Positions 1 through 64,000 of a stretch of 64,000 bases of DNA are shown one piece after another. A program made the translations under genes and the position numbers. The notes beneath the pieces are model-generated. The model was not told the origin of the DNA. It was given only the letters and a program-made list of their open reading frames with translations, and did no database searches. Origin of the DNA: Xanthomonas nasturtii (GTDB lineage: Bacteria; Pseudomonadota; Gammaproteobacteria; Xanthomonadales; Xanthomonadaceae); contig NZ_LYMI01000056.1 in assembly GCF_001660815.1 (NCBI RefSeq), positions 1-64,000 of the forward strand, given 5' to 3'. The stretch's first letter is position 1. Every line of letters begins with the position of its first letter.

Positions 1-71
1 TTGATCGCCACGCCGCTTTCGGCCTCACGCAGAAAGCCGATGACCTGCTCGTCAGTAAAACGCTTCTTCAC
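1..71 (-). mobile_element. IS3-family transposase OrfA, 5' end only (cut by window edge)
   Basis: The first 23 codons read VKKRFTDEQVIGFLREAESG and onward from a GTG start. This matches the N-terminal helix-turn-helix of OrfA transposases of the IS3 family (IS407/IS51-like group), which bind the element ends and work with OrfB made by frameshifting. A clear GAAGGAG ribosome binding site lies just upstream on the minus strand. The rest of the element is outside the window. The element end probably lies near 130-140, where a CCCCC run is seen on the minus strand, but no terminal repeat can be confirmed with only one end present. Confidence 0.8.
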
Positions 72-375
72 GTCCAATCTCCTTCGGGTAGGGAATTGGA
101 CTCCAAACTGCGGCGCTACTCAAAATCTGGGGGACGTCGGATCGCTGACGAGGCGTTCGGTCCGCGGTGGAGCATGCCTGAAGCGTGCACACGACATCGT
201 GCCGAAGGGATAGGCAGCGCCTGTGGATTGGCATACAGTGCCGGCCCTTGCGCTGGCATTGGTTGCCGGAGCAGATGTCAGGTTCGATGGAGCGCTTGAC
301 CAAGCCGGCCGGCTGCAGTGGCAACAAGGCACGACACGCGGAGCGCGGTCTGCCGATTTAGAAAGGAAGTGGCGG
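72..375. other. Gene-free stretch between IS element and nuclease gene
   Basis: This stretch holds the non-coding end of the IS element and the leader of the downstream nuclease gene. Short open frames on both strands have no ribosome binding site and no recognisable protein content. No promoter or terminator is convincing. Confidence 0.5.
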
Positions 376-1056
376 TTGAGGTTGTTGAAAGCTTGGTTGT
401 TGTCGTTGGTGGTGGTTGTTTCGCCTCTTCATGCTGCAGAGCTGGTCGGCCGTGCGACGGTGACCGATGGGGACACCGTCACCATCGCGCAACAGCGCGT
501 CCGCCTGTGGGGAATCGATGCGCCGGAGAGCGCGCAGCAGTGCACTGCACATGATGGCAGCGCCTGGCCGTGCGGCCGCCGCGCGGCAGCCGCGTTGGAT
601 GGCTATCTGCTGGACAAGACGGTGCGCTGCCAGCCCAAAGATACCGATCGCTATGGCCGCACCGTTGCCGAGTGCTTCGTGCAGGGGCAGTCCGTCAATG
701 CCTGGATGGTGCGATCCGGTTGGGCGGTGGCCTATCGGCAATACGCCACTGCGTTCAGTGCAGACGAGCGCATTGCGCAACAGCAACGGCGCAACATTTG
801 GCAAGGCGTGTTTCAGGTGCCGGCAGAGTACCGGCGCGACAAGAAGGCACGGGCAGCAACCGCACGCCAGGCTGCACCATCGGCGCCAAGCCATTGCAGG
901 ATCAAAGGCAATATTTCCAGCAATGGCAGCAAGATCTTCCATGTGCCGGGCCAGCGCGATTACGCACGGACGCGCGTTTCAACCCAGAAGGGCGAGCGCT
1001 TCTTCTGTTCGGTGAACGAAGCCACTGCTGCCGGGTGGCGACCGGCGCGACGGTGA
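376..1056 (+). CDS. Secreted thermonuclease-like protein (SNase fold) with C-terminal sunset-type domain
   Basis: Predicted extracytoplasmic nuclease of the staphylococcal nuclease family, about 226 residues. A TTG start at 376 is chosen because GGAAG lies six bases upstream and the protein then opens with a classic signal peptide ending PLHAA. The SNase core shows DGDTVTI, VRLWGIDAPES and DRYGRTVAE, which carry the calcium-binding aspartates and the catalytic Arg/Glu of the family. A C-terminal segment from about residue 173, with CRIKGNIS, HVPGQ, GERFFCS and AGWRP, resembles the small sunset domain often attached to bacterial SNases. Substrate and role (nutrient release or defence) are inference. 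It stands alone before a decayed alginate lyase gene. An earlier ATG at 223 in the same frame would add a non-signal leader and is less likely. Confidence 0.82.
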   Translation: MRLLKAWLLSLVVVVSPLHAAELVGRATVTDGDTVTIAQQRVRLWGIDAPESAQQCTAHDGSAWPCGRRAAAALDGYLLDKTVRCQPKDTDRYGRTVAECFVQGQSVNAWMVRSGWAVAYRQYATAFSADERIAQQQRRNIWQGVFQVPAEYRRDKKARAATARQAAPSAPSHCRIKGNISSNGSKIFHVPGQRDYARTRVSTQKGERFFCSVNEATAAGWRPARR

Positions 1057-1143
1057 TGCGGCTGCGGTGTACCGTGGCCTGCCGCGGCACGTGGTGCGCC
1101 TGAAAGCACGTGCGTTGCCACGCCGCGTACGACCGGGTGGGCG

Positions 1144-2288
1144 ATGACGCGTCTGGCGATGAAAGGAATGTTTCGGAGATCCCTGTTTGCGGTGCTGCTC
1201 GCATGGGCAGGGAGCGCGGCGGCGGTGACGCCGATCTGGCCGGCACAGCCCAGCGCGGCTGCACGGCTGCTGCAGCAACCGGCAACAGTGGCCGCCTGCC
1301 CGGTGTCGTGGGCCAAGCCGTTTACCGGGCGGCTGCTGCTGCAAAGCAAGTACGCACAGGCTCGATGCGAGCAGGCCCACGCTGACGCAGCAAAATGCGC
1401 AGACGCAAGCGACCCAAACCCAGATTCGAACGTATCTGCAGCAGCTGGTTGCGGCATCTGCACGCTTTGAGCGGGCCAGCAGTGCAACCGATGCCGCAAC
1501 GGCATTGGCCTGCGTCGGCCAGGGGCTGGATCGCTGGGCAGACGCGGGCGCATTGCTCGACCCTGATGCCTACAAGACCGGCATCGCCGAGCGCAAATGG
1601 GCGCTGGCTGCCATTGCAGCGGTGGTCATGCGCACCCAGGCCTTGAGCAATCACCGCTTCGAACTGTCGCAGGCAAGCCGCACCTGGCTGGCGCAGCTCG
1701 CCCAGCAGGTGATTGCCGACCACACGCCGCGGCGCAAGGCCTCCTTCGCGCATTTCAACAATCATGATTACTGGGCTGCCTGGGCCATTGCGGCAACCGG
1801 TATGGCGATCGGCCAGCAGGACGATATCGACTGGGCGGACGTGGCGCTACGGCGTGCGCTGACCGAGCAGGTGCGCTACTCCGCAACAGGCGATTACGCC
1901 TACCTGCCGCTGGGGCTCGCCCGCGGCACGCTGGCTGCGGACTATTCCAACTTCGCGTGATTGCCCTTGGTGATGCTGGCAGAAACCGCTGCGGCCAAAG
2001 GGAATCCGCTCGATCCCAGCCAGACCAGGGCGTTGAAGGCACTTGCCGCGTTTGCCGCGCGTGCGTCGCTCGACCCCGCCAGCCTGCCTGCCTGAACTGG
2101 CGGGCAGGCCGCAGCAACCGGTGTCTGCGCATCAGCTGGCCTGGCTGCTGCCCTTTCTGGCCCGCTACCCCGACCAACCCTGGCCTGCGCGGCTGCGCGC
2201 GGTGGAAAAGACCGGCGCCATCGACGGCGCTTCCCAGCTTGGCGGTGCAATCGGTGCGTTCTACCCGGGCGATAGCACGGCACAGTAA
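1144..2288 (+). pseudogene. algL: Alginate lyase (AlgL family), decayed by frameshifts and an internal stop
   Basis: Remnant of a periplasmic poly(beta-D-mannuronate) lyase. Segment one (from 1144) carries a signal peptide and CPVSWAKPFTGRLLLQSKY, like the start of mature AlgL. At about 1363 the frame shifts, and homology continues as TLTQQNAQTQ and on through FNNHDYWAAWAIAATGMA, the NNH-YWAAW active-site motif of PL5 lyases. An in-frame TGA follows SNFA at 1958-1960. The same frame resumes with LPLVMLAETAAAKG, and a second shift near 2085 leads to the C-terminus PELAGRPQQPVSAHQLAWLL, ending at 2288. Three independent lesions make a sequencing artefact unlikely. Because AlgL normally accompanies alginate biosynthesis, and no such genes are seen here, the ancestral role was probably degradation of external polymer. 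Confidence 0.83.
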
Positions 2289-2435
2289 CAGGCGTGCTAT
2301 CGCGCCTGGTGCTGGCAGGACAGCCCGCCGGATCGGCGCAAGGCCTGCGAGCACACCCAGAGCTCCGGAATTTCCCTGCGCAGAGTCAGGGAGATCCCGA
2401 TTGAGCCTTCCGCGGCCCCGCCACATAGTGCAGGC

Positions 2436-2828
2436 ATGAACACTCATTCCCAACTCGTCGGCGCGCTGGTCAAGGGCATGCGCCGTGCCGAGTCTGCGCG
2501 GACGGCGTCGATCGCCTACAGCGCCGGCCTCGCGGAGCAGACGAGGATCGGCTTTGCCACAGCGGACGATGCGGACAAGGTGCTGGAAATGTTCGCGCTC
2601 GAGCCGGCGCAGATCCGCGAACTTGGGCTGATCGGGGTGGAAGAACTGGGCGAGGCGGTCTGCCACGCCTGGTCGATCAATGCCGGCGAGCTGGAGCGGG
2701 TGGTGCAGTGGTTCCGGGCGCCGCGGGTGGAATTCGTCGGCAAGCACTGCAGCGAGCTGATCCGTGCCGGGCGGATCGGCCCGGTGTTGACCATGGCCCG
2801 CGAGCACGCGCTGCTGCGCCATCGCTGA
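2436..2828 (+). CDS. Conserved hypothetical protein, 130 aa
   Basis: A soluble, mostly helical protein with no signal peptide or membrane segment and no domain I recognise. It is rich in Ala, Glu and Arg, with segments such as VLEMFALEPAQIRELGLIG and EELGEAVCHAW. Codon use matches the surrounding genes, and the frame stays open from ATG to a TGA close to the H-NS gene downstream. The ribosome binding site is weak (GCAGGC just before the ATG). It could be a lineage-specific protein; function unknown. Confidence 0.6.
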   Translation: MNTHSQLVGALVKGMRRAESARTASIAYSAGLAEQTRIGFATADDADKVLEMFALEPAQIRELGLIGVEELGEAVCHAWSINAGELERVVQWFRAPRVEFVGKHCSELIRAGRIGPVLTMAREHALLRHR

Positions 2829-2916
2829 GCGCCAGCAGACTCGTACGGCCCTGGCGCTTTACGCTGGGCGGCGCAGCGGCAATACTCGCTGACCCGCCCA
2901 ACCTTACGTTTTGCCA

Positions 2917-3309
2917 ATGCGCCAGGTTCCTCCCGCTTCACCCGCCGCCGCTGCACGCGCCCAACTGCTGGAAGAGCTGCGCAAGCTCGAGCAGGAAGAA
3001 GCGCAGCTGAAATATGCTCAGACGCTGGAAGCCTTCGACCAGGTGGTCGAGGTGCTCACGCAGTTCGGCAGCCGTTTCAATGCCAAGCAGAAGTCCCAGA
3101 TTGCCTCGCTGGCGATGACCGGTAAATCCAAAGGCCCGCTGTCCTCTACCGGCGAAGTGGTCGCCAAGTATTGGATTCCGCATTCCGGCGAGACCTGGTC
3201 CGGCCGTGGCCGTACGCCGCGCGCGTTCAAGGCCTGGGAAGGCACCAGCTCCTACAAGGAATGGAAGGCCAATCACCCGGACAAGCGTTTTCCGCTGTAT
3301 CCGGGCTGA
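2917..3309 (+). CDS. H-NS-family nucleoid-associated DNA-binding protein
   Basis: Small histone-like protein of 130 residues. The N-terminal half (about 12-60) is a charged coiled coil (ARAQLLEELRKLEQEEAQLK) suited to oligomerisation. The C-terminal part has SGRGRTPRAFKAWEG, the H-NS/MvaT-type minor-groove loop, where the RGRTP stretch contacts A+T-rich DNA. Proteins of this type repress horizontally acquired genes. An ATG at 2917 is preferred; an in-frame TTG at 2911 is possible. The gene stands alone, with a short GC hairpin followed by TTTT just after the stop that may be a weak terminator. Confidence 0.82.
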   Translation: MRQVPPASPAAAARAQLLEELRKLEQEEAQLKYAQTLEAFDQVVEVLTQFGSRFNAKQKSQIASLAMTGKSKGPLSSTGEVVAKYWIPHSGETWSGRGRTPRAFKAWEGTSSYKEWKANHPDKRFPLYPG

Positions 3310-3838
3310 GCCGTTCGATCGGCGTTTTAGTGGTTGCACCTTGGAGTTGCGCTGCCTCGCAGCGTGAATGTTTTAGCGATTGTTTGGCGCCGTAGCGCCT
3401 GGATGCTTTTTGCGTCGGTCGGCGCTCGGCCGAAGTGGCTGTTGTCTGCGGTATTAGCCGATATTCGATGCTCTATCGTCGATCGATGTTCAGCGCGGTT
3501 GCGTGCTTCTCGGTTTTCTGCTGCCTGCTGTTCGTTGACAGACTGTCGGCGTTGAAGGGCTGCCATCTGTATTTCTGATCGCCAGCTACCGGTGTCTAAG
3601 CGTCACATTCAATGCTGAATTTCAAGCAGTGTTGAGGAAGGCGGCATTAAAATTTAAGCGAAAGCCTCCGAAGCTTGAATATCGTCAATGCGCGGCGCTC
3701 TATCCGGCCAATGCACAACAGTGAGATCCAACGCAGCCGTGCGCGCAGCGTCCCCTTTGTGCATCAACGCGCGCCGGCATCACCGTTGAACCCCTCGGCG
3801 CACTCAAAAACGCCTGCGAATTACGCGGCGGGGAATGC
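3310..3838. other. Gene-free intergenic region between H-NS gene and glgX
   Basis: About 530 bases, somewhat richer in A+T than the neighbours. Short open frames on both strands lack ribosome binding sites and recognisable content. The region ends in the glgX terminator. Nothing else could be supported. Confidence 0.5.
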
Positions 3839-3884
3839 CAAACGAAAAACGCTCGCTGCCTACGAAGATAGTAGGCAGCGAGCG
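3839..3884 (-). terminator. Rho-independent terminator of glgX
   Basis: A perfect 14-bp stem (3850-3863 pairing with 3871-3884) with a 7-base loop. On the minus strand it is followed by GTTTTTCGTTT, giving the expected U-tract. It lies about 30 bases beyond the glgX stop. Confidence 0.88.
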
Positions 3885-3916
3885 TCGCTCATCGTTTACG
3901 CATTGACGTTCGCGTC

Positions 3917-6050
3917 TTACTGGTCGCTCTTGCACTCGAAGACCGAGACGCTGCGTGGCGGTGCCAGGAATTCGCTGGCGCCGGCCGGCATCATGTCCAC
4001 CTCCAGCGCTTCATCGGTCGACAGCACCAGCTTCCAGTGCACCGGCTCGTCGGTGGAGGGCAGGGTGAAGGTCACGCCCTCGTGGTAAGCGTTGATCACG
4101 ATCAGCAAGGTGTCGTCGTTGGCCAGCTCCTTGACGCCGGAGGTCTGCGCCTTGCCTTCCAGCAACAGGCCGACCGAGCGTGCGCCGGCATCGGTCCAAT
4201 GCGCGTCGTCCATCTCGATGCCGCCCGGATTGAGCCAGGTCAGATCGCGCAGGCCGGCTTCTTCGTTGTACTGCCCATTGAGAAAACGGCCACGCGACAG
4301 GATCGGGTAACGCTTGCGCAGCCTGGTCAGCGCTTTGACGAAGTCGGTGAGACGGCCATCGGTCGGGTCGTTTTCCCAATCCAGCCAGGTGATTTCGTTG
4401 TCCTGGCAATAGGTGTTGTTGTTGCCGCCTTGCGACTGTGCACGCTCGTCGCCGGCCAGCATCATCGGCGTACCTTGCGACAGCAGCAGTGTGGCGAGCA
4501 GGTTCTTCATCTGCCGCTCGCGGATCTGCAGCACCTCGGCGTTATCGGTGTCGCCTTCTTCGCCGTAATTGCACGAGCCGTCGTTTGACGAGCCATCGCG
4601 GTTGTCTTCGCCGTTGTCGATGTTGTGCTTTTCGTTGTAGCTGACCAGATCGCGCAGGGTGAAGCCGTCGTGCGCAGTGATGAAGTTCACCGACGCCCAC
4701 GGGCGGCGGCCGCGGCGGTCGAACAGATCGGCAGAGCCGGTGAAGCGGGTTGCAAATTCCGCCAGCTTGCCATCTTCGCCTTTCCAGAATTCGCGTGCGT
4801 TGTCGCGGAACTTGTCGTTCCACTCCGACCAACCCGGCGGGAAATGACCAACCTGATAACCGCCCGGGCCGCAGTCCCACGGCTCGGCAATCAGCTTGAC
4901 CTCCGACAGCAGCGGATCCTGATTACAGGCATCCAGGAAGCCGCCACGTTGATCGAAGCCGCTTGGTTCGCGGCCAAGAATGGTGGCCAGGTCGAAACGG
5001 AAGCCGTCCACGTGCATTTCGCCGGCCCAATAGCGCAGCGAATCGTTGACGAACTGGATCACCCGCGAATTGCTCAGATTGAGCGTATTGCCGGTGCCGG
5101 TGTCGTTGATGTAATAGCGTTTGTCTTCGGCCAGGCGGTAGTAGCTGGCGTTGTCGATGCCCTTGAAGGAGAGCGTCGGCCCCAATTCGCTGCCTTCGGC
5201 GGTGTGGTTGTAGACCACGTCCAGAATCACTTCCAGGCCCTGCTTGTGCATGGCCTTGACCATGTCGCGGAATTCGTCGCGATGGCCGCTGGAGAGGTAG
5301 CGCGACTTCAGCGCAAAAAAGCCGATGGTGTTGTAGCCCCAGTAATTGCGTAGCCCTTTGTCCAGCAGATGCTGGTCGTCCAGATATGCATGCACCGGCA
5401 GCAGTTCCACTGCGGTGATGCCCAGGTCCTTGATGTATTGCAGCACCTGCGGTTGCGCCAGGCCGGCAAAGGTGCCGCGCACGGCCTCGGGCACCTGCGG
5501 GTTGCGCATGGTGTAACCGCGCACGTGGGTCTCGTAGATGACGGTTTCGTTCCAAGGCTTGAGCAGGCGCGTGTCGTCGCCCCAATCGTAGGTGTCTTCG
5601 ACCACCACGCATTTGGGCATGAAGGGCGCACTATCGCGCTCGTCGAAGCTCAAATCGCCATCGGGGTGGCCCACCGTGTAACCGTAGAGTTCATCGGACC
5701 AGATCAGCTCGCCTTCCAGCTCGCGCGCATACGGGTCCAGCAGCAGCTTGTTGTGGTTGAAGCGGTGACCTTCGGTGGGTGCGTAAGGGCCGTGCACGCG
5801 GTAGCCGTAGCGCTGGCCGGGTTTGGCATCGGCCAGATAGCCGTGCCAGATCTCGTTGGTGTACTCGGGAAGGTCGACGCGGGTTTCGTTACCGTGTTCG
5901 TCGAACAGGCACAGTTCCACACGCGTGGCATGTGCCGAAAACAGCGCGAAATTGGTGCCCTTGCCGTCGAAGACGGCCCCGCGGGGAAACGGGCGCCCCT
6001 GGCGGATACGGGAGGGGTTGGCATAAGCCGCGCTTGCTGGACGTCGCATG
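3917..6050 (-). CDS. glgX: Glycogen debranching enzyme GlgX
   Basis: Cytoplasmic GH13 isoamylase-type enzyme that hydrolyses alpha-1,6 branches of glycogen limit dextrin, about 710 residues. An N-terminal CBM48-like domain (FALFSAHATRVELCLFDE) is followed by the TIM barrel: DVVYNHTAEGS (conserved region I), DGFRFDLATILGRE with the nucleophile Asp, IAEPWDCG with the acid/base Glu, and FITAHDGFTL with the third catalytic Asp. The GlgX-typical insert rich in Asn, Asp and Gly (NGEDNRDGSSNDGS) is present. The start at 6050 (MRRPASAAYANPS) precedes the first conserved sequence; an upstream ATG at 6127 is in frame but adds unconserved residues. It is a single-gene unit with its own terminator. Confidence 0.9.
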
Positions 6051-6563
6051 GAGAGTCTCGGATGCGCCGGCACGCCGGCATTGAGGGGACTCAAGCATTG
6101 CGTTTCCATCTGTGCAAGACGCGTCACGGAGACAGGGGGGCGGCGTGAGGGCGATGGATGGGACGTTCGAGGGTGGCGCTGCGCGACCGCATTGCAAGGC
6201 GTCTGCCGCGCTGCCTTGCAATCAGGTGCGGGCAGCCGGTTACGTAGCGCTCGAGTGGGGTGGAGCGTGAGCTGCGTATCGATACCGCGTCATGCGCGCT
6301 GCGCAACGGGCTTCCGTCGCTTGAGCGTCGCGCGGGCGCCCTGCTAGCATCGGGCTGCGTGAGGTTGCGCAGCGGTTGCGTGGTTTCGCTCCGCCAAGGC
6401 GCCATCGCGCTTTCATTCTCGGGGCCGACGCAACCCGCCGATCACAGTGTGCAACGCCGGGCCGCCGCCCGCGCACACGCGCCATCGGCAGGCCAGGTAC
6501 GGACTTGGGCCACTTCGTCATCAGACTCCGCCCATGTCCAAGCCGCGCCGTGTGCCTGCCGCG
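6051..6563. other. Divergent intergenic region between glgX and rimK
   Basis: About 510 bases separating divergent genes, so it should hold promoters for both. Open frames here are shadow frames without homology. No operator or -10/-35 pair is convincing. Confidence 0.45.
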
Positions 6564-7439
6564 ATGAAGATCGCCATTCTTTCCCGCAACAGCAAACTCT
6601 ATTCCACTCGGCGCCTGATCGAAGCCGGGCGCAAGCGTGGCCACACCGTACGCATTCTCGACCCGCTGCGCTGTTACATGCGCATCGCCGCCGACGGCTT
6701 CAGCCTGCACTACAAAGGCAAGCCGATCACCGGCTTCGATGCGGTGATCCCGCGGATCGGCGCCTCGGTCACCCGCTATGCCACCGCGGTGCTGCGCCAA
6801 CTCGAATTCATGGGCACCTATACGCCCAATCCCTCAGACGCCATCCTGCGCTCGCGCGACAAGCTGCGGGCGCATCAACTGCTGGCCGCGCAGGGTATCG
6901 ACATGCCGGTCACCGTGTTCGGCGACAACCCCGACGACACCCAGGACCTGCTCTCCATGCTCGGCCCGCCGCCGCATGTGGTGAAGTTGAACGAGGGCGC
7001 CCAGGGCGCCGGGGTGATCCTGACCGAAAAGGCCAGCGCCTCGCGCGGGGTGGTCGAAGCGCTGCGCGGGTTGTACGCCAATTTCATCGTGCAGGAATTC
7101 ATCGGCGAAGCCGAAGGCGCGGACCTGCGCTGTTTCGTGGTTGGCGACAAGGTGGTCGCGGCGATGCGGCGCCAGGCGGCCGAAGGCGACTTCCGTTCCA
7201 ACCTGCACCTGGGCGGTACCGCCGCCGTCGCCCAGGCCACCGAGCAGGAGCAGGACGTCGCCGTGCGCTCGGCACGCGCGCTGGGGTTGGCGGTGGCAGG
7301 GGTGGACCTGATTCGCTCCAAGCGAGGCCCGCTGGTGCTTGAGGTCAATTCGACCCCCGGCCTGGAAGGCGTCGAGGGTGTCTGCGGGGTAGACGTGGCC
7401 GCTGCCATCATTCAGCACCTGGAGCAGTCCATCCGTTGA
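6564..7439 (+). CDS. rimK: ATP-grasp ligase RimK (ribosomal protein S6-L-glutamate ligase type)
   Basis: Cytoplasmic ATP-grasp enzyme of 291 residues that adds glutamate to the C-terminus of ribosomal protein S6 in E. coli. The N-terminus [18 protein letters not shown] is characteristic of RimK. The ATP-grasp core includes [30 protein letters not shown] (nucleotide-binding lysine and glycine loop), [18 protein letters not shown], and the metal-binding [12 protein letters not shown] near the C-terminus. The start at 6564 gives the family length; an upstream ATG at 6534 would add ten residues. No strong ribosome binding site is seen. A terminator lies 114 bases downstream, with a candidate small RNA in between. 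Confidence 0.9.
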
Positions 7440-7489
7440 TCGGCCGGCTACCATTTTTATCGAAATTTTAACGAAACGCTAATCCTTGC

Positions 7490-7586
7490 CCGGCTAGCCT
7501 CTCCCGACCGTAGCTCCGCTCTCGGCAGTGACGGTGATCGGGATGAACCTTTGGCCCAAGTGCGGTGTCGCACTTGGGCCTTTTTA
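7490..7586 (+). ncRNA. Candidate structured small RNA ending in a strong terminator
   Basis: After rimK the sequence has no credible open frame but folds well. TCCCGA-CCGT (7502-7511) pairs with ACGG-TGA-TCGGGA (7531-7543), leaving a TGA bulge and an inner CCG-CTCT-CGG hairpin. This is followed by a perfect 12-bp terminator stem and TTTTT. An A+T-rich stretch (7454-7483) containing GCTAAT at 7478-7483 could serve as a -10 element, with a weak -35-like TTTTAT 17 bases before it. This would give a transcript of about 95 nt. Alternatively it is the structured 3' UTR of rimK. The promoter is weak by eye, and I cannot match it to a named small RNA. Confidence 0.5.
7553..7586 (+). terminator. Rho-independent terminator downstream of rimK
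   Basis: Perfect 12-bp GC-rich stem GGCCCAAGTGCG / CGCACTTGGGCC with a GTGT loop, followed by TTTTTAT. One of the strongest terminators in the window. It serves rimK, the candidate small RNA, or both. Confidence 0.92.
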
Positions 7587-7662
7587 TGGACGGCTTGCCG
7601 CTGTTGAAATTCGCGTCTACATTCGCCAAATGTTAAATCGCTCAGGCACAAGGAGGCGTCGC

Positions 7663-8105
7663 ATGGCAAGGCTGTGGAGTGTAGGTGGACTGCTGCTTGT
7701 GGCGTGTTTTTTCGCCGAGCACGCGTTGGCGGTCGTGCTCGCTGTGGACCAGCCGTTCAAGCCGCAGGCGGCGCAGGTGCGTACCGACCTTGCCGCAGGC
7801 GAGAAGTACTCCGAGATCAGTCAGGATGAGCGCGCTAAGGTGAGTGCGGCGCTTGATCGGCTCGACGCAGTATTCGAAGCGCAGCCCAACGCCCAGGCAC
7901 TGCGGCCGGGTAGCTGGCGGCGGTTCGCAACGATCAGGAGTTCGTCACCAGAATTTTGACCAGGGCAAGCGAAGATAGCCGGCTGATTTGCCGGCGCGAG
8001 CGTGCAACTGGTTCGCAGATGAGTACGAAACAGTGCATGACGGCCGCCCAGCGGCGCCGTCAGACCACGGTGAGTCAAGACGAAATTTCTCGGCGCCAGC
8101 GCTAA
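7663..8105 (+). pseudogene. Small secreted protein gene broken by a one-base deletion
   Basis: A strong AAGGAGG ribosome binding site precedes ATG 7663. The protein opens with a signal peptide (RLWSVGGLLLVACFFAEHALA) and a helical domain, VAAGEKYSEI-like then VSAALDRLDAVFEAQPNAQALRPG. At about 7910 the frame is lost. Shifting by one base restores LAAVRNDQEFVTRILTRA, then DSRLICRRERATGSQ and a Cys-containing C-terminus ending SRRQR at a TAA (8103-8105). GGT followed by AG instead of CAG fits deletion of one base. The full protein would be about 147 residues with two cysteines in the C-terminal part. The family is unknown to me; similar small secreted proteins occur in Xanthomonas. A sequencing error is possible. 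Confidence 0.72.
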
Positions 8106-8130
8106 AAACAGCTTAACGAATGAGGTTCCA

Positions 8131-8808
8131 GTGCGAATTCTAGTAATTGAAGACAACAGCGATATCGCCGCCAATCTGGGCGATTACCTCGAAGACCGCG
8201 GCCACACGGTGGATTTCGCCGCAGACGGCGTCACCGGCCTGCACCTGGCCGTGGTGCACGAGTTCGACGCCATCGTGCTGGATCTCAACCTGCCCGGCAT
8301 GGACGGCATCGAAGTCTGCCGCAAGCTGCGCAACGAAGCGCGCAAGCAGACGCCGGTACTGATGCTCACCGCGCGCGACTCGCTGGACAACAAGCTGGCC
8401 GGTTTCGACTCCGGCGCGGACGACTACCTGATCAAGCCGTTTGCGCTGCAGGAAGTGGAAGTGCGGCTCAACGCGCTTTCGCGTCGCGGCAAGGGCGTGC
8501 ACACCCGCGTACTGGAAACCGGCGATCTGGAATACAACCTGGACACGCTGGAAGTGCGTCGTCGCGGCAAGCTGCTGCAGCTCAACCCCACTGCGTTGAA
8601 GATCCTGCAGTCGCTGATGGAAGCCTCGCCGGCCGTGGTCACGCGCCAGGAACTGGAAACCCGCGTCTGGGGCGAAGAACTGCCCGATTCCGACTCGCTG
8701 CGCGTGCACATCCACGGCCTGCGCGCGGTGGTCGACAAGCCCTTCGATGTGCCGATGATCCAGACCCGCCACGGCATCGGCTACCGCATCGCCTCGCCCG
8801 ATGCCTGA
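8131..8808 (+). CDS. colR: OmpR/PhoB-family response regulator, probably ColR
   Basis: 225-residue two-component regulator. The receiver domain carries VIEDN (acidic pocket), phospho-acceptor Asp51 in VLDLNLPGMDG, the MLTARD Thr/Ala motif and the conserved Lys in DDYLIKPF. The C-terminal winged helix shows LNPTALKILQSL, TRQELETRVWGEELPDSDSLRVH and the terminal HGIGYRI, typical of OmpR-type DNA binding. Start is GTG. Its stop overlaps the start of the sensor kinase gene by eight bases, so the two are cotranscribed. The name ColR rests on family type and on my recollection that colR-colS lies close to the pilus genes in Xanthomonas; the regulator class is certain, the name is not. Confidence 0.8.
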   Translation: MRILVIEDNSDIAANLGDYLEDRGHTVDFAADGVTGLHLAVVHEFDAIVLDLNLPGMDGIEVCRKLRNEARKQTPVLMLTARDSLDNKLAGFDSGADDYLIKPFALQEVEVRLNALSRRGKGVHTRVLETGDLEYNLDTLEVRRRGKLLQLNPTALKILQSLMEASPAVVTRQELETRVWGEELPDSDSLRVHIHGLRAVVDKPFDVPMIQTRHGIGYRIASPDA

Positions 8809-10135
8809 AAGCAATAACGGCGCGCGGCCCGCCCGTGGGCGTGGCCGCTACCGGCGGCGCCTGCGCAGCCGCATCATTCTCTCGTTCGTGTTGTTGGGCT
8901 TCTGCCTGACGACGTTGTTCGCCTTCGCCACCACCTGGGCACGCGCGCGCGTGGAAAACCAGTTGGTCGAAGACGTGATGAACCGCAATATCGATGCGTT
9001 TGCGCAGCGCTTCTATTCCGACCCGCTGCGCAATCCGGACCTGCCGGTGCAGCAGATGCGCGGGCGCGTGGTCAAAAGCGATAAATTCGAATCGCTGCGC
9101 CAGGAACAGCCGGAGTGGTACCAACTGCCCGACGGCATCCACACCATCACCGGCCTGGACGAAAGCGGCAACGCGTATTCGTACAAGCTGGCGGTGCGCA
9201 AGACGCCGAGCGAGTGGTTCTTCCTCGCCTACGACATGACCCAAACGCTCAAGGGCGAGATCCAGCTCAAACGCACCTTGATGCTGTCGGTGCTGGTTTT
9301 TAGCGGATTTTCGCTGTTGATTGGCTGGTGGTCAGCCTCAAAGGTGATGCGCCCGGTGTCGGATCTGGCCGCACGCCTGCGCGCCTACCGCGGCGGCACC
9401 AGCGAACCCAAACCGCTGGCCGCGCATTTCCCGGATGACGAAGTCGGCCAGCTGGCCGAAGCGCTGGACGACTACTCGGCCCGCCTCACCGAAGTCGTGC
9501 AACGCGACCGCGAATTCAATGCCGACGTCAGCCACGAACTGCGTACGCCACTGGCAGTGATCCGCGGTGCCACCGAGCTATTGCTCACCAAACCCGATCT
9601 CGACGAAAAGGTGCTGCAGCGGCTGCAGCGCATCCAGCGCGCCGAACAGCAATGCAGCGACCTGATCGGCTCGCTGCTGCTGCTCTCGCGCAACGAGCGC
9701 GGCCAAGGCAGCAGCAACGTCGCCAAGGTGGCCGAACAATTGATCGATTCGCACCGCGCACAACTCGGCGGCAAACCGCTGGAGCTGTTGCTGGAAGGCG
9801 AGCGCGACCTGGTCATCGACGCGCCCGAATCCGCATTGTCGGTGGCGCTGGGCAACCTGATCGGCAACGCCGTCAAGTACACCCAGGACGGCCAGGTGCG
9901 CGTGCGCGTGCGCGGCGACGCGGTGGAAGTGATCGACTCGGGCCCCGGCCTGAGCGAAGAGGACGCCGCCAAACTCTTCCAGCGCGGCTACCGCGGCACC
10001 CACGCCGGCCACTCGCAAGGCGGCGGCATCGGCCTGTCGATCGTCAGCCGGCTATGCGAGCTGTACGGCTGGCGCGTGAGCGTACGCCCAGGGCAGCAGC
10101 GGGGCGTGATCGCGACGTTGGCGTTTCATCGTTAG
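8801..10135 (+). CDS. colS: Membrane sensor histidine kinase, probably ColS
   Basis: 444-residue inner-membrane kinase partnering the upstream regulator. A first transmembrane segment (about 29-47, IILSFVLLGFCLTTLFAFA) and a second (about 164-184) enclose a periplasmic sensor domain of roughly 115 residues. HAMP follows, then HisKA with His245 in ADVSHELRTPLAVIRG, the N box NLIGNAVKYT, the G1 box VIDSGPGLSEE and the G2 box GGGIGLSIV. It overlaps colR by eight bases. In Xanthomonas the ColR/S pair is linked to virulence, stress tolerance and lipopolysaccharide or type III gene control; the ligand is not visible from sequence. The gene ends about 70 bases before the converging coaE. Confidence 0.8.
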   Translation: MPESNNGARPARGRGRYRRRLRSRIILSFVLLGFCLTTLFAFATTWARARVENQLVEDVMNRNIDAFAQRFYSDPLRNPDLPVQQMRGRVVKSDKFESLRQEQPEWYQLPDGIHTITGLDESGNAYSYKLAVRKTPSEWFFLAYDMTQTLKGEIQLKRTLMLSVLVFSGFSLLIGWWSASKVMRPVSDLAARLRAYRGGTSEPKPLAAHFPDDEVGQLAEALDDYSARLTEVVQRDREFNADVSHELRTPLAVIRGATELLLTKPDLDEKVLQRLQRIQRAEQQCSDLIGSLLLLSRNERGQGSSNVAKVAEQLIDSHRAQLGGKPLELLLEGERDLVIDAPESALSVALGNLIGNAVKYTQDGQVRVRVRGDAVEVIDSGPGLSEEDAAKLFQRGYRGTHAGHSQGGGIGLSIVSRLCELYGWRVSVRPGQQRGVIATLAFHR

Positions 10136-10206
10136 GCAGTGGCTTGCGGCGTCTCGTGTTTCGCTGAGCTTGCTAGTGCAACATGCCGCACAGCGGGCAG
10201 GACGAG

Positions 10207-10812
10207 CTAACTTGCGCGGCAGCGATACCGAGCATCCAGATCGTGAGCCGCTCGCACCAGATGTGCCGGCTGGTCGTCATTGACCACGACATCGTCTGCA
10301 AGCGCCAGACGCTGTTCGCGGGACGCCTGCGCGGCAATCATCTGATCCGCCAACTCAGGCGTGCTGCCATCGCGTCGCATCAGTCTGGCATGTTGCAGCG
10401 CGACCGGCGCATCGACCACTAGGACGCTATCCAGCCATGGATAGGTCGCACGGCCACCCGCTTCGGTGAGCAAGGGAATCGCAACGATGGCATACGGGCC
10501 TTCAGCTGCCTGTGCCGCCCGCTGCAGCTCTGCACGGATAACAGGATGCGTGATTGCCTCAAGCGCTTTGCGTTGATTGGGATCGGCGAAGACGATAGTG
10601 CGCAAGGCTCGCCGGTCCAGAGTGTTGTCCGGCAGCAGGATGCCTGGCCCAAAGCAAGCCACGATGGCATCGAGAATGGGGCCGGGCGCCACGACCTGGC
10701 GAGCAACGACATCGGCATCGATGACTGGCACACCCAGCTTTTCGAACTCGGCGGCAAGCGCGCTCTTGCCGGAGGCAATGCCGCCAGTGAGGCCAACGAT
10801 GAAATCACTCAT
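10207..10812 (-). CDS. coaE: Dephospho-CoA kinase
   Basis: Cytoplasmic P-loop kinase of 201 residues that phosphorylates the 3'-hydroxyl of dephospho-CoA, the last step of coenzyme A synthesis. Walker A is GLTGGIASGKSA at residues 7-18. DADVVARQVV is the family's substrate-binding motif, and ITHPVIRAEL and AIPLLTEAG follow, as in other CoaE proteins. The gene starts 13 bases after pilD, so it is the last member of a pilC-pilD-coaE operon, a common arrangement in gammaproteobacteria. Confidence 0.93.
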   Translation of the reverse strand: MSDFIVGLTGGIASGKSALAAEFEKLGVPVIDADVVARQVVAPGPILDAIVACFGPGILLPDNTLDRRALRTIVFADPNQRKALEAITHPVIRAELQRAAQAAEGPYAIVAIPLLTEAGGRATYPWLDSVLVVDAPVALQHARLMRRDGSTPELADQMIAAQASREQRLALADDVVVNDDQPAHLVRAAHDLDARYRCRAS

Positions 10813-10825
10813 CGCCGTGCCTCTG

Positions 10826-11689
10826 TCAACGCAGGCCTGCGAAGTGCAGGTAGCCGTCCACCAGGTCGTTGCCCCAGAAGAACACCACCCAGCCGGCGAT
10901 GGCCAGGTAGGGGCCGAACGGGATCGGGGTGGCACGGTCGCGGCCCTTGGCCACCAGCCAGATCGAGCCGAGGATGGCACCAACCAGCGAAGAAATCAGG
11001 ATGATCGGCAGGATGCCTTTCAGCCCGCACCAGGCACCGAGTGCGGCCAGCAGCTTGAAGTCGCCATGGCCCATGCCTTCCTTCCCGGTGAGCTGCTTGA
11101 ACAGCCACCAAACCGTCCACAGCGAGACATATCCCACCGCCGCGCCCAGCAGGGCAGGCTTGGCCGGCATGTACAGGTTGTCCATCGAGCCGACCAGGCC
11201 CAGCCACATCAGCGGTAGGGTCAGCTGGTCCGGCAGCAGCTTGTGGCGCAGGTCGATGCCCGACATCGCCACCAAAAAGCAGCTCAGAACGATCGCGCCG
11301 AAGCCCTGCCAACCGAAGCCGAAGCGCCAGACGCTGGCCACGCACAGGATGGACGTCAGCAACTCCACCAGGGGGTACTGAATCGAGATCGGCTTGCCGC
11401 TGTAGCGCGACTTGCCGCGCAGCATTAGCCAGCTGAAAAGCGGGATGTTCTCCCACCACTTGAGCTTGTCGCCGGTGACCGGGTCGTGCGAGGGCTCCAC
11501 CACAATCCCCGGCGGCGGTGGCTCATAGATGTCCGGCAGCTCCAGGATCTCGCGCGCATCGCGCCGCCACTGCCACTCCATGCGCTTGGGCAAGCGCAGG
11601 ATCACCACGTTCAGGAAGCTGCCGATCAGCAGTCCCAGTCCGGCCGCGGCAGGAAAGCCGAGACCGGGATGCTGGTCGAGAAATGCCAT
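10826..11689 (-). CDS. pilD: Type IV prepilin peptidase PilD (XpsO)
   Basis: Inner-membrane aspartic protease of 287 residues that cleaves prepilin leaders and N-methylates the new Phe1, serving both the pilus and the type II secretion system. The N-terminus has GLLIGSFLNVVILRLPKRME. Catalytic aspartates are Asp146 in SGIDLRHKLLPD and Asp210 in GMGHGDFKLLAALG, each followed by hydrophobic helices. The first cytoplasmic loop (about 40-90) lacks the two CxxC pairs found in most PilD proteins; it reads PDIYEPPPPGIVVEP and contains no cysteine. Cysteine-free XpsO is described for X. campestris, so this is lineage normal rather than damage. It lies six bases after pilC. Confidence 0.93.
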   Translation of the reverse strand: MAFLDQHPGLGFPAAAGLGLLIGSFLNVVILRLPKRMEWQWRRDAREILELPDIYEPPPPGIVVEPSHDPVTGDKLKWWENIPLFSWLMLRGKSRYSGKPISIQYPLVELLTSILCVASVWRFGFGWQGFGAIVLSCFLVAMSGIDLRHKLLPDQLTLPLMWLGLVGSMDNLYMPAKPALLGAAVGYVSLWTVWWLFKQLTGKEGMGHGDFKLLAALGAWCGLKGILPIILISSLVGAILGSIWLVAKGRDRATPIPFGPYLAIAGWVVFFWGNDLVDGYLHFAGLR

Positions 11690-11695
11690 TACGTC

Positions 11696-12955
11696 TTAAC
11701 CCACCACTGCGCCGAGTTTGAAGATCGGAAGATACATGCCGATGACCATGCCGCCGACGATGGTACCAATGAACACCATGATCAGCGGCTCCAGCAGGCT
11801 GCTGAGCGCGTCCACGGCGTTGTTGACCTCCTCCTCGAAGTAGTCAGCTACCTTGAACAGCATCGTGTCCAAAGCGCCTGCTTCTTCGCCAATTGCGGTC
11901 ATCTGCACCACCATGTGCGGAAACAGATTCACTTGTTTCATCGCCATGTTCACCGGATAGCCGACCGATACGTCGTCGCGCATCCGCAGTACGGCCTCTT
12001 CGTAGACCTTGTTGCCGGTGGCGCCTGCAACGATCCCAAGTGCCTCGACGAGAGGTACGCCTGCCTTGAACGTTACGGCAGTAGTGCGTGCAAAACGTGC
12101 AATTGCGCTGTTGTGCATGATCTGCCCAATCACGGGGACCTTGAGGATCAATCGATCCAATGCATGCTGCATCCGTGGAGAACGTTTGTAGGCAAAGATG
12201 AAGCCAACGATAGATCCAACTGTCACCATCAGCATCAACCACCAATAGCTGACCATAAAGCGCGAGGCATTGACGAGAAGCTGAGTGAATGCCGGTAGTT
12301 CAGCGCCGAAATTCTTGAATACCTCTTCGAACTGAGGTACCACGAAGATAAGCAAAATCGCACTTACAACGATTGCCACGGCAACCACCATGGCAGGGTA
12401 GAACATTGCCTTTTTGATCTTGCCCTTGAGGGCTTCAATGTTCTCTTTGTACGTGGCGACCGTATCTAGGACAGTCTCCAGCACACCGGCACCTTCACCC
12501 GCGCGGACAAGGTTGCGGTAGAGCTCGTCAAATTGGACGGGGTGTTTGCTGATGGACTCGTAGAGCGAGGATCCCCCCTCAATGTCTGTCCTGACCTGGC
12601 CGACCATCTTCTTCATGCGTGGGTTCTTGTGTCCCTCGCCGATGATCTCCAGGGAACTGACGATAGGAACGCCTGACTTCATCATCGTCGCCATCTGGCG
12701 GCTAAAGAACGCAATGTCTTTGGCGGTAATCTTCTTGCCCGCCGCTCCGAACAGGGGCTTTGGCTTTTGCTTCACCATGCTGGGCACGATGCCCTGACGG
12801 CGCAGCTCTGCTCGCAACATATTGGCGTTACGGGCTGTCTGCTCTCCCTTCATTTTCACGCCACGCTTGTCAGCCCCTTCCCAAACGAAGGTCTGCAGCA
12901 GGCTGGTGTTCCGGTCGACCGATTGCTTCTTGATGGCGCTACGCGCGACTGACAT
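11696..12955 (-). CDS. pilC: Type IV pilus inner-membrane platform protein PilC
   Basis: 419-residue polytopic protein of the GspF/PilC family that couples the motor ATPases to pilin assembly. Two T2SSF repeats are visible: the first starting near KDIAFFSRQMATMMKSGVP and the second near ARFARTTAVTFKAGVPLVEAL. Each carries the GE-AG motif (RAGEGAGVLETVL and IGEEAGALDTML). Three membrane helices are evident (VVAVAIVVSAILLIFVV, a middle segment, and the C-terminal IMVFIGTIVGGMVIGMYLP). ATG 12955 is chosen because GGAGGGGAG lies just upstream; an in-frame extension to 13069 has no such site. It is the first gene of pilC-pilD-coaE, divergent from pilA. Confidence 0.93.
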   Translation of the reverse strand: MSVARSAIKKQSVDRNTSLLQTFVWEGADKRGVKMKGEQTARNANMLRAELRRQGIVPSMVKQKPKPLFGAAGKKITAKDIAFFSRQMATMMKSGVPIVSSLEIIGEGHKNPRMKKMVGQVRTDIEGGSSLYESISKHPVQFDELYRNLVRAGEGAGVLETVLDTVATYKENIEALKGKIKKAMFYPAMVVAVAIVVSAILLIFVVPQFEEVFKNFGAELPAFTQLLVNASRFMVSYWWLMLMVTVGSIVGFIFAYKRSPRMQHALDRLILKVPVIGQIMHNSAIARFARTTAVTFKAGVPLVEALGIVAGATGNKVYEEAVLRMRDDVSVGYPVNMAMKQVNLFPHMVVQMTAIGEEAGALDTMLFKVADYFEEEVNNAVDALSSLLEPLIMVFIGTIVGGMVIGMYLPIFKLGAVVG

Positions 12956-13063
12956 ATTGAGCTCCCCTCCAGCCATCCCCAGGCCGGAATTTATGTGGAT
13001 GGTAGCGTGTTTGACTGGGAAGGACATCACTGCAAGTTGCTGCACGTCGATTGACCTGTTTGG

Positions 13064-13102
13064 GGTCACTTAGCGGTCAATATGTGACCTGTCGCGTCAC
13101 AT
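13064..13102. promoter_or_regulatory. Cluster of GTCAC/GTGAC half-sites in the pilC-pilA divergent region
   Basis: ATGTGAC (13082-13088) and GTCACAT (13096-13102) form a perfect 7-bp inverted repeat with a 7-base centre. A further GGTCAC at 13064-13069 pairs with GTGACC at 13085-13090. The region lies upstream of pilC and between the divergent pil genes, so it may be an operator. The regulator is unknown. The spacing does not match a CRP/Clp site (nine bases between TGTGA and TCACA instead of six). Confidence 0.35.
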
Positions 13103-13200
13103 CGTCTTTGTCGTCGCAGTTGCAAGAAACTGTGCTTCCATCTGGCGAAATGCTTGGCATCATCTGCTCCGGGGAGTAAAAACGAGCTGGTCCTTGATGG

Positions 13201-13217
13201 TTGGCATACAACCTGCA
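13201..13217 (+). promoter_or_regulatory. Sigma-54 (-24/-12) promoter of pilA
   Basis: TTGGCATACAACCTGCA has the invariant GG (13203-13204) and GC (13215-13216) separated by exactly ten bases, the RpoN core promoter geometry. It lies about 95 bases before the pilA start. pilA transcription by RpoN with PilR is well established in Pseudomonas, and pilS-pilR lie nearby here. Confidence 0.8.
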
Positions 13218-13309
13218 TGCAACCACTCGCTCAACACGCCCTGCCTGGATGCGCTGAATACCCAGGCCGGAGATTTCTGCAATTCCATAAACCTCTAGGG
13301 GATGTACTC

Positions 13310-13714
13310 ATGAAGAAGCAACAAGGTTTTACCCTGATCGAACTGATGATCGTTGTCGCGATTATCGCTATCCTGGCCGCCATTGCTCTGCCGGCTTACC
13401 AGGACTACCTGATCAAGGCCCGTGTGTCGGAAGTCATGCTGGCGGCTTCGTCTGCCCGTACCACTGTCGCTGAAGCTGCAGCGGCTGATACCGCGACTAC
13501 CATGCCGGCGACTGTTCCTATCGAAGCCCAGTCTTCTAAGTACGTATCTGGCGTGACCTATGCGAGTGGCGTGATTACTGCAACCGGGCAAGCTTTGGGC
13601 GGCACCGCTACAGGCAATATCACCTTGACTGGCGCAAAGAGCGCAAATGGCCAGGTCGTCTGGACGTGCAGCGGTTCAATCCCGGCTAAGTACCGTCCTG
13701 CCACCTGCCAGTAA
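13310..13714 (+). CDS. pilA: Major type IV pilin PilA
   Basis: 134-residue prepilin. A six-residue leader MKKQQG ends in the conserved Gly before Phe1, followed by [19 protein letters not shown] with Glu5, the class IVa N-terminal helix cleaved by PilD. The globular domain is rich in Ala, Thr and Ser and ends with a disulfide loop between Cys120 and Cys133 ([14 protein letters not shown]). The Ser/Thr-rich surface would offer O-glycosylation sites. A sigma-54 promoter lies upstream and a strong terminator directly downstream. Only one pilin gene is present, whereas I recall tandem pilA genes at this position in X. citri; here four modification-like genes occupy the pilA-pilB interval. Confidence 0.95.
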
Positions 13715-13744
13715 TGTGGCAAGAGTGACGCGCTAGATGCTATG

Positions 13745-13776
13745 CAAGAACCCCGCTTTTGCGGGGTTCTTGTTTT
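13745..13776 (+). terminator. Terminator between pilA and the modification genes
   Basis: CAAGAACCCCGC (13745-13756) pairs perfectly with GCGGGGTTCTTG (13761-13772) around a TTTT loop, followed by a TTTT run. It sits 30 bases after pilA and about 18 bases before the start of the next gene, so transcription of that gene from the pilA promoter would need partial read-through. Confidence 0.88.
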
Positions 13777-13793
13777 GGATATGGATCTCGCAC

Positions 13794-15698
13794 ATGTTGA
13801 CGCTGCGCAGGATCGCGCCCTGGTGCTTTGCGCTGGCGTTGATCGTCTATCTCAGGCCTTATACTGGCATCCGCCACGACGCGACGCTGTATTTGGCGCA
13901 GGCGTTACGCTTGATGTCGCCAGACATCTTTGACCGTGACCTGTTCTTCGTCGCGGGTAGCCAAGCCAGTTTCACGCTGTTCCCACGGTTGCTAGCGCTG
14001 CTATTGGCCCACCTGGAGCCGGGCAAGGCCTTCTTGGTACTGACCTTTGTCAGCCGCTTGCTCTTCTATGCTGCCAGCGCCTGGTGTGTGCATGTGCTGT
14101 TCCCGGCACGCTGGCGCTGGCCTGCGCTGCTGGCGCTGATCGTCATGCCGACTGGCTACGGCGCCTTCAGCATGTTTTCGTATGCGGAGCCATTCCTGAC
14201 CGCGCGACCCATTGCCGAAGCCCTATGCCTGCTTGCCATTGCGGCGCTGGTACGCGACCGTCTGGTTTGGGCTATAGCCTTGTTCGCTGCTGCGGGGTTG
14301 CTGCATCCCCTGCAGGCCATCGTCGTTGTGCTGGTGGCTTGGTGCTGGCTCGTGTTGGGTGACCGCCGATGGCTTTGGTCATTGCTGTTGGTGGTGCCTG
14401 TCCTGGTTCTTGCAGTATTGAAGGCCGGGCCCCTGGCTGGCCTGTTGCAGGTGATGGACACACAATGGCGCAGCATGATCGATGGCGTGGGCGACCAGGT
14501 GTTTCTAGGCTCCTGGACGCCGCGCGACTGGTGCATCGTAGTGGGGGATGTCTATTTGCTGAGCCTGCTGGCCCAGTGGAGTGGCCCCGACACGGTGTTA
14601 GGCCGGCTGGCAAAGGCAGTACTGCTCGCCACCATGCTTGGCTTAGGCTTGAGCTTCCTGTTGGCTGATGTGCTTAGGCTGATCCTGCCCATCGGCCTGC
14701 AACTATGGCGAGTGTTGTGGGTGGTGCATTGGTTGGCGGCGGCGTCAATTCCGTTCCTGGTTTGGGACCAATGGCAGCGGGGTGGACGCGGCTGGATTAG
14801 TCCCTTGCTGGTGATCACCATTGCCGTGATCGGTGCCAGCGTGCCACGCAGCACCTTGCCATGGGCCGTGCTGGGACTGATCCCGCTGCATATGGTCTGG
14901 CCGCATGTGGCTAATCGGGTGAGCCCCCCAATTCGTTACCTGCTGTTTGCAGGGTTGAGCTTGGCCATGGCGGTGGCCACCTTGCGCTACCAGCTACAGA
15001 TGTGGGCGGTGTACGAAATGACCGGACGCAATCCGGAAGTGGTTCGGCAGGACGTGATGATCTTCGCCTACCCGCTGATCTGCGGAGGGCTGGTCGCGTT
15101 GGCCGTCTGGGGCTACCGCAGCAGCGGGCCGAAGGGGCAAGCGCTGATGGGCGTGCTTTCCTTACTTGCCTTGGTCGGCGCCGTGAGCGTTTGGGATTCG
15201 CGCAGCCCGTGGACCCATGTCCAGGAATCCGCTTATGGCACGGTAGTGTTCAGCGAAGGCATCCCGCGGAATGCGAGCGTATTTTGGTTCGCCAGCGAGG
15301 CCTCGCCACGTGCGGCCTGGCTAGTGCTGCGTCGCGCCAATTACTACAGCCCGCAGCAGCTGTCCGGACAGATGTTCAACCGGCAAACCGCAATGCTTGG
15401 TAGAGAACTGAACGCTCAGGTCGAACCGGTGACATTGCAGGCCGAAATCTGTGAGGTGATGGCGAACGTGCAGGTTGCCCCCGAACCTTGCCGGATCAGC
15501 GAAGCGGGTCTGGAGTACCTGTGCACGCGCCACGGCGACCTAGCGGCACCTGATTACTTCGTGTTGCCGTTCGACCAGGAAAAGCATGTGCGCAGCAGGT
15601 GGCAGGTGCGTCATCCGCGCACAAGCGACGTCATTGCCACCGAATACCTTTATAAGTGCTCGGACTGGGTGCCGCAGCGTGGCGGTAGACAGGCATGA
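13794..15698 (+). CDS. Large polytopic membrane protein, GT-C-like; putative pilin glycosyltransferase (TfpW-like)
   Basis: 634-residue integral membrane protein. The N-terminal 480 residues alternate hydrophobic helices and short loops, starting with RIAPWCFALALIVYLRPY. They are followed at once by an acidic motif (GIRHDATLYLAQALRL), the position where GT-C glycosyltransferases carry their catalytic loop. The C-terminal 150 or so residues form a soluble domain with cysteines, probably periplasmic. This architecture resembles P. aeruginosa TfpW, which transfers arabinofuranose to group IV pilins and is also encoded just after pilA. Placement between pilA and pilB and the adjoining sugar-nucleotide genes support pilin modification, but sequence identity to TfpW was not tested. 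Start ATG 13794 follows the terminator; the stop overlaps gtrA. A+T content is higher than in flanking genes. Confidence 0.68.
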   Translation: MLTLRRIAPWCFALALIVYLRPYTGIRHDATLYLAQALRLMSPDIFDRDLFFVAGSQASFTLFPRLLALLLAHLEPGKAFLVLTFVSRLLFYAASAWCVHVLFPARWRWPALLALIVMPTGYGAFSMFSYAEPFLTARPIAEALCLLAIAALVRDRLVWAIALFAAAGLLHPLQAIVVVLVAWCWLVLGDRRWLWSLLLVVPVLVLAVLKAGPLAGLLQVMDTQWRSMIDGVGDQVFLGSWTPRDWCIVVGDVYLLSLLAQWSGPDTVLGRLAKAVLLATMLGLGLSFLLADVLRLILPIGLQLWRVLWVVHWLAAASIPFLVWDQWQRGGRGWISPLLVITIAVIGASVPRSTLPWAVLGLIPLHMVWPHVANRVSPPIRYLLFAGLSLAMAVATLRYQLQMWAVYEMTGRNPEVVRQDVMIFAYPLICGGLVALAVWGYRSSGPKGQALMGVLSLLALVGAVSVWDSRSPWTHVQESAYGTVVFSEGIPRNASVFWFASEASPRAAWLVLRRANYYSPQQLSGQMFNRQTAMLGRELNAQVEPVTLQAEICEVMANVQVAPEPCRISEAGLEYLCTRHGDLAAPDYFVLPFDQEKHVRSRWQVRHPRTSDVIATEYLYKCSDWVPQRGGRQA

Positions 15699-16156
15699 AC
15701 GAACCCTCTGCAGTGGAGGTCGTTGCAGCCACCACGACCCAGCGTAGCTGGGGGGGCGAAGGAGGAGGCTATCTGTTGGCTTCGGCTGTGGCGCTATTGG
15801 CGGACCTGGGTACTTTCGGTTTCCTCGCCAGATCCGGTTGGGGCTGGTACGGTGCTGCGGCTGCTGGCTTCTTGGTGGGCAGCCTTGTCTCCTACGTCAT
15901 TAGCGTTCGTTGGGTGTTCGCTACGCGCCGCTTCCATTCGCGCTCAGCAGAGCTTGCGATCTTCGTGATGATCGGTTGCTTCGGCTTGCTGGTTGTGCAG
16001 GGCGCAATGTGGTTTGGCATCGAGAGGCTTGGCATTCCGGGGAGTAGTGCCAGGCTGATTGCGGTGATTTTTTCATTTACATCGAACTTTTTACTGCGGA
16101 AATTGATTCTGTTCCGGCCGCGCGCGCGCGGATGGTCCATTGGGGAAGGGAAGTAG
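15695..16156 (+). CDS. GtrA-family four-helix membrane protein
   Basis: 153-residue protein of the GtrA family, small inner-membrane proteins proposed to flip polyprenyl-phosphate-linked sugars or to anchor their synthases. Four hydrophobic helices are visible ([59 protein letters not shown] and a last one around [20 protein letters not shown]). The motif [10 protein letters not shown], close to the family's N-x-x-W-VF, and the C-terminal FTSNFLLRK are typical. It overlaps the preceding gene (ATGA) and ends one base before the flavoprotein start, so the three genes form one transcription unit. A GtrA protein also sits beside the arabinofuranose genes of mycobacteria (Rv3789). Confidence 0.82.
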
Positions 16157-16157
16157 C

Positions 16158-17702
16158 ATGAGCAAACATGTGGTAGTCATCGGTGCTGGACCCGCAGGGC
16201 TGACGGCCGCGCTGGAGCTGGTTGAGCAGTCCGGCGTACAGGTAACGGTGCTGGAAGCCGATAGCTGTGTCGGCGGAATTTCGCGCACGGTCAACCACAA
16301 CGGTAATCGCATCGACATCGGTGGGCATCGTTTTTTCTCTAAATCGGACTGGGTGATGCAGTGGTGGGCCAATCTGATGCCCATCGAACACTCGGGCGAT
16401 GTTCCGTTGAACCTGCGCTACCAAGGCCAAGCGCGCGAAGGACTGCCGGCTGGTGCCGCGTTAGCCGATGGGGTCGAGCCGACCGCCATGCTGGTACGAA
16501 ACCGCTTATCACGGATCTATTTTAACCGGCGCTTATTTTCCTATCCATTGAAGTTGAACGTGGAAAGCTTCCGCAAACTAGGCGTGGGCAAGTCCGTGTT
16601 GTTTGGTTTCAGCTATTTGCGCGCGCAGGTCCGCAAGATTGAGCCAGAGGTGAGTCTGGAGGATTTCCTGATCAACCGATTTGGCCAGCGCCTGTATGGC
16701 CAGTTCTTCAAGGAATATACCGAGAAGGTATGGGGTGTGCCCTGCAGCCAGATTAGTGCCGAATGGGGTGCGCAGCGCATCAAGAGCTTGTCGGTTACCA
16801 AGGCGGTGCTACATGCACTGCGGGGCATGCTGGGTCTGAATGGCAAGGTTGCGCAGACCTCTCTGATCGAGAATTTCCTATACCCCAAGCATGGTCCCGG
16901 TGAAATGTGGGAAACCGCGGCGCAGGTGTTCCAAGCGCGCGGCGGTACCCTGCTGATGAAACACAAGGTCGTGGGCCTTGCTGTGGATGAGGGGCAGGTG
17001 CGCAGCGTGACCGTGCAGAACGAGGAGGGGGATGCCTTCAAGCTCGATTGCAGCCACGTGGTATCGACGATGCCTATGCGTGACTTAGTGGTTGCCTCGC
17101 GGCAGAGCTGGGGCGAGGATATTGTTGCTCTCGCCGAAAACTTGCAGTACCGAGATTTCATCACCGTGGGATTGCTATACCGGGCCAACGAGTTGCCGCG
17201 AGCTCTGGGTGACAACTGGATATACATCCAGGAGCCAGGCGTCAATGTGGGGCGCGTACAGATTTTCAATAATTGGAGTCCGCATATGGTCAAGGATGCG
17301 TCCATGGTGTGGATTGGGCTAGAGTTCTTTTGTCGTGAAACCGATGATCTCTGGAAGATGCCCGATACCGATTTGCAGCAGTTGGCGCAGCGGGAAATGT
17401 TGCAGATCGGACTGGTTTCCGCTTCTGTGGCGCAGGATGCGGTGGTGATTCGGGTGCCCAAAGCCTACCCAGGTTATTTCGGCGAATCGTATGCACGCTT
17501 CGATCAGTTGCGTACGGCGTTGGACGCGGTGCCCAACCTGTTCCTGGTGGGCCGCAACGGCATGCATCGCTATAATAACCAAGACCACTCGATGCTAACG
17601 GCTAAAGAAGCGGCCGAGCAAATACTGACCGGCAATGTGGACAAGAGCCGCTTGTGGTCGATCAACGTGGATGATGAGTACCACGAAGAAGCCAAGTCTT
17701 AA
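16158..17702 (+). CDS. FAD-dependent oxidoreductase / UDP-galactopyranose-mutase-like flavoprotein
   Basis: 514-residue flavoprotein. The Rossmann dinucleotide site is [19 protein letters not shown], with the ribose-binding acid in [46 protein letters not shown] and the C-terminal [15 protein letters not shown] complete a pattern shared by amine-oxidase-like proteins that act on sugar nucleotides and by UDP-galactopyranose mutases. The likely reaction is ring contraction or redox chemistry on a UDP-sugar made with the GalE homologue next door; a phytoene-desaturase or protoporphyrinogen-oxidase-like activity is an alternative. A GGGGAAGGGAAG stretch gives a strong ribosome binding site. The A+T-richer codon use suggests horizontal acquisition. 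Exact substrate unknown. Confidence 0.72.
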
Positions 17703-17804
17703 GTATGGATCAGCGCTGAGCCGTTTTCGGCTGATGCCCGGGCTTGGCTGGTGGAGCAGGGCCGGATTGTCGTGGTGTTTTGATTACACATGGAGTTGAA
17801 CAAG

Positions 17805-18782
17805 ATGTGGAGTGTCCTTGTTTGTGGCGGGGCAGGGTATATCGGTAGCCATATGTCTCAGTGGCTGGCCGAACAAGGGCATGTAGTGACTGTGCTGGAC
17901 AATCTGTCCACCGGTCATCGTCAAGCAGTCAAATGGGGGGAGTTTATTCAGGCGGATTTGCTGGATAACGCATCGTTGGCGCGAGCTTTTGACAGGCGTG
18001 AGTATGACGTTGTGATGCATTTTGCGGCGACCTCGCTGATAGCCGCATCAGTATGCGATCCGCTTCCCACGTACCAGAACAACGTGACTGGCACGCTAAA
18101 CCTCCTGGCGCAGATGCGTCGGCGCGGCGTGGATAAATTGGTGTTCTCTTCTACCGCGGCGGTGTTCGGGCAATCATCCATGATGCTGATCGATGAGCAG
18201 CAATTGATGCATCCGATCACGCCCTACGGTGCCAGTAAACTAATGGTGGAACGTATTCTTTCTGATGCGTGGGCGGCTTATGGCCTGTCTTCTGTAGTGC
18301 TTCGCTACTTCAATGCTGCTGGTGCTCTTTCCGAGCATGGTATCGGTGAGGCGCATGCTTACGAAACGCACCTCATTCCGAATGCACTAAGGGCAGCTGC
18401 CGGGCAAGCGCCGCCCCTGAAAGTGTTTGGCGCCGACTACCCTACGGCTGACGGAACATGCATTCGCGATTATGTGCACGTACAAGACCTAGCCAGGGCC
18501 CATGCACTGGCAGTTTCTCTGCTTGAGTCCAATCCGGGTGCCCACGATTTCAACCTGGGCAGTGAGCACGGCTACTCGGTGATGGATATTGTCGCGGCTG
18601 CTGAGAAGGTGGTTGGTCGTCCCGTACCGTTCGAGTTGGTAGGTAGGCGCCCCGGCGATCCTGCGCGACTGGTGGCCTCCAGTGCCAAAGCACGTGATGT
18701 GCTTGGTTGGGAACGCAGTTGGCAGGATATGCTCGGAATTATTGAGAGTGCTTGGCACTGGCACCGTGCCCAGTCATTCTGA
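17805..18782 (+). CDS. galE: UDP-glucose 4-epimerase-type NAD-dependent epimerase
   Basis: Extended short-chain dehydrogenase of 325 residues. The NAD motif is LVCGGAGYIGSH, the catalytic Ser/Thr region is VFSSTAAVFG, the catalytic Tyr-Lys pair is in TPYGASKLM, and VLRYFNAAGA, DGTCIRDYVHVQDLA and GRRPGDPA are GalE signatures. It would interconvert UDP-glucose and UDP-galactose, or a related pair, to feed the neighbouring flavoprotein. ATG 17805 is preferred because GGAG lies nine bases upstream and MWSVLVCGGAGYIG starts in the family register; the ATG at 17790 is also possible. A gap of about 100 bases separates it from the flavoprotein gene and one of 119 bases from pilB. Whether it is the cell's only GalE cannot be judged from this window. 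Confidence 0.85.
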   Translation: MWSVLVCGGAGYIGSHMSQWLAEQGHVVTVLDNLSTGHRQAVKWGEFIQADLLDNASLARAFDRREYDVVMHFAATSLIAASVCDPLPTYQNNVTGTLNLLAQMRRRGVDKLVFSSTAAVFGQSSMMLIDEQQLMHPITPYGASKLMVERILSDAWAAYGLSSVVLRYFNAAGALSEHGIGEAHAYETHLIPNALRAAAGQAPPLKVFGADYPTADGTCIRDYVHVQDLARAHALAVSLLESNPGAHDFNLGSEHGYSVMDIVAAAEKVVGRPVPFELVGRRPGDPARLVASSAKARDVLGWERSWQDMLGIIESAWHWHRAQSF

Positions 18783-18901
18783 ATGCGGTATTTTTCATGT
18801 TAGAAAGGTGCTCGTGTGCGAGTGCTGCGATTAGTATCCTAGTTTGAATAGCCACATAGCGGCCGCCTTTGGCGGAGCATTGGGCCCAATAGAGGAAACG
18901 C

Positions 18902-20635
<1,734 letters not shown>

Positions 20636-20695
20636 GGGGTTGCCCTGTTCTCTCGTTGGCTGAGTTTTGAAAAGATTGAGGCGGCTACGCCGACG

Positions 20696-20742
20696 CACCC
20701 TCATCCGCCCTTCGGGCACCTTCTCCCGAGGGGAGAAGGGAG
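20696..20742. repeat. REP-like palindrome between pilB and pilR
   Basis: CACCCTCATCCGCCCTTCGG and onward to GGGGAGAAGGG. Two inverted arms centred on CGCCCTTCGGGC and CTTCTCCCGAGGGGAGAAG. The same family occurs near 26.33, 38.65, 42.84 and 57.4 kb. It sits between two convergent genes and may also act as a bidirectional terminator. Confidence 0.85.
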
Positions 20743-20764
20743 GTCCGTTAGCCCCACCCACCCC

Positions 20765-22159
<1,395 letters not shown>

Positions 22160-22338
22160 GGTGCGCACGATAGCCCACGGCGATGACAGCCGACAATTGT
22201 GGGGCGCGTTGGCGCCTAACGATTCACGCGATCAAACAACGGTGCATCGCTCGGACAAGGCACGACGCGTCGCGGCTGGCCGCAGGCACACGCTGCGCAC
22301 TTGGCCTGCGCAAGGCAGGCATGACTCTGCGATGCCGC

Positions 22339-23952
22339 TCACTTGCCCAGCAACCCGTTGGGCACCTGCAGCAAGATCCGGAAGCAGGCGCCGCCGCCAG
22401 GCACCGACACGTAGTCCAGTCGCGCCTGGTTGGCGCGGCACAGTTCCTGGGCGATGTACAGGCCCAGGCCGGTGCCGTGTTCGGAGGTGGTGTAGAACGG
22501 GCGGAACAGCTGTGCGGCCACGGTTTCCGGGATGCCGGGGCCGCGGTCGATCACATCGATCACCGCCATGCGCTCGAGGCGTTCGACGCGCAGCTTGACC
22601 CGCGCCGGCTCGTCCATCACCCGGCCGTACTTGAGTGCGTTATGCACCAGCGCGGTGAGGATCTGATGCAGATGCTTGGGGTCGACCAGGGCGTGCACCG
22701 AGCTGCCCTGGATGCTGGCTTCCAGAATGTCGGTTTCCATCGACAGGGTCTGCCGGTACTCCACCACGAAGCGGCGCACGAATGCCGCCAGGTCCAGATT
22801 GTCCGGGCTGGCGCGCTCGCGGCGGGCCAGCGCGAGCACGCTTTCGACGATGCCGTTGGTGCGCTGGCATTGCTGGTGGATGATCTGCAGCAGGCGGCGA
22901 TCGGCATCGCCGATGTCCGGCGATTCTTCCAACAGTTGCGAGGCGTAGCTGATCGCCGCGAGCGGGTTGCGGATCTCGTGCGCCAGGCTGGCCGAGAAGC
23001 GGCCCATGGCCGACAAGGTCAGCGATTCGGCGCGGCGCGAGACCACGCTGGCGTCGTCCAGGAACACCAGCACCAGGTCGCTGTCGGCGAGCAGGCGCAC
23101 GAAGCGCGGCTGCACTTCCGGGCGGTCCGCGCCCAGTTGCAGCGGGGCCTCTTCCTCGCGCCAGCCGCTACGCCAGCGCTGCAGCCGGCGCGCCAGTTCC
23201 GGGGTCAGCGCCACCAACGACAGGTTGGCGGGCGCGTTGCGCTGGTCGCCATCGCCAAGCAGGGCCAGCGCCGCTTCGTTGGCCAGCGAGATGTGGTTAT
23301 GGGTGTCCACCACCAGCACGCCGGTGCGCATGCGCCGGATGATCAGTTCATTGATCTCGTACAGGTTGGCGACCTGGGCGCCGCGTTGTTCGGCCAGCAC
23401 CTGGTTGCTGCGCGCGCGGGAGGCGATCTGCTGGCAGATATAGGCCACGGCCACATAGCTGGTGGCAAACATCGCCAGCTCGGCCAGCGGGCGGGTGGCG
23501 CCGCCGCCTTCGAGCACCGTCCACAGATATTCGAGCACGATGGCGGCACTGGCCAGCACCGCCACGCTCATGCCGTAGCGCAGCCGCAGCAGGATCGAGG
23601 CGGCGGCGACGTTGAACAGCAGCATCATCGCGATGCCGGCGCTGGCGCCGGGCAGGGCGTGCGTGGCCAGGGAGGCGGCCAGGATGTCGGCCACCACCGC
23701 GCTCAGTACGGTCGGGGTGAGGCGGCGTTCGCCACGGCCCCAGAACAACAGCGGGATCGCCATGCATAGATAGCCGATCGCCACGCCGGCGGCCAGGCGT
23801 GGGTAGCGCGGCTCGGGGATGGCGTCGGACAACGGGCTGAACACCAGTGCGGCGATCAGGCCGGCCACCAGCACCCGGTACAACGAGAAAAAGTACAGCT
23901 CGCGCTGCGGCGCGGACTGGATCCGGGCGATGAGCGATGCGATGGATGCCAA
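22339..23952 (-). CDS. pilS: Sensor histidine kinase PilS
   Basis: 537-residue membrane kinase controlling PilR. About six hydrophobic helices occupy residues 20-185 (for example VLVAGLIAALVFSPL, LLFNVAAASILLRL). A PAS-like region follows (MRTGVLVVDTHNHI), then HisKA with the phospho-acceptor His in ASLAHEIRNPLAAISYA, N box VHNALKYG, G1 box VIDRGPGIPE and G2 box HGTGLGLYIAQEL. In Pseudomonas PilS senses pilin levels directly through the membrane segments. A TTG at 23952 is chosen as start because GGGGAA lies upstream and the resulting length fits the family; the open frame extends upstream without homology. It is divergent from sucC. Confidence 0.9.
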   Translation of the reverse strand: MASIASLIARIQSAPQRELYFFSLYRVLVAGLIAALVFSPLSDAIPEPRYPRLAAGVAIGYLCMAIPLLFWGRGERRLTPTVLSAVVADILAASLATHALPGASAGIAMMLLFNVAAASILLRLRYGMSVAVLASAAIVLEYLWTVLEGGGATRPLAELAMFATSYVAVAYICQQIASRARSNQVLAEQRGAQVANLYEINELIIRRMRTGVLVVDTHNHISLANEAALALLGDGDQRNAPANLSLVALTPELARRLQRWRSGWREEEAPLQLGADRPEVQPRFVRLLADSDLVLVFLDDASVVSRRAESLTLSAMGRFSASLAHEIRNPLAAISYASQLLEESPDIGDADRRLLQIIHQQCQRTNGIVESVLALARRERASPDNLDLAAFVRRFVVEYRQTLSMETDILEASIQGSSVHALVDPKHLHQILTALVHNALKYGRVMDEPARVKLRVERLERMAVIDVIDRGPGIPETVAAQLFRPFYTTSEHGTGLGLYIAQELCRANQARLDYVSVPGGGACFRILLQVPNGLLGK

Positions 23953-24184
23953 GCCGAATTCCCCGCTGGAGCGAGCCGCGAGTATAGGCAGGTGCGCGGT
24001 CTGGGCAGCGTTTGTACACAGAGTCGGCCTGCGCGCAAGCGTTGCGATCAGGCGGCCAAACCCGGCGAATTTTGCGCCGCACGGCGTGGTCGGCCACAAT
24101 AGGAGGCCCGTTCGCGTCCTATGACGTGCCGCCTAGGCGGACTGCGTTGCACGCAGCGGTCGTTTCCTTTTCCCACGGTGACGC

Positions 24185-25354
24185 ATGAATTTCCACGAAT
24201 ACCAGTCAAAACAGCTGCTTGCCGAGTACGGCATCCCCGTTCCGGCCGGCAAGGTCGCGGCGACCCCGGACGAAGCGGTTGAAGTCGCCAATTCCCTGGG
24301 CAAGGGCCCCTGGATGGTGAAAGCGCAGATCCACGCGGGCGGTCGCGGTAAGGCTGGCGGCGTCAAGTTCTGCAAGACCACTGACGATGTGAAGGCCGCA
24401 GCGGCCAAGATGCTCGGCACCAAGATGTCGACCTACCAGACCGCCGGCGTCGAGCTGCCGATCAACCTGGTGCTGGTGACCACCGCCGGCGAGATCGTCA
24501 AGGAGCTGTACCTGTCGATCCTGGTCGACCGCGGCACCAAGACCATCACCTATATCGCCTCGTCCGAGGGTGGTGTGGAGATCGAGCAGGTTGCGGCCGA
24601 AACGCCGGAGCTGATCCACTCGCTCAACGTCGATTTCGTCGAAGGCGTGCAGGGCTATCATGGCCGCGATTTCGGCTTCAAGCTCGGCCTGAACGCCAAG
24701 CAGGCCGGCCAGTTCGCCAGCATCATGGTGAACCTGTACAAGCTGTTCAACGAAAAGGACCTGGCGCTGGTTGAAATCAACCCGCTGGCGATCCTGGACG
24801 ACGGCAACCTGTACGCGCTGGACGGCAAGTTCGACAGCGACGACAACGCCGCGTTCCGTCAGAAGCAGCTCATCGCCATGCGCGACAAGACGCAGGAAGA
24901 CGAGACCGAAGTGACCGCTTCGGAGCTGGACATCAACTACGTCACCATGGACGGCAACATCGGTTGCATGGTCAACGGCGCAGGCCTGGCCATGGCCACC
25001 ATGGACGTCATCAAGCTCAATGGCGGCGAGCCGGCGAACTTCCTGGACGTGGGCGGCGGTGCCAACAAGCAGCGCGTCATCGAAGCGTTCAAGCTGATCC
25101 TGTCTTCGGACAAGGTCGAAGGCATCTTCGTCAACATCTTCGGCGGTATCGTCCGCTGCGACATGATTGCCGAAGGCATCATCGCCGCGGTCAAGGAAGT
25201 GGGCGTCAAGGTTCCGGTCGTGGTGCGCCTGGAAGGCACCAATGTGGAAGAAGGCAAGCAGCTGCTGCGCGACAGCGGCATGGCCATCATCCCGGCCGAC
25301 AACATCAACGACGGTGCCAAGAAGGTCGTTGAAGCTGTCAAGAACGCCGCCTGA
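24185..25354 (+). CDS. sucC: Succinyl-CoA ligase, beta subunit
   Basis: 389-residue beta subunit of the TCA-cycle enzyme that makes ATP or GTP from succinyl-CoA. The N-terminal ATP-grasp domain starts [20 protein letters not shown] and shows [17 protein letters not shown]. The phosphate-loop region is [19 protein letters not shown] with NFLDVGGGA, and the C-terminal CoA-ligase domain has [15 protein letters not shown]. It is followed by sucD after 24 bases, the usual operon. Confidence 0.97.
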
Positions 25355-25378
25355 TTCACGACACCGAAGGAACTATCC

Positions 25379-26254
25379 ATGTCCGTTTTGATTAACAAGA
25401 ACACCAAGGTGATCGTGCAGGGCTTCACCGGCCAGCAGGGCACCTTCCACGCCACCCAGATGGTCGAGTACGGCACCCAGGTCGTCGGCGGCGTCACGCC
25501 CGGCAAGGGCGGCACCACGCATATCGATCTGCCGGTGTTCAACACCGTGGCCGACGCCGTGCAGAGCACCGGCGCCGATGCGTCGGTGATCTACGTGCCG
25601 CCGCCGTATGCGGCCGATGCAATCCTGGAAGCGGCTGCGGCCGGCATCAAGGTCATCGTCTGCATCACCGAAGGCATCCCGGTGCTGGACATGCTGCGCG
25701 TCAAGAACGTGCTGACCCGCTCGCATCCGGACACCGTGCTGATCGGGCCGAACTGCCCCGGCGTGATCACCCCGGGCGAGTGCAAGATCGGCATCATGCC
25801 GGGCCACATCCACAAGCCGGGCAAGATCGGCATCGTGTCGCGTTCGGGCACGCTGACCTATGAGGCGGTCAAGCAGACCACCGAAGTGGGCCTGGGCCAG
25901 AGCACCTGCATCGGCATCGGTGGCGACCCGATCAACGGGCTGAACTTCGTCGACTGCCTCAAGCTGTTCAACGAAGACCCGCAGACCGAAGGCATCATCA
26001 TGGTGGGCGAAATCGGCGGCGACGCCGAGGAAGCTGGTGCCGAGTACATCAAGCAGTTCGTCAAGAAGCCGGTGGTCGGCTTCATCGCCGGTGCGTCGGC
26101 CCCGGCCGGCAAGCGCATGGGTCACGCCGGTGCGATCGCATCGGGCGGCAAGGGTACTGCCGAAGGCAAGTTCGCCGCGATGGAAGCCGCTGGCGTCAAG
26201 ACCGTCCGTTCGCCGGGCGATCTGGGTGCGGCGATTGCTGCGCTGGTGAAGTAA
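25379..26254 (+). CDS. sucD: Succinyl-CoA ligase, alpha subunit
   Basis: 291-residue alpha subunit binding CoA and carrying the phosphohistidine. The CoA domain has [16 protein letters not shown] and [27 protein letters not shown] follows. The active-site histidine is His249 in [16 protein letters not shown]. Ends ahead of a strong bidirectional terminator. An ACCGAAGGAA sequence gives the ribosome binding site. Confidence 0.97.
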
Positions 26255-26285
26255 GCACCAGCGCGCGCGTAAGCGTGCAGGTGCG

Positions 26286-26319
26286 AAAAAGGCCGCCTTC
26301 GGGCGGCCTTTTTTTTGGG
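26286..26319 (+). terminator. Terminator of the sucCD operon
   Basis: AAAAAGGCCGCC, loop TTCG, then GGCGGCC followed by TTTTTTTT. Stem and T-run are both strong, and the A-run makes it bidirectional. It lies about 30 bases after the sucD stop. Confidence 0.93.
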
Positions 26320-26333
26320 TGTTTGGAGGCGTC

Positions 26334-26380
26334 CCCTCATCCGCCCTTCGGGCACCTTCTCCCGCAGGCGGGAGAAGGGA
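26334..26380. repeat. REP-like palindrome (second copy)
   Basis: CCCCTCATCCGCCCTTCGGG leading to CTTCTCCCGCAGGCGGGAGAAGGGA. Same family as the copy at 20.7 kb, with a longer second stem. The hexamer array starts at its right edge. Confidence 0.85.
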
Positions 26381-26562
26381 GCAAGAGCAAGAGCAAGAGC
26401 AAGAGCAACAGCAAGAGCAACAGCAACAGCAAGAGCAAGAGCAACAGCAAGAGCAACAGCAAGAGCAACAGCAAGAGCAACAGCAAGAGCAACAGCAAGA
26501 GCAACAGCAAGAGCAACAGCAAGAGCAACAGCAAGAGCAACAGCAAGAGCAACAGCAAGAGA
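26380..26562. repeat. Hexanucleotide microsatellite, AGCAAG/AGCAAC, about 30 units
   Basis: An almost uninterrupted array of AGCAAG and AGCAAC hexamers, mostly alternating to give a 12-base higher-order unit, with pure AGCAAG at the left end. All three forward frames stay open (Glu-Gln, Ser-Lys-Ser-Asn and Ala-Arg-Ala-Thr runs) and one reverse frame reads poly-Leu, but none has a ribosome binding site or a gene-like flank. It lies between a REP palindrome and a DUF559 gene. Such arrays usually vary in copy number between strains. Confidence 0.93.
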
Positions 26563-26674
26563 TGCTGCTGGATCGTGGTCTAAGGAATGCCGGGCCGGTC
26601 GTTGCCTGCTTGATCGACGGAGCACGTCACGGCCACGCAACTTTCGCAGTTCAACCCCCCGCCGGCTGCGACAT

Positions 26675-26713
26675 CCCCTCTCCCGCTTGCGGGAGAGGGG
26701 CAGGGGTGAGGGC
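26675..26713. repeat. REP-like palindrome, variant arm
   Basis: CCCCTCTCCCGCTTGCGGGA with AGGGG and then CAGGGGTGAGGG. This is the other arm type of the composite element also seen at 42.8-43.05 and 57.25-57.64 kb. Confidence 0.8.
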
Positions 26714-26809
26714 AGCCTCCCACGCGGCGATCCCCCACGCAAAAGCGCCATCAACACCGATAGCGCCACCCGGGCGGCGCAAGCCACCTTGACCATCCTC
26801 CTGCCGGAA

Positions 26810-27208
26810 ATGTCCATGCGCCACGCCGCCAAGACCGGATTCGCCAAGCACCTGCGTCGTGAAATGACCGCCGCCGAGCGCGCGCTTTGGTATCGGTTGC
26901 GAGATCGACGCCTGCTCGGTTTCAAGTTCCGGCGTCAGTTTCCGGTAGGGCCCTACATCGTCGATTTCGTCTGCCTCGCCCAGGCGTTGATCGTCGAAAT
27001 CGACGGTAGCCAGCACCTGCTGCCCGGCGCGGACGCCACGCGCGATGCCTTCCTGCGCTGCGAGGGCTTCCAGGTGCTGCGCTTCTGGAATAATGCAGTT
27101 CTGGCCAGCGGCGACGACGTCTGCGAGATGATCGCGCGGGGTCTGCTTGCGGCTCGTTCCTCCCTTCCCGCTTCCGTGCTTCGGAAAACACACGCACAAG
27201 GCCGTTGA
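26810..27208 (+). CDS. DUF559 (Vsr-like) endonuclease-domain protein
   Basis: 132-residue protein of the DUF559 family, which has a PD-(D/E)XK nuclease fold related to very-short-patch-repair enzymes. Motifs are AERALWYRLRDRRLLGFKFR, then RQFPVGPYIVDFVC (first acidic residue) and ALIVEIDGSQH (Glu-x-Asp pair). The C-terminal part RDAFLRCEGFQVLRFWN is also typical. Start at 26810 or 26816. The biological role of these proteins is unclear; they are often near repeats or in variable positions, as here between REP elements and nadE. It ends one base before the nadE start, so nadE may be translationally coupled to it. Confidence 0.8.
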   Translation: MSMRHAAKTGFAKHLRREMTAAERALWYRLRDRRLLGFKFRRQFPVGPYIVDFVCLAQALIVEIDGSQHLLPGADATRDAFLRCEGFQVLRFWNNAVLASGDDVCEMIARGLLAARSSLPASVLRKTHAQGR

Positions 27209-27209
27209 C

Positions 27210-28850
27210 ATGTCCCAGACGCTCCGCATCGCCATGGCCCAGTTCGACTTCCCGGTCGGTGCCGTGACGCAGAATACCGATCGCATCATCGAGTACATCG
27301 CAGCAGCGCGTGACGAGTTCGACGCCGACATCGTGCTGTTTCCCGAGCTGGCGATCAGCGGGTATCCGCCGGAGGACCTGCTGCTGCGGCCGGGTTTTCT
27401 CGCCCATTGCGAGCAAGCGCTGGCGCGCATTGCCGCCAGCACGCGCGGCATTGTCGCGGTAGTCGGCTGGCCGCAGAGTGCCGGCAGCGTGGTCTACAAC
27501 GCCGCCAGCGTGTTGCGCGACGGGCGCATCGAGGCGACTTACCGCAAGCGCGAATTGCCCAATTACGCGGTGTTCGACGAGCGCCGCTATTTCGACGTGG
27601 ACCCGGACGGCGACAACTGCGTGGTCACGGTCAAGGGTGTGCAGGTGGGCGTGGTGATCTGCGAAGACCTGTGGTTCGCCGAGCCGTTGGCCAACACCGT
27701 GCAGGCTGGCGCCGAGCTGGTGCTGGTTCCCAATGCATCGCCATATGAGCGTGGCAAGCATGCGCAGCGCGACGCTCTGCTGGCCGAACGCACGCGTGAG
27801 AGCGGGGCGGCGATTGCCTATCTCAACGTCGTCGGCGGGCAGGACGCGCTGGTGTTCGACGGCGCATCGGTAGTGGCCGATGGCGACGGCACCGTGCATC
27901 CGGCCGCCGCCGCCTTCGTGGACCAGTGGCTGGTGGTGGACTACGCCGCCGGCGAACGCAGCTTCACCCCGGTGGTGTGGGTGGACGACGGCGATGAGAG
28001 CATGGACGCACTGGCGTGGCGTGCGGTGGTGCGCGGGCTGCAGGACTACTGCCGCAAGAACGGTTTCAGCAAGGTGTGGTTGGGCCTGTCCGGCGGCATC
28101 GACTCGGCACTGGTGCTGGCGATGGCGGTCGATGCGCTGGGCGGCGACAACGTCACTGCGGTGCGCCTGCCGTCGCGTTACACCGCAAACCTCTCCAACG
28201 ATCTGGCCGAGGAGCAATGCCGCGCGCTGGGCGTCAAGCTGGAAACCATCGCGATCGAGCCGGCCTTCGAAGGCTTGCTCGGTGCATTGGGGCCGATGTT
28301 CGCAGGCACTCAGCCGGATATCACCGAAGAAAACCTGCAGTCGCGCAGCCGCGGCGTGCTCCTGATGGCCTTGTCCAACAAGTTCGGCGGGCTGGTGCTG
28401 ACCACCGGCAACAAGAGCGAATACGCGGTGGGCTACGCCACCATCTACGGCGACATGTGCGGCGGCTATGCCCCGCTCAAGGATCTGTACAAGACGGAGG
28501 TGTTCGGCCTGGCCAAGTGGCGCAACACCGTGGGCGGCGCGCCGGTGATTCCGCCGGCGGTCATCTCACGCCCGCCGTCGGCCGAGTTGCGCGACAACCA
28601 GACCGACCAGGATTCGCTGCCGCCCTACGATGTGCTCGACGGCATCCTGTACCGCTACGTCGACCAGGAGCAGTCGCGCGATGACATCGTCGCCGCCGGT
28701 TACGCCGCCGAGACGGTGGAGCATGTGCTGCGGCTGGTGCGGCTCAACGAATGGAAGCGCCATCAGTCCGCACCCGGGCCGAAGGTGTCGCGGCGTGCAT
28801 TCGGGCGCGAGCGGCGCTATCCCATCACCAATGGTTATTCCGGGCAGTAG
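27210..28850 (+). CDS. nadE: Glutamine-dependent NAD+ synthetase
   Basis: 546-residue two-domain enzyme for the last step of NAD synthesis. The N-terminal nitrilase-like glutaminase domain carries the Glu-Lys-Cys triad (FPELAISGYPPEDL, YRKRELPNY, VVICEDLWF) and releases ammonia from glutamine. The C-terminal ATP-pyrophosphatase domain has the P-loop LSGGIDSALVLAM, plus TTGNKSEYAVGYATIYGDM, and adenylates deamido-NAD. The start MSQTLRIAMAQFDFPVG is the family start. Confidence 0.96.
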   Translation: MSQTLRIAMAQFDFPVGAVTQNTDRIIEYIAAARDEFDADIVLFPELAISGYPPEDLLLRPGFLAHCEQALARIAASTRGIVAVVGWPQSAGSVVYNAASVLRDGRIEATYRKRELPNYAVFDERRYFDVDPDGDNCVVTVKGVQVGVVICEDLWFAEPLANTVQAGAELVLVPNASPYERGKHAQRDALLAERTRESGAAIAYLNVVGGQDALVFDGASVVADGDGTVHPAAAAFVDQWLVVDYAAGERSFTPVVWVDDGDESMDALAWRAVVRGLQDYCRKNGFSKVWLGLSGGIDSALVLAMAVDALGGDNVTAVRLPSRYTANLSNDLAEEQCRALGVKLETIAIEPAFEGLLGALGPMFAGTQPDITEENLQSRSRGVLLMALSNKFGGLVLTTGNKSEYAVGYATIYGDMCGGYAPLKDLYKTEVFGLAKWRNTVGGAPVIPPAVISRPPSAELRDNQTDQDSLPPYDVLDGILYRYVDQEQSRDDIVAAGYAAETVEHVLRLVRLNEWKRHQSAPGPKVSRRAFGRERRYPITNGYSGQ

Positions 28851-28863
28851 CTGGCGACTCCGG

Positions 28864-29351
28864 TCAGTTGCCGGCTGCCGCCGCGGTCGCTGGCGGTTGA
28901 GCGAAACGGGTGGGCAGGTCCAGGGTCGGTTTTGGCCGTGCCAGGTCGTACATCAGGCCAAAGTGGCCTTCGGCGCCCTGGATGCTGGTCTGGTCCAGTA
29001 ACTCGTAGACGTTCACCTCGGCCACCACGCCGGCGTAGTTGTCTCGGACATTAGTTGGTAGCCGATCTCGCGCGATATCGGGTAAACCATCGGACGCAAG
29101 GTGATGCCGTACTTGCGTGCCAACGGGACCAGCGTATCCAGCGTTGCGTAATCGCGCGGGTCGACATCGAACCGGTAGCTGCGCAGGTTGCGCGCGGCCA
29201 GCAGCTTGAAGCGTGCCTCGGCCTGAGTCATGGGATAGCCGGGGCGATTGTCGTGGGCGTCGACGCCGTAGACGATGGGGGCTGCGGTGGCTGTTGTCGC
29301 CAGTGTCGCCAGCAACAGCATGAGCAGCAACGGGACGATGGCACGAGACAT
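28864..29351 (-). pseudogene. Secreted glycosyl-hydrolase-like gene, internally deleted
   Basis: The 5' part starts at 29351 after a GGAGG site and encodes a signal peptide (LLLMLLLATLATTATA) and the beginning of a TIM-barrel-like domain, YGVDAHDNRPGYPMTQAEA to GITLRPMVYPISREIGYQL. Near 29040 the frame changes abruptly. In another frame NYAGVVAEVNVYELLDQ and GHFGLMYDLARPKPTLDLP read on to a stop at 28864, which looks like the C-terminus of the same kind of hydrolase (family not certain; GH39-like is possible). Several hundred bases of the middle are missing and the junction is out of frame. Converges on nadE. Confidence 0.72.
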
Positions 29352-29586
29352 GCGGCCTCCTTGGCTGGGCTCGAAGGGTTTCAAGTCAGTATAGGCAGCG
29401 GATACTGGGCATTCGGTGACCTGGCGCCGGGTCCTGGATGCGCGCCGGGTCCGGCAGCAGCGCGCTGGGCGGGGAGGTCAGGGTTGTTCAAGATGCAGGC
29501 GCAGGTGGACGCATGCTGTTGCTGTTACTGCAGCTGCAGCCTCAGTCAGTGCCCCTGCAGCCCACCGTGCCGCCTCACCATCGCTA

Positions 29587-29617
29587 AACAAAAAAGAGGC
29601 CTTGCGGCCTCTTTTTT
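29587..29617 (-). terminator. Terminator of bamD
   Basis: AAAAAAGAGGCC, loop TTGC, then GGCCTCTTTTTT. Symmetrical A and T runs let it work in both directions. It lies about 25 bases after the bamD stop. Confidence 0.9.
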
Positions 29618-29639
29618 GGAATGCGCTGCGCCTGATGCC

Positions 29640-30521
29640 TCAGTCGCGGCTCATCTGTGCATTGCGCTGACCGGTGGCGGCAGATTTTTCGCCGGCAAAC
29701 GGGTTGAGCTTGCGGATGGCCCACGGATACTTCGGCCAGTTGCCGGTCAGCCACGGGTGCTGCGGGCTGTTGAGTTCCAGCACGCGGCGTGCGTCGGCCG
29801 CCAGGGTCTTGTTGCCCAGGTGCGTATAGGCCTCGGCCAGCACCGCAACGGCGTCGTATTGATAGGCGCTCTGCGGATAGGTTTCCAGCAGGTAATTGGC
29901 ACGGCCAGCCGCCGACACCCATGCGTTGCGACGCAGGTAGTACAGCGCGTTGTCCAGCTCGTGCTGGGCAAACACGTCGCGCAGTTCGATCATCCGCTTG
30001 CGCGCGTCCGGCGCGTAGCGGCTGTTCGGGTAGCGGTCGGTGACGGTGTTGAAGTCGTTGTAGGCCTGCTGCGGCGAGGACAGGTCGCGGCGGCTCGGGT
30101 CCAGCGACCACACGCGGCGCAGGAACACCGTGTCGCGGTTGCTGTTGGCCAGCCCGCGCAGGTAATACAGGTAGGAGATGTTGCGGTGGGTCGGGTAGGT
30201 CCGGATGAAGCGGTCGACGCTGGACACCGTGTCGTCGTGCTTGCCGGCCTTGTACTGCGCGTAGGCGGTTTCGATCATCGCCTGCTCGGTGTACGGCCCA
30301 TACGGGTACTGGGCGATCAGGCGCTTGTAGCTGGCTTCGGCGCCGGCCCAGTTGCCTTTCTCCATCAAATTGTGGCCCTTGCCGTAGAGCTGTTCGACCG
30401 GCATGCCTTCGTCTGGATTCTTGTCCTTGGCGCCGCGGTGGCAGCCGGTGACGACGAACGCCATGACCAGCATCAGGGCAATGAGGCGCGCAGGCGCGGA
30501 AAACGTGGACCGTCGGATCAT
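29640..30521 (-). CDS. bamD: Outer-membrane assembly lipoprotein BamD
   Basis: 293-residue lipoprotein of the BAM complex, which inserts beta-barrels such as the TonB receptors in this window. The signal peptide ends in the lipobox VVTGC (Cys at about 26). TPR-like repeats follow (YGKGHNLMEKGNWAGAEASY, YGPYTEQAMIETAYAQYK, FIRTYPTHRNISYLYYLRG, NDFNTVTDRYPNSRYAPDA). The C-terminal tail is longer than in E. coli BamD. Divergent from rluD with a shared promoter region of 120 bases, a conserved arrangement in gammaproteobacteria. Confidence 0.94.
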   Translation of the reverse strand: MIRRSTFSAPARLIALMLVMAFVVTGCHRGAKDKNPDEGMPVEQLYGKGHNLMEKGNWAGAEASYKRLIAQYPYGPYTEQAMIETAYAQYKAGKHDDTVSSVDRFIRTYPTHRNISYLYYLRGLANSNRDTVFLRRVWSLDPSRRDLSSPQQAYNDFNTVTDRYPNSRYAPDARKRMIELRDVFAQHELDNALYYLRRNAWVSAAGRANYLLETYPQSAYQYDAVAVLAEAYTHLGNKTLAADARRVLELNSPQHPWLTGNWPKYPWAIRKLNPFAGEKSAATGQRNAQMSRD

Positions 30522-30641
30522 GGGTCTGGGCAGGACGCATCAGGAAAACGAGAGCGCGATGATAGCCTAGTGGCCTGTCCGGCGACTGACTCCCGCCGCC
30601 CGGACCCCCAAATTCCCGCTTTTGCCTGAGTGCCTGTGTCC

Positions 30642-31637
30642 ATGTCCGACCCATCTGCCGAACCCCTCGACCCGTCCATCCGCCAGGCGATCGTGCCCGA
30701 CAACGCCGCCGGGCGCCGTTTCGACGCGGTGCTGGCCGAGCTGTTTCCCGAATTCTCGCGCTCGCGGCTGTCGGAGTGGATCAAGTCCGGCGACGCGCTG
30801 CTGGATGGCGCCATGGCGCGCCCGCGCGACACCTTGCGTGGCGGCGAGAGCGTGCAGGTGCAGGTGGTGCTGGAAACCCAGACCCACGCCGCGCCGCAGG
30901 ACATCCCGCTGAGCGTGCTGTACGAAGACGAGCAGGTACTGGTGATCGACAAGCCGGCCGGCCTGGTGGTGCATCCGGGTGCCGGCAATCCGGATGGGAC
31001 GCTGGTCAACGCACTGCTGTTCCGCGACCCGGCGCTGGCGTCGGTGCCGCGCGCCGGCGTGGTGCATCGCCTGGACAAGGACACCAGCGGCGTGATGGTG
31101 GTGGCGCGCACCGTGCAGGCGCAGACCGCGCTGGTGGAGCAGCTGTCCGCGCGCGACGTGCATCGCCAGTATCTGGCGGTGGTGGTCGGCGCGCTGGTCT
31201 CCGGTGGCACCGCCAATGCGCCGATCGACCGCCACCCGCGCGATCGGCTGAAAATGGCGGTGCGCGACGATGGCCGCGATGCGGTGACCCATTACCGCCT
31301 GCGCGAGCGCTTCCGCGCGCACACCGCGCTGGAATGCCGTCTGGAAACCGGGCGCACCCATCAGATCCGCGTGCATATGGCGCATCTGAAGTCGCCCATC
31401 GTCGGCGACCCGCTGTACGGCGGCGCGCTCAAGCTGCCCAAGGGCGCCACCGACGAGCTGGTGCACGAATTGCGTACCTTCAAGCGCCAGGCGCTGCATG
31501 CCGAAACCCTGGAGTTCGTGCATCCGGTCAGTGGCGAGCCGGTGCGCGCCAGCGCGCCGGTGCCGGCCGATCTGCAGCGCCTGATGACCGCCTTGCGCGA
31601 AGACAGCGCACGCGCCGCCGAGCTGGCACGCCGCTGA
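30642..31637 (+). CDS. rluD: 23S rRNA pseudouridine synthase RluD
   Basis: 331-residue enzyme that makes pseudouridines in helix 69 of 23S rRNA (positions 1911/1915/1917 in E. coli). An N-terminal S4 RNA-binding domain ([19 protein letters not shown]) precedes the catalytic domain, which has the aspartate motif [43 protein letters not shown] and [14 protein letters not shown] 30642 is chosen; an in-frame GTG lies four codons earlier. The stop is two bases before the pgeF start. Confidence 0.95.
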
Positions 31638-31638
31638 G

Positions 31639-32451
31639 GTGGCCGTGGCCGCGCCCTTCATCCTGCCCGCCGACTGGCCGGCGCCGCCACGCATCCACGC
31701 GCTGACCACGCTGCGGCATGGCCTTGGCGGCTCGCTGGCGCCGTTCGACACGCTGAACCTTGGTAACCGCAGCAGCGCCGACGGCGATGTGCCCGCGCAG
31801 GTGGAGCGCAACCGGGCGCTGTTGGACGACGCACTGGCATTGCCGAGCCCGCCGCACTGGCTGCGCCAGGTGCACGGCGTGGAGGTTGCGCGGCTGGACG
31901 CACCGCCCGCTGTGCCCGCGCCAACGGACAGGGCAGGCACTCTGCCGCCGGGCGTGCACGAACCGATTGCCGATGCGGCGGTGACGGCGGTGCCCGGCGT
32001 GGTGTTGGCGATCCTCACCGCCGACTGCCTGCCGGTGGTGTTCGTGGCGGTCGATGGCAGCGAGATCGCCGCCGCGCATGCCGGTTGGCGCGGGCTGGCC
32101 GACGGCGTGCTGGAGCGCAGCGTGGCCGCGATGCGCACGCCACCGCAACAGCTGATGGCCTGGCTGGGGCCGGCGGCGGGGCCGCAGGTCTATGAAATCG
32201 GCGAGGACGTGTTCAACGCCTTTGTCGCGCACGATGCACAGGCGCAACACGCGTTTGTCGCCACGCGTCCGGGGCATTGGCGGGTGGATCTGTATGCGCT
32301 CGCACGGCAGCGCCTGGCGCATGCCGGTGTGCCGGTCGGCGCCATCCATGGCGGCGGGTTGTGCACCATTTCCGATCCGCAGCGCTTCTTCTCGCATCGT
32401 CGCGATCGCCGCAGCGGACGCATGGCCACGCTGGCCTGGATCGCGCCCTGA
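31639..32451 (+). CDS. pgeF: Polyphenol oxidase family protein PgeF (YfiH)
   Basis: 270-residue member of the YfiH family, described as a multicopper-oxidase-like fold that in E. coli removes misincorporated L-Ser from UDP-MurNAc precursors. The metal and active residues are present: His in LRQVHGVEV, Cys in LTADCLPVVF and His in AAAHAGWRGLADG. The GTG start lies immediately after the rluD stop, giving translational coupling. The rluD-pgeF pairing is conserved. The name is given for family membership; activity was not tested. Confidence 0.92.
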   Translation: MAVAAPFILPADWPAPPRIHALTTLRHGLGGSLAPFDTLNLGNRSSADGDVPAQVERNRALLDDALALPSPPHWLRQVHGVEVARLDAPPAVPAPTDRAGTLPPGVHEPIADAAVTAVPGVVLAILTADCLPVVFVAVDGSEIAAAHAGWRGLADGVLERSVAAMRTPPQQLMAWLGPAAGPQVYEIGEDVFNAFVAHDAQAQHAFVATRPGHWRVDLYALARQRLAHAGVPVGAIHGGGLCTISDPQRFFSHRRDRRSGRMATLAWIAP

Positions 32452-32678
32452 GCACGCCGCTGTTTGCCCAGGTGCTCGGGCGGGAGGCCTTCGCGCGGTT
32501 GCCCGCACCGGTCCGCGCAGTGCACTGGGTACAGCAGCGGCAGATGCCAGCGCGCTGGTTCGAGCAGGTGCGTTGCCGCGAGCATGCCGATGCCTGGCGC
32601 TATGGATTTCTGGTCGATGTGCGCTTGCCGCTGGTGGGCGCCTTCATTCGCTACGAGGGCTGGCTTGAACTGCGTTGA
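32448..32678 (+). pseudogene. Internally truncated DUF4166 protein
   Basis: An open frame running from the end of pgeF reads STPLFAQVLGREAFARLPAP, the N-terminus of DUF4166 proteins. It then jumps directly to MPARWFEQVRCRE, FLVDVRLPLVGAFIRYEGWL and a stop, the C-terminus of the same family. About 100 residues of the middle domain are missing, with the reading frame kept. No normal start codon is visible; a CTG at 32448 lies at the expected position, overlapping the pgeF stop. DUF4166 genes often neighbour DCC-family genes as here, so this is the decayed member of that pair. A very short functional protein of about 76 residues cannot be excluded. Confidence 0.6.
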
Positions 32679-32703
32679 TTCACCGCGCATTGAAGGCGCA
32701 CAA

Positions 32704-33159
32704 GTGGAGCCGTCTCATTCGGAGCCGCCTGGTGTTGCGCCACCCGGCGGCAAGCCAGGCGCGAGGCCCGCAACCATCGTGTTCGATGGCGTGTGCCTGT
32801 TGTGCAGTGGCTGGGTCAAGTTTCTGCTGCGCCACGATCGACGCGGGCGTTATCGCTTCGCCGCCATGCAGGGCCAGGCCGGGCGCGCGCTGCTGCTGCA
32901 GCACGGTCTGGACCCGGACGACCCGTTATCGTTCCTGCTGGTGGATGCCGGCGGTGCCTGGACCGATAGCGATGCAATCGTGCGCGTGCTTGCCGGGCTC
33001 GGCGGCGTTTGGCGGCTGGCCGCGTTGCTACGCGTGCCGCCACGCAGCGTGCGCGATATCGGTTATCGCTTGATCGCCCGCAATCGCTACCGCTGGTTCG
33101 GTCGCACCGAGCATTGCATGTTGCCCAGCCCGGAGCAGCGCGAGCGATTTCTCGACTAG
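32704..33159 (+). CDS. DCC-family thiol-disulfide oxidoreductase-like protein (DUF393)
   Basis: 151 residues if started at GTG 32704. The hallmark DGVCLLCSGWVKFLLRHDRRG gives the family its DxxCxxC name. It is followed by RFAAMQGQAGRALL and a C-terminal helical part with RYRWFGRTEHC. Members are predicted to have a thioredoxin-like fold; function is not known. The start is uncertain because the frame is open upstream through the DUF4166 remnant; the core clearly begins near residue 25. Confidence 0.78.
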   Translation: MEPSHSEPPGVAPPGGKPGARPATIVFDGVCLLCSGWVKFLLRHDRRGRYRFAAMQGQAGRALLLQHGLDPDDPLSFLLVDAGGAWTDSDAIVRVLAGLGGVWRLAALLRVPPRSVRDIGYRLIARNRYRWFGRTEHCMLPSPEQRERFLD

Positions 33160-33217
33160 CGCTTAGCTCGGCAAGCCAGTGCCGCGTTGGCTATTCCCGA
33201 TTCGGTGCATCGGCCGC

Positions 33218-35086
33218 TTACGCCGCCGCGTTGCCAAAACTTGCGCGCACCACGTTCGAGTTGCTGCTGTGCGCAGGCTGCAGGCGGAAGATCGAGACCG
33301 CATCGGCCAGCTCCACGGCCTGTTCTTCCAGGCTGCGTGCAGCGGCGGTGGCTTCTTCCACCAGCGCGGCATTGCGTTGGGTCACTTCGTCCAGCTGCGC
33401 CACGGTGCGGTTGACCTGCTCGATGCCGCTGGACTGCTCGGCGCTGGCGGCGGTGATCTCGCTCATGATGTCGGTGACGTGTTTGACCGAGCCGACGATC
33501 TCGCGCATGGTCGCGCCAGCGCGATGCACCAGGCCCGAGCCCAGTTCCACCTTGTCGGTGGAGTCGGCGATCAGCGTCTTGATTTCCTTGGCCGCATCGG
33601 CCGAACGCCGCGCCAGGGCGCGTACTTCCGAGGCCACCACGGCAAAACCGCGACCCTGTTCGCCGGCACGTGCAGCTTCCACCGCGGCGTTGAGCGCCAG
33701 GATATTGGTCTGGAACGCGATGCCGTCGATGACGCCGATGATCTCGCCGATCTTGCGCGAGGCGGTGCTGATCTGGCTCATGGTGGCCACCACATCGTCC
33801 ATCACCTGGCCGCCGCTCTGCGCAACCTCGCCGGTGCCCACCACCAGGCGATTGGCCTGCAGTGCGCTCTCGGCGTTCTGCTTCACGGTGGAGGTGAGTT
33901 CTTCCATCGAGCTTGCGGTTTCTTCCAGATTGGCCGCCTGCTGCTCGGTGCGTTCGGAGAGGTCGGTATTGCCGGCGGCGATTTCCACCGCAGCCTGACG
34001 GATGGTGTCCGATGCGGTCTGGATGCCGCCGATGATTTCGGTCAGACGGGTGACGGTCTGGTTGGTGTCGTCGCGCAAGCGCGCGAAGATGCCGTGCGCA
34101 TCGCCGTCCACACGCTGGGTAAGGTCGCCTTCGGCCATTGCGCTGATGACGCGCGCCAACGCGGCCAGGTGAGTTTCCACCGAGTCGTAGATGCGGTTGA
34201 TGCCTTGCGCCAGCGACAACAGCACCCCGTCCATGCCGTCGACCTGCATGCGGCGGCTGAAATCGCCGGCCGATGCCGCGTCGATGATCTGGATCAGCGC
34301 CTCCTCGGCGTTGACCTGCGCGGTGACGTCCATCCACTGCGCGATGTTGCCCAGCTTGGTGCCGTCAGCAGCGATGATCGGGCTGTAGACGAAGTCGATC
34401 TGTCGGCCGAAGAACGGCGCGCGCACGGCCTTGGAGGCATTCAAGGCGCGCATGCGGTCGATGGCGGCCTGGCTGTCCGGATAAATGTCGCCGATGCTGC
34501 CGCCAACGAAGCCTTCGGCATGGAAGCTGGGGCGGAAGCTCTGCACATCCGGTTCGATCAGTTTGAGCATCGCCAGCAATTTGCGATTGGCGAACAGCAC
34601 CTGGCCGTCGTCGTCGGCGATGCGGATCATGGTGTCCAGGTCGTCGAGTGCCTTGATCACGAACTGCCCATGGCGCAGGCCTTGTTCCATCACGTCGATG
34701 CGGATAGCCAGTTTGTCTTGGGTCGCCTGCAAGGTCTGCAGCAGCGGTGCGAACTCGCCGGAGGCGGTGCGCAGGTTCAGGCGCTGGAAGCGGCCATCGC
34801 CCAGCGCCGCGACCGCAGTCACTGCCTGCTGCAGCTGTGCACTGTTGCGACGACGTGCCCACCACCACAGGCCAACGCTGGCCGCGCCGAGCACCAGCAG
34901 GGCCGGGCACAGCTTCGCAACGGCGCCAGCGACGCCGCCGGGCATCAGCGTGGCGGCATAGAACGTCAGCAAGGCCAGCAGCCCGAGGTGTGCCAGAGCG
35001 GGCATCCATGCATTCCAGGTGGTACGCGCAACGTTTGCCGCCGCCGATGGGCGGGAAACGGGTGCGGCATCGTGTGAAGGCAACAT
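33218..35086 (-). CDS. Methyl-accepting chemotaxis protein
   Basis: 622-residue chemoreceptor. Two hydrophobic segments near the N-terminus ([32 protein letters not shown]) sit close together with little periplasmic sequence, so the sensing region is probably cytoplasmic: a PAS-like domain at about 130-230 ([19 protein letters not shown]). Then come HAMP-like segments ([12 protein letters not shown]) and a long coiled coil. The signalling tip contains [20 protein letters not shown], the CheA/CheW contact region. No NWxxF CheR-tether pentapeptide is seen at the C-terminus. ATG 35086 (MLPSHDAAP) fits; an earlier ATG at 35176 is possible. Confidence 0.9.
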
Positions 35087-35745
35087 AGGCTGAATCCAAC
35101 GTGTGTTCAGGGATAGGGGAAGGGTGTGCGGCAGGGGTGGGCTGCAATGGTGTATCGGCGGATGAGCCCGAATCATGATGGCGTGAAATCACCTTTCGTC
35201 GGAATGTGTGACTCAAGTGTCCGGGAACGCCGATGCCCTTGATTTGGAAGCGGTTTCAGTTGGGGGGTAAAAAGCGGTTGAGTCACTTGCCGACGGCCGG
35301 ACGCAATTGGTGTAGTTGTAAATTCTGCGTGAATTCTGGCGTGAGCTGACCAGCCAAGCACTCACCGCTGGAATGCGCATGACCGGTTTGCCCCTCTCTG
35401 CTCTGGTGGCAGCGACTGGCGCGCGTTACACCGCCGCCGGTCGTCGGGTTCGCACTGAAAACGAAGCGGGCACAACCCATCGCTACGGCAGTGCACCGAG
35501 TCTCGGGAACCGCAGCAGGCGCAATTGAAAAACATCGAGCCGAAGAACTTCGGAACGACGCAAGCCGGCAAGGCTCGTGCGATGTAGATGGCCCCGTCAG
35601 TCAAACCGTAGTTCGACACACCTGTGCATCGACGGGCGCGACACCGCGCAAGTCAGGCGTGCGGCCGGAGCCCGGATGCCGGCTGCATGCCTCATGTCCC
35701 GCGCCACCACGTAACGGCAATCCGCCCGATCGGCAGTCCGCGCCC
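35087..35745. other. Gene-free region upstream of the chemoreceptor and downstream of the dehydrogenase
   Basis: About 660 bases. It should hold the chemoreceptor promoter (minus strand), but no clear -10/-35 or sigma-28 site was found. A minus-strand frame (35362-35619) with eight cysteines lacks a ribosome binding site and homology. No repeat of the REP family is present. Confidence 0.45.
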
Positions 35746-35783
35746 ACAACAGACCGGCCATCTTGCGACGGCCGGTCTGTTGT
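35746..35783 (-). terminator. Long hairpin after the glucose dehydrogenase gene
   Basis: ACAACAGACCGGCC (35746-35759) pairs perfectly with GGCCGGTCTGTTGT (35770-35783) around a 10-base loop. It lies 25 bases after the gcd stop, the position of a terminator, but has no T-run, so it may instead be an mRNA-stabilising hairpin. Confidence 0.55.
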
Positions 35784-35807
35784 GTCATTGCACGCGCGGG
35801 CTGGCGA

Positions 35808-38285
35808 TTACTTCGCCGGCTTGGCCTGCGCATCGTCCGGCAATGCCCAGGCGATCACGCTGTCGCCGGACTTGGTTTCCATGCGGTCGTGTCCACCCAC
35901 GGCGGCCACGATGTATTGCTTGCCATCGATGGTGTAGCTCAGCGGTGCCGCTTGCGGGCCAGCCGGTACGCGGGTTTCCCAGACCTGCTTGCCGGTGCGG
36001 GTGTCGAAGCCGCGCATGAAATCGTCCAGGGTCGCGCCGATGAAGGTCACGCCGCCAGCGGTGGTCAGCGAGCCGCTGTTGTTGGGCGTGCCGATCTCGA
36101 ACTTGGTCTTGGACGGGATGCCCATCGGGCCCTGGTCGTAACCTGTGCCCAGTGGACGGCGCCACAGCACCTGCTGGGTGCGCAGGTCCACGCCGGCGAT
36201 GTAGCCCCACGGCGGTGCCACGCACGGGGTGTTGAGCGGCGACATCCACGGTTCCTTGCGGGCGCCGTAGGCCAGGCCCTTCTGCGCCATGTAGCCCGGC
36301 GTCTTGCTCTTGCCGTCGAACACCGACACCACGCCCAGCTCATTCATTTTTTCGCGGGTATAGACCTCCAGGGTGTAGGGCAGGCGATTGCTGTTCATCA
36401 CCATGATGCCGCGCTGCAGATCGACCGAGACACCGCCCCAGTTGATGCCGCCGTGGTTGCCGGTGAATGCCAGCGAGCCTTGCAACGTCGGCGGGGTGAA
36501 CATGCCTTCGTAGCGCAACTGCTTGAACTGGATACGGCAGGCCAGCTGGTCGAACGGGGTCATGCCCCAGGCATCGGATTCGATGATGGTTTCGACCTCA
36601 CGGCTCGGCGCACCCACGGTGTTGGGCATGCCCGGCGAAATCGGCTGGGTGGCAGCGGTCCAGTCGCCATGATCGGTGCCCTGCGGCACGGCCATCTGCT
36701 TGACCGGCATCAGCGGCGCGCCGGTGGCACGGTCCAGCACGAATACCTGGCCGGACTTGGTGGCCTGGATCACCGCAGGACGGGTGCCGCCGCCAGCCAC
36801 CGGCCAATCCACCAGATTGGGCTGCGGGCCGATGTCGTAATCCCACAGGTCGTGATTGACGGTGCGGAAGTGCCAGCGTTCCTTGCCGGTGGCCGCATCC
36901 ACGGCAACCAACGAGGCGGTGTATTCCTCGTCCTGCGGGGTACGGCTCTTGCCGAAGAAGTCGCCGGAGGCATTGCCGGTGGGCAGGTAGACCAGGCCCA
37001 ACTCATCGTCGGCGGCCATCAGCGACCACACGTTCGGGGTGGAGCGGGTATAGGTCTGCCCGGCCGGCGGCTCGGCGGTGATTGCCGGGTTGCCCAGGTC
37101 CCAGGCCCAACGCAGCTGGCCGGTGAGCGCATCGAAACCGCGCACCACGCCCGACGGCGCATCGCCTTCCTGACCGTCACGGACCTGGCCGGTCGGCTGG
37201 ATCACCACGCCGCGCATCACCACCGGCGGCGAGGTCGGGCCGACGAAGCCCGGCTTGGTGTTGCCGGTGCCGGCATTGAGGTCCACATAGCCGTTATTGC
37301 CGAAGCTGGTGCACAGCTTGCCGGTCTGCGCATCCAGCGCGCCGAGGCGACCATCGACCATCGGCCAGAAGATCCGTGTCGGGCACTCGGCAGTGCCTTC
37401 CGGCGCCTGGTAGTACGACACGCCGCGGCAGGTGGTGGCAGCGACGCCGGCCATCGCCTTGGGGTTGGTCTGCGGGTCGAAGCGCCAGCGCTCCCTGCCG
37501 TTGGCCGCTTCCACCGCGATCACCTTCTGGGTGGGCGTGCAGATATACAGCAGCTCGCCGATCTTGAGCGGGGTGTTCTGGAAGGCATAGCCCAGCTTGG
37601 AGCCGGCCGGCTTGAGATCGCCGGTATGGAATTCCCAGGCAATCTTGAGGTTCTTGACGTTGTCCGGGGTGATCTGTGCGCCGGGGGTGTAATGGTTGGA
37701 CAGGTTGGAGCCGGCATAGGCGGTCCAGTTGCTGGCGTCGTGATTGGCCGCGACGTTGCCGTCCGGGCTGGGCACGGTGCCGCGGCTGAAGGCGGTGGCA
37801 GTATCCGCCGGCTGCCTGGATGCGTCGGCCAGCTCCACATTGCGCGGCACAAACAGCGGCCACAGGATCAGGGCGGCGCCCAGGATCGGCAGTACGCCTG
37901 TCACCACGACATAGCCGGCGCCGGACAACGGCTGCATGCGTCGACGCGCCACGCCCCAGAACGGCAGCAACACCAGACCCACTACCGACATCCAGGCCAG
38001 ACGCGGGACCAGGCCCCAGCCATCCAGGCCCACTTCCCACAGTGCCCAGGCGATGGTGGCGGCCAGCGTTGCGCCAAACAGCCACAGGCCGGTGCGCTTG
38101 CCCAGCGCCAGCAATGCGCCCGCCAGGAACAGGCCGATGCCTGCCAACAGGTAGTACCAGGAGCCGCCGACAGCCACCAGGCGGCCGCCTTCGTAGGCAA
38201 GCACCGCACCGAGCACGGCGATCACCACTGCATAGGCCACCAGCAACCAGGTGCCTAGCCCACGTTTTGAGGATTGATCAGTCAT
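35808..38285 (-). CDS. gcd: Membrane-bound PQQ-dependent glucose dehydrogenase family protein
   Basis: 825-residue quinoprotein. Five hydrophobic helices occupy residues 11-150 (LLVAYAVVIAVLGAVLAYEG, YYLLAGIGLFLAGALLALG and others), as in the E. coli Gcd anchor that passes electrons to ubiquinone. The periplasmic beta-propeller begins near residue 165 and carries repeated tryptophan-docking motifs such as GRERWRFDPQTNP, TGQLRWAWDLGNP, TGKERWHFRTVNHDLWDYD and TGKQVWETRVP. Nearby cysteines in CTSFG and TTCRGVSYY are typical. The substrate is glucose by analogy, but other sugars or polyols are possible. No PQQ synthesis genes lie in this window. Confidence 0.9.
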   Translation of the reverse strand: MTDQSSKRGLGTWLLVAYAVVIAVLGAVLAYEGGRLVAVGGSWYYLLAGIGLFLAGALLALGKRTGLWLFGATLAATIAWALWEVGLDGWGLVPRLAWMSVVGLVLLPFWGVARRRMQPLSGAGYVVVTGVLPILGAALILWPLFVPRNVELADASRQPADTATAFSRGTVPSPDGNVAANHDASNWTAYAGSNLSNHYTPGAQITPDNVKNLKIAWEFHTGDLKPAGSKLGYAFQNTPLKIGELLYICTPTQKVIAVEAANGRERWRFDPQTNPKAMAGVAATTCRGVSYYQAPEGTAECPTRIFWPMVDGRLGALDAQTGKLCTSFGNNGYVDLNAGTGNTKPGFVGPTSPPVVMRGVVIQPTGQVRDGQEGDAPSGVVRGFDALTGQLRWAWDLGNPAITAEPPAGQTYTRSTPNVWSLMAADDELGLVYLPTGNASGDFFGKSRTPQDEEYTASLVAVDAATGKERWHFRTVNHDLWDYDIGPQPNLVDWPVAGGGTRPAVIQATKSGQVFVLDRATGAPLMPVKQMAVPQGTDHGDWTAATQPISPGMPNTVGAPSREVETIIESDAWGMTPFDQLACRIQFKQLRYEGMFTPPTLQGSLAFTGNHGGINWGGVSVDLQRGIMVMNSNRLPYTLEVYTREKMNELGVVSVFDGKSKTPGYMAQKGLAYGARKEPWMSPLNTPCVAPPWGYIAGVDLRTQQVLWRRPLGTGYDQGPMGIPSKTKFEIGTPNNSGSLTTAGGVTFIGATLDDFMRGFDTRTGKQVWETRVPAGPQAAPLSYTIDGKQYIVAAVGGHDRMETKSGDSVIAWALPDDAQAKPAK

Positions 38286-38652
38286 TTTGAGATGTCAGGA
38301 AGGACTCGGGGCCGCAATGGGCGACGAGTCGTGGAGGGAGAGATGTCGCGCGACAGGTTGCCGGCGACCTTGGATATGAACGCGCAGCCCCTCCCAGGGT
38401 CCTCAGCGCTACTCATCTGAATATTTTAGAACTCTACGCGCCGCGTGTCCGTGATGGAACAGGAACCATCATTCCAACCTGCTGCTCGGATGCACTGAAT
38501 TGGCGTGGAAGTTGAGCAGCGCGGCGAAGTACGCTGACAGTTCCGACTGATGCGCGTTGGCAACTGAAAGAGTGATCAACGCAACAATTGCTGTCGCTGG
38601 CACTGTGGAATTTGCAGCAACCGGGCGCGCCTGCGGAAATCCCGGCAAACGT
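38286..38652. other. Gene-free region upstream of the glucose dehydrogenase
   Basis: About 370 bases between the gcd start and a REP-like repeat. It must hold the gcd promoter, but no motif stands out. Open frames are short and shadow-like. Confidence 0.45.
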
Positions 38653-38795
38653 CCCTCATCCGCCCTTCGGGCACCTTCTCCCTGAGGGAGAAGCAAGTGC
38701 ATGCGGCGAGATTGCGCACGTTTCCCGGAGGGAAAAGGAAGTGCGTACATCGGCTTTGCACACGTTGTCCCGGAGGGAGAGCGACATGCACTCAG
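38653..38795. repeat. REP-like palindrome with degenerate iterated arms
   Basis: One good arm at 38653-38693 (CCCTCATCCGCCCTTCGGGC to CTCCCTGAGGGAGAAG). After it, CACGTTTCCCGGAGGGAAAAGGAAGTGC and CACGTTGTCCCGGAGGGAGAGCGACATGC repeat a smaller CCCGGAGGG core about 45 bases apart. It lies between convergently placed gene ends upstream of gcd and downstream of otsA. Confidence 0.75.
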
Positions 38796-38813
38796 CCTCC
38801 TGATTGGCGAGGC

Positions 38814-40181
38814 CTAAACGTCTGCGAGTGCCTGCAGATAGCGCTGACGCCAATGGTTGATGTTGTTCTTGCGCAGGTGATCCATCATCGCGTGCCAGCG
38901 TTCGATGCGTGTTGCCAGCGGCATGCTGGCCGCGGTCGCGATTGCATCCGCCACACCATCCAGATCGTGTGGATTGACCAACAGCGCTTCTTTCATTTCG
39001 TCGGCCGCACCGGCCAGCAACGACAGCACCAAGACGCCCGGGTTTTCCGGATCCTGCGCCGCCACGAATTCCTTGGCGACCAGATTCATGCCATCGCGCA
39101 GCGGTGTGACCAAGCCCACCGACGCCGCGCGATAAAAGCCGGTCAGGGTGGCGTGGCTGAAGTTCTGGTTGACGTAGCGCAACGGCGTCCAGTCCGGACC
39201 CGCATGTCCACCATTGATATGGCCGGCGATCTGTTCCAGTTGCCCGCGCAGCTGACGATATTCGGCCACATCGCCGCGCGATACCGGCGCAATCTGTAGA
39301 TAGGTGAGGCTGCCGGATTGATCCGGATAACGCTCCAGGTAGCGTTCGAAACCCTGGAAACGTTCCGGCAGGCCTTTGGAATAATCCAGGCGGTCCACAC
39401 CGATCGCCAGCTGCCGCCCGCGCAAACTTTCGCGAAGATCGCGCACGGCCTGCTTGCCGACAGACGCCTTCGCCTGGGTGGCGATCAACTCGGTGTCGAT
39501 GCCGATCGGGAACGAGGACGCGGTGAAGCGACGCCCGCCCGGGCCTTCGACCAGATCGCCTTCCAGAATGCGTCCACCACCGAACAGGCGCACATACGCC
39601 TTGAACCGCTCGGCATCGCGCTGGGTCTGGAAGCCGACCAGATCGTAGGCGTAGAAGGTGCTGAACAAGCGCGCGTGATCCGGCATGGCCTGCACCAGGT
39701 CCGCCGAGGGCATCGGCACGTGCAGGAAGAAGCCCATCTTGCAGCCCACTCCCAGCTCGCGCAGCATCGCGCCCAGCGGGATCATGTGGTAATCGTGGAT
39801 CCACAGGGTATCGCTGTCTTTCAGCAGCGGCGCGAGTTTTTCCGCAAACAGGCGATTGACGCGCAGATAGCCTTCGCGCTTGGCACGGTCGTAATCCACC
39901 AGGTCAAGACGGAAGTGCAGCAACGGCCACAACGTGCGATTGGCGAAGCCGTTGTAGTACGAGTCGATATCGCGCTTGTTGAGGTCCATGGTGACGAAGG
40001 TGATGTCGCCCTCGGTCTGCTCGTGCATGCCGCCGCTGTCGCCGCGCGCGGTCTTGCCGCTCCAGCCGAACCACATGCCGCCGCGCTCCTTGAGCGCGGC
40101 CAACAAGCCAACGGCCAGGCCGCCTGCGCGGTTTTCGCCGGGCACTGCAACACGATTGGATACCACCACCAAACGACTCAT
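38814..40181 (-). CDS. otsA: Trehalose-6-phosphate synthase OtsA
   Basis: 455-residue GT20 enzyme joining UDP-glucose and glucose-6-phosphate. VSNRVAVPGE with GGLAVGLL forms the donor phosphate loop, followed by WIHDYHMIPLGAMLRE, IGVDRLDYSKGLPERF and the UDP-binding RDGMNLVAKEFVAAQ. It is the last gene of an otsB-GH15-otsA operon, its start overlapping the GH15 stop by four bases. Trehalose protects against osmotic and drying stress, and otsA is linked to stress tolerance and virulence in Xanthomonas. Confidence 0.96.
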   Translation of the reverse strand: MSRLVVVSNRVAVPGENRAGGLAVGLLAALKERGGMWFGWSGKTARGDSGGMHEQTEGDITFVTMDLNKRDIDSYYNGFANRTLWPLLHFRLDLVDYDRAKREGYLRVNRLFAEKLAPLLKDSDTLWIHDYHMIPLGAMLRELGVGCKMGFFLHVPMPSADLVQAMPDHARLFSTFYAYDLVGFQTQRDAERFKAYVRLFGGGRILEGDLVEGPGGRRFTASSFPIGIDTELIATQAKASVGKQAVRDLRESLRGRQLAIGVDRLDYSKGLPERFQGFERYLERYPDQSGSLTYLQIAPVSRGDVAEYRQLRGQLEQIAGHINGGHAGPDWTPLRYVNQNFSHATLTGFYRAASVGLVTPLRDGMNLVAKEFVAAQDPENPGVLVLSLLAGAADEMKEALLVNPHDLDGVADAIATAASMPLATRIERWHAMMDHLRKNNINHWRQRYLQALADV

Positions 40182-41956
40182 GACGCCTCCTGCCAGCTCC
40201 GCGACAAGCGCATCGCTGCGATGATCAAACCAACGTGCGAATAGGTCTGGGGAAAATTGCCCCAGGCTTCGCCGTCTTCAAACGATAAATCTTCCGAGAG
40301 CAAGCCCAGGTGATTGCGGCGCGCAAGGATGCGCTCGAACAATTCACGTGCCTCGTCCTTGCGCCCGATCGCGGCCAGCGCATCGATGTACCAGAACGTG
40401 CAGATGGTGAAGCTGGTTTCCGGCTCACCGAAGTCATCCGGTGCGATGTAGCGGTACAGTGCGTCGCCATGCTTGAGCACGCGGCCGACCGCTTCGACCG
40501 TGCGCACGAAGCGGCTGTCGTCGTTGGCCACGATGCCGATGTCGGCCAGCAGCAGCAACGATGCATCCAGCCGATGGCCACCGAGCGTGTCGGTGAAATG
40601 GCCGTGTTCATCGCTCCAGGCTTCGGTCAGCACCCGCTCGCGGATGCTGTGGGCACGTTCGCGCCAGTACGTCACGCGCTCGGGCAGCACCAGCCGATCG
40701 GCGATCTTGGACAGGCGGTCGCAGGCGGCCCAGCACATCGCGGCGGTATAGGTGTGCACTTCGGCGCGTCCGCGGAACTCCCACAGGCCAGCATCGGGCA
40801 CGTTGTGCAATGCGTAAGCGCGCTCGCCCAGCGGCTCGAGCCGGCGGAAGGTGTCGGCATCGCCCTGGTCCTTCAAACGCAGGTCGAAGAATAACTGTGT
40901 CGAAGCCAGCACCACGCTGCCATAGACATCGTGCTGCTGCTGGATCCAGGCCAGATTGCCGCGCCGCACCGGGCCCATGCCGCGGTAGCCGTCCATGGTG
41001 TCGACTTCGTGTTCTTCCAGCTGCGACTCGAAGCCGATGCCGTACAGCGGCTGCATGGTGCCGTCGGCGGTGGCGATGTTGAAGATATAGCCGATGAACT
41101 GCTCCATCGTGCGGGTGGCGCCCAGGCGATTGAGCGCACGCACCACGAAGGCGGCATCGCGTAGCCAGCAATACCGGTAATCCCAGTTGCGCGGCGTATT
41201 CGGCGCCTCCGGAATCGAAGTGGTCATGGCGGCGATGATCGCGCCGCTGTCTTCGTACTGGCACAACTTCAGCGTGATTGCGCTGCGGATCACCGCTTCC
41301 TGCCAGTCCAGCGGAATGGACAGATAGCGCACCCATTCGCGCCAGTATTCTTCAGTGCGTTCCTGCGCCTCCTGCACATAGCCGGTGAGCGAACGGGTCA
41401 GCGATTCATCCACGCCCAGCACCAGGCTGACGGGGTGGCTGAGCACGAACGGCAAACCATCGCGCACGAACCGTACCGGCACATCGGTGGTCAGGCGCAG
41501 GGCGAATTCCGGCAACATCCAGCGGATGTGGTTGCTGCCCCAGGTGGTGTCCGGCGTGCGGCCGCCCCAGTCGGCCAGCGGGCGTGCGCGCACAATGATG
41601 CGCGGGTTGCCGGCCAGCGGGCGAATCTGCCGGATGATGCTCACCGGCCGATAGAAACGCCCGTTGTTACGCCAGCGCGGTGCGAAGTCGATGACTTCCA
41701 CTTCGCCGCCGTGGCTATCGCGCAAGACGGTACGCAGCACCGCGGTATTGGGCAGGTAGTGCTGCTCGCTGCTGACGAAGTCTTCCAGTTCCACGGCAAA
41801 ATCGCCGCCTTCGGTTTTGGGAGAAAGCAGTGTGCAAAAGGCCGGGTCGCCGTCGAAGGCCGGCAGGCAACTCCACACCACACGTGCCTGCCGATCGACC
41901 AATGCACCGAAGCTGCAATTGCCGATGACGCCCAGATCCAGGTTTGGCTCGGTCAT
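40178..41956 (-). CDS. GH15-family glucoamylase/trehalase-like hydrolase
   Basis: 592-residue glycoside hydrolase family 15 protein without signal peptide, thus cytoplasmic. An N-terminal beta-sandwich (LGVIGNCSFGALVDRQARV) precedes the alpha/alpha barrel, with the catalytic region NWDYRYCWLRDAAFVV and the C-terminal acid in FEDGEAWGNFPQTYSHVGL. Proteins of this type encoded between otsB and otsA may be trehalases or glucoamylases; substrate cannot be read from the sequence. ATG 41956 (MTEPNLDLG) is chosen over 41965. It overlaps otsA by four bases and follows otsB closely, so the three products are made together. Confidence 0.88.
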   Translation of the reverse strand: MTEPNLDLGVIGNCSFGALVDRQARVVWSCLPAFDGDPAFCTLLSPKTEGGDFAVELEDFVSSEQHYLPNTAVLRTVLRDSHGGEVEVIDFAPRWRNNGRFYRPVSIIRQIRPLAGNPRIIVRARPLADWGGRTPDTTWGSNHIRWMLPEFALRLTTDVPVRFVRDGLPFVLSHPVSLVLGVDESLTRSLTGYVQEAQERTEEYWREWVRYLSIPLDWQEAVIRSAITLKLCQYEDSGAIIAAMTTSIPEAPNTPRNWDYRYCWLRDAAFVVRALNRLGATRTMEQFIGYIFNIATADGTMQPLYGIGFESQLEEHEVDTMDGYRGMGPVRRGNLAWIQQQHDVYGSVVLASTQLFFDLRLKDQGDADTFRRLEPLGERAYALHNVPDAGLWEFRGRAEVHTYTAAMCWAACDRLSKIADRLVLPERVTYWRERAHSIRERVLTEAWSDEHGHFTDTLGGHRLDASLLLLADIGIVANDDSRFVRTVEAVGRVLKHGDALYRYIAPDDFGEPETSFTICTFWYIDALAAIGRKDEARELFERILARRNHLGLLSEDLSFEDGEAWGNFPQTYSHVGLIIAAMRLSRSWQEAS

Positions 41957-41998
41957 GGAGTGCAAAGGATCCTGTTGAAGAGAGAAGGTGCGCTGTGG

Positions 41999-42757
41999 TC
42001 AGCGGTGGCGTGCGTTGCGCTGCAACCACGCGTGTACGTCGGCGGTGCCATCGACGCGGAAGCGCGCGCTGGTCTGCGGGCGATCGCCCACCAGTACGCT
42101 CCAGCCGCCAAGCCGGTTGGCCGCGTCGAAGCCGAATTCGTCGGTGAGATCGTCGCCCACGAACACCGGCGTGCGGCCGGCGAAGGCGCCGTGCTGCATC
42201 AGCTGCTCGACCGCCAGGCCCTTGTTGCTGCCTTCGGGCACGAATTCGACCACGTGGTCGCCAGGCTGCAGCCGGTAGCCGGACAGCTGGGCGATCTCCT
42301 GCTGCGCGAACGCGAGGACCTCGGGGCCGGCCTGCGGCTGCGCGCGCCAGTGCAGCGCGACGCTGACGCCCTTGTCTTCGACCAGCACGCCCGGGTGTCG
42401 ATGCGTGAGTGCGGCGGCGCGTTGGTGCAGGCCGTGCAGAAATTCGGAGGTGTCCTGCGGCATGGCGGCGCGTGCGGCGATGTCGCTGCGCAATTCGTGT
42501 CCGTGCAGGCCGGCGGCGGGCAGCCGCAGCGGCGCGAACAAGGCGTCCAGTTGCGACAGCGGCCTGCCGCTGACCAGCGCCACCGCGCCGTTGAGGCGAT
42601 CGCTCAGTTGCTCGATGGTCGCGCGGACCTCGGGCAGGAGCCGCACAGCCTCGGGGCTGTCGGCAAAGTCGATGAGGGTACCGTCCACGTCCAGAAACAA
42701 TGCGCAGGCATCGTCCAGCAATGGCGGCGACGGAAGGGGGGAGTGCACGTCTGCCAT
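41999..42757 (-). CDS. otsB: Trehalose-6-phosphate phosphatase OtsB
   Basis: 252-residue HAD-superfamily phosphatase that releases trehalose from trehalose-6-phosphate. Motif I is LFLDVDGTLIDF with the nucleophile Asp, motif II lies in LVSGRPLSQL, and motif IV is FVGDDLTDEFGF. First gene of the trehalose operon; its promoter should lie in the 42758-42837 stretch before the REP element, where none is obvious. Confidence 0.95.
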   Translation of the reverse strand: MADVHSPLPSPPLLDDACALFLDVDGTLIDFADSPEAVRLLPEVRATIEQLSDRLNGAVALVSGRPLSQLDALFAPLRLPAAGLHGHELRSDIAARAAMPQDTSEFLHGLHQRAAALTHRHPGVLVEDKGVSVALHWRAQPQAGPEVLAFAQQEIAQLSGYRLQPGDHVVEFVPEGSNKGLAVEQLMQHGAFAGRTPVFVGDDLTDEFGFDAANRLGGWSVLVGDRPQTSARFRVDGTADVHAWLQRNARHR

Positions 42758-42837
42758 CGCGCTAGTGTGCGCAAGGCAGTGTGATATTCAGGTTATGCAG
42801 TGCCGGGGAGTACTGGTCAGGCACGTACGACTGCCTG

Positions 42838-43050
42838 TCCTTCTCCCGTCGGGAGAAGGTGCCCCATAGGGGCGGATGAGGGTACGAGCGAAGCCTCGTG
42901 CAGTTGGAACGCCACGAGGGCTTCGCTCCGTACCCTCACCCCAACCCCCGCTCCGCGCCCCGGTCCGCGCTGGCGGCGCGGGCGCTCCAAGGCACGCGCG
43001 CCAGTGGCGCGCAAGCCGTGCCTTCTCTCCCCGCAGGAGAGGGGCTTTGG
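42838..43050. repeat. Composite REP element with inverted GAGGGTACG.AGCGAAGCC arms
   Basis: From the left: CTTCTCCCGTCGGGAGAAGG, GCCCCATAGGGGCGGATGAG, then GGTACGAGCGAAGCC and CTCGTG. An inverted copy follows (CACGAGGGCTTCGCTCCGTA, CCCTCACCCC), and finally CTTCTCTCCCCGCAGGAGAG. Left and right halves are inverted relative to each other, so the unit is a palindromic, MITE-like composite of about 210 bases. It lies between otsB and the TonB receptor gene. Confidence 0.82.
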
Positions 43051-43066
43051 AACGCTTCGCTGTTGC

Positions 43067-45502
43067 TCAGAACGAATACCGCACCCGCCCATACCAATAC
43101 GCGCCATTACTGCCGATCGGCGACAGCACGTCGTAGGGCAGGTTGCCGAAGTAGGCGATATCGTCGATGGAGCGGTCCGAATAGTTGTCCAGGATGTTCT
43201 GCCCGCCGATGGCCAGCGTCCACTGCGTGCCCAAGTGATATTCGGCTTCCAGGTCCAGCTGCCATTCGGCGCCATAGGTCTGGCGCGGCACGAAGCCGCC
43301 GCCGAAATCGAACACGCGCGTCGCGCTGCCGTAGCGGTTGACGCGCGTCTGCAGGTTCCAGTGCTCGTTGCTCCAGTTGGCGGCAAGCGCGGCGCGCGTG
43401 CGCGGTGCGGCGTCGGTGAGCGTGTTGCTTTCTTCCACGCCGAACAGCACGTACTCCGGGTTCAAGGCGAGCAGCTGCGCCGGGGTGGCGATGATGTTTT
43501 CCAGTTCGGTCTTGGCGTAGCTGTAGGTGCCGGTGAGCAGCAGGTCGCCACCGAAGGCGTACTGGCGCCAGTTGGCGACCAGCTCGGCGCCGCGGGTACG
43601 GGTGTCGGCGGCGTTGAGGAAATAGCTGGCGCTCTGCACGCCGGTGACGCCGAAGTTCTGCTGCACGAAGCTGGTCAGCGCATCGCCTGTGATGTCCTCG
43701 GACAAGGCGATGCGGTCGTCGATATCGATCTGGAAGAAGTCCAATGACAGGTCGAAGTGATCGCCCAGCCTGCTGGTGAAGCCCAGGCTGTAATTGAGCG
43801 ATTTTTCCGGCTTCAGGTCGGTGGCGCCGAGCCCGCGGGCAATGGGGTTGTTGACCGACAGCAGGCGACCCTGGGTGAGGCGGCCGGCGGCGTCGTAGCC
43901 GGTGGAGGTGGCTTCGTAGCCGATCTGGCTGAGCGAGGGCGCGCGTACGTTATTGGAGACCGCCCCGCGCAGCGCGAACGCCGGGGCGAACGCATACCGC
44001 GCCGCCAGCTTGCCGGTCCATTGGCTGCCGAAGTCCTGGTAATGCTCGTAGCGGCCAGCCAGGTCGGTGGAGAACTTGTCGCCAAACTGGCTGGACACGC
44101 TGGCGTAGGCGCTGGCCACGTTGCGCGACAGGTCGGCTTCGTCCTGGGGAGTGAGCCCGCCGCCGGCCTGCGAGCCGGTGGGGCGGTCGGTGAACGGGCC
44201 GGCGGCGTAGCTGGCCGGGTCGCCGGCATGGGTGCGGTATTGCTCGCGGCGGAACTCGGCGCCGGTGCCGAAGGTGTGGGTGGCGCCGGCGACATCGAAG
44301 ACGCGGGTCAGATCGACGTTGCCCACGGTCTGTGCGAAAGCGAAATCGCCGGTCTTGAACGCAGTGGTGCTGCCCGGACCGAGCGATGCATTGAGCGAGT
44401 TGCGCAGCCGGTAGGTGAAGTCGTTGCGGCCGTAGTTGACGCTGGCGTCGTAGTCCCAGTTGCCCCACTGCCCACGGGCGCCGGCAACGATCTGCAGGTC
44501 GCGGTTTTCGCCTTCGGAAATCGGGCGGTAGCCGTTGGGGTAGATCTCGCGCCAGTTGGCGCTGCTATCGGGGTAACGGAAGTAATTGGCGCCTTCGGTG
44601 TCGCGCTGGTTGTAGGTGCCGAAGGCGTAGAACTCGCCGTTGGCGCTGAAGGGAATCTTGGTGTTGAGCCAGGCGTTCAGGCCCTTGGTGGCGCCATCGC
44701 CGAGTACGTAGTTGCGCCGGCCGGCCAGGGCCAGATTGGCCGGGGTCTGTTCTTCGAATGCGGGAATCTGGTCGAAGCCGGCGCGGTTGGTGGCTTCACG
44801 GTTCTTCAGCTCCAGGCCCACCTTGAAAAAGCCGCCGTCATCGCCCAGCAGCGAGCCGACCTTGGCGCTGGCATAGCTGGTCTGGCCGTCGGTGACGCGG
44901 CGGTTGATCGGCTCCACATCGGTGTTGTACGCACCGAAGCTGGCTTCCAGTTCGCCGCGCTCGGGGTTGTCGTCCAGGATCACGTTGATCACGCCGGCAA
45001 TGGCGTCGGAGCCGTATTGCGCGCCGGCGCCGTCGCGCAGCACCTCAATGCGCTTGATCGCGTTGATCGGGATGGAATTGAAATCCACCGGCGTGGTGCC
45101 CTTGCCGATCTTGCTGTCGGTATTGACCAGCGCCGAGGTGTGACGGCGCTTGCCGTTGACCAGCACCAGGACCTGATCGGGCGAGAGTCCGCGCAATTGC
45201 GCGGCGCGGATGTGGTCGGCGCCGCCGGAGTTGGACTGGCGCGGGAAATTGAACGAGGGCAGCAGCGCCTGCAGCGCGCTGCCCAGTTCGCCATTGACCA
45301 CGCCCGCCTTGCGGATGTCTTCGGCGGTAAGCACGTCCACCGGCACGGTCGATTCCAGCACGGTGCGGTCGCTGGCGCGGGTGCCGGTAACGATCACGGT
45401 GTCCAGGGTGGTGGCGCCGGGGTCGGCCTGCTGGGCCTGCGCGTTGGCGCTAAGCGCGGCGGCGATGGCCAGGCCGATAACCGAAAGGGTGGGGCGGGTC
45501 AT
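43067..45502 (-). CDS. TonB-dependent outer-membrane receptor
   Basis: 811-residue receptor. The signal peptide ends SANAQA, followed by a TonB box (DTVIVTGTRASDRT). The plug domain (about 50-170) has VLTAEDIRKAG, LRGLSPDQVLVLVNGKRR and IEVLRDGAGAQYGSDAIAGV. The 22-strand barrel follows and ends in Phe (YWYGRVRYSF), the BAM recognition signal. The ligand is unknown; with no sugar or iron uptake genes adjacent, assignment is not possible, although Xanthomonas has many such receptors for plant carbohydrates. ATG 45502 is preceded by GGAGACCAGC. Confidence 0.9.
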   Translation of the reverse strand: MTRPTLSVIGLAIAAALSANAQAQQADPGATTLDTVIVTGTRASDRTVLESTVPVDVLTAEDIRKAGVVNGELGSALQALLPSFNFPRQSNSGGADHIRAAQLRGLSPDQVLVLVNGKRRHTSALVNTDSKIGKGTTPVDFNSIPINAIKRIEVLRDGAGAQYGSDAIAGVINVILDDNPERGELEASFGAYNTDVEPINRRVTDGQTSYASAKVGSLLGDDGGFFKVGLELKNREATNRAGFDQIPAFEEQTPANLALAGRRNYVLGDGATKGLNAWLNTKIPFSANGEFYAFGTYNQRDTEGANYFRYPDSSANWREIYPNGYRPISEGENRDLQIVAGARGQWGNWDYDASVNYGRNDFTYRLRNSLNASLGPGSTTAFKTGDFAFAQTVGNVDLTRVFDVAGATHTFGTGAEFRREQYRTHAGDPASYAAGPFTDRPTGSQAGGGLTPQDEADLSRNVASAYASVSSQFGDKFSTDLAGRYEHYQDFGSQWTGKLAARYAFAPAFALRGAVSNNVRAPSLSQIGYEATSTGYDAAGRLTQGRLLSVNNPIARGLGATDLKPEKSLNYSLGFTSRLGDHFDLSLDFFQIDIDDRIALSEDITGDALTSFVQQNFGVTGVQSASYFLNAADTRTRGAELVANWRQYAFGGDLLLTGTYSYAKTELENIIATPAQLLALNPEYVLFGVEESNTLTDAAPRTRAALAANWSNEHWNLQTRVNRYGSATRVFDFGGGFVPRQTYGAEWQLDLEAEYHLGTQWTLAIGGQNILDNYSDRSIDDIAYFGNLPYDVLSPIGSNGAYWYGRVRYSF

Positions 45503-45740
45503 GCTGGTCTCCTGCAACTGCGAACGACACGCGCCGCGCGGTTGGCATCCGGCCGGGCAGGGGCGCAAAGGGGTCGGATTGTCCACATTCATCCGGATAG
45601 AGAGATATTATCGCGTTGTTCAGGCCGGCGCGAGATGGCGCAGTGCGCGCACGCCGGCATGAGCTGATATCTGCCGTGCATGAGCCTGGGTCAGCCCGGT
45701 TCCTGCCCTGTCCTATCCCAGACCCGTTGTGGAGAAGTCG

Positions 45741-46214
45741 ATGAAGTTGCTGCCGTCCTGCCTGCTTGCCGCCATGCTGGCGTTGTCTGCCTGCGCCACC
45801 ACGCCCGGCGGCACGCCGACCTCGACCACAGCCAGCCTGCAGGGCGATGCGGCGCGGCCAGCGGCGGCGCGTGGGTGGGTGCGCAGCGAGCTGTATTTCG
45901 GCGTGGGCGAAGAAACCGGCCCGGCCGATCGCCCGCAGACCCGCACCATCGACGAAACCCAGTGGCGTGCGTTTCTGGACAAGGAAGTGACCCCGCGCTT
46001 TCCGGATGGGCTGACCGTGTTCGATGCCTACGGCCAGTGGTTGTTCCGTGGTGCCAAGGAGCCGAACCGGTTGGGTACCAAGGTGCTGGTGATCCTGCAC
46101 GAAGACACCCCGCAGCGGCGTAACGATATCGAGGCGATCCGGCTGGCCTGGAAGCAGGCGACCGGACACCAGTCGGTGTTGTGGTCGCGGCAGGCGGTCG
46201 AGGTGTCGTTCTGA
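45741..46214 (+). CDS. DUF3574 lipoprotein
   Basis: 157-residue predicted lipoprotein. The signal peptide ends in the lipobox ALSAC (Cys at about 18), followed by a flexible Thr/Ser/Ala stretch. The DUF3574 domain reads RSELYFGVGEETGP, WRAFLDKEVTPRFPDGLTVFD and TKVLVILHEDTP. Function unknown. GGAGAAG precedes ATG 45741. A short hairpin (46215-46239) follows the stop. Confidence 0.85.
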   Translation: MKLLPSCLLAAMLALSACATTPGGTPTSTTASLQGDAARPAAARGWVRSELYFGVGEETGPADRPQTRTIDETQWRAFLDKEVTPRFPDGLTVFDAYGQWLFRGAKEPNRLGTKVLVILHEDTPQRRNDIEAIRLAWKQATGHQSVLWSRQAVEVSF

Positions 46215-46380
46215 GCAGTGGTGTGGGCTTGACCACTGCCAGGCCGGTGCTTTCACCGAATCCGATGCTGTCGTCCGCTGCGATCTGCGGATGCTGCGCG
46301 TAACCCGCCTTTTGCGCGCATTGCGTGTGCAGACAACCCGCGTTCGCGACCACTTGCCCACCGTTTCGGGTCGAATCCGC

Positions 46381-47253
46381 ATGCGCTTGACCTCTTTCCA
46401 CTCTTTACCCCTGCGCAGCACACGCGCGCTGCTGTTTGCCGTGTTGGTCGGGCTGTCGTTCGCCGCCGCTGCAGACGACACGCGTGTGCGATTGACGCTG
46501 GATGCGAAGACGCAGGCGACCGCAACCCTGGTCGGCCAGCGCCTGCATGTGGTGCTGGCCCCAGGCGGTGCCGAGCAGTGGTTGGACGCAACTGTGGACG
46601 ATGGCGAAGGCGGCGCGCAGCTGCGCAGCGATGACTACAATTTCGACGGGCACCCGGATCTTGCGGTGTCGGCGATGCTCGGCCAGGTCAACGAGGCGGT
46701 GCTGGTGTTTGTATTCGACCCGGCGCAACGCCGTTTTCGTGCGCTGACCGCGCCCACGCGCCCGGCGGTGCAGTGCGAGGGGTTTTTCAACCTGGTCACG
46801 GACACACGGCAGCGCAGCTTGATCAGTTCCTGCCGCAGCGGGCCGATGTGGTACGCAGATGTGTATCGCTACACGTCCGATGGGCGGTTGTATGTGGCCC
46901 GGACGCAGCAGCGGATCGAGTCGCCGCAGATCCAGTCGCTGCTGGACACGGGGAGCGACGATGGCATGCCGGTGTCGGTGTGGCCAACCTACGACCCGCG
47001 CGGCGTCAAGGTGGCCAGCGAGATCGGCACGACGCTGGAGGCACCGATGCCGGTGCAGTTGCACGTGCGGGTGGCCCGCCTGCCGTTGTACGCCACGCCT
47101 ACGGCGACTGCCACCAAGCGCTATCTGGTGCGCGGCGATCGGGCCGATGCACTGGACGTCAGCGCGGATGGGGCGCGGCTGCAGGTGCGGTATCGCAGCG
47201 CCGGGCGCAGCGAGAGCGTGGGCTGGATCGATGTCGATGCGGCGATGAAGTAG
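46381..47253 (+). CDS. XAC2610-related periplasmic protein (lysozyme-inhibitor-like) with SH3-like C-terminus
   Basis: 290-residue secreted protein, signal peptide ending AAAADD. Residues 84-94 read DDYNFDGHPDL, a calcium-binding loop of the type found in XAC2610. In X. citri XAC2610 is the periplasmic inhibitor that neutralises a type IV secreted lysozyme-like effector. A cysteine pair (VQCEGFFN, SSCRSGPMW) lies further on. The C-terminal 60 residues (YLVRGDRADALDV to GWIDVDAAM) resemble a bacterial SH3 domain. No effector gene or VirB secretion gene is adjacent, so a cognate toxin is not indicated. The relation is based on motif and architecture, not alignment. Confidence 0.7.
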   Translation: MRLTSFHSLPLRSTRALLFAVLVGLSFAAAADDTRVRLTLDAKTQATATLVGQRLHVVLAPGGAEQWLDATVDDGEGGAQLRSDDYNFDGHPDLAVSAMLGQVNEAVLVFVFDPAQRRFRALTAPTRPAVQCEGFFNLVTDTRQRSLISSCRSGPMWYADVYRYTSDGRLYVARTQQRIESPQIQSLLDTGSDDGMPVSVWPTYDPRGVKVASEIGTTLEAPMPVQLHVRVARLPLYATPTATATKRYLVRGDRADALDVSADGARLQVRYRSAGRSESVGWIDVDAAMK

Positions 47254-47392
47254 CGCGTGGCAGCGTGACCGAGCCGTCTGCCAGCGGGCAGCCCGATGCC
47301 ATCGCGCAACGACACGCTCTGATCCACCGCGCCGCTGTCGCGCCCGCGGTGCAGCGGCTACCATCGGCCGACCCCCACGCCTCCTGGTTCTC

Positions 47393-48994
47393 ATGTCGGC
47401 TCCTTCTTCGCGTCCTGCGGCCTCGCCGCGCTGGTTCGTCGCTGGCGATCTCAATGGCTTCTTCGGCCTGGTGGTCGACAATCTTTCCATCCTCGGCTTC
47501 ATCGCGATGGCCTTGGTCGGCATCTTCCAGTTCCCGTCCGAAGTGGTGTTCGGGCGCATGTTCCCGGGCACCGCGTTCGGCGTGCTGGTGGGCAATCTGC
47601 TCTATACCTTGATGGCGCGGCGGCTGGCCGCACGGACCGGGCGCGACGACGTCACCGCCATGCCGCTGGGTCTGGATGCGCCCACCAGCATCGGCATGGC
47701 GCTGCTGGTGCTCGGCCCGGCGTTTGCCGGTTTCAAGGCGCAGGGGCTGGACCCGCAGACGGCAGCGATCGCCACCTGGAAACTGGGCATGGCTGCGTTG
47801 GTGGTGATGGGCCTGCTCAAGCTGGTGCTGTCGTTCGTGGGCGAAGCAGTGACGCGCGCGCTGCCGCGTGCGGCCTTGCTCGGTTCGATCGCCGGCATCG
47901 CGCTGGTGCTGATGGGCCTGTTGCCGCTGCTGGAAACCCTGCGCTCGCCGGTGGCCGGCTTCGTCACCCTGGGCCTGTTGCTGTACGTGCTGCTGGCCAA
48001 GGGCCGCCTGCCGACCAAGTTGCCCGGTGTGCTGGTGGCGTTCGTGATCGGTACCGCGCTGTATTACGGGCTCGGCCTGGCCGGATTGGGTGCGCCCGGT
48101 TTTGCCGTGCCAGCGTGGAATCCGCCGCAAATCGTGCTGCCGCTGCCGAACCTGGGCTTTATTGAAGGCTTGCCGGCGACGGTGGCCTACCTGCCGTTGC
48201 TGTTGCCGTTCGGCTTGTTGATGGTGGTGGGCGGCATCAACGTCAGCGAAAGCGCGCGCGCAGCCGGCGACGATTACCGCACCCGCGACATCCTGCTGGT
48301 GGAGGCCCTGGCCACGCTGGTGGCCGGCGTCTGCGGCGGTGTGGCGCAGACCACGCCCTACATCGGCCAGCCTGCGTACAAGCACATGGGCGCGCGCTCC
48401 GGCTACACGCTGCTGACGGGGGTGTTCATCGGTATTGGTGGCATGCTCGGGGTGATCAGCGGGCTGGTGCAATGGCTACCGCTGGCAGTGCTGGCGCCGA
48501 TCATTGTGTATGTCTCGATCGACATCACCACGCAGGCATTTCAGGCCACGCCCAAACAGCACGCCGGCGCGATGGTGCTGGGCTTTTTGCCGTCGGTTGC
48601 GTACCTGCTGACCATCAAGGCGCCGGGCTGGATCGCGCCAGAGCAACTGGTGGCGCTGACCACCAAGCTGGATGGCCATGGGCTGCCGGAGCTGGCAGTG
48701 ATCTTCGCACTGGGCAATGGGTTCATCATCACCGCGATGCTGTGGATCGCCACGGTGACGGCGATGATCGATGGCCGGCTGCGACGCGGCGCAGTGTTCT
48801 TGCTGGTGGCGGCGGGGCTGACCCTGTTCGGTTTGATCCATTCGGTGGACCCGCGTGGCGGCATCTATCTGCCGTGGTCGCTGCAAGGCCTGGCGCGGGT
48901 GATCAGCTGGCAGTTCGTCGGCGCCTATGTGGCGCTGGCGGTGACCTTGCTGTTGTTGTCGCTGCTGCCGGCACGCAAGCAGGCAGTGCAATGA
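47393..48994 (+). CDS. NCS2-like xanthine/uracil permease family transporter
   Basis: 533-residue inner-membrane protein with about 13 hydrophobic helices. The N-terminus WFVAGDLNGFFGLVVDNLS and the repeated glycine-rich segments (GVCGGVAQTTPYIGQPAY) place it in the nucleobase permease superfamily, in a subgroup often labelled xanthine/uracil/vitamin C permease. The substrate is not certain. The stop overlaps the start of the next gene by four bases (ATGA), linking the two. Confidence 0.8.
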   Translation: MSAPSSRPAASPRWFVAGDLNGFFGLVVDNLSILGFIAMALVGIFQFPSEVVFGRMFPGTAFGVLVGNLLYTLMARRLAARTGRDDVTAMPLGLDAPTSIGMALLVLGPAFAGFKAQGLDPQTAAIATWKLGMAALVVMGLLKLVLSFVGEAVTRALPRAALLGSIAGIALVLMGLLPLLETLRSPVAGFVTLGLLLYVLLAKGRLPTKLPGVLVAFVIGTALYYGLGLAGLGAPGFAVPAWNPPQIVLPLPNLGFIEGLPATVAYLPLLLPFGLLMVVGGINVSESARAAGDDYRTRDILLVEALATLVAGVCGGVAQTTPYIGQPAYKHMGARSGYTLLTGVFIGIGGMLGVISGLVQWLPLAVLAPIIVYVSIDITTQAFQATPKQHAGAMVLGFLPSVAYLLTIKAPGWIAPEQLVALTTKLDGHGLPELAVIFALGNGFIITAMLWIATVTAMIDGRLRRGAVFLLVAAGLTLFGLIHSVDPRGGIYLPWSLQGLARVISWQFVGAYVALAVTLLLLSLLPARKQAVQ

Positions 48995-50160
48995 GTCATC
49001 GGGTGCATGCAGTTGGGCTGATGCTTGGCGGTGCGCTGGTGCTGAGCACCGGCGGTGCGTGGGCGGCCTCGTTCGACTGCAAGCAGGCGACGACGCCCGT
49101 TGAAAAACGGGTGTGCGCGGTGCCGGCGCTTGGTCTGCTGGACGAGCAGCTGGACGAGAGCTACCAGGCGTTGATGCATACCGCGCCACGCGCGACAGTG
49201 GCCAGCCTGCGCGAGCAACAGCGCGCCTGGCTGCGCCAGCGCAATGCCTGCGCGCAGGATGCCAAGCCGGACGAGTGCCTGCAGCGCAGCCTCACCACCA
49301 GGGCCGAGGTCCTGGCCAAGGCGCTCACGGCGCAGCAACAGACGCAGGACCGCATCGTCGCCCGCATCCCTGCAAGTCCTGCCGAGGCCGCGCGGCAGCT
49401 GCAGGGCTACGACACGCCGCTGGCATCGGCATGGCTGGCGTATCTGCATCAGTTCGTCCCTGCTGCCGGTGTGGAGGCCGCAGTGGCAACTGCGCGCTTC
49501 GACAGTGCGCGCAAGGCATTGCGCAAGGCCGACGATTTTGCGGCATCGTTGCTCGATGACGCTGCCGGCTCGCCAGCCACGCCACAGCAGGAGCGTGTAT
49601 TGACCCTGCTACGCATGTGGATCGAGCGCGACAACAGCGATCACCGGCCTTACGTGCACTGCTTCATCTTCGCGGCGGTGGGCGAGCCGGCCTATGACGC
49701 ATTCGGCCCTTTGTACGGCTCGACCCGCGACGGGTTTGCGCCGATCTGCGAACCGCCGGGCGGGCTATTCGCGCTGTCCAGCTGGAAGCAGCTGGACAAG
49801 GGGTTCGATTCCTTGATCGAGGCCTTGAGCAAGGACGCCGGCACCATGCGCTATGCCAGCTACGCCGAGTGGAAAATCATTGCGCTGCGCGCATCGGTGT
49901 CGCCGCTGCTGTATCTGCAGCCGGCCCTGCGCAAGCGCTACGGCAATGACCCGGACAAGGCAGTTGCGGCCTGGAGTGGCGATGACAGCCAGTGGCCAGC
50001 CGCAGACCGCAAGGCGGTGCGCACGCTGTTGCCCAAGGTGCGTGCGGACACGGCCGCGTGGCTGGTACGCGAAAAGCACTTGCCTGCAACACAGGCCGAT
50101 CAAGCCGCAGCCGCAATCGTGGCGGCGTGGGTGAATGCGCGGTTGGGCTTCGACAATTGA
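48991..50160 (+). CDS. Secreted protein with LprI-type lysozyme-inhibitor domain (DUF1311)
   Basis: 389-residue protein, signal peptide ending GAWAA. Residues 27-100 match the LprI/DUF1311 pattern: FDCKQATTPVEKRVCAVPAL, LDEQLDESYQAL, and REQQRAWLRQRNAC with a final Cys after KPDEC, giving paired disulfides. LprI of Mycobacterium inhibits lysozyme; the activity here is inferred. The remaining 280 residues are a helical domain I do not recognise. Translationally coupled to the upstream permease. Confidence 0.78.
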   Translation: MSHRVHAVGLMLGGALVLSTGGAWAASFDCKQATTPVEKRVCAVPALGLLDEQLDESYQALMHTAPRATVASLREQQRAWLRQRNACAQDAKPDECLQRSLTTRAEVLAKALTAQQQTQDRIVARIPASPAEAARQLQGYDTPLASAWLAYLHQFVPAAGVEAAVATARFDSARKALRKADDFAASLLDDAAGSPATPQQERVLTLLRMWIERDNSDHRPYVHCFIFAAVGEPAYDAFGPLYGSTRDGFAPICEPPGGLFALSSWKQLDKGFDSLIEALSKDAGTMRYASYAEWKIIALRASVSPLLYLQPALRKRYGNDPDKAVAAWSGDDSQWPAADRKAVRTLLPKVRADTAAWLVREKHLPATQADQAAAAIVAAWVNARLGFDN

Positions 50161-50416
50161 GCGAGCCTGCAGTGCCGCTTCGTTTGAAGCGGCAGTGGTT
50201 CGTTACGGATGAGGTGAGCAGGCGGCGATACGGGCGCGTGAGGGCCGGATGTCCCCGCGCTGGTCAGCCGGCTTGTGCCGAATTGGCGCGTATTACTTGC
50301 CTAACGCCGTATTGGGTCGTCATGCGCGGTCAATGAATACGCTGCGGTGTCGCATCGATGGAACCACCGCACCATCTCATGGTCACACCGTGGATGTTGT
50401 CGATGTCAGGAGTTCC

Positions 50417-51235
50417 ATGATGCAAACGAAGTCGTCGCGCTGGCCGTGGCTGTTGGCAGTGCCGCTGATTGCCGGCGCTGCCTGGTGGCTCTTCCGCGGG
50501 CCATCCGATCCACCTGGCGTAATGCCTGCGCCGATCAGCCGGACCGCAAGCGCGGTGGCTGCCGCTGTCGCTCCATCGCCGCCGCCGCCCGCCGAACCGC
50601 GCCACCCGGTGCAGACGTTATCGGCCGATGCCGCGGACGCTGCGATTCCTGCATTGGCACAGAGCGACGATGCCGCGTGGCAGGCGCTGCTGGCGCTGGT
50701 ACGCCACGACGACGCGCTGTCGATCGTGCTGCGGACGCATCTGATCGAACGCGTGGTGGTGATGATCGATAACCTCACCCAGCCCAGCATCAGCCGTCGC
50801 GCGTCGGTACTGCAGCCGCTACCAGGCGAATTACAGGTCTCCAGCGCAGCTGATCGCAGCGTGATCGACCAGGCCAATGCAGCACGCTACGCGCCGTATG
50901 TCGCCGCATTTACCGGCGTGGACGCGCAGGCCATGGTGCGCAGCTATGTACGCTTCTACCCGTTGTTTCAGCAGGCGTATGCCAACCTGGGCGCGCCGGA
51001 CCGTTACTTCAACGACCGCGTGATCGATGTGGTCGACCATCTGTTGCGGACGCCCGAGCCGGGCCAGCCCATCGCCGTGGTGCGCGATGCGCGTGGCCGT
51101 TATCTTTTCGTAGATCCGGCGCTGGAGTCTGCATCGGTCGGGCAAAAAGCGCTGCTGCGATTGGGGCCAAGCCAGGCCGCGGCCGTGAAGGCGCAGTTGC
51201 AGCGCATTCGCACGGCGTTGTTGCAGGGCCGGTGA
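50417..51235 (+). CDS. DUF3014 membrane-anchored protein
   Basis: 272-residue protein with one N-terminal membrane segment (WPWLLAVPLIAGAAWWLF), then a Pro/Ala-rich linker and a DUF3014 domain containing RTHLIERVVVMIDNLTQPSI, YAPYVAAFTGVDAQAMVRSY and PYFNDRVI-like DRYFNDRVIDVVDHLL. The bulk is predicted to be periplasmic. Function unknown. AGGAG precedes ATG 50417; an adjacent ATG three bases later is equivalent. A terminator follows at 51266. Confidence 0.83.
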   Translation: MMQTKSSRWPWLLAVPLIAGAAWWLFRGPSDPPGVMPAPISRTASAVAAAVAPSPPPPAEPRHPVQTLSADAADAAIPALAQSDDAAWQALLALVRHDDALSIVLRTHLIERVVVMIDNLTQPSISRRASVLQPLPGELQVSSAADRSVIDQANAARYAPYVAAFTGVDAQAMVRSYVRFYPLFQQAYANLGAPDRYFNDRVIDVVDHLLRTPEPGQPIAVVRDARGRYLFVDPALESASVGQKALLRLGPSQAAAVKAQLQRIRTALLQGR

Positions 51236-51265
51236 GGCGGGTGTTTTCGAGCGATGGCCATGATG

Positions 51266-51289
51266 AAGGCCGCACGTGTGTGCGGCCTT
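51266..51289 (+). terminator. Hairpin terminator after DUF3014 gene
   Basis: AAGGCCGCAC, loop GTGT, GTGCGGCCTT. A perfect 10-bp stem about 30 bases after the stop; the T-run after it is poor. Confidence 0.6.
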
Positions 51290-51448
51290 GGATGTTGGAT
51301 GTCTGGAAGCGCAGGGGCGTGGCCAACATCGCGTGCAGTTCACGGCAGCACCCAATGTGCGGCAAGAACGATTCGCAACCTAGACCCTGGCGACCGTAGT
51401 CCCGCAAAGGACCAATCGAGGCGTATCGTCTGAGGCCGGCCGCGCTGC

Positions 51449-52156
51449 TCAGGCCGCATCCAACTCCGGATAGTGGCGAAAAATACCGTTGGTGTTGAAC
51501 GCCACCCGGCGCTCCGATGCCAGATACGCTGCGATCCGCGGGCGCTCGGCCACGCGCTGCTGCAAGGCCTTCAATCCTGGCACGTCCTTCGATAGCGTCG
51601 CCATGCGTTTGGGGAACATGTAGTCCAATCCGCTGACCAGCTGAAACAGCGAAAGGTCCACATACGAATGCGTGCCAAGGACATGCGTGCCGCCGGCCTG
51701 TTGCAGCACCTGCTCGAAATAACCCAGAAATTTGGGCAGGCGGTTGTCGCGCAGATCCTGCGCACGTTTGGCCGCTTCGGCCTGTTGGTCTTCGTAATAC
51801 AGGCCAGTGGCGATCGGGTGATGGGCGTCGTGCACTTCGGCCACCAGGTCGGCAATGGTCAGTTGCAACTGCAGTGCCTGCAAACGTGATGCTTCGTCAT
51901 CGGGTACCAGCCGCAATTGCGGGCCGATGAAGTGCAGGATCGCTGCGACCTGCGCGACCACCACATCGCCCGCACGCAAAAACGGCGGCGCGAACGGCTG
52001 CGCGCCAGCGTGCTGGCCTTCCAGAAACGTGTTCATTGCCTCGTCGCCGTCAACGCGCGCCACGTCGGTGTAGCTGGCGCCTGCATATTCCAGTGCCAGG
52101 CGCACAAACTCGCCGCGGCCTTGCAGGCCGGTCCAGTAATAGAGCTGATGATGCAT
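51449..52156 (-). CDS. Glutathione S-transferase family protein
   Basis: 235-residue cytoplasmic protein. The N-terminal thioredoxin-fold domain begins YYWTGLQGRGEFVRLALEYA, with the cis-Pro region and VVAQVAAILHFIG, which carries the Gln-Val stretch contacting glutathione. The C-terminal all-helical domain contains HVLGTHSYVDLSLFQLV, the N-capping box motif of GSTs. It resembles sigma/alpha-type GSTs in the N-terminal tyrosine. Substrate unknown. Confidence 0.85.
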   Translation of the reverse strand: MHHQLYYWTGLQGRGEFVRLALEYAGASYTDVARVDGDEAMNTFLEGQHAGAQPFAPPFLRAGDVVVAQVAAILHFIGPQLRLVPDDEASRLQALQLQLTIADLVAEVHDAHHPIATGLYYEDQQAEAAKRAQDLRDNRLPKFLGYFEQVLQQAGGTHVLGTHSYVDLSLFQLVSGLDYMFPKRMATLSKDVPGLKALQQRVAERPRIAAYLASERRVAFNTNGIFRHYPELDAA

Positions 52157-52203
52157 GCGCTGCTCCGGTCGCCCAATGGCGTCACAGCATAGAAAGCGGG
52201 CGG

Positions 52204-52512
52204 CTAGGCGGGCGTGATCGGGGTGTCAGCAGGGTGTGACCCGGCGCTGCATGGCGGCTGCGCCAGCAACCATGCCAGCTTGCGTGCACGCGGCTGGCGC
52301 TTGAGTACGCACTCCGCACGCGAGGCGCTGGCGCGGTCCGGGTAGGGGTGGCTCGCCAGGATATGCAGCGGCGGATTGGCCCGCGTGTAGCGTGCACCGG
52401 TGCCACGCAGATGCGCCTGGAAACGCCGTTCCAGATCGTTGGTGATCCCGGCGTAATAGCTGCCGTTCCGGCACTGCAGCAGATAGAGGTACCAGGGGTT
52501 GGGCGCATCCAT
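52204..52512 (-). CDS. GIY-YIG endonuclease-fold protein (YhbQ/UPF0213-like)
   Basis: 102-residue protein. [19 protein letters not shown] is the GIY-YIG motif, followed by the catalytic Arg in LERRFQAH and the Glu in RAECVLKR. The single-domain form is common in bacteria, with non-specific DNA or RNA nuclease activity in characterised members. ATG 52512 ([10 protein letters not shown]) matches the family start; the upstream extension in the same frame is not conserved. Confidence 0.87.
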
Positions 52513-52753
52513 CCGTGCATTATCGCCGTGTGTGCCATGCTTGTGCAGCGCGCCGTGGAGAGCGCGCATAGGCAGCCATTGCATGCGATGCAAGTCGCGA
52601 TCGACTAACCACCTGAACACTGGGTGTTTGATGCTCGTGTCGCTGGTAAACGGCATGCCGTATCGCCAGTGGCGCTTGAGCCGGCTTCGCGGTCAACGCC
52701 CGATTGCATAGCGTGCAGTGCGGCCGAGTGACCGCATCGCGACCTGCCACCTA

Positions 52754-52945
52754 CGTCGGCGCGTGGCGCTGGCCCGCGCGTTGGTGCATCGGCCGCGGCT
52801 GTTGCTGCTGGACGAACCGTTTGGGGGCGCTGGATGCATTGACCCGTATCGAAATGCAGCAGCTGATCGTGCAGCTCTGGCGGCAGCATGGCTTCACCCT
52901 GGTGCTGGTCACCCACGATGTCGCCGAGGCGTCAGCGCGGCCGAA
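52754..52945 (+). pseudogene. Fragment of an ABC transporter ATPase (SsuB/TauB-like), frameshifted
   Basis: [21 protein letters not shown], the Walker B region of an ABC ATPase, begins at 52754 in one frame. After FG an extra G (TTTGGGGGCGC) shifts the frame, and homology continues as [20 protein letters not shown] and [11 protein letters not shown] with the H-loop. Sequence before and after, including Walker A and the signature motif, is missing. This is what would remain of an aliphatic sulfonate or taurine importer ATPase. No partner permease or binding protein lies nearby. Confidence 0.75.
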
Positions 52946-53099
52946 AGCGTCTGCGCGCACCGCCTTCGTAACGCTTGCTGGGGCGGCACTGGCGTGTCCG
53001 CTGCCCGGCTTCGGCACCGGTAAGCCTTGAAACCCCGCTCGGCAACCGCATCTGCACGGTATCGCCGGCGTCGCCGGCCACCTGTTCAGAGGATTTCCC

Positions 53100-55685
<2,586 letters not shown>

Positions 55686-55920
55686 TCAAACGGCTCGATG
55701 GGCTCTGTGGCACGTCCTTGACCAGGGCGTGCCGCAGCAGCTTGCGGCGCTCCGCCCGCTGCCTGCCTCGTGGCCCCGGAGCATGGCGTTTGCTTGCTAA
55801 AAGGTACATATGCGAATCGTGCGTTTGGTTCCACCGCGGACGCAAAGCACCGACAAGCCGACCAGGCAACGCTTTGGCATGAGCTGATAACGCGCGGTTA
55901 GCACGCTGCTTGCGCGTCTT

Positions 55921-55950
55921 CGCTATCGTCGCTGCTTCCGTCCGATAGCG
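55921..55950 (+). promoter_or_regulatory. Inverted repeat just before metY
   Basis: CGCTATCG (55921-55928) and CGATAGCG (55943-55950) form a perfect 8-bp inverted repeat with a 14-base spacer, ending nine bases before the metY start. It could be an operator for a methionine or sulfur regulator, or an mRNA hairpin near the ribosome binding site. No factor can be named. Confidence 0.4.
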
Positions 55951-55959
55951 AGCCGTGCC

Positions 55960-57246
55960 ATGACCGATCCGCAGTGGAAGCCCGAAACCATCGCCGTACA
56001 CGGGGGGTATCGTCCCGACCCGACCACGCGCGCGGTGGCGGTGCCGATCTACCAGACCGTTGCCTACGCCTTCGACAATACCCAGCATGGCGCGGACCTG
56101 TTCGACCTGAAGGTGCCCGGCAACATCTACAGCCGCATCATGAATCCGACCAACGATGTGCTGGAACAGCGTGTCGCCGCGCTGGAAGGCGGCATCGGCG
56201 CGTTGGCGCTGGCGTCGGGGCAGGCGGCAGTGACCTATGCGATCCAGACCATCGCCGAGGTGGGCGACAACATCGTGTCCTCCAGTGCGTTGTATGGCGG
56301 CACCTACAATCTGTTCGCGCATACGCTGCCGCAGTTCGGCATCAGCACGCGCTTTGCCGATTACCGCGACCCGCAAGCGTTCGCCGGGTTGATCGACGAA
56401 CGCACCAAGGCAGTGTTCGTCGAGTCGATCGGCAACCCGCGAGGCAACATCACCGATATCGAAGCGGTGGCGGCCGTGGCGCATGCGCACGGCGTGCCGC
56501 TGATCGTGGACAACACCGTGGCCACGCCGTCGCTGCTGCGGCCGATCGACTTCGGTGCCGACATCGTGGTGCATTCGCTGACCAAGTATTTAGGCGGGCA
56601 CGGCAACAGCATCGGTGGGGCGATCGTGGACAGCGGGCGCTTTCCGTGGGCGGCGCACAAGGCGCGTTTTCCGCGCCTCAACGAGCCGGATGTGAGCTAT
56701 CACGGCGTGGTCTATACCGAAGCGTTGGGCGAGGCAGCGTATATCGGGCGTGCGCGGGTGGTGCCGCTGCGTAATACTGGTGCGGCGCTGTCGCCGTTCA
56801 ATGCGTTTCTGATCTTGCAAGGTATCGAAACATTGCCGCTGCGCATGGAGCGCATCAACGCCAATACCTTGGCCATTGCAAGCTATCTACAGCACCACGC
56901 ACGCGTTGCCTGGGTCAACTATGCCGCGCTGCCGGATCACCCCGAGCATGCGCTGGCGCAGAAATATCTGGGCGGCCACGGCTCCGGCGTGCTCACCTTT
57001 GGCTTGCCCGGCGGGCGTGCGGCCGGGGCGCGTTTTCTGGACGCCCTGCAGTTGTTTACGCGGCTGGTGAATATCGGCGATGCCAAATCGCTGGCGACGC
57101 ACCCGGCGTCCACCACGCATCGGCAGCTGGGCCCGGCCGAACTGGAACATGCAGGGGTGAGCGAGGACACTGTGCGGCTGTCGATCGGCATCGAGCACAT
57201 CGATGACTTGCTGGCGGATCTGGAGCAGGCGCTGCAGGGGGCGTGA
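55960..57246 (+). CDS. metY: O-acetylhomoserine (thiol)-lyase MetY
   Basis: 428-residue PLP enzyme of the Cys/Met metabolism family that makes homocysteine from O-acetylhomoserine and sulfide. PETIAVHGGYRPDPTTRAVA and VPIYQTVAYAFDN are the typical start. The PLP lysine is Lys209 in VHSLTKYLGGHGNS. The long middle insert SGRFPWAAHKARFPRLNEPD marks the MetY rather than the MetB/MetC subfamily. THPASTTHRQLGPAE near the C-terminus is conserved. Single gene, with an inverted repeat directly upstream and a composite repeat downstream. Confidence 0.94.
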   Translation: MTDPQWKPETIAVHGGYRPDPTTRAVAVPIYQTVAYAFDNTQHGADLFDLKVPGNIYSRIMNPTNDVLEQRVAALEGGIGALALASGQAAVTYAIQTIAEVGDNIVSSSALYGGTYNLFAHTLPQFGISTRFADYRDPQAFAGLIDERTKAVFVESIGNPRGNITDIEAVAAVAHAHGVPLIVDNTVATPSLLRPIDFGADIVVHSLTKYLGGHGNSIGGAIVDSGRFPWAAHKARFPRLNEPDVSYHGVVYTEALGEAAYIGRARVVPLRNTGAALSPFNAFLILQGIETLPLRMERINANTLAIASYLQHHARVAWVNYAALPDHPEHALAQKYLGGHGSGVLTFGLPGGRAAGARFLDALQLFTRLVNIGDAKSLATHPASTTHRQLGPAELEHAGVSEDTVRLSIGIEHIDDLLADLEQALQGA

Positions 57247-57255
57247 GGTTTATCG

Positions 57256-57637
57256 CCCCTCTCCTGCGGGAGATGAGTTGGGGTGAGGGTACGGAGCGGC
57301 GACGCCTACTCCCATTTGCTGGGTCGAGTTCAGCGTTGCCATTTGGCTAACACGTGTACGCACTGTCTTCAGACATGGCCTGTGGCTTCGCCCCGTACCC
57401 TCATCCGCCCCTTCGGGGCACCTTCTCCCGATGGGAGAAGGGCAGCTTGAGCCCCTCTCCCTGCGGGAGATGAGTTGGGGTGAGGGTACGGAGCGGCGAC
57501 GCCTACTCCCAGTTGCTGGGTCGAGTTCAGCGATGCCAATTGGCTAACACGTGTACGCACTGTCTTCAGACATGGCCTGTGGCTTCGCCCCGTACCCTCA
57601 TCCGCCCCTTCGGGGCACCTTCTCCCGATGGGAGAAG
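57256..57637. repeat. Two tandem copies of a composite REP element, about 186 bp each
   Basis: Copy 1 (57256-57440) and copy 2 (57452-57637) are nearly identical, differing by about four substitutions and one inserted C. Each runs from CCCCTCTCC-TGCGGGAGATG through GAGGGTACGGAGCGGCGAC and a unique core (GGCTAACACGTGTACGCACT) to GGCTTCGCCCCGTACCCTCA and CTTCTCCCGATGGGAGAAG. The ends are imperfect inverted copies, as in the element at 42.84-43.05 kb. An 11-base spacer, GGCAGCTTGAG, separates the two. Confidence 0.92.
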
Positions 57638-57737
57638 TCATCAGCAATCATCCTCCCGGCGTTGTGGCGACGCGCTGCTCTCGGCGGGCGGTCAGAGACC
57701 GCTGAGGCGCCAGCCAATCCTGCTACCATGCGCGCCC

Positions 57738-57952
57738 CTGAGGTGACTGCCGGCTGGCCGGTGGTTTAAACGGGAATCCGGTGCGCGGACCGCCTTGGCG
57801 AGCTGCAATTCCGGAGCTGCCCCCGCAACGGTGGGCGAGGTCAGATGCCGCAATACGCCACTGTGCATTAGCATGGGAAGGCGCGGCATCGGAGGCACCA
57901 GCTTCCACTCGCGAGCCCGGAGACCGGCCTGGAGGGATTGATCCGGCACGCG
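57738..57952 (+). promoter_or_regulatory. Cobalamin riboswitch
   Basis: Conserved blocks of the adenosylcobalamin riboswitch appear in order: GGTGACTGCCGG (P2 region), GGTTTAAACGGGAATCCGGT (the GGGAA-CCGGTG core), GAGCTGCCCCCGCAACGGT, and the B12-box-type sequence GAGCCCGGAGACCGGCCTGG. It ends about 110 bases before btuB, leaving room for an expression platform. High B12 should repress btuB and the operon behind it. Confidence 0.95.
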
Positions 57953-58061
57953 GTGGGCGTGGCCTTGCGCGTCTGACGCTGCGCGTCGGACGCCTGGCCC
58001 GTTGCTGCTTGCCGCCCCATTGCCCACGCGCGGGTTGGCGCGGTTCCAGGAGCAGCAGTTG

Positions 58062-59939
58062 ATGTCCCTTTCTTCCGTTTTGCCGCGTCGTGCCGTGCTC
58101 GCCGTGGGACTGTCGCTGTGCCTGGCCAATCCGGCCCAGGCCGAGGCCGCCATCGATCTCGACGAAGTCGTGGTGACCGCCTCGCGCACCGCGCAGACGC
58201 AGGACCAGACGCTGGCGCCAGTCACCGTGATCGACCGTGCGCAGATCGAGCGTCGCCAGGTCACTTCGCTGCAGGACCTGCTGCGTGGCGAGGCGGGTGT
58301 GTCGCTGGCCAACAATGGGGGCCCGGGCAAGGCGACCTCGCTGTTCCTGCGCGGCACCGAGTCCGATCATCTGGTGGTACTGATCGATGGTGTGCGCATC
58401 GGCTCGGCGACCTCCGGTGGTGCGGCCTTGCAGGATCTTCCGATCGAGCAGATCGAACGCATCGAAATCGTGCGTGGCCCGTTTTCCAGCCTCTACGGCT
58501 CCGAGGCGCTGGGCGGGGTGATCCAGATCTTTACCCGGCACCCGCAAGGCAGTTTCGTGCCGAGCGTGAGCGTTGCAGCCGGCAGCGACAATGCGCGCCG
58601 CTACGCTGCGGGCGTGGCCGGGCGCAGCCAGGGCGATCTGAGCGAGGCCGGCGGTTGGTATTCGGTCAATGCCGTGCATGACGAAACCGACGGCATCAAT
58701 GCCTATCTGGACACCAGCTCCAGCGCTTTCGATCCGGACCGCGATGGCTATCGCAACGATTCGCTCAGCATGCAAGGCGGCTGGCGCTTCAACCGGCAGT
58801 GGGATGCGGATGTGCATGCGCTGCGCGCGCAGAGCCGTAACGAATACGACGGCTCGGCCTTCGGCGGCAATCTGGGCAAGGGCGTGCAGCAGGCGGTCGG
58901 TGGCCGCGTACGTTACGCGCCGAGCGATGCGCTCAAGCTCACCGCCAGCGTTGGCAGCAGTTTGGATCTGAGCGATGCGTATTACCAAGGCGCGTACTTG
59001 TCGACCTACGACACCCGCCGCAAGCAGGGCGCGTTGCAGGCCGATATCACCACAGCGCCGGGTTTGCTGACGCTCGGGTTTGATTGGCAGCGCGATGCCA
59101 TCGCTAGCAGCGACAGCTACGATGCCGACAGCCGCATCGACCGCGCAGCATTCGCGCAGTGGCAGCAGAGCTTCGGCACGCAATCGGTGCAGGCCAGCCT
59201 GCGCCGCAACGACAACAGCCAGTTCGGCGGCAAGACCACCGGTAGCTTGCTATGGGGCTGGGACGTTGCCGATCACCTGCGCCTGACCGCCAGCTACGGC
59301 ACGGCGTTCAAGGCGCCAACGTTCAACGAGTTGTACTACCCCGATTACGGAAACCCGTTGCTGGGGCCGGAAACCTCCAAAAGCGCCGAGCTCGGCGTGC
59401 GCGGTCGTTACGACTGGGGCACCTGGACGCTCAGCGCGTTTCAGACCCGTATCGATGATCTGATTGCCTATGACGCGTCGTTGGTGGATGCGGCGCATCC
59501 GTTCGGGCAGCCGAACAACATCGATCGGGCGCGCATCCGCGGTGTGGAAGCCGGCTATGACACCGAACTGGCCGGCTGGACGGTGCGCAGCGCACTGACC
59601 TGGCTTGCGCCGCAGGCCGATGGCGACGTCAATCACGGCAACTGGTTGCCGCGGCGTGCGCGTCAGAGCGGGCGTCTCGACGCCGACCGCAGCATTGGCG
59701 CAGTCGGGATCGGCGCAAGCCTGTTCGGGTCGGGCGCGCGTTACGACGATCTGGCCAACACCGAACGCCTGGCCGGCTATGGCTTGCTGGATCTGCGCGT
59801 GAGTTATGCAGTGAACGCGGACTGGAAGGTGCAGCTCACCGCCAATAACGTGTTCGACCGCCAGTACGAAACGGCACGCTGGTACGCGCAGCCGGGCCGC
59901 AATTATCTGCTCACCTTGCGCTACCAGCCTGCGCAATAA
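58062..59939 (+). CDS. btuB: Vitamin B12 TonB-dependent outer-membrane receptor BtuB
   Basis: 625-residue receptor importing cobalamin across the outer membrane. The signal peptide ends NPAQAEA, followed by the TonB box DEVVVTASR. The plug reads SLQDLLRGEAGVSL, LFLRGTESDHLVVLIDGVR and GPFSSLYGSEALGGVIQIF, close to BtuB. The barrel ends QPGRNYLLTLRYQ. The ATG at 58062 is preceded by AGGAG. First gene of a riboswitch-led operon with inner-membrane and corrinoid-processing genes. Confidence 0.93.
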   Translation: MSLSSVLPRRAVLAVGLSLCLANPAQAEAAIDLDEVVVTASRTAQTQDQTLAPVTVIDRAQIERRQVTSLQDLLRGEAGVSLANNGGPGKATSLFLRGTESDHLVVLIDGVRIGSATSGGAALQDLPIEQIERIEIVRGPFSSLYGSEALGGVIQIFTRHPQGSFVPSVSVAAGSDNARRYAAGVAGRSQGDLSEAGGWYSVNAVHDETDGINAYLDTSSSAFDPDRDGYRNDSLSMQGGWRFNRQWDADVHALRAQSRNEYDGSAFGGNLGKGVQQAVGGRVRYAPSDALKLTASVGSSLDLSDAYYQGAYLSTYDTRRKQGALQADITTAPGLLTLGFDWQRDAIASSDSYDADSRIDRAAFAQWQQSFGTQSVQASLRRNDNSQFGGKTTGSLLWGWDVADHLRLTASYGTAFKAPTFNELYYPDYGNPLLGPETSKSAELGVRGRYDWGTWTLSAFQTRIDDLIAYDASLVDAAHPFGQPNNIDRARIRGVEAGYDTELAGWTVRSALTWLAPQADGDVNHGNWLPRRARQSGRLDADRSIGAVGIGASLFGSGARYDDLANTERLAGYGLLDLRVSYAVNADWKVQLTANNVFDRQYETARWYAQPGRNYLLTLRYQPAQ

Positions 59940-60144
59940 GAGCAGCCAACACAGACTGCGCTCACCGCCAGATGGGTGCAGTCGGTGCTCGAAGCATCAT
60001 CTGGCGTTCGTACGCTGCGGGTTCTGCGCGCTGTGTGCGCTTGCCGCCAGATGCAACCAACGCTACGGTCTGCCAGGGCCGGTCGTTTGCCTGATGTCTG
60101 TTGCGCGGTGTGGCTGGCAACCGAAACCCCGAAGGAGACCATCG

Positions 60145-60738
60145 ATGTCGCCGTTATCCCGCTGTTCCGAACGCGTGGTGTTCATCGCTGCGATGCTGGT
60201 GATGACTGCCACCCGCTTTCATCATGCGAGCGATTGGCTGCACTTGCCGGACGCGTCCATGGCCGTGTTTTTCCTCGGTGGCCTGGCGTTGCGGCGGCAC
60301 GGCTACTTTGTCGCCTTGCTGGGCTTGTCGGTGGCCATCGATTGGGCTGCCGTTCGTCTGGCCGGCGTCAGCGACTTCTGCATCACTGCTGCCTACGCCG
60401 CATTGCCGGCGGCCTACGGCGTGCTCTGGTATGCCGGGCGCGCGTGTCACGCACGCGTGCGGCCTGGCGCTGCGTCGCTGACCATCGCCTGGGGCCTGGG
60501 CACCCTGGCCGCGGTGCTGTCGTTCTTGGTCTCCAATGGCGCGTTCTATTGGTGGGGCGGGCGCTACACCGACCCGCACTGGGCGCAGTACCTGCAGCGC
60601 GCCTGGCAATGGGGGCCGGTGTTCGTGCGTACGACCGCGCTCTACCTGGCGGTGGTGCTGGCGGCGGCATGGTGCGTGCTGCGCTGGCGCAACGCGCGTG
60701 CGGTAACGCACTTCTCCACGCCGTTGGACCTGTCGTGA
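60145..60738 (+). CDS. BtuM-like cobalamin uptake membrane protein, paralogue 1
   Basis: 197-residue integral membrane protein with about six helices. It matches BtuM, the solitary ECF S-component-like B12 transporter described in Thiobacillus denitrificans. TRFHHASDWLHLPDASMAVF is close to the start of that family, and the cobalt-liganding cysteine is probably Cys79 in GVSDFCITAAYAALPAAYG. VSNGAFYWWGGRY and DPHWAQYLQRAWQW follow in order. GAAGGAG lies seven bases before the ATG. Second gene of the operon; its stop overlaps the next start by one base. The His and Asp near the N-terminus are retained here but partly lost in the second copy. Confidence 0.8.
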   Translation: MSPLSRCSERVVFIAAMLVMTATRFHHASDWLHLPDASMAVFFLGGLALRRHGYFVALLGLSVAIDWAAVRLAGVSDFCITAAYAALPAAYGVLWYAGRACHARVRPGAASLTIAWGLGTLAAVLSFLVSNGAFYWWGGRYTDPHWAQYLQRAWQWGPVFVRTTALYLAVVLAAAWCVLRWRNARAVTHFSTPLDLS

Positions 60739-61343
60739 TGGCAACGCCGCGCGCGGCTGTGGCGCCGCTGCCATTGCACGGTGCAGCGGCCAGGATCTGC
60801 AGCATCGCGCTTGCAGTGTTGATGGTCTGCACGCGCGGCGAGCATTTCGCTTCTGTGGACGCCTTGCCCAGCGCGTCATCGGCGGTGTTTTTTCTGGCCG
60901 GTGCGTTGCTGCGGCCGCTGTGGATGTTGCCATTGCTGTTCGGGATTGCATCGCTGCTGGATCTGATCGGCCTGGCCTCGGGCAGCGTCAGCGACTGGTG
61001 TTTGTCGCCGGCGTACTGGGCCTTGGCGTTGGCCTACGCCGTGTTGTGGTGTGGCGGGCGGCTGTCTGCAGTGCAGCTGCAGCGCGAGGGTTGGTGCGGT
61101 GTCGCCGGGCTGCCGTTGGCCCTGCTGATCAGCGGCAGCGCCGCCTATCTGCTCTCCAAGGGCGGCTTCTATTTCCTCTCCGGTCGCTACCCGCACGCCA
61201 CGCTGGGCGGGTTCATGGCCCGCGTGCCGGCGTACTACCCGCGCGCGCTCGGCACCCTGGCTGGCTACGTCGGCATGGCCTTCGCGCTGGTGGGCGCACT
61301 ACGCGCCGCCGGCACCCGTTCACCCGTTGGAGCACGCGCATGA
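60738..61343 (+). CDS. BtuM-like cobalamin uptake membrane protein, paralogue 2
   Basis: 201-residue homologue of the preceding gene, about six helices. The Cys is kept (Cys88 in SVSDWCLSPAYWALALAYA), as are LSKGGFYFLSGRYPHATLG and ARVPAYYPRALG. The N-terminal motif reads CTRGEHFASVDALPSASS rather than TRFHHASDWLHLPDAS, so the His pair and the Asp are changed. This suggests divergence in function or ligand. Starts within the stop of paralogue 1 (TGATG) and overlaps cobO by four bases. Confidence 0.75.
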   Translation: MATPRAAVAPLPLHGAAARICSIALAVLMVCTRGEHFASVDALPSASSAVFFLAGALLRPLWMLPLLFGIASLLDLIGLASGSVSDWCLSPAYWALALAYAVLWCGGRLSAVQLQREGWCGVAGLPLALLISGSAAYLLSKGGFYFLSGRYPHATLGGFMARVPAYYPRALGTLAGYVGMAFALVGALRAAGTRSPVGARA

Positions 61344-61951
61344 CGACCCCCGAGCAGGATGACGCGCATTACCGCGAACGTGCGCAGCGCAAAAAAGAAT
61401 TGGTCGACCGGCGCATCGCCCGTGCGGTGATCGATCGCGGTGTGCTGCTGGTCAATACCGGCAACGGCAAGGGCAAGAGTTCGTCCGGCTTCGGCATGCT
61501 GGCGCGCTCGCTTGGGCATGGCCTGCATTGCGGCGTGGTGCAATTCATCAAGGGCACGTTTTCGACCGGAGAAGAGGCGTTTTTTCGCCGGTTTCCGGAT
61601 CTGCTCGATTATCACGTCATGGGCGAAGGCTTCACCTGGGAAACCCAGGACCGCGCGCTCGACATCGCTGCCGCGCAAGCCGCCTGGCACATTGCGCGCA
61701 GCATGCTGGCCGATGCGCGTTACGACTTCGTGCTGTTGGACGAGCTCAATATCGCATTGGTGAAGGACTACATCGCGCTGGACGAGGTGCTTGCCGCCGT
61801 GGCCGCACGCCCACCGCGTCAGCATGTGGTGATCACCGGGCGCGGTGCGCCGGCCGGATTGATCGAGGCGGCAGACACCGTCACCGAGATGCGCTTGATC
61901 AAGCACGCCTTCAACGCCGGCATCAAGGCGCAACTTGGCATCGAGCTGTAG
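61340..61951 (+). CDS. cobO: Corrinoid adenosyltransferase (CobA/CobO/BtuR type)
   Basis: 203-residue P-loop enzyme that transfers the adenosyl group of ATP to cob(I)yrinic acid a,c-diamide or cobalamin. Walker A is VNTGNGKGKSSSGFG. EGFTWETQD and LLDELNIALVKDY are conserved and contact substrate and ATP. MRLIKHAFNAGIKAQLGIE is the C-terminal signature. It overlaps the btuM-like gene upstream by four bases, keeping uptake and adenosylation in one unit. Confidence 0.94.
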   Translation: MTTPEQDDAHYRERAQRKKELVDRRIARAVIDRGVLLVNTGNGKGKSSSGFGMLARSLGHGLHCGVVQFIKGTFSTGEEAFFRRFPDLLDYHVMGEGFTWETQDRALDIAAAQAAWHIARSMLADARYDFVLLDELNIALVKDYIALDEVLAAVAARPPRQHVVITGRGAPAGLIEAADTVTEMRLIKHAFNAGIKAQLGIEL

Positions 61952-61975
61952 CGGTGGGCGAGCGCATGCAATGCC

Positions 61976-62938
61976 GTGCAGCGTTACCGACAGGCCGGCT
62001 GGCATGACGCGCAGCGGCACGCCTTGCTGCTGGTGATTGCCATCACGGCGGTGCTGCTGGACCTGCTGCTCGGCGAGCCGCGGCGTGCGCATCCGCTGGT
62101 GCTGTTCGGCAACTGCGCGCAGCGGCTCGAAGCGCGGCTGCATCGCGACCGTCGCAGCGTCGGTGTTCTTGCCTGGTGCGTCGCGGTGTTGCCGTTGACC
62201 ATCGTTGCCGCAGCGGCGCAATGGGCGCTATGGCAGTTTTCGCCCTGGGCGGCAGCAGGATGGGCCGCAATCACGCTCTACCTGGCGCTGGGATTGCGCA
62301 GCCTGGGCGAACACGCGCAGCCGGTGATCGATGCCTTGCAGGCCGGCGATCTGCCCGTGGCGCGCGCCGCGGTCGGGCGCATCGTCAGCCGCGAAACGGC
62401 GGCACTGGACGCGACCCAAGTGGCCGCTGCAGCGACCGAATCGGTGCTGGAAAACGGTAGCGACGCGGTGTTTGCCGCGCTGTTCTGGGGCGTGCTGCTG
62501 GGCGCGCCAGGTGCGGTGCTGTACCGGCTTTCCAATACGCTGGATGCGATGTGGGGCTATCGCACGCCGCGCTACGCCAATTTCGGCTGGGCTGCGGCGC
62601 GCATCGACGATGCATTGAACTGGCTGCCGGCGCGGCTGACGGCGGTGACCTACGCGGTGCTTGGTCGCACCGGCGCAGGCATGCGCTGCGCCTGGCGGCA
62701 AGGGCGCGGCTGGAAGAGCCCGAACGCCGGCCCGGTGATGGCGGCAGGCGCTGGTGCGCTGCAGGTGCAGCTGGGCGGGCCGGCGCTGTACCACGGTCAC
62801 TGGCAGGCACGTCCACCGCTGGGCGAGGGCGCATTGGCAAACGCCAACAGCGTGCAACGCGGGTTGTGGCTGGTGCGTGCCGGTGTGGCGTTATGGCTGC
62901 TGCTGGGCGCGCTGGCAACAGCGCTGGCGATGCGATGA
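61976..62938 (+). CDS. cbiB: Adenosylcobinamide-phosphate synthase CbiB/CobD
   Basis: 320-residue inner-membrane enzyme attaching aminopropanol phosphate to adenosylcobyric acid. [20 protein letters not shown] is the family N-terminus; [54 protein letters not shown] and [13 protein letters not shown] are all conserved. Several hydrophobic helices are present. The GTG at 61976 is a tentative start; upstream residues are not conserved. Named cobD in the Pseudomonas convention. Confidence 0.92.
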
Positions 62939-63031
62939 TCGGCATGCGGATGGTTCGGCCCGTGACCAGGATGCATCGGCTCGTCGTTCATAACGACGCA
63001 CATCACCCTGCCTTACCACCGGGAGCACAGC

Positions 63032-64000
63032 ATGCTTGAACACGGCGGACGTCTGCGCCGCGCTGCGCAGACCTACGACATTCCGCTTGCGCACTGGCTG
63101 GATCTGTCCACTGGCGTGAGCCCGTTTGCGTGGCCGGTCCCTGTCATTCCGGAACATGTGTGGCAGCGCCTGCCGGAAGACGACGACGGCTTGGCCGATT
63201 GCGCGGCTGCGTACTACGGCGCGCCGCAGGTATTGCCGGTGGCCGGCTCGCAGGCGGCGATTCAGGCCTTGCCGCTGCTGCGCGCGCCTAGCCGCGTCGG
63301 TGTGTTGACGCCCGGCTATGCCGAGCACGCGCAGGCATGGCAACGTGCCGGGCATCAGGTGGTGGCGATGAACCCAGCGCAGTTGCTGCAAGCCGGAAAG
63401 ACGCTGGATGTCGTCGTGCTGATCCATCCCAATAACCCCTGCGCCGACAGCTTCGACCCCGAGACGCTGCTGCAGCTGCACGCCTGCCTGGCCGCGCGCG
63501 GCGGGTGGCTGGTGATCGACGAAGCCTTCATGGACGCGACCCCGCAACACAGCGTGTGCGCCTACACCCAGCGCCCAGGATTGGTGGTGCTGCGCTCGGT
63601 GGGCAAGTTCTTCGGCATGGCCGGCGCGCGGGCAGGCTTTGTCTGTGCGCACCACACCGTGCTGGATGCACTGCGCGAACAGTTGGGGCCCTGGACGCTG
63701 AGCGGCCCCGCGCGCTGGGCCGTGCAGCAGGCATTGGCCGACACGCGCTGGCAGTTGCAGGCACGTGTGCAGCTGCATGCGGCATCGCAGCGGCTTGCGC
63801 AGCTGTTGCAGGCCCATGCGCTCGCGCCCACGGCAGGCACGGCGTTTTTTCAGTGGTGCCGGCGCGACGATGCAGCTGCCTTGCACACTGCGCTGGCGCA
63901 GCGCGGCATCTTGACCCGGCTGTTCGAAACACTCGCCAGCCTGCGCTTCGGTCTTCCGCCGGATGCCGCAGGCGAAGCACGTCTGGGTGCAGCGCTGCGC
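63032..64000 (+). CDS. cobC: Threonine-phosphate decarboxylase (CobC/CobD type), cut off by window end
   Basis: 323 codons are present and the frame runs off the window. The PLP-dependent class I aminotransferase fold makes (R)-1-amino-2-propanol phosphate, the side-chain donor used by the preceding CbiB. MLEHGGRLRRAAQTYDIPL, LDLSTGVSPFAWP, IHPNNPCADSFDP, and the PLP lysine in LRSVGKFFGMAGARAGFV are typical. It follows cbiB by about 90 bases with GGGAG before the ATG, extending the riboswitch-led operon. Confidence 0.93.
   Translation, partial: MLEHGGRLRRAAQTYDIPLAHWLDLSTGVSPFAWPVPVIPEHVWQRLPEDDDGLADCAAAYYGAPQVLPVAGSQAAIQALPLLRAPSRVGVLTPGYAEHAQAWQRAGHQVVAMNPAQLLQAGKTLDVVVLIHPNNPCADSFDPETLLQLHACLAARGGWLVIDEAFMDATPQHSVCAYTQRPGLVVLRSVGKFFGMAGARAGFVCAHHTVLDALREQLGPWTLSGPARWAVQQALADTRWQLQARVQLHAASQRLAQLLQAHALAPTAGTAFFQWCRRDDAAALHTALAQRGILTRLFETLASLRFGLPPDAAGEARLGAALR

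Follow-up and report, generated by a model that had tools for sequence, protein, structure and literature searches.

The locus raises the question of what a set of four genes does between those for a major type IV pilin and the pilus assembly ATPase. The window analysed (64,000 nucleotides, positions 1 to 64,000 of contig NZ_LYMI01000056.1 of Xanthomonas nasturtii) carries pilA at 13310..13714 on the forward strand, encoding a major type IV pilin of 134 aa with matches to PF00114 (54.3 bits) and PF07963 (45.2 bits), and the flanking assembly ATPase gene pilB at 18902..20635 on the same strand (TIGR02538, 889 bits against a cut-off of 675.65). Divergent from pilA is a reverse-strand gene at 11696..13069, with a provisional start, which from its position we take to be that of the platform protein PilC; its best NCBIfam match, PilC NF052606, reached 393 bits and missed the cut-off of 700. 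The interval between pilA and pilB is filled, as the preliminary description had stated, by four genes on the pilA strand. They encode a GT-C-fold membrane glycosyltransferase (13794..15698, ATG start, 634 aa), a GtrA-family small membrane protein that is a presumed polyprenyl-phosphate-sugar flippase (15695..16156, 153 aa), a UDP-galactopyranose mutase (UGM)-like flavoprotein of the PRK07208 type that is a presumed UDP-sugar furanose mutase (16158..17702, 514 aa), and a GalE-type UDP-hexose 4-epimerase (17790..18782, 330 aa). The GT-C and GtrA genes overlap by 4 bases, the flavoprotein gene starts one base past the GtrA gene, and 87 bases separate it from the GalE gene.

The four genes probably form a pilin O-glycosylation cassette with a proposed route via a UDP-furanose, GtrA and the GT-C protein to PilA. 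GalE would supply UDP-Gal, and the flavoprotein would convert a UDP-pyranose, most likely UDP-Galp, to the furanose. A polyprenyl-phosphate glycosyltransferase encoded elsewhere would then put the furanose on undecaprenyl phosphate, GtrA would flip the lipid-linked sugar, as its family membership suggests, and the GT-C protein may move it to Ser/Thr residues of PilA in the periplasm. PilA is proposed as the acceptor because the GT-C gene lies beside pilA. A cassette of this general kind had been put forward before; its GT-C fold, the UGM-like fold and residues of the flavoprotein and the conserved position between pilin genes and pilB have since gained support, and the transfer of sugar to PilA stays putative.

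The earlier reading had been staked on a fold match of the 634-residue protein to GT-C enzymes, and such a match was found, which places the modelled protein in the GT-C superfamily by fold. The residues H28-D29 and D49, located past the first helix of the model, are invariant in 12 of 12 sequences and could include the acidic catalytic residue of the first periplasmic loop that is typical of GT-C enzymes. When scanned with 19 extra N-terminal residues, the protein gave no Pfam or NCBIfam match above cut-off, and no solved structure was related to it by sequence at E values up to 10. Kinship with TfpW was assessed against six stand-ins, GT-C-like proteins from the same gap of other Xanthomonas genomes that we take to be TfpW-like, and gave no profile match to these stand-ins (hhalign probability 2.4%).

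The flavoprotein passed the curated cut-off of NF005546/PRK07208 (691.4 bits against 418). Its UGM fold has UDP-Galp mutases as the nearest solved structures, with 19-24% identity in structural alignments with eukaryotic-type UGM, and R207, R366, Y356, Y472, N474 and H57 are invariant in 14 of 14 sequences and align with residues of the Aspergillus fumigatus UGM, so that the arginine pair and the active-site tyrosines, asparagine and histidine of UGM are all present. The earlier call of a UDP-galactopyranose-mutase-like protein is thereby supported. The flavoprotein fell short of the prokaryotic UGM models (TIGR00031, 34.1 against 303.75 bits; PF03275, 12.6 against 26.3 bits). The family calls for the two smaller proteins were borne out, with GalE at 401.9 bits for TIGR01179 (cut-off 262.3) and GtrA at 56.2 bits for PF04138 (cut-off 26.1); the NCBIfam model gtrA_1 was missed by GtrA (16.4 of 50).

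The retained arginine pair, tyrosines and asparagine, together with the UDP-Galp mutases as closest structures, speak against a reading that we regard as unlikely, in which the pilin is glycosylated, but GalE and the flavoprotein yield a sugar different from UDP-Galf, such as GalfNAc or a form of arabinose, or a pyranose is added. GalE homologues are able to act on several UDP-sugars, and this favours such a reading, as do the varied substrates of the UGM family, the presence of the UDP-GalNAc mutase 4mo2 among the structural matches of the flavoprotein, and its score far under the TIGR00031 cut-off.

For the lipid-loading step of the proposed pilin route, the preliminary description had noted the lack of a polyprenyl-phosphate sugar transferase in the cassette, and no GtrB-type gene is among the four. 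The X. nasturtii genome has 16 GT2 matches, among which no dedicated cassette partner emerged. In genome G131 a DPMS-like GT2 gene lies inside the pilin cluster; its closest X. nasturtii relative (contig C18), the one gene covered by the distribution test for a GtrB partner, was rejected as a dedicated GtrB, being spread over 21 of 35 genus genomes, present in G000 and G202 and absent from G220.

The order PilA, GT-C, GtrA, flavoprotein, GalE, PilB recurs in X. prunicola, X. cannabis, S. geniculata and Stenotrophomonas sp. RAC2, and in G026 without GalE in the gap, and is therefore not due to chance. All eight GT-C loci found in Xanthomonadaceae (G000, G220, G202, G071, RAC2, G026, G131 and G183, from four genera) sit between pilin genes and pilB, so the set is conserved in this position. 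It fills the pilin-pilB gap in six of the eight; in G183 and G131 the cluster is longer, with three and two tandem pilin genes, respectively, followed by the flavoprotein gene and a tandem GT-C pair adjoining pilB. The locus maps rest on an ORF caller that keeps the longest ORFs and may miss small genes. A tblastn search located the pilB genes of G131 and G183, as well as GtrA of RAC2, G183 and G672, beneath longer, probably spurious ORFs; the position of all eight loci between pilins and pilB includes these recovered pilB genes. The GT-C protein and the flavoprotein co-occur in the same 5 of 198 family genomes and 3 of 35 genus genomes (searches at E 1e-3 and E 1e-20), and the flavoprotein was present in all seven individually queried GT-C genomes, four of which are among those already counted. 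The two genes are also adjacent in G497, G544, G672 and a Planctomycetota bin. At L132 the distance from the pair to a GT2-GtrA fusion is about 5.5 kb.

It is improbable that the four genes are not one unit, with GalE (perhaps also GtrA) serving general purposes and the GT-C/flavoprotein pair alone mattering. The missing GalE in the G026 gap, the 87-base spacing in X. nasturtii and the lack of a tblastn match for GtrA beside the pair in G497, G544 and L022 would fit such an arrangement. Against it, GtrA overlaps the GT-C gene, is retained in all five other type-A loci and in G183 and G131, and matches between flavoprotein and GT-C in G672; GalE is kept in Xanthomonas and Stenotrophomonas alike.

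The claim that the cassette is inserted between pilA and pilB held in that the site is variable and needs amending in that other gene sets can occupy it in place of this one. Other contents of the gap are also of modification type, namely a TPR GT-C-like protein with GT2, EamA-type and methyltransferase genes, and CptA-like genes. The type C occupant apparently matches the genes that PMC10333488 lists for X. vesicatoria. Cassette type, by counts from the longest-ORF caller that were rechecked in part, required 6 label changes on the PilA tree (shuffled mean 16.9) and 11 on the PilB tree (shuffled mean 16.0). The PilA tree had 36 rows, with one pilin per locus and second pilins, the duplicate loci L063 and L068, and the G131 and G183 pilins left out; the PilB tree had 36 rows of a different set (four type C rows, not five) and was built by a faster method, which makes the comparison of its count with that of the PilA tree less than strictly paired. 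The least probable alternative, that the target of the cassette is LPS or some other envelope glycan, as in a Gtr-type O-antigen side-chain system, and that it is in the pil cluster merely by location, draws on GtrA and GT-C being the classic O-antigen modification pair (PMC11127046) and on related GT-C/flavoprotein pairs without a nearby PilA match, and is opposed by the position of all eight loci, the sorting of PilA phylogeny with cassette type and the modification-type genes among the other gap occupants.

The gap may be a site where alternative pilin-modification sets swap, plausibly under selection by pilus-binding phages. In P. aeruginosa, pilin glycosylation aids escape of the pilus from phages, according to PMC11841053. 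A tblastn search with the GT-C protein of 50,697 phage records gave no match.

Among known systems, TfpW is said to arabinosylate the pilins of P. aeruginosa group IV, in work attributed to Kus (2008) and Harvey (2011). It resembles the cassette in a GT-C encoded with the pilin, a terminator between pilin and accessory gene, and a proposed lipid-linked furanose donor. The arabinofuranose analogy drawn earlier is a loose one, because the P. aeruginosa route is proposed to start at a PRPP-dependent polyprenyl-phosphoribose synthase (PMC11127046), whereas the X. nasturtii cassette has the UGM-like enzyme and GalE instead; no PPPRS or DprE1/E2 gene is among the four. The GT136 three-component extracytoplasmic pentofuranose systems outlined in the same source likewise combine a lipid-linked furanose, a flippase and a GT-C in modular fashion with sugar-converting enzymes; the cassette differs in having no PPPRS or MATE flippase, in its UGM-like enzyme and GtrA, and in a pilin as the linked acceptor gene. 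GtrA also adjoins the GT-C in GtrA-GtrB-Gtr O-antigen side-chain systems, whereas the cassette is without GtrB, adds the flavoprotein and GalE, and is located at pilA. Compared with eukaryotic-type UGM (A. fumigatus 3ukh and mutants; 4dsg/4dsh), the low identity given above applies, and the flavoprotein is of the PRK07208 family with putative mutase activity. The X. vesicatoria BNM 214/216 set between pilB and pilC (PMC10333488) shares the locus, a pilin, glycosyltransferases and a small transporter, but its genes differ and the accessible part of that paper gives no pilin-glycosylation reading. The literature covered, which includes PMC6024842 and lies mostly outside subscription papers, contained no description of this gene set.

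More tentatively, and at somewhat less than even odds in our judgement, the pilin may carry a hexofuranose (Galf), made by the UGM-like mutase, passed on as a polyprenyl-phosphate-furanose with the help of GtrA, and transferred by a GT-C enzyme whose group has no curated model. This would be a second, PRPP-independent pilus-furanose route, and the genes for it would be one of several interchangeable cassettes that Xanthomonadaceae carry in the interval from the pilin genes to pilB. If true, this would be a second pilin-glycosylation chemistry, with glycan-type and phosphoform-type sets exchanging at the locus together with pilin type, and the pilus surface diversity of Xanthomonas and Stenotrophomonas would be predictable from sequence. 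In both the family and the genus sample, the UGM-like mutase and the unnamed GT-C group are paired without exception, which also offers a handle on the function of PRK07208 flavoproteins.

Expression of the cassette is probably driven from the pilA promoter and damped by a hairpin behind pilA. Terminators separating pilin from accessory genes are already published, X. campestris pv. vesicatoria included (PMC11841053). Folding revealed a 13-bp hairpin, a presumed terminator or attenuator, at 13744..13773 (+) at the junction of pilA and the cassette (-26.9 kcal/mol, z -6.05, equally low in 0 of 200 shuffles), which a consensus terminator scan did not list. Upstream of pilA, a sigma-54-type -24/-12 promoter-like site lies at 13201..13217 (+; GG at 13203-13204, GC at 13215-13216), as judged by the consensus. 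Neither this site nor the hairpin figured in the preliminary description. A sigma-54-type regulator and a histidine kinase, presumably PilR and PilS, are encoded at 20765-24099. Hairpins of 8-14 bp occur 3' of pilA in five of six type-A loci, with L011 weak in this respect.

The interval between pilA (13310-13714) and pilB (18902-20635) is filled by four genes, all on the + strand with pilA, and both the gene set and the coordinates of the preliminary description were confirmed. They encode a 634-residue membrane protein with a GT-C glycosyltransferase fold (13794-15698), a GtrA protein (15695-16156), a 514-residue flavoprotein resembling UDP-galactopyranose mutase (UGM; 16158-17702) and GalE (17790-18782). 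The GT-C and GtrA genes overlap by 4 bases, the flavoprotein gene begins 1 base past the GtrA gene, and 87 bases separate it from the GalE gene. Before pilA, positions 13201-13217 match the consensus of a sigma-54-type promoter; a sigma-54-type regulator gene and a histidine kinase gene are found at 20765-24099. Folding against shuffled sequence identified a 13-bp hairpin between pilA and the GT-C gene (13744-13773; -26.9 kcal/mol, z -6.05), with equally good folding in 0 of 200 shuffles. A terminator behind the pilin gene, X. campestris pv. vesicatoria included, is described in PMC11841053.

The order PilA, GT-C, GtrA, flavoprotein, GalE, PilB is kept in X. prunicola (L017) and X. cannabis (L018) and, outside Xanthomonas, in S. 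geniculata (L019, L011) and Stenotrophomonas sp. RAC2 (L020); a further genome (G026, L012) keeps it but without GalE. Identity to the window in these five is 91, 88, 59, 58 and 46 % for the GT-C protein and 93, 93, 85, 85 and 66 % for the flavoprotein, respectively. Tandem GT-C genes (35-38 % identity) occur in two further genomes of the family. The first (G183; L162, L013) has three tandem pilin genes, GtrA (40 % identity over 119 residues), flavoprotein (64 %), a long stretch, the GT-C pair, and then pilB and pilC. Genes of nonulosonic-acid type, for NeuB, a DegT aminotransferase and a PF02719 protein, mark the long stretch as part of a large glycan cluster. The second (G131) begins with two pilin genes, a flavoprotein gene (66 %) and genes for a 566-residue protein and a GT2, followed by methyltransferase-type proteins, GtrA, the GT-C pair and pilB. 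With these two clusters included, all eight Xanthomonadaceae GT-C loci found, from four genera, lie between pilin genes and pilB.

Matches to the GT-C protein (E 1e-3) and to the flavoprotein (E 1e-20) fell in the identical 5 of 198 family genomes, and the same 3 of 35 genomes in the genus sample matched both. The stricter flavoprotein limit was adopted because a looser family model gave short FAD-domain matches in 219 of 274 class genomes, 6 of them above the cut-off. The flavoprotein was also present in 7/7 individually queried GT-C genomes, four of which were already in the family set. In the phylum sample the GT-C profile matched 5 of 398 genomes, namely the window's genome, S. geniculata and three members of another family (G497, G544, G672). 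The two genes adjoin in these three (L130, L132, L131) and likewise in one bin of Planctomycetota (L022); the flavoprotein gene of G497 is truncated by the contig end, and no PilA match lay within the 8-19 kb examined around the four pairs. Each of these places has different neighbours; in G672 a GtrA match stands between the two genes. A Rhodocyclaceae bin (L021), whose contig starts 991 bases before the GT-C match, gave no match to the flavoprotein over the 12.6 kb examined. Six genomes (G332, G365, G477, G415, G465, G267) carry the flavoprotein family with no GT-C match within the 9-18 kb read. The pairing does not extend in the other direction, from flavoprotein to GT-C.

The pilA-pilB intervals were compared across the genus sample. 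A PilB match was obtained in 34 of 35 genomes, the stretch before pilB was read in the window and 33 others, and family scans covered one or a few members per cassette type. The site is variable, holding one of five cassette types or pilins only (n=18), and one stretch runs into a contig end (L083). The window's set, type A, was found in three. Type B (L066, L069, L070, L077, L078) comprises a PF00884 membrane protein with MFS-like and spermidine-synthase-like proteins; the copies in L078 look broken, and for L070 no middle ORF is listed. Its PF00884 protein is closest to the phosphoethanolamine transferase CptA (NF007933; 146.7 bits in L070, cut-off 404), and type B is a candidate pilin phosphoform-modification set in place of the sugar cassette. 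Type C (L058, L072, L073, L074, L082) has a TPR-bearing GT-C-like protein, an EamA-type protein and a GT2, with a methyltransferase listed in four of the five loci. Types D (L085) and E (L086, with its GT-C-like gene between two pilins) were each found once. Weak TPR matches were present in two of three scanned GT-C-like proteins of types C, D and E, whose partners are GT2, EamA-type and methyltransferase proteins and whose sets resemble TfpW systems. Type C is apparently the X. vesicatoria gene set of PMC10333488, which lists six genes between pilB and pilC in strains BNM 214 and 216.

The 36-pilin tree places the type-A PilA, six in number and from three genera, in one group with the five type-C pilins and one pilin from a cassette-free locus (L079, G213), at 99/100 support. 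Cassette labels require 6 changes on the PilA tree (minimum 5; shuffled mean 16.9) and 11 on the PilB tree (shuffled mean 16.0), with 0/200 shuffles as low in either case; the PilB result shows that shared descent also clusters the labels, though to a lesser extent. Contrary to a pilin-cassette association, the pilins of G131 and G183 are very unlike the PilA of the window, and the L079 PilA is of the type-A kind (75 % identity to the window) with no cassette, possibly through recent cassette loss or gain. Ten positions are Ser/Thr in 6/6 type-A PilA; three of them, 75, 80 and 132 in prepilin numbering, are Ser/Thr in only 24-32 % of the 25 pilins that belong to neither type A nor type C, and are candidate modification sites.

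The reading of the cassette as a pilin glycosylation set stands in part and is strengthened as regards locus, fold and pairing: gene set, conservation, GT-C and UGM folds, residues, pairing and locus were established, and the individual reactions, sugar and acceptor are predictions. Most likely the cassette makes a sugar and attaches it to PilA. GalE would supply UDP-galactose, the flavoprotein would give the furanose form of the UDP sugar, GtrA would flip the lipid-linked sugar and the GT-C protein would glycosylate PilA; loading onto undecaprenyl phosphate, the main gap of the scheme, would fall to an enzyme encoded outside the cassette. Glycosylation of pilins by TfpO and TfpW helps phage evasion, according to PMC11841053, and use of the type IV pilus is reported for the phages DLP1 and DLP2 of Stenotrophomonas (PMC6024842). 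PMC11127046 describes pentofuranose systems of three components, in which GT-C enzymes are combined with donors derived from PRPP, and counts a proposed P. aeruginosa pilin route among them, whereas the window's cassette has a UGM-like enzyme where those use the PRPP route. No published account of this cassette was found in the open-licence literature.

The G131 cluster holds a DPMS-like GT2, with best NCBIfam matches to AglJ (119 bits) and PpgS (69 bits), both below cut-off. Its nearest relative in the window's genome, likewise a DPMS-like GT2 (contig C18, about 37323-38051, L133), was rejected as a dedicated lipid-loading enzyme, being patchy in the genus (21/35 genomes) and not tied to the cassette; the large membrane protein beside it is presumably GT39-like. 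On another contig of that genome (C36, L128:3449-4489), an ORF adjoining a second GalE covers the first half of classical UGM and no more (positions 2-183 of 378 in TIGR00031, 184.6 bits); either the gene is broken or the draft assembly is wrong there.
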